NCBI GenBank assembly: GCA_021199135.1
Contig: JAJQIQ010000195.1
Span: 1-11,396 of the forward strand
DNA length: 11,396 nucleotides
Direction of reading: 5' to 3'
Origin: Clostridiales bacterium
GTDB taxonomy: Bacteria > Bacillota > Clostridia > Lachnospirales > Lachnospiraceae
Part shown: in pieces, positions 1-11,396 of the stretch
Layout: each line of letters starts with the position of its first letter
Numbering within the stretch: position 1 is the stretch's first letter
The notes under the pieces: model-generated
The model's database searches: none
Told to the model about the DNA's origin: nothing
What the model saw: only the letters and a program-made list of their open reading frames with translations
Position numbers and translations under genes: made by a program

Positions 1-177
1 CTTCTCGCCGCCGTAAAGCTTTTTCCCGCGCTGGAGTTCAGCCTCTCCGTTCACAAAGACTTGGCCGTCATTTATGATGAACTTCGCGTCTACGCCTGAA
101 CCGACCACTCCGGCTTTCTTGAGCGCCTGCCCGAGCCGGATGAAATCTTCGCCATCGCGGATTGAAACCTTAATCAA
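1..177 (-). CDS. yaaA: S4-domain RNA-binding protein, YaaA type (partial, 3' end outside window)
   Basis: Fifty-nine codons are visible and the frame is open to the left edge, so the C-terminus is missing. The product starts MIKVSIRDGEDFIRLGQALK and shows the S4 fold pattern: a phase around GQALKKAGVVGSG, then VFVNGE at about residues 43-48 and QRGKKLY at about 52-58, the usual VNGE...RGKKLY signature of this roughly 70-residue family. S4 domains bind structured RNA; YaaA-type proteins are linked to ribosome assembly, though their exact role is poorly defined. The start is a TTG at 177-175 with GAGGG (186-190) 8 nt upstream; no ATG fits. It lies 42 nt after dnaN on the same strand, the classic position between dnaN and recF in Firmicutes, and is probably cotranscribed with dnaN. 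Identity is confident; function is family knowledge only. Confidence 0.88.
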   Translation of the reverse strand, partial: MIKVSIRDGEDFIRLGQALKKAGVVGSGVDAKFIINDGQVFVNGEAELQRGKKLYGGEK

Positions 178-200
178 TAGGATGTCCCTCTTTTCTTTAG

Positions 201-216
201 GTTAGTTGTAACTAAC
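201..216. repeat. Short inverted repeat between dnaN and yaaA
   Basis: GTTAGTT and AACTAAC form a perfect 7-bp inverted repeat around a GT centre in the 42-nt gap after the dnaN stop. There is no T-run on the dnaN strand after it, so it does not look like an intrinsic terminator. It could be a weak RNA hairpin modulating yaaA translation, or chance. Confidence 0.4.
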
Positions 217-219
217 TAT

Positions 220-1326
220 CTACACAGCATTGAAATTAACCGGCAGAATCACGTAGATGTACTTCTTCGCCTCGTCGCGGATGAAACACGGCGCCTTCGG
301 GTTCACCATGTACAGCGTGATCTCCTCGTCATCGATGGCGCGCAGCGCGTCGATGAAAAACTTCGGATTGAAGCCTATGAGGATGTCCTTGCCGCTCTTC
401 TCGATGTCGAGGCTCTCATTCATCGACCCGACGAACGTCGTGATGCGGAGGTCTACCCTGCCGTCCTCGAAATTCAGGATGATTGGCTTCTTCTCACCCT
501 CGCGGATCATCAGAGTCGCACGGTCGATGCAGTCGAGGAATCGCTTCTTGTTTATCGTGACTTTCGTCTCGTAGTCGTCGGAAAGCATCTGCTCCACCCT
601 GAAGTACTCACCCTCAATCAGACGGGAGACTACCGTCGTCTGGTCAAACTCAAACACGATGTGATTCTGCGCCAGGTATATGTCCACATCGTCGTCGATG
701 CTGCCCGGGATGATCTTGCTTATCTCGTTTAAGGTCTTCGACGGCACTATGACTTTCTTGTGCTCGTAGTTCTCCTTGAGGCCGATGTTTCTTATGGAGA
801 TGCGGTGGCCGTCCAGCGACACCACCTTGAGGATGTCGTCCTCCACCTCGAAGAGTTCGCCCGTCATGACTGGACTGGCCTCGTTGTCGGAGACGGAGAA
901 TATTGTCTGACGAATCGCTTCTTTTAAGGTGAACTGCGATATCGAGATTGCCCTGTTCCTCTCGACGAACGGAATATAGGAGAAGTCGTCCCCAGACTTT
1001 CCGATGATGTTGAACTTCGCCGACTCGCAGGTAATCACGGTCTTGAAAGATGAGTCCGTCTCGATGGTGACGTCGCTGTCGGGAAGTTTTCTCACTATCT
1101 CAGAAAATATCCTGGCGTCGAGGGCTATCACCCCCCTCTCCATTATGTCCCCGTCGAGGATGGTCTCTATTCCGAGTTCCATGTCGTTCGCCATCATCTT
1201 GATCTCGCCAGCGGAGGCGTCAATCAGGATACATTCGAGTATAGCCATGGTCGTCCTCACCGGAACAGCTTTCGACACTGTGTTTACTCCGAGCAGGAGG
1301 TTTGACTTTGAACAGATCAGTTTCAT
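220..1326 (-). CDS. dnaN: DNA polymerase III subunit beta (sliding clamp)
   Basis: This 368-residue protein has the normal length of the bacterial beta clamp, a ring-forming dimer that tethers DNA polymerase III and other client proteins to DNA. It starts MKLICSKSNLLLGVNTVSKAV, the usual first strand and helix of domain I. Three repeated clamp folds of about 120 residues each can be traced (roughly 1-120, 125-245, 246-368). Landmarks include LDGHRIS near residue 171, VPSKTL near 194 and the C-terminal ILPVNF, equivalent to the MPxRL/LPVR segment that lines the client-binding pocket; here the arginine position is an asparagine. The ATG at 1326-1324 has GGGAG (1335-1339) 8 nt upstream. It follows dnaA on the same strand after a 273-bp gap that holds origin elements, and is followed by yaaA. 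No clear separate promoter was identified, because the gap is very AT-rich. Confidence 0.98.
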   Translation of the reverse strand: MKLICSKSNLLLGVNTVSKAVPVRTTMAILECILIDASAGEIKMMANDMELGIETILDGDIMERGVIALDARIFSEIVRKLPDSDVTIETDSSFKTVITCESAKFNIIGKSGDDFSYIPFVERNRAISISQFTLKEAIRQTIFSVSDNEASPVMTGELFEVEDDILKVVSLDGHRISIRNIGLKENYEHKKVIVPSKTLNEISKIIPGSIDDDVDIYLAQNHIVFEFDQTTVVSRLIEGEYFRVEQMLSDDYETKVTINKKRFLDCIDRATLMIREGEKKPIILNFEDGRVDLRITTFVGSMNESLDIEKSGKDILIGFNPKFFIDALRAIDDEEITLYMVNPKAPCFIRDEAKKYIYVILPVNFNAV

Positions 1327-1351
1327 TTAAAAAACTCCCTTCATGATGGCT

Positions 1352-1402
1352 TTGTGTATATAAATAATATAAGATATCCGTAACAGTAATAATAGGGGGC
1401 GT
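1352..1402 (+). other. Probable origin unwinding element: GC spacer, DnaA-trio and AT-rich tract
   Basis: Reading from the DnaA box at 1408-1416 toward dnaN, there is a GC-rich spacer (GGGGGC at 1395-1400), then on the plus strand five consecutive triplets in register at 1381-1395: TAA CAG TAA TAA TAG. Read 3' to 5' these are GAT, AAT, AAT, GAC, AAT, matching the known DnaA-trio consensus (3'-G/A-A-T) in four of five. Next comes an AT-rich tract (1352-1377) containing TATATAAATAATATAAGATA, suitable as a duplex-unwinding element. This box / GC-cluster / trio / AT-tract order is that of the basal origin unwinding system of Bacillus subtilis, which also lies between dnaA and dnaN. The motifs are directly visible; origin activity is inferred. 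Confidence 0.72.
1353..1361 (-). promoter_or_regulatory. Near-consensus DnaA box inside the AT-rich tract
   Basis: ATATACACA on the minus strand differs from the consensus TTATNCACA at one position. It overlaps the AT-rich tract proposed to unwind, so it may be a weak site or simply part of the AT-rich sequence. Confidence 0.4.
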
Positions 1403-1407
1403 TCATA

Positions 1408-1416
1408 TGTGTATAA
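1408..1416 (-). promoter_or_regulatory. Consensus DnaA box next to the unwinding element
   Basis: TTATACACA on the minus strand matches TTATNCACA exactly and is the best DnaA box in the window. It points toward the DnaA-trio at 1381-1395, the orientation needed to load a DnaA filament onto the trio strand. It lies between GGGGC (1396-1400) and GCCCC (1417-1421), which could pair as a 5-bp stem with the box in the loop when single-stranded. Confidence 0.72.
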
Positions 1417-1576
1417 GCCCCAGCAGCCGCCAAATCTCAAGCGCTAGGATGATTCATAACTCCCTGCACACTGGGTGAAGACGGTGGGAAAGAAAAGTGG
1501 CAAAATCTAGGCTTAACTTTTCATTGAACCCGAATCCACCTCATGTGAACATCGGAGGGTTGACGGCTTTATGATC
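1417..1576. other. Non-coding stretch of unknown role between dnaA and its downstream origin element
   Basis: These 160 bp hold no convincing gene. The composition is mixed and locally GC-rich, unlike the AT-rich half of the same gap. Only short self-complementary pieces are visible, such as AACCC (1527-1531) with GGGTT (1557-1561), and GGTGGG with TCCACC between about 1484 and 1539. No riboswitch, 6S RNA, SRP RNA, tmRNA or RNase P RNA core was recognised on either strand. It may be part of the dnaA 3' untranslated region, origin DNA, or an unrecognised small RNA. Confidence 0.4.
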
Positions 1577-1587
1577 CTTCCTATTAT
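1560..1587 (+). promoter_or_regulatory. Possible plus-strand promoter reading antisense into dnaA
   Basis: TTGACG at 1560-1565 and TATTAT at 1582-1587 are separated by 16 bp; an alternative -10, TATAAT at 1585-1590, gives a 19-bp spacer. Transcription would run into the 3' end of dnaA on the opposite strand. The -10 lies in the centre of a perfect palindrome. Seen from sequence only, with no annotated gene downstream on this strand, so confidence is low. Confidence 0.3.
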
Positions 1588-1596
1588 AATAGGAAG
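1577..1596. repeat. Perfect 20-bp palindrome just after the dnaA stop codon
   Basis: CTTCCTATTATAATAGGAAG is its own reverse complement and ends 3 bp from the dnaA stop codon. As RNA it could form an 8-bp stem with a TATA loop on either strand. No T-run follows on the dnaA strand (the next bases are GATCATAAAG), so it is not a standard intrinsic terminator. It may stabilise the dnaA mRNA 3' end or be an operator for a dimeric regulator. Confidence 0.65.
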
Positions 1597-1599
1597 AAA

Positions 1600-2961
1600 C
1601 TAGTTCGGATTTATCTTCTTTTTGATGGTCTCTATCAGGTTCCTGGTGGCTTCGTCCGTCTCGTATTCCTCGCTTATGCGCTTGATTCCGTGGATGATCG
1701 TGGAGTGGTCGCGGTTGCCGAGCAGCTGGCCGATCGCATCGAGCGGCCTGTCCGTCATGTTCTTGCAGAGGTACATAGCAATCTGGCGCGGCTTTGAGAA
1801 TTCCTTGCTGCGCTTCTTCGATATCATCTGGTCGACCGTGAGGTTGAAGTGCTCCGACACGACCTCGATGATGAGTTGCGGGGTGATTTCGCGAGGCTTG
1901 TCGGGCGTGATGATGTTTGCGAGCTCCTTCTCGGCGATATCCATAGTGAGAGGCTCGTGGACAAGGTTGTTGTAGGCAATCAGCCGGTTCAGGGCTCCCT
2001 CGAGCTCGCGGACGTTGTACTTGATGTTGCTGGCGATATAGTTTAAGATATCGTCGCTTATCTTGAAATCATCGGTCTCGGCTTTCTTGCGGATGATGGC
2101 CATGCGCGTCTCGTAGTCCGGGAAGCCGATGTCCGCCATCAGTCCCCACTCGAAACGGGAGCGGATCCTCTCCTCGAGGGTCTCCATCTCCTTCGGGGGC
2201 TTATCGGAAGTGAGGATGATCTGCTTGCCCTGCGTCTGGAGAGCGTTGAAAGTGTGGAAAAACTCTTCCTGGGTGCTCTCCTTTCCTATTATGAACTGTA
2301 TGTCGTCGATTATGAGGACGTCGACTTTGCGGTACTTGTCGCGGAACTTCGTCATCGCGGAGGAGTTGCCGTTGCGGATGGACTCGATGACCTCGTTCGT
2401 GAACTCCTCGGAGGTCACGTAGATGACCTTCAGTTGTGGGTTCTTGGAGAGGATGAAGTGGCCGATCGACTGCACGAGGTGCGTCTTGCCGAGCCCTGGG
2501 CCTCCGTAAATATACAGCGGATTATAAGCCTCGCCGGGAGATTCCGCGACCGCGAGCGATGCGGAGTGGGCGAAGCGGTTGTTGTTGCCTACTACAAATG
2601 TATCAAAAGTATAATTAGGATTTAAGTTTGAGTCCTCAAGGGAGGACTTTGTCTTGGTCTCTTTCATTTCGACGCGGGCATCTACGTCCCCGAGAGACTT
2701 AGTCTCCTCCGGCAGTATGAACTCGATGTCGTACTCGATCTTCGTGATCTCCACGATAGCGACACGGAGAGGGGAGAGATACTTTTTTTTGATGTAGCTG
2801 AGCGCCATCTGCTCTGACGGTACGAGGATGTAGAGGGTGTTACCCTTGATAGCATAGACTTCGAGAGGGCGCAGCCAAGTGTCGAAAGAGACGTCGCTGA
2901 TGTCGTGCTCGGTCTTCACCATGTTCAGTATTTCGTCCCATTTTTCGATTATTTCGTCCAT
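1600..2961 (-). CDS. dnaA: Chromosomal replication initiator protein DnaA
   Basis: This 453-residue protein has normal length and all four DnaA domains. Domain I (about 1-82) mediates self-association and helper binding; domain II (about 83-113) is a short charged linker. Domain III (about 114-340) is the AAA+ ATPase, starting at YTFDTFVVG, with Walker A GGPGLGKT at 153-160, Walker B VLIIDD at 215-220, sensor 1 around ILTSD (249-253) and the arginine-finger region RIRSRF (265-270). Domain IV (about 357-453) binds DnaA boxes and carries the signature NRDHSTIIHG at 416-425. It opens origin DNA to start replication and also acts as a transcription factor. The ATG at 2961-2959 is the only reasonable start, although its ribosome-binding site is poor. 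The gene is transcribed away from rpmH, with DnaA boxes on both sides, so autoregulation is likely. Confidence 0.99.
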   Translation of the reverse strand: MDEIIEKWDEILNMVKTEHDISDVSFDTWLRPLEVYAIKGNTLYILVPSEQMALSYIKKKYLSPLRVAIVEITKIEYDIEFILPEETKSLGDVDARVEMKETKTKSSLEDSNLNPNYTFDTFVVGNNNRFAHSASLAVAESPGEAYNPLYIYGGPGLGKTHLVQSIGHFILSKNPQLKVIYVTSEEFTNEVIESIRNGNSSAMTKFRDKYRKVDVLIIDDIQFIIGKESTQEEFFHTFNALQTQGKQIILTSDKPPKEMETLEERIRSRFEWGLMADIGFPDYETRMAIIRKKAETDDFKISDDILNYIASNIKYNVRELEGALNRLIAYNNLVHEPLTMDIAEKELANIITPDKPREITPQLIIEVVSEHFNLTVDQMISKKRSKEFSKPRQIAMYLCKNMTDRPLDAIGQLLGNRDHSTIIHGIKRISEEYETDEATRNLIETIKKKINPN

Positions 2962-2965
2962 CGTG

Positions 2966-2979
2966 TCCTGTAAACTCCT
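2966..2979 (-). promoter_or_regulatory. Suboptimal ribosome-binding region of dnaA
   Basis: Two candidates precede the dnaA ATG: AGGAG at 2979-2975, 13 nt away and therefore too far, and AGGA at 2969-2966, only 4 nt away. No upstream in-frame start codon lies close by that would suit AGGAG better. Neither is ideal, which suggests inherently weak dnaA translation. Confidence 0.5.
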
Positions 2980-3036
2980 GTATAATAGAATAGTGCTCTA
3001 AAAAAGAGCGCAAGTATCCATCGTCGTATAAATGTA

Positions 3037-3065
3037 ATTTTACACTATTTTGTGAATTAAATCAA
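3037..3065 (-). promoter_or_regulatory. dnaA promoter
   Basis: On the minus strand TTGATT (3065-3060) and TAAAAT (3042-3037) are separated by 17 bp, a good vegetative sigma-factor match. Transcription would begin near 3030, giving a leader of about 70 nt that includes a small GCTCT/AGAGC hairpin (3009-2995). A DnaA-box-like sequence (3051-3059) lies in the spacer, where bound DnaA could repress its own gene. Confidence 0.65.
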
Positions 3066-3134
3066 GTTAAATCAAGACATACTTTATCGATTGAGCGTCC
3101 AGTTATCAACAATTTCTCCACAAAATGAGGATAA
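3051..3134. other. DnaA box cluster upstream of dnaA (origin component)
   Basis: Four 9-mers each one mismatch from TTATNCACA lie here: TAATTCACA (minus, 3059-3051), TTATCAACA (plus, 3103-3111), TTCTCCACA (plus, 3114-3122) and TTATCCTCA (minus, 3134-3126). The last three start 11 and 12 bp apart, about one helical turn each. Together with AT-rich flanks and the divergent dnaA and rpmH promoters this resembles the upstream half of a bipartite Firmicutes origin. Whether it helps initiation or mainly controls dnaA transcription cannot be decided from sequence. Confidence 0.65.
3057..3076. repeat. Two-copy 10-bp tandem repeat over the dnaA promoter -35
   Basis: TTAAATCAAG occurs twice back to back without mismatch. 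On the dnaA strand each copy contributes a TTGATT hexamer, and the inner copy supplies the -35 element of the dnaA promoter. The 10-bp period would place a bound regulator on one face of the helix. Confidence 0.75.
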
Positions 3135-3158
3135 CTTTAAAAATATTGACTTTATGCC

Positions 3159-3186
3159 TTGACTTGCAAAATTTTTCTGATATAAT
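3159..3186 (+). promoter_or_regulatory. rpmH promoter with extended -10
   Basis: TTGACT at 3159-3164 and a perfect TATAAT at 3181-3186 are spaced by 16 bp, and TG at 3178-3179 provides a TGnTATAAT extended -10. This is the strongest promoter seen in the window and fits a highly expressed ribosomal protein gene. The start site would be near 3193, giving a leader of about 40 nt before rpmH. Confidence 0.85.
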
Positions 3187-3233
3187 TGCTATTGATGTTT
3201 TTTGTAATTTTGGAAAGAGGGAGGTAGATTGCC

Positions 3234-3368
3234 GTGAAGATGACATACCAGCCGAAGAAAAGGCATAGGAAAAGAGTGCATGGTTTCCGCAAGAGAATGA
3301 GCACGGCTTCCGGGAGGAAGGTACTGGCAGCAAGGCGTCGGAAGGGAAGAAAGCGTTTATCAGCTTAG
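3234..3368 (+). CDS. rpmH: 50S ribosomal protein L34
   Basis: The 44-codon product begins [20 protein letters not shown] and ends KGRKRLSA; it is the full-length, extremely basic L34 protein of the large ribosomal subunit. The usual L34 signature (TYQPKxRxRKRxHGFRxRMxTxxGRKVLxxRRxKGRxRLSA) is complete. The start is GTG at 3234, with GGAGGT at 3220-3225 and 8 nt spacing; the ATG two codons later is too close to be needed. It is the first gene of the plus-strand cluster, driven by the extended -10 promoter, and is followed by a hairpin with a T-run that probably ends much of its transcription before rnpA. Divergent arrangement with dnaA is the standard origin layout. Confidence 0.98.
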
Positions 3369-3389
3369 GATGGATTTAAAAGTAACCTT

Positions 3390-3420
3390 AGGCCACAGTT
3401 TTGTGGTCTTTTGTTTCTTT
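3390..3420 (+). terminator. Intrinsic terminator or attenuator between rpmH and rnpA
   Basis: AGGCCACA (3390-3397) pairs with TGTGGTCT (3402-3409) through a GTTT loop, with one G-T pair, and is followed by TTTTGTTTCTTTT. It lies 21 nt after the rpmH stop and just before the rnpA ribosome-binding site. Since rnpA has no promoter of its own here, it is probably a partial terminator that lowers rnpA relative to rpmH. Confidence 0.72.
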
Positions 3421-3433
3421 TAAAGGAATGCTT

Positions 3434-3793
3434 ATGAAATTTTCGGATTCCCTGAAAAAGATGAAGGATTTCCAGAAAGTGTACAAGAGCGGGAAGTCGC
3501 GTGCGAACAGGCTTCTCGTGATGTATGTCCTGGAGAATGGCACGGAGCTCAACAGAGTCGGGATTTCAGTCAGCAAGAAAGTCGGGAACAGCGTGGTGCG
3601 CCATCATGTGACGCGCCTGATCCGTGAGAGCTACAGGCTCCATGAGGATGAATTTGACAGAGGGCTTGACATCGTCATTATTGCCAGAAACCCGGAGCGG
3701 AGCGCGACATACCGCGAGACGGAGAGCGCACTTCTGCACCTTGGAGCCCTCCACGGAATAGTGAGAAAGACCGGAAACGAAGTTCAGAAGTGA
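3434..3793 (+). CDS. rnpA: Ribonuclease P protein component
   Basis: The 119-residue basic protein starts MKFSDSLKKMKDFQKVYKSG, typical of RnpA. It binds the catalytic RNase P RNA and the 5' leader of precursor tRNAs to help cleavage. The central FQKVYKSGKS strand region (13-22) and the conserved helix following SVSKKVGNSVVR (about 45-56) are present. In the RNR motif region the sequence is VRHHVTRLIRES rather than VRNRIKRLIRES, so the first RNR Asn-Arg is His-His; this is a variant, with the second half RLIRES intact. Start choice: ATG at 3434 has AAAGGA (3422-3427) 6 nt upstream, whereas ATG at 3428 abuts the same site and a TTG at 3401 lies inside the hairpin. Neighbours are rpmH upstream and yidD 24 nt downstream. 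Confidence 0.97.
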   Translation: MKFSDSLKKMKDFQKVYKSGKSRANRLLVMYVLENGTELNRVGISVSKKVGNSVVRHHVTRLIRESYRLHEDEFDRGLDIVIIARNPERSATYRETESALLHLGALHGIVRKTGNEVQK

Positions 3794-3817
3794 AGTTTTG
3801 AAGTTTGGAGATTGTCC

Positions 3818-4027
3818 ATGAAGAAGCTTGTTATCGCGATGATTCGCTTTTATCAGAAATATCTGTCGCCTATGAAGAGCACGAGGTGCCCGTACTATCC
3901 GACCTGCTCGCACTACGGGCTCGAGGCCATTGAGAAGTACGGCGTGGTCAAAGGCGGCGCGCTGGCAGCCTGGAGGATCATGAGGTGCAATCCGTTCTCA
4001 AAGGGCGGATACGATCCGGTTCCGTGA
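3818..4027 (+). CDS. yidD: Membrane protein insertion efficiency factor YidD
   Basis: The 69-residue protein is full length for YidD, a small amphipathic, membrane-associated factor that aids insertion of proteins handled by YidC. The N-terminal amphipathic helix is [18 protein letters not shown]. The family cysteine motifs are all visible: [16 protein letters not shown] (about 22-37) and RCNPF (56-60), followed by the C-terminal GGYDPVP. ATG at 3818 has GGAG (3807-3810) 7 nt upstream; a TTG at 3812 would sit almost on the ribosome-binding site. It lies between rnpA and yidC, 24 and 16 nt away, and is clearly in one operon with them. Confidence 0.96.
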
Positions 4028-4043
4028 ACTTTGAGGAGGATTT

Positions 4044-5474
4044 ATGGAGGTTTTTATGCCAGCTATTGAGTTGACCGCGTTCAATGGACCGATACTCGGG
4101 CCGATCGCGAAGGTCCTGGGCTGGATCATGAACGGGATATACATCGTTTTCTACCGGCTTTTCGGTGTTGAAAATGTGGTAGTCAGCATCCTGGCCATGA
4201 CCATCATCATCTATATGTGCCTGCTTCCGCTGACTATAAGGCAGCAGAGGTTTTCCAAGCTTTCGCAGGCGATGCAGCCGGAGATTCAGGCCATCCAGGC
4301 CAAGTACAAGAACAAGAAGGACAACGCGTCGATGCAGGCCATGAACGAGGAGACGCAGATGGTGTACCAGAAGTACGGCGTCTCCCCGATGGGAAGCTGT
4401 TTGCAGCTGATCATCCAGATGCCAATCCTGTTCGGACTCTACCGCGTGTTCTACAACATTCCTGGTTACATCACGCACATCAAGGACTGCTTCGGCATCC
4501 TGCATGACGGCACCGTCGTGAGCGGCGGGCTCGTCGACATCGTCACGAAGACGTCCGGCTACCAGGACATCATGACGCAGATGGTCACGGATTACAAGAT
4601 AAACTCCGTGGTGACGGACTTCACGGTGACTGACCAGTCGACGCTGAATAACTATGTCGTCGACGTGCTGTACAAGCTCCCGAAGGCGGGCTGGGAAAGC
4701 CTGACGTCGCTGTTTCCAAAGATTGGCGACGCGGTGGCGGAGATCACGCCGCACATCAACCGCATCAACTACGTTTTCGGGATAAACATCTCCGAGACCC
4801 CGTGGCACGCCATGACGACGAACTTCGCGGACAAGGCATGGCTGATGGTCTTTCTGCCGCTGCTCATTCCGCTGATTTCCTACGCGACGCAGATCGTCAG
4901 CATCAGGATGATGCCGACGGCGACGCAGAACGATGAAGATTCGATGTCGCGCCAGATGAAGAGCATGAACATGATGATGCCTCTGTTTTCACTGTTCATC
5001 TGCTTCATAACCCCTGCCGGCCTAGGTATGTACTGGATTTTCAGCGCGGTCGTGCGTATCGTGCAGCAGTTCTTCATCAATAGGCACTTTGACAGGCTCG
5101 ACATCGACGTGATGATTGAGCAGAACGCGCAGAAGCGGAAGAAGAAGCTCGAGAAGAAGGGCGTGACCGAGGAGCAGATGAGGCAGGCGGCGCAGATCAA
5201 GACGCGCTACGCCGGAAACTCCGCCAGCACTGCGAATACCGCGAACAAGAACAACATGGCTTCCAAGGCTAACACAGCCAACAGGAGCAATGCGTCCGGG
5301 GCAAAGACCAGCTCTTCCTCAAAGGGAGGCCAGTCAAAAGGAACGCAGGTGTCCCAGGCGAACGAAGCGCAGGCCAAGAAGGCTGACGAGATCAAGCAGG
5401 CGGCAAGGCCGGACAGCCTGGCGGCGAAGGCGAATTTGGTAAGAGACTTTAACGAGCGAAATAATAAGAAGTAA
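4044..5474 (+). CDS. yidC: Membrane protein insertase YidC/Oxa1 family
   Basis: This 476-residue polytopic protein inserts membrane proteins alone or with SecYEG. Hydrophobic segments lie at about 15-38, 44-64, 117-140, 264-287 and 309-345. The coiled-coil cytoplasmic hairpin (about 66-112) holds FSKLSQAMQPEIQAIQAKYK, and the family motif SPMGSCLQLIIQMPILFGLY is at 114-133. A loop of about 120 residues (141-263) sits outside the membrane. The 110-residue tail is basic and rich in Ala, Asn, Ser and Lys, suited to ribosome contact. No lipoprotein cysteine is seen at the N-terminus. The groove arginine normally found in TIxxRxxxLPL is tyrosine here (Y57 in TIIIYMCLLPL). The start is uncertain: ATG 4044 has AGGAGG 4 nt upstream, and ATG 4056 has GGAGG 5 nt upstream, 4 codons later. 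Confidence 0.95.
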   Translation: MEVFMPAIELTAFNGPILGPIAKVLGWIMNGIYIVFYRLFGVENVVVSILAMTIIIYMCLLPLTIRQQRFSKLSQAMQPEIQAIQAKYKNKKDNASMQAMNEETQMVYQKYGVSPMGSCLQLIIQMPILFGLYRVFYNIPGYITHIKDCFGILHDGTVVSGGLVDIVTKTSGYQDIMTQMVTDYKINSVVTDFTVTDQSTLNNYVVDVLYKLPKAGWESLTSLFPKIGDAVAEITPHINRINYVFGINISETPWHAMTTNFADKAWLMVFLPLLIPLISYATQIVSIRMMPTATQNDEDSMSRQMKSMNMMMPLFSLFICFITPAGLGMYWIFSAVVRIVQQFFINRHFDRLDIDVMIEQNAQKRKKKLEKKGVTEEQMRQAAQIKTRYAGNSASTANTANKNNMASKANTANRSNASGAKTSSSSKGGQSKGTQVSQANEAQAKKADEIKQAARPDSLAAKANLVRDFNERNNKK

Positions 5475-5487
5475 CAAGAAATTTAAA

Positions 5488-5507
5488 TCAAAATTTAATA
5501 ATTTTGA
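5488..5507. repeat. AT-only inverted repeat in the yidC-jag gap
   Basis: TCAAAATT and AATTTTGA form a perfect 8-bp inverted repeat around TAAT, 13 nt after the yidC stop. The stem has only two G-C pairs and no T-run follows, so termination is unlikely. The whole 106-bp gap is far more AT-rich than the genes on both sides. Confidence 0.4.
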
Positions 5508-5532
5508 AGCATTGAGTAGGAATTATTGTAAA
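5504..5532 (+). promoter_or_regulatory. Possible weak promoter for jag
   Basis: TTGAAG (5504-5509) and TGTAAA (5527-5532) are spaced by 17 bp; each matches the consensus hexamer at four of six positions. The AT-rich gap is the only plausible place for an internal promoter ahead of jag, but the match is weak. Confidence 0.25.
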
Positions 5533-5580
5533 AATTTAATCACGATTTGATTTATTTTGAATAGGAAATGGGGTGCTGTT

Positions 5581-6492
5581 ATGGACTTTATGGAATTTTC
5601 TGCTAAGAATGTGGACGATGCGGTCACGGAGGCCTGCATGCAGCTCGGGGTGACGAGCAGTGAGCTTGAGTACGAGGTTGTGGAGAAGGGAAGCTCCGGG
5701 TTTCTGGGGCTTGGCAGCAAGAACGCTGTCATAAAGGCGCGGCGCAAGGACGGCAAGGCTTCGGATGAGACTTTCAAGTCCGTCGAGAAGAAGCCCGCTC
5801 CGGAGAAGAAGGAGAGGAAGGCCAGTCCTCGCAAGGAGGAGCGCAGTTCCGCGGCCAAGGAGCCTGCGGCCAGCACCGTTGCTGCTAGCACGGGCAGCGA
5901 TGACTCCGAGAAGAAGAATCTTCCGCTGATCAAGCCGGACGCGACGGGCTCTACCGTAAACGAGATCGCGGAGAAGTTCATGAAGGAGCTGTTTGCGGCG
6001 ATGAAGCTCGACGTCAAGGTCACGGTGACGGTCGACGATTCCGAGAAGGAGATCGACGTGGACATGGAGGGGCCGGAGATGGGTATCCTCATCGGGAAGC
6101 GCGGGCAGACGCTCGATTCGCTCCAGTACCTGACGAGCCTCGCCATCAACAAGCAGCTGACTGACTACTATAAAGTCAAGGTGGACACTGAGGGTTACCG
6201 CGCCCGCCGCAAGGAGACGCTCGAGAACCTCGCGCACAACATCGCATACAAGGTCAAGAGGACGCACCGGGCCGTGAGCCTCGAGCCGATGAATCCTTAC
6301 GAGCGGCGGATCATCCACTCGGCGCTCCAGAATGACAAGTACGTCTGGACGAAGAGCGAGGGGGACGAGCCGTTCCGGCACGTGGTCGTGAAGCCGAGCA
6401 ACAACCAGCGGCGCAGCTATGACCGGCAGTCTTCATACGGCGGGCACCGCAGTTACGACCGGCAGTCGTCATACGGCAGCGACGCAGAGTAA
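5581..6492 (+). CDS. jag: RNA-binding protein Jag/KhpB (Jag-N, KH and R3H domains)
   Basis: The 303-residue protein has the full Jag layout. The Jag-N domain (about 1-53) contains the diagnostic KGSSGFLGLGSKNAVIKA at 36-53. A charged Lys/Glu/Ala-rich linker spans about 54-122. A KH domain (about 124-195) has the RNA-binding loop GKRG at 172-175, and an R3H domain (about 200-272) has the R-x3-H motif as RRIIH at 242-246. Jag/KhpB pairs with KhpA in related Firmicutes, binds RNA, and influences cell division and elongation. Residues 279-302 are two copies of a 12-residue RSYDRQSSYG-type repeat, an unusual Arg/Tyr/Ser tail. ATG 5581 is preceded by GGGGTG at 5 nt; an ATG at 5590 is an alternative start. 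It follows yidC after a 106-bp AT-rich gap and precedes a strong hairpin. Confidence 0.96.
   Translation: MDFMEFSAKNVDDAVTEACMQLGVTSSELEYEVVEKGSSGFLGLGSKNAVIKARRKDGKASDETFKSVEKKPAPEKKERKASPRKEERSSAAKEPAASTVAASTGSDDSEKKNLPLIKPDATGSTVNEIAEKFMKELFAAMKLDVKVTVTVDDSEKEIDVDMEGPEMGILIGKRGQTLDSLQYLTSLAINKQLTDYYKVKVDTEGYRARRKETLENLAHNIAYKVKRTHRAVSLEPMNPYERRIIHSALQNDKYVWTKSEGDEPFRHVVVKPSNNQRRSYDRQSSYGGHRSYDRQSSYGSDAE
6412..6483 (+). repeat. 36-bp tandem duplication at the 3' end of jag
   Basis: Two 36-bp units (6412-6447 and 6448-6483) encode RSYDRQSSYGGH and RSYDRQSSYGSD. They differ at only a few bases, mostly in the last two codons and at synonymous positions. The repeat is in frame and ends three codons before the end of the gene, which points to a recent duplication that could vary in copy number. 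Confidence 0.85.
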
Positions 6493-6512
6493 ATACAACG
6501 AGAATTGATGCG

Positions 6513-6546
6513 ACGGGTATCCGCTAATGTGGATACCCGTTTTGTT
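6513..6546 (+). terminator. Intrinsic terminator between jag and mnmE
   Basis: ACGGGTATCC (6513-6522) pairs perfectly with GGATACCCGT (6531-6540); two further pairs, one of them G-T, close the stem to a TAAT loop. TTTTGTT follows. This is the strongest hairpin in the window and lies 20 nt after the jag stop. Only 21 nt separate it from the mnmE start, with no room for a promoter, so it either passes some transcripts or is regulated. Confidence 0.85.
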
Positions 6547-6567
6547 ACGATACCAGGGAGGGCGCGT

Positions 6568-7959
6568 ATGAATTCGGAGACGATTGCGGCGGTGGCGACG
6601 GCGATGTCGCCGGCGGGCATCGGGATTGTGAGGATAAGCGGGGATGAGGCGGTCGCCGTCGCGGATGAGGTGTTTCGGGCGAAGTCCAAAAAGAAGCTCG
6701 CCGAGTGCGCAAGTCATACAATTCATTATGGGAATATCTGCGACGGCGGCTCGGTCGTCGACGAGGTGCTCGTCCTTCTCATGCGCGCGCCGCACTCGTA
6801 CACGGCGGAGGACACCGTCGAGATCGACTGCCACGGCGGGGTGTTCGTCACGAGGAAGGTCCTCGAGGCGGTGCTTAGTCATGGGGCGAGGATGGCGGAG
6901 CCGGGGGAGTTCACGAAGCGGGCTTTCCTGAACGGGAGGATTGACCTCTCGCAAGCGGAGGCCGTGATCGACGTGATAAACTCACAGAACGACTATGCCC
7001 TGGCCGGTTCGGAGAGCCAGCTGCGCGGGAGCCTCCGCGACGAGGTTATCCACATCCGCGAACAGGTTCTCCACGAGACGGCGTTCATAGAGTCCGCGCT
7101 CGACGACCCGGAACACATTTCTCTCGACAATTATTCTGAATCTTTGCACAATACTGTGGAAACATTGTTGAAAAGTGTTGACAGCATGATAGCCTCCTTC
7201 GACAATGGCCGAATTTTCAGGGAAGGCATCGACACCGTGATTGTGGGCAAGCCGAATGTGGGCAAGTCCTCACTTCTCAACATCCTTGCCGGGCAGGAGC
7301 GGGCGATCGTGACCGAGGTCGCGGGGACGACGCGCGACGTGCTCGAGGAGCACATCATGTTGAATGGGATTCCGCTCAATGTGATGGACACCGCCGGGAT
7401 CCGGCAGACGGACGATAAGGTCGAGAAGGTCGGGGTGGAGCGCGCGAGGAAGTTTGCGGCGAAGGCCGATCTGCTCATATACGTCGTGGACGGGTCGGGG
7501 CAGCTCGACGACGACGATTTCGAAATCATGGATATGCTTCGAGGCGAGCTGCGCGGAAAGAAGACTGTCGTGCTCTTGAACAAGTCAGACCTAGAGCAGG
7601 CCATCACAGAGAACGATATTATATCTAGATTAAATTTTTCTGTACCAGTCATCTCGGTTTCCGCGAGGGAAAATTCTGGCATTGACGAGTTCGAGCGGAC
7701 GGTCACGGAGATGTTTTTCGGCGGGCAGCTGAGGTTCAACGACGAGGGCTTCGCGGTGAACGCGAGGCAAAGGTCGGCGCTCGCCGACGCAAGGGAGCAT
7801 CTGGTGCTTGTGGAACGGACAATCGAGGACGGGGTGCCGGAGGACTTTTTCACGGTGGATTTGATGGGGGCGTATGAAGCACTCGGAGAGGTTATAGGTG
7901 AAGAAGTCGGTGAAGAACTTGTGGAGGAAATTTTCTCGGAGTTCTGTATTGGGAAGTAA
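6568..7959 (+). CDS. mnmE: tRNA uridine-5-carboxymethylaminomethyl modification GTPase MnmE
   Basis: The 463-residue protein is full length. With MnmG it installs the carboxymethylaminomethyl (or aminomethyl) group at U34 of certain tRNAs, using GTP hydrolysis and a tetrahydrofolate one-carbon donor. The N-terminal folate-binding domain (about 1-118) starts MNSETIAAVATAMSPAGIGI and includes SYTAEDTVEI and PGEFTKRAFLNGRIDL. The G domain (about 220-375) carries G1 GKPNVGKSS (227-235, with N230 at the potassium-coordinating position), G2 GTTRD (253-257), G3 DTAG (274-277) and G4 NKSD (338-341). The protein ends CIGK (460-463), the conserved catalytic-cysteine motif. ATG 6568 has GGGAGG 6 nt upstream; earlier in-frame ATGs would lie within the terminator hairpin. 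It is separated from mnmG by 31 nt and is cotranscribed with it. Confidence 0.98.
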   Translation: MNSETIAAVATAMSPAGIGIVRISGDEAVAVADEVFRAKSKKKLAECASHTIHYGNICDGGSVVDEVLVLLMRAPHSYTAEDTVEIDCHGGVFVTRKVLEAVLSHGARMAEPGEFTKRAFLNGRIDLSQAEAVIDVINSQNDYALAGSESQLRGSLRDEVIHIREQVLHETAFIESALDDPEHISLDNYSESLHNTVETLLKSVDSMIASFDNGRIFREGIDTVIVGKPNVGKSSLLNILAGQERAIVTEVAGTTRDVLEEHIMLNGIPLNVMDTAGIRQTDDKVEKVGVERARKFAAKADLLIYVVDGSGQLDDDDFEIMDMLRGELRGKKTVVLLNKSDLEQAITENDIISRLNFSVPVISVSARENSGIDEFERTVTEMFFGGQLRFNDEGFAVNARQRSALADAREHLVLVERTIEDGVPEDFFTVDLMGAYEALGEVIGEEVGEELVEEIFSEFCIGK

Positions 7960-7990
7960 TTGAGCAAATTGCGGTGTGGGAGATATGGAT

Positions 7991-9961
7991 ATGCGAGACG
8001 GGAGTATTCCACATATTGTTGAAAATTATGACGTGGTCGTCGTGGGGGCGGGACACGCGGGGTGCGAAGCTGCGCTCGCGGCGGCGAGGCTCGGGCTCGA
8101 GACAATCATCTTCACGGTGAGCATCGAGAGCATCGCGATGATGCCCTGCAACCCGAATATAGGAGGTACCTCGAAAGGTCACCTCGTCCGCGAGGTCGAC
8201 GCGCTCGGCGGGGAGATGGGCAAGAACATCGACAAGACCTTCATCCAGTCCAAAATGCTCAATAAGTCGAAGGGACCGGCTGTACATTCTCTCCGCGCAC
8301 AGGCTGACAAAGCGGAATATACTAAAGAAATGCGTAAAACCCTCCAGAACACCGACCACCTGACGATAAGGCAGGCCGAGGTCGCGGAACTGCTGACCAA
8401 TAAAGATATTAAATCAGGATTTAATAACCGCATCGCGGCGGTGCGGACGGTGTCGGGCGGGCTCTACCTCTGCAAGGCGGTCGTCCTCTGCACCGGGACG
8501 TATTTGCGGGCGCGGTGCCTGACCGGGGAGATGATCACGCACACTGGGCCGAACGGCCTCTCGGCGGCGAACCACCTGACGGACTCGCTCGTCGCGCACG
8601 GGATCGAGGTGCGGCGGTTCAAGACCGGGACGCCCGCGCGGATCGACCGGCGCAGCATCGACTTCTCGAAGATGGAGGAGCAGCGCGGCGACGAGAGGGT
8701 CGTGCCGTTCTCGTTTACGACGAACCCTGACGACGTGCAGATCGACCAGGTCTCTTGCTACCTGACTTATACAAATGAAAGAACGCACGATATAATAAGA
8801 AGGAACCTCGACCGCTCGCCGATCTATGCGGGGATCATCGAGGGGACCGGGCCGCGCTACTGCCCGTCGATCGAGGACAAGGTCGTGAAGTTCCCGGACA
8901 AGACCCGCCACCAGCTCTTCATCGAGCCGGAGGGCCTCGGCACGAACGAGATGTACGTCAGCGGGATGTCGTCGTCGATGCCGGAGGACGTGCAGCATGA
9001 GATGTATCGGACGGTCGCGGGGCTCGAGAACGCGAAGATCGTCCGCAACGCCTACGCGATCGAGTACGACTGCATCGACGCGAACCAGCTTTACCCGTCG
9101 CTCGAGTTCAAGAAAATCCCGGGTCTCTTCGCGGGCGGTCAGTTCAACGGGAGCTCGGGCTACGAGGAGGCGGCGGCGCAGGGCCTCATCGCCGGGATAA
9201 ACGCGAGCATGGAAATCCTCGGGAGGAAGCCTCTTATCTTAGACCGCTCGCAGGCCTACATCGGGGTCCTCATCGACGATCTGGTCACGAAAAAAAACCG
9301 CGAACCTTACCGAATGATGACTTCACGAGCGGAATATCGTTTACTTTTGCGCCAGGACAACGCGGATTTGCGGCTTTCGCGCATCGGATACGAGATCGGG
9401 CTCGTCTCGAAAGAGAGATATGACTGGGTCTGCGAGAAGGAACGGCTCATCGACGAGGAGATAGGTCGGGTGAAGCATGTAAACCTCGGGGCGACCGAGA
9501 AGGTGCAGTCGCTTTTGTCGGCAAACGGGAGCGTCCCGCTCGAAACCGGGACGACGCTCGCTGAGCTCATCAGGCGGCCGGAGCTTGATTATGAGAAGCT
9601 CGCTGAGGTCGACCCTGACAGGCCGGACTTGCCAGAGGAGGTCAGGGAGCAGGTCAACATTCTGATAAAGTACGAGGGCTACATCGACCGGCAGGAGAAG
9701 CAGGTCGGGAAGTTCAAGCGGCTCGAGAAGAAGCGGCTCCCGGTGCCGTACGATTACAGCGGAGTGTCGGGGCTCCGCATCGAGGCACGGCAGAAGCTGA
9801 ATGAGTTCCAGCCGCTGAACATCGGGCAGGCGTCGAGGATATCCGGCGTGACCCCGGCGGACGTGTCGGTGTTGCTTGTGTACCTGGAACAACTGAAGAA
9901 ATTAAACCCAAATTTATTTTCTGCATTAAACGCAGAGTGGGATGGTGATTGTGATGAGTGA
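7991..9961 (+). CDS. mnmG: tRNA uridine-5-carboxymethylaminomethyl modification enzyme MnmG (GidA)
   Basis: The 656-residue FAD enzyme is the partner of MnmE in wobble U34 modification. The dinucleotide-binding loop is [13 protein letters not shown] (16-28). The MPCNPNIGG motif follows at 51-59, then [15 protein letters not shown] at 63-77. Further landmarks are [45 protein letters not shown] near 392, [20 protein letters not shown] near 444, and the C-terminal helical domain with YEGYIDRQ and [15 protein letters not shown] that contacts MnmE. In the normally GTxEPYR segment it reads KNREPYR (435-441), next to a run of eight A. ATG 7991 has GGGAG (7978-7982) 8 nt upstream; GTG 7976 and ATG 7985 are too close or upstream of it. 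The 3' end overlaps rsmG. Confidence 0.98.
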
Positions 9962-10745
9962 TAAGATTGAGAGCAAGAGCGGGATCGTCGTGTCTCCGAA
10001 GGCGAAGCCGATAGTCGGCGGGACGGCGATTCCCGCGGACATCATGGAAAACTTCGTGGAGCGGGCGCAGGAGTTCGGGGTTTCCGTGAGCGAGGAGCAG
10101 CAGGAGCTGTTCTCGAGGTTTTACGGGCTCATCATCGTGAAGAACCGCATGATGAACCTGACGAAAATCACGGAGCCGGAGGAGGTCGCGGAGAAACATT
10201 TTCTCGACAGCATCGCGCTGGCGGGGGTCATCGACCTCAGCGGGAGGCACTCGCTGCTCGACATGGGGACCGGCGCGGGCTTTCCGGGCGTTCCGCTGAA
10301 AATCACATTCCCAAAGTTGAAAATCACGCTTGCGGATTCACTGCACAAGCGTATAATCTTTTTGCAGGAGACCATCGCGGAGCTCGGGTTTTCCGGCGTG
10401 GAGCTGGTGCACGGGCGCGCCGAGGACCTCGCGCGGATGGACGGCTACCGCGAGAAATTCGACATTGTCGTCTCGCGCGCGGTGGCAAGCCTTCCGACGC
10501 TCGTCGAGCTCTGCATGCCTTTCGTGAAAGTCCACGGGAAGTTCATCGCCTACAAGGGCGGCGACTGCGATGAGGAGATCGACTCGGCGAAAAATGCCAT
10601 CGCGCTGCTCGGCGGTGAGATCGCGGAGATACGCAACTTCACGCTGGGCGAGGCGGGGCGCACATTCGTCGTGGTCGATAAGGTGAAAAAGACAGACGCG
10701 CACTACCCACGGCGGGCAGGCCTGCCGGGAAAGAGGCCGTTGTGA
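9954..10745 (+). CDS. rsmG: 16S rRNA (guanine-527-N7) methyltransferase RsmG (GidB)
   Basis: The 263-residue protein methylates N7 of G527 in 16S rRNA using S-adenosylmethionine; loss of this mark is known to give low-level streptomycin resistance. The SAM-binding motif [17 protein letters not shown] lies at 101-117, [13 protein letters not shown] at 125-137, VVSRAVASL at 172-180, and the C-terminal [13 protein letters not shown] is typical. Residues 1 to about 28 ([20 protein letters not shown] and onward) precede the usual start of the fold and look like a disordered extension. The start is uncertain: ATG 9954 overlaps mnmG by 8 nt, ATG 9942 by 20 nt; neither has a strong ribosome-binding site, so translational coupling with mnmG is likely. 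A start further inside, which would remove the extension, lacks a good site. Confidence 0.96.
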
Positions 10746-10779
10746 GCGCGGGAAATTGTCATAGAAGGAGTGAAATGTT

Positions 10780-11396
10780 TTGAAAAAAGAGGCAAGACAG
10801 AGCAAATGGGCGGAAAAGTCGAAAAAGCAGGAAGAAACGTATGAACTGCAAAAGCAGGAACATATCGAAAAACTCGAAAAACTCGTAGAAGATGCGAAAA
10901 AGCCTGACAGCGAGATCCACGAGCACCGCAAACGTTACCTCACCTGCGAGAGGAAGGGCGTGTTCCTTCTATTGATATTGGCGGCGGGGATGATGGGCGC
11001 CTACACCTACAACCTACGCGGCGGGGTCTTCTGCAACGCGCAGACGGCGAACATCGTGCTGATGGCGATGGCGCTCGGGAGGGGCGAGTGGATGCAGGCC
11101 CTGTATTTCCTCATCCCGATCTCGGCATACGTCGCGGGGGCGTTCGTCTCGGAGGTGCTGCCGAGCCCAGTGAAGAGATTTCGGCTGCTGAGGTGGGACA
11201 CGTTCCTGGTCGGGATGGAGATCATCGTCCTCTTCGCGATAGGGTGGATTCCGCTCACGGTCCCGCACCATGTCGTCCAGGTCATGATAAATTTCATCTG
11301 CTCGATGCAGTACAACACGTTCCGGCAGGCGGAGGGCATCCCGATGGCGACGACGTTCTGCACGAACCATGTGCGCCAGATCGGGATCTCGCTCGC
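10780..11396 (+). CDS. DUF1275/YoaK-family membrane protein (partial, 3' end outside window)
   Basis: 205 codons are visible and the frame is open at the right edge. After a charged N-terminal region of about 58 residues, rich in Lys/Glu/Gln and probably coiled coil (MKKEARQSKWAEKSKKQEET onward), hydrophobic segments follow at about 60-79, 84-101, 105-126, 141-161 and 164-180. The family pattern is visible as RGGVFCNAQTANIVLMAMAL (80-99) and QYNTFRQAEG...TTFCTNHVRQIG (177-202). YoaK/DUF1275 proteins are multi-spanning membrane proteins of unknown function; a transport role has been suggested but is not established. The start is TTG at 10780 with AAGGAG (10765-10770) 9 nt upstream; the ATG at 10775 is out of frame. 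It begins 34 nt after rsmG with no terminator between, so readthrough is likely. The N-terminal extension is not usual for the family. Confidence 0.85.
   Translation, partial: MKKEARQSKWAEKSKKQEETYELQKQEHIEKLEKLVEDAKKPDSEIHEHRKRYLTCERKGVFLLLILAAGMMGAYTYNLRGGVFCNAQTANIVLMAMALGRGEWMQALYFLIPISAYVAGAFVSEVLPSPVKRFRLLRWDTFLVGMEIIVLFAIGWIPLTVPHHVVQVMINFICSMQYNTFRQAEGIPMATTFCTNHVRQIGISL

Follow-up and report, generated by a model that had tools for sequence, protein, structure and literature searches.

The gap between dnaA and dnaN in this member of the Lachnospiraceae raises the question of where, base by base, its chromosome is opened by DnaA, and which sequence code the initiator reads in doing so. 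The DnaA-trio was reportedly defined in a 2016 Nature paper, and in Bacillus subtilis the basal unwinding system (BUS) is located between dnaA and dnaN, with which the clostridial comparison agrees. In the B. subtilis BUS, according to a structural study, the two leading bases of every trio flip out into a pocket between neighbouring DnaA subunits, where Asn187 contacts the middle A through its amino group; a middle C allows strand separation near the native level and faster growth than G or T, G and T giving lower strand separation, and with C working in B. subtilis this 2023 paper raised a wider trio code as a possibility (PMC10721633). In a survey that required three or more middle-A trios a BUS was predicted in 1755 of 2070 origins, and its authors suspected that deviant trios without a middle A exist (Pelliciari et al. 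2021, PMC8287927).

Structure of the element between dnaA and dnaN

The window, that is the whole stretch of 11,396 nucleotides analysed here, has a GC content of 54.6% and constitutes one contig of a draft genome of 1.57 Mb in 262 contigs that is 74% complete. The closest named DnaA records are those of Eubacterium ramulus (66% DnaA identity), of Blautia and of entries labelled Lachnospiraceae. The gap between the two genes measures 273 bp and contains, read on the dnaA-to-dnaN strand, box 1, box 2, CCCC, the triplets CTA TTA TTA CTG TTA CGG and an AT-rich tract (Table 1), with box 2 sharing one base with box 1.

Table 1. Features of the dnaA-dnaN region and its surroundings, in coordinates of the window
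Feature	Position	Strand	Basis and remarks
DnaA box 1, TTATACACA	1408..1416	minus	sequence; columns 0-8 of genus alignment
DnaA box 2, degenerate, ATATGAACG	1400..1408	minus	columns 8-16 of genus alignment; tandem across the family
4-bp GC spacer, GGGG on plus (CCCC dnaA-to-dnaN)	1396..1399		sequence; genus alignment
Six DnaA-trios, CCG TAA CAG TAA TAA TAG	1378..1395	plus	sequence; family comparison; trio 1 = TAG (1393-1395), trio 6 = CCG (1378-1380)
AT-rich tract, predicted unwinding region towards dnaN	1352..1377		GC 12%; also AT-rich in genus alignment
dnaA	1600..2961	minus	453 aa; TIGR00362, 540.9 bits
dnaN	220..1326	minus	368 aa; TIGR00663, 250.8 bits
dnaA-rpmH gap	2962..3234		five DnaA-box-like sites at one mismatch, zero perfect boxes; GC 32%

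An initial annotation had described a complete unwinding architecture at this place, and its consensus DnaA box at 1416-1408 on the minus strand as well as its AT-rich tract are borne out by the sequence. The GC-rich spacer, which it had put at 1395-1400, has to be narrowed to the four bases listed in Table 1, since TAG of trio 1 fills 1393-1395. The five plus-strand triplets assigned to 1381-1395 are all present and in register, but the array is longer and comprises at least six triplets; the boxes, spacer, trios and tract thus exist, while box 2 and the CCG triplet had been missed. Of the five triplets one was said to deviate, and in this triplet, CAG (3'-GAC-5'), it is indeed the third base that is off, the captured G and A being canonical.

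The window has a run of five consecutive middle-A trios (TAG TAA TAA CAG TAA), and only the sixth of its six trios has a middle C. The next triplet, TAT (1375-1377), again has a middle A, as in 18 of 21 genus sequences, and as consecutive triplets with a middle A or C therefore run to seven, the array might be counted as six or seven; a length of six is adopted here because the A/C rule described below breaks family-wide after trio 6. Directly after trio 6 the sequences of the genus carry a hexamer ATWTCT on the dnaA-to-dnaN strand, of which five of the six columns are identical in 17-19 of 20 sequences, and which appears in the window as AGATAT on the plus strand (1372-1377). The AT-rich tract contains, at its distal end, two one-mismatch boxes that overlap each other (TTATATACA and ATATACACA, 1353-1363, minus strand) and show no conservation among the aligned genus rows. 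A perfect match to TTWTNCACA (TTTTCCACA) is found within the dnaA coding sequence (2253-2261, minus strand).

With respect to chance, a 24-column profile comprising the boxes, the spacer and the start of trio 1 scores 31.2 at the element and 1.7 at the second-best place in the window, and none of 2000 shuffles of the gap reaches 31.2, the best of them scoring 15.9. An element in the style of the initial annotation, namely TTATNCACA, a distance of 0-16 bp and five middle-A triplets of which at least four are canonical, occurs once in the window but in none of 300 window shuffles and none of 5000 gap shuffles; dropping the canonical requirement leaves 0/300 and 2/5000, respectively. The consensus pattern with at most two mismatches has a single match in the 1.57-Mb, 74%-complete genome, which is this element, but the profile and the consensus-pattern tests are not independent because both were drawn from the relatives and this sequence. 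For the same reason, more weight attaches to the conservation among relatives.

Conservation of the geometry in relatives

For the genus, 35 other genomes yielded 20 full-strength dnaA matches, 15 being without a usable dnaA, and after omission of one locus cut by a contig end (L023) and addition of genome G351 and of the genome itself 21 gaps were available. For the family, 337 of 397 genomes had a dnaA match and 130, the present genome included, were analysed; as 100 regions came from the top of the match list, this sample leans to DnaAs whose identity is about 55% or higher. The other genera of the Lachnospiraceae contributed 128 loci, which gave 127 gaps (L153 lies on a contig without dnaN). 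The named loci were grouped by their titles and by DnaA similarity, L048 being left out as its gap extends beyond the contig. Also left out were eleven loci without dnaN (L094, L098, L101, L108, L110, L111, L246, L248, L296, L297, L323) and, owing to an 80-base minimum, L319.

The alignment of relatives' dnaA-dnaN gaps, which the initial annotation had proposed as a check, shows the triplets and the box to be kept: the box pair, the 4-bp spacer and the trio register are ungapped in all 21 genus gaps, a box-like sequence stands at the place of box 2 in 20/20 aligned genus gaps, and the geometry recurs at the anchor threshold in 123/127 gaps from other genera of the family. The anchor was formed by columns 0-23 (boxes, spacer and first triplet), so that trios 2-6 were free to vary; its threshold of 8, the profile and the grouping were the analyst's choice. 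At the same threshold, the geometry was found outside the family in 21/21 Bacilli, in 8/9 and 8/11 gaps from other families of the order, in 13/24 from other Clostridia/Bacillota, in 36/63 from the rest of the class and in 2/9 from other phyla.

Three duplicates were removed, namely the gaps of Drancourtella massiliensis and of two uncultured Lachnospiraceae, each of which recurs unchanged in the same-family set. This left 163 distinct family gaps, of which 158 lie above the anchor threshold and five (L051, L161, L163, L167, L188) below. The three duplicates are still contained in the 161-array counts, the 190-tip tree, the GC-matched counts, the comparison with Bacilli and the other outside groups and the comparison of the ISM loop with the C trios along the family tree, all given below. 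In L163 and L167 the offset from box 1 to box 2 is 9 bp instead of 8, which is probably why they fall below the threshold; their spacer and trios are of the usual kind.

The middle base of the trios in the Lachnospiraceae

In the six trios of the 158 family arrays (948 cells), the middle base is A in 599, C in 341, T in 8 and G in none, so that the trios of this family take A or C at the middle position, which DnaA is predicted to capture, whereas T is rare and G absent. In trio 1 the A is all but invariant (A157 C1), and the two bases alternate at trio 2 (A96 C62), trio 3 (A77 C80 T1), trio 4 (A98 C56 T4), trio 5 (A114 C43 T1) and trio 6 (A57 C99 T2). At least one middle C occurs in 133 of the 158 arrays and at least two in 107, leaving 25 with none. 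Beyond trio 6 the rule breaks: in the 123 sequences from other genera of the family, trio 7 has A57 C2 G4 T60 and trio 8 A57 C9 G30 T27. In the genus (n = 21) the array ends less abruptly, as trio 7 keeps a middle A in 18 sequences (T in 3), and trio 8 has a G in 17.

As the first of the captured bases, G, A and T all occur, with C in 0/126, 1/738 and 1/102 cells, and the third base is mostly T or C. Read 3' to 5', the commonest among the 805 triplets at trios 2-6 of 161 arrays are GAT (138), TAT (126), AAT (115), TCT (107), GCC (94) and GCT (80). Amongst the named loci, two of Blautia (L034, L035) have three C-middle trios of six each, one of Drancourtella (L040) and L042 have four, and Lachnoclostridium An169 (L039) has five (CTA AGG CGG CGA AGG CGG).

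The family pattern matches the amino-group preference measured in B. subtilis and is, as far as the aligned gaps tell, seen here in natural origins. A search of the open-licence literature, with supplementary tables outside its scope, brought up no natural origin described as having middle-C trios, and no paper in that literature was found to treat the DnaA-trio together with the Lachnospiraceae.

Under the published BUS rule the window itself is a regular case, in that box 1 differs by one mismatch from TTATCCACA, where up to two are allowed, that it stands 12 bp before the TAG of trio 1, within the admitted 0-16 bp, and that five consecutive middle-A trios follow where at least three are required. 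Strand and direction of the trios, with the order box-box-spacer-CTA from dnaA to dnaN, are those of B. subtilis, for which the strand opposite the trios is given as CTACTATTACTTCTACTA in PMC10201434; the 21 Bacilli gaps agree. At least three consecutive middle-A trios 0-16 bp from box 1 are found in 58 of the 158 family arrays, a figure that comes from our own anchored test and not from a rerun of the published BUS program, which may pick another box.

Distribution outside the family and substitution pattern

Outside the family, the counts for the middle base of trios 1-6 are A118 C4 T4 in Bacilli (21/21 gaps), A71 C2 G2 T3 in other Clostridia/Bacillota (13/24), A198 C5 G2 T11 in the rest of the class (36/63), and A44 C0 G2 T2 (8/9) and A40 C0 G7 T1 (8/11) in other families of the order; these counts are rougher than those of the family, as L243 is out of register and supplies six of the seven G cells of the last group. 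Summed, C takes 11 of 516 middle cells outside the family. The two gaps from other phyla (of nine) have A10 G2, and two further members of the family from the class sample A10 C2.

Parsimony on a 190-tip DnaA tree gives, for the six middle positions, 118 changes from A to C and 53 from C to A, i.e., some 171 exchanges, along with 10 from A to T and one from A to G, the latter falling outside the family. The first and third trio positions have about 94 transitions each, and the 12 columns past the array about 84 A-to-G changes. Judging by these neighbouring columns, transitions are common enough in this DNA, but the middle position admits almost none.

Base composition contributes to the use of C, since middle C rises with the GC content of the gap within the family (Spearman 0.45, 161 arrays). 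As the sole cause of middle C it is ruled out by GC matching and by the missing G: in gaps with a GC content of 0.30-0.42, C takes 250/570 middle cells in the family, 3/108 in Bacilli, 2/24 in other Clostridia/Bacillota and 0/6 in the other families of the order.

The DnaA pocket and the ISM loop

Every DnaA aligned, i.e., 21 from the genus, 128 from the family and 18 named ones, has the equivalents of Asn187, Arg202, Lys222 and Glu228 of B. subtilis, and all 21 genus DnaAs have the full pocket set of Asn187, Ile190, Ile193, Arg202, Lys222 and Glu228. In comparison with the B. subtilis DnaA chain 8btg, by which alignment alone the insertion is placed, the ISM loop of the present dnaA product has 11 residues instead of 8 and is thus three residues longer. 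The insertion lies in the ssDNA-binding motif of DnaA. The stretch from Ile193 to Arg202 exceeds 8 residues in 159 of 163 distinct family members, the most frequent length being 11, and measures exactly 8 in all 54 comparison DnaAs (9/9, 24/24, 21/21), in 11/11 further members of the order and in 59/63 members of the class. It encloses the position of Asn196, which contacts the third trio base in B. subtilis according to PMC10721633.

Both the insertion and the middle-C trios follow the family tree. Three members of other genera of the family are without the insertion (L139, L171 and L199) and have three, one and zero C trios, respectively, and 24 of the 25 zero-C arrays come from members with the insertion. 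Three class members outside the family have longer loops (L292, 12 residues; L309, 12; L318, 15) and zero C trios, two of the three lying below the anchor threshold. The insertion and the relaxed code are therefore correlated along one branch of the tree, with L139 as an exception, and a causal link between them is unproven.

Which strand is read, and by which protein?

The A/C rule for DnaA on the plus strand could equally be written as a T/G rule on the minus strand, read, e.g., by DnaD or another helicase-loading protein, since an amino base on one strand is a keto base on the other and the strand that is read is ambiguous from sequence alone. In B. subtilis the strand facing the trios carries TnnT motifs to which DnaD binds (PMC10201434), and 57 of the 60 genomes searched, the present one included, encode a PF07261 (DnaB/DnaD domain) protein. 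The window itself has five TnnT motifs opposite the trios within 18 nt, where two suffice for a DnaD element. However, a change from A to C at the middle position destroys a TnnT motif, and only 85 of the 158 Lachnospiraceae arrays keep at least two of them, in contrast to 42/42 in the three comparison groups (8/8, 21/21 and 13/13); moreover, the biochemical data from B. subtilis place the amino-group contact in DnaA (PMC10721633). A reading of the rule on the opposite strand is for these reasons considered unlikely.

As the middle A pairs with a T of TnnT, the A of the Bacilli may be held in place by two proteins. That the code became relaxed because the DnaD gene had been lost was rejected in view of the PF07261 protein of this genome, and any relaxed constraint would thus not have come about through loss of the gene family. 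Outside the window, the gene for a DnaC/DnaI-like ATPase adjoins that of the PF07261 protein (C21:455-1999), and the two are likely to form a helicase-loading pair.

Other explanations of the element and of its middle C

The chromosome might open in the dnaA-rpmH gap, with the element at 1378-1416 merely helping, and the AT-richness and the five one-mismatch boxes of that gap (Table 1) would suit such a site. Yet the eight best profile matches of the window include none from 2962-3234, and when 47 loci, the own one included, were scanned upstream of dnaA, none of the best eight had six A/C-middle triplets after the boxes. In Clostridioides difficile, furthermore, DnaA-dependent opening has been mapped in vitro to the dnaA-dnaN gap, though both regions are needed (PMC7561715), so that opening upstream appears very improbable here; the dnaA-rpmH gap may be the other half of a bipartite origin. 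In L011 and L013 a box-like pair followed by GCCC or CCCC and CTA lies some 155 bp upstream of dnaA, the first box of L013 being poor. The high scores of these sites had raised the suspicion of a second BUS, which was rejected as the trio array is absent; they look like a copied box half of the BUS.

If only the first few trios mattered, the C triplets might be decayed and non-functional repeats, a view to which the near fixation of A at trio 1 (157/158) would lend itself, as would the description of the box-proximal trios of B. subtilis as the most critical ones in PMC10201434. Decay would, however, be expected to admit G and T as freely as C, whereas the 790 middle cells of trios 2-6 hold 442 A, 340 C, 8 T and no G, and the family-wide rule does not extend past trio 6; we therefore give this explanation little credence. 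Still less can be said for conservation on account of a leader or promoter of dnaN instead of an origin, which we hold to be scarcely credible. Trio 1 does start 69 bp ahead of the dnaN start and hence inside the dnaN leader, but a scan of the minus strand between dnaA and dnaN for sites of the sigma-70 type, the only type covered, revealed no promoter-like site, and an A/C rule with a period of three after tandem DnaA boxes would be unexpected of a promoter.

A model for origin opening and its relation to known systems

Taken together, it is likely that the element is the BUS of this Lachnospiraceae origin, and that A and C are interchangeable at the middle of trios 2-6. The parts of the element, their conservation, the A/C rule and the DnaA residues can be read from the aligned sequences, and it is by analogy with B. 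subtilis that DnaA binding, oligomer formation, base capture, opening and the choice of strand are attributed to this locus. In such a model, two DnaA molecules would bind the tandem boxes (1416-1400), their AAA+ domains creating the initial pocket where the GC spacer lies. From there an oligomer of ATP-DnaA would grow in 3' to 5' direction on the plus strand, with one subunit per triplet over some six trios from 1395 to 1378, and two bases of each triplet would be flipped into the pockets between DnaA subunits. The pocket of the family would accept middle bases that carry an exocyclic amino group, A and C being equivalent at trios 2-6 and A being kept at trio 1. Opening would then spread towards dnaN. 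The base-level prediction that the initial annotation had hoped for can accordingly be upheld as a prediction, with DnaA coating the plus strand from 1395 towards 1378 and opening proceeding into 1377-1352.

A predicted BUS of the B. subtilis kind is known in kind, and it is the trios with either A or C in the middle that are new. The likeness to the incC BUS of B. subtilis (DnaA-box 6/7 and DnaA-trios) consists of the box pair, the short GC spacer and the DnaA pocket residues. The family differs from it in that the middle base is A or C, that the first captured base is often T, that GC-rich triplets such as 3'-GCC-5' are common, that DnaA has a longer ISM loop and that the TnnT motifs of the opposite strand are often lost. 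The array of the window is nearly classical in this respect, departing from B. subtilis at trio 4 (3'-GAC-5') and trio 6 (3'-GCC-5'). The element also resembles oriC2 of C. difficile, whose opening region lies in the dnaA-dnaN gap by a predicted trio and which has a second box region upstream (PMC7561715), with the difference that opening was mapped in vitro in C. difficile and is predicted from sequence for the window.

Implications

A more far-reaching proposal would be that the Lachnospiraceae have changed their origin code, in that a DnaA with an enlarged ISM reads 3'-(G/A/T)(A/C)(T/C)-5', freed from the DnaD constraint that fixes A in Bacilli. We put this forward tentatively, as a possibility about which we are doubtful on balance. 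If it were true, many origins thought to be devoid of trios would have trios under the wider code.

The repeated swaps between A and C, with no G and few T, constitute natural evidence for the recognition of an amino group. Origin finders could be widened with a middle A or C, and the arrays of the family are ready-made test substrates, with opening sites predictable to the base in many gut bacteria. As DnaA and DnaD would each read a different strand of this 18-base stretch, the pattern of the Lachnospiraceae also offers a route to telling the requirements of DnaA apart from those of DnaD.
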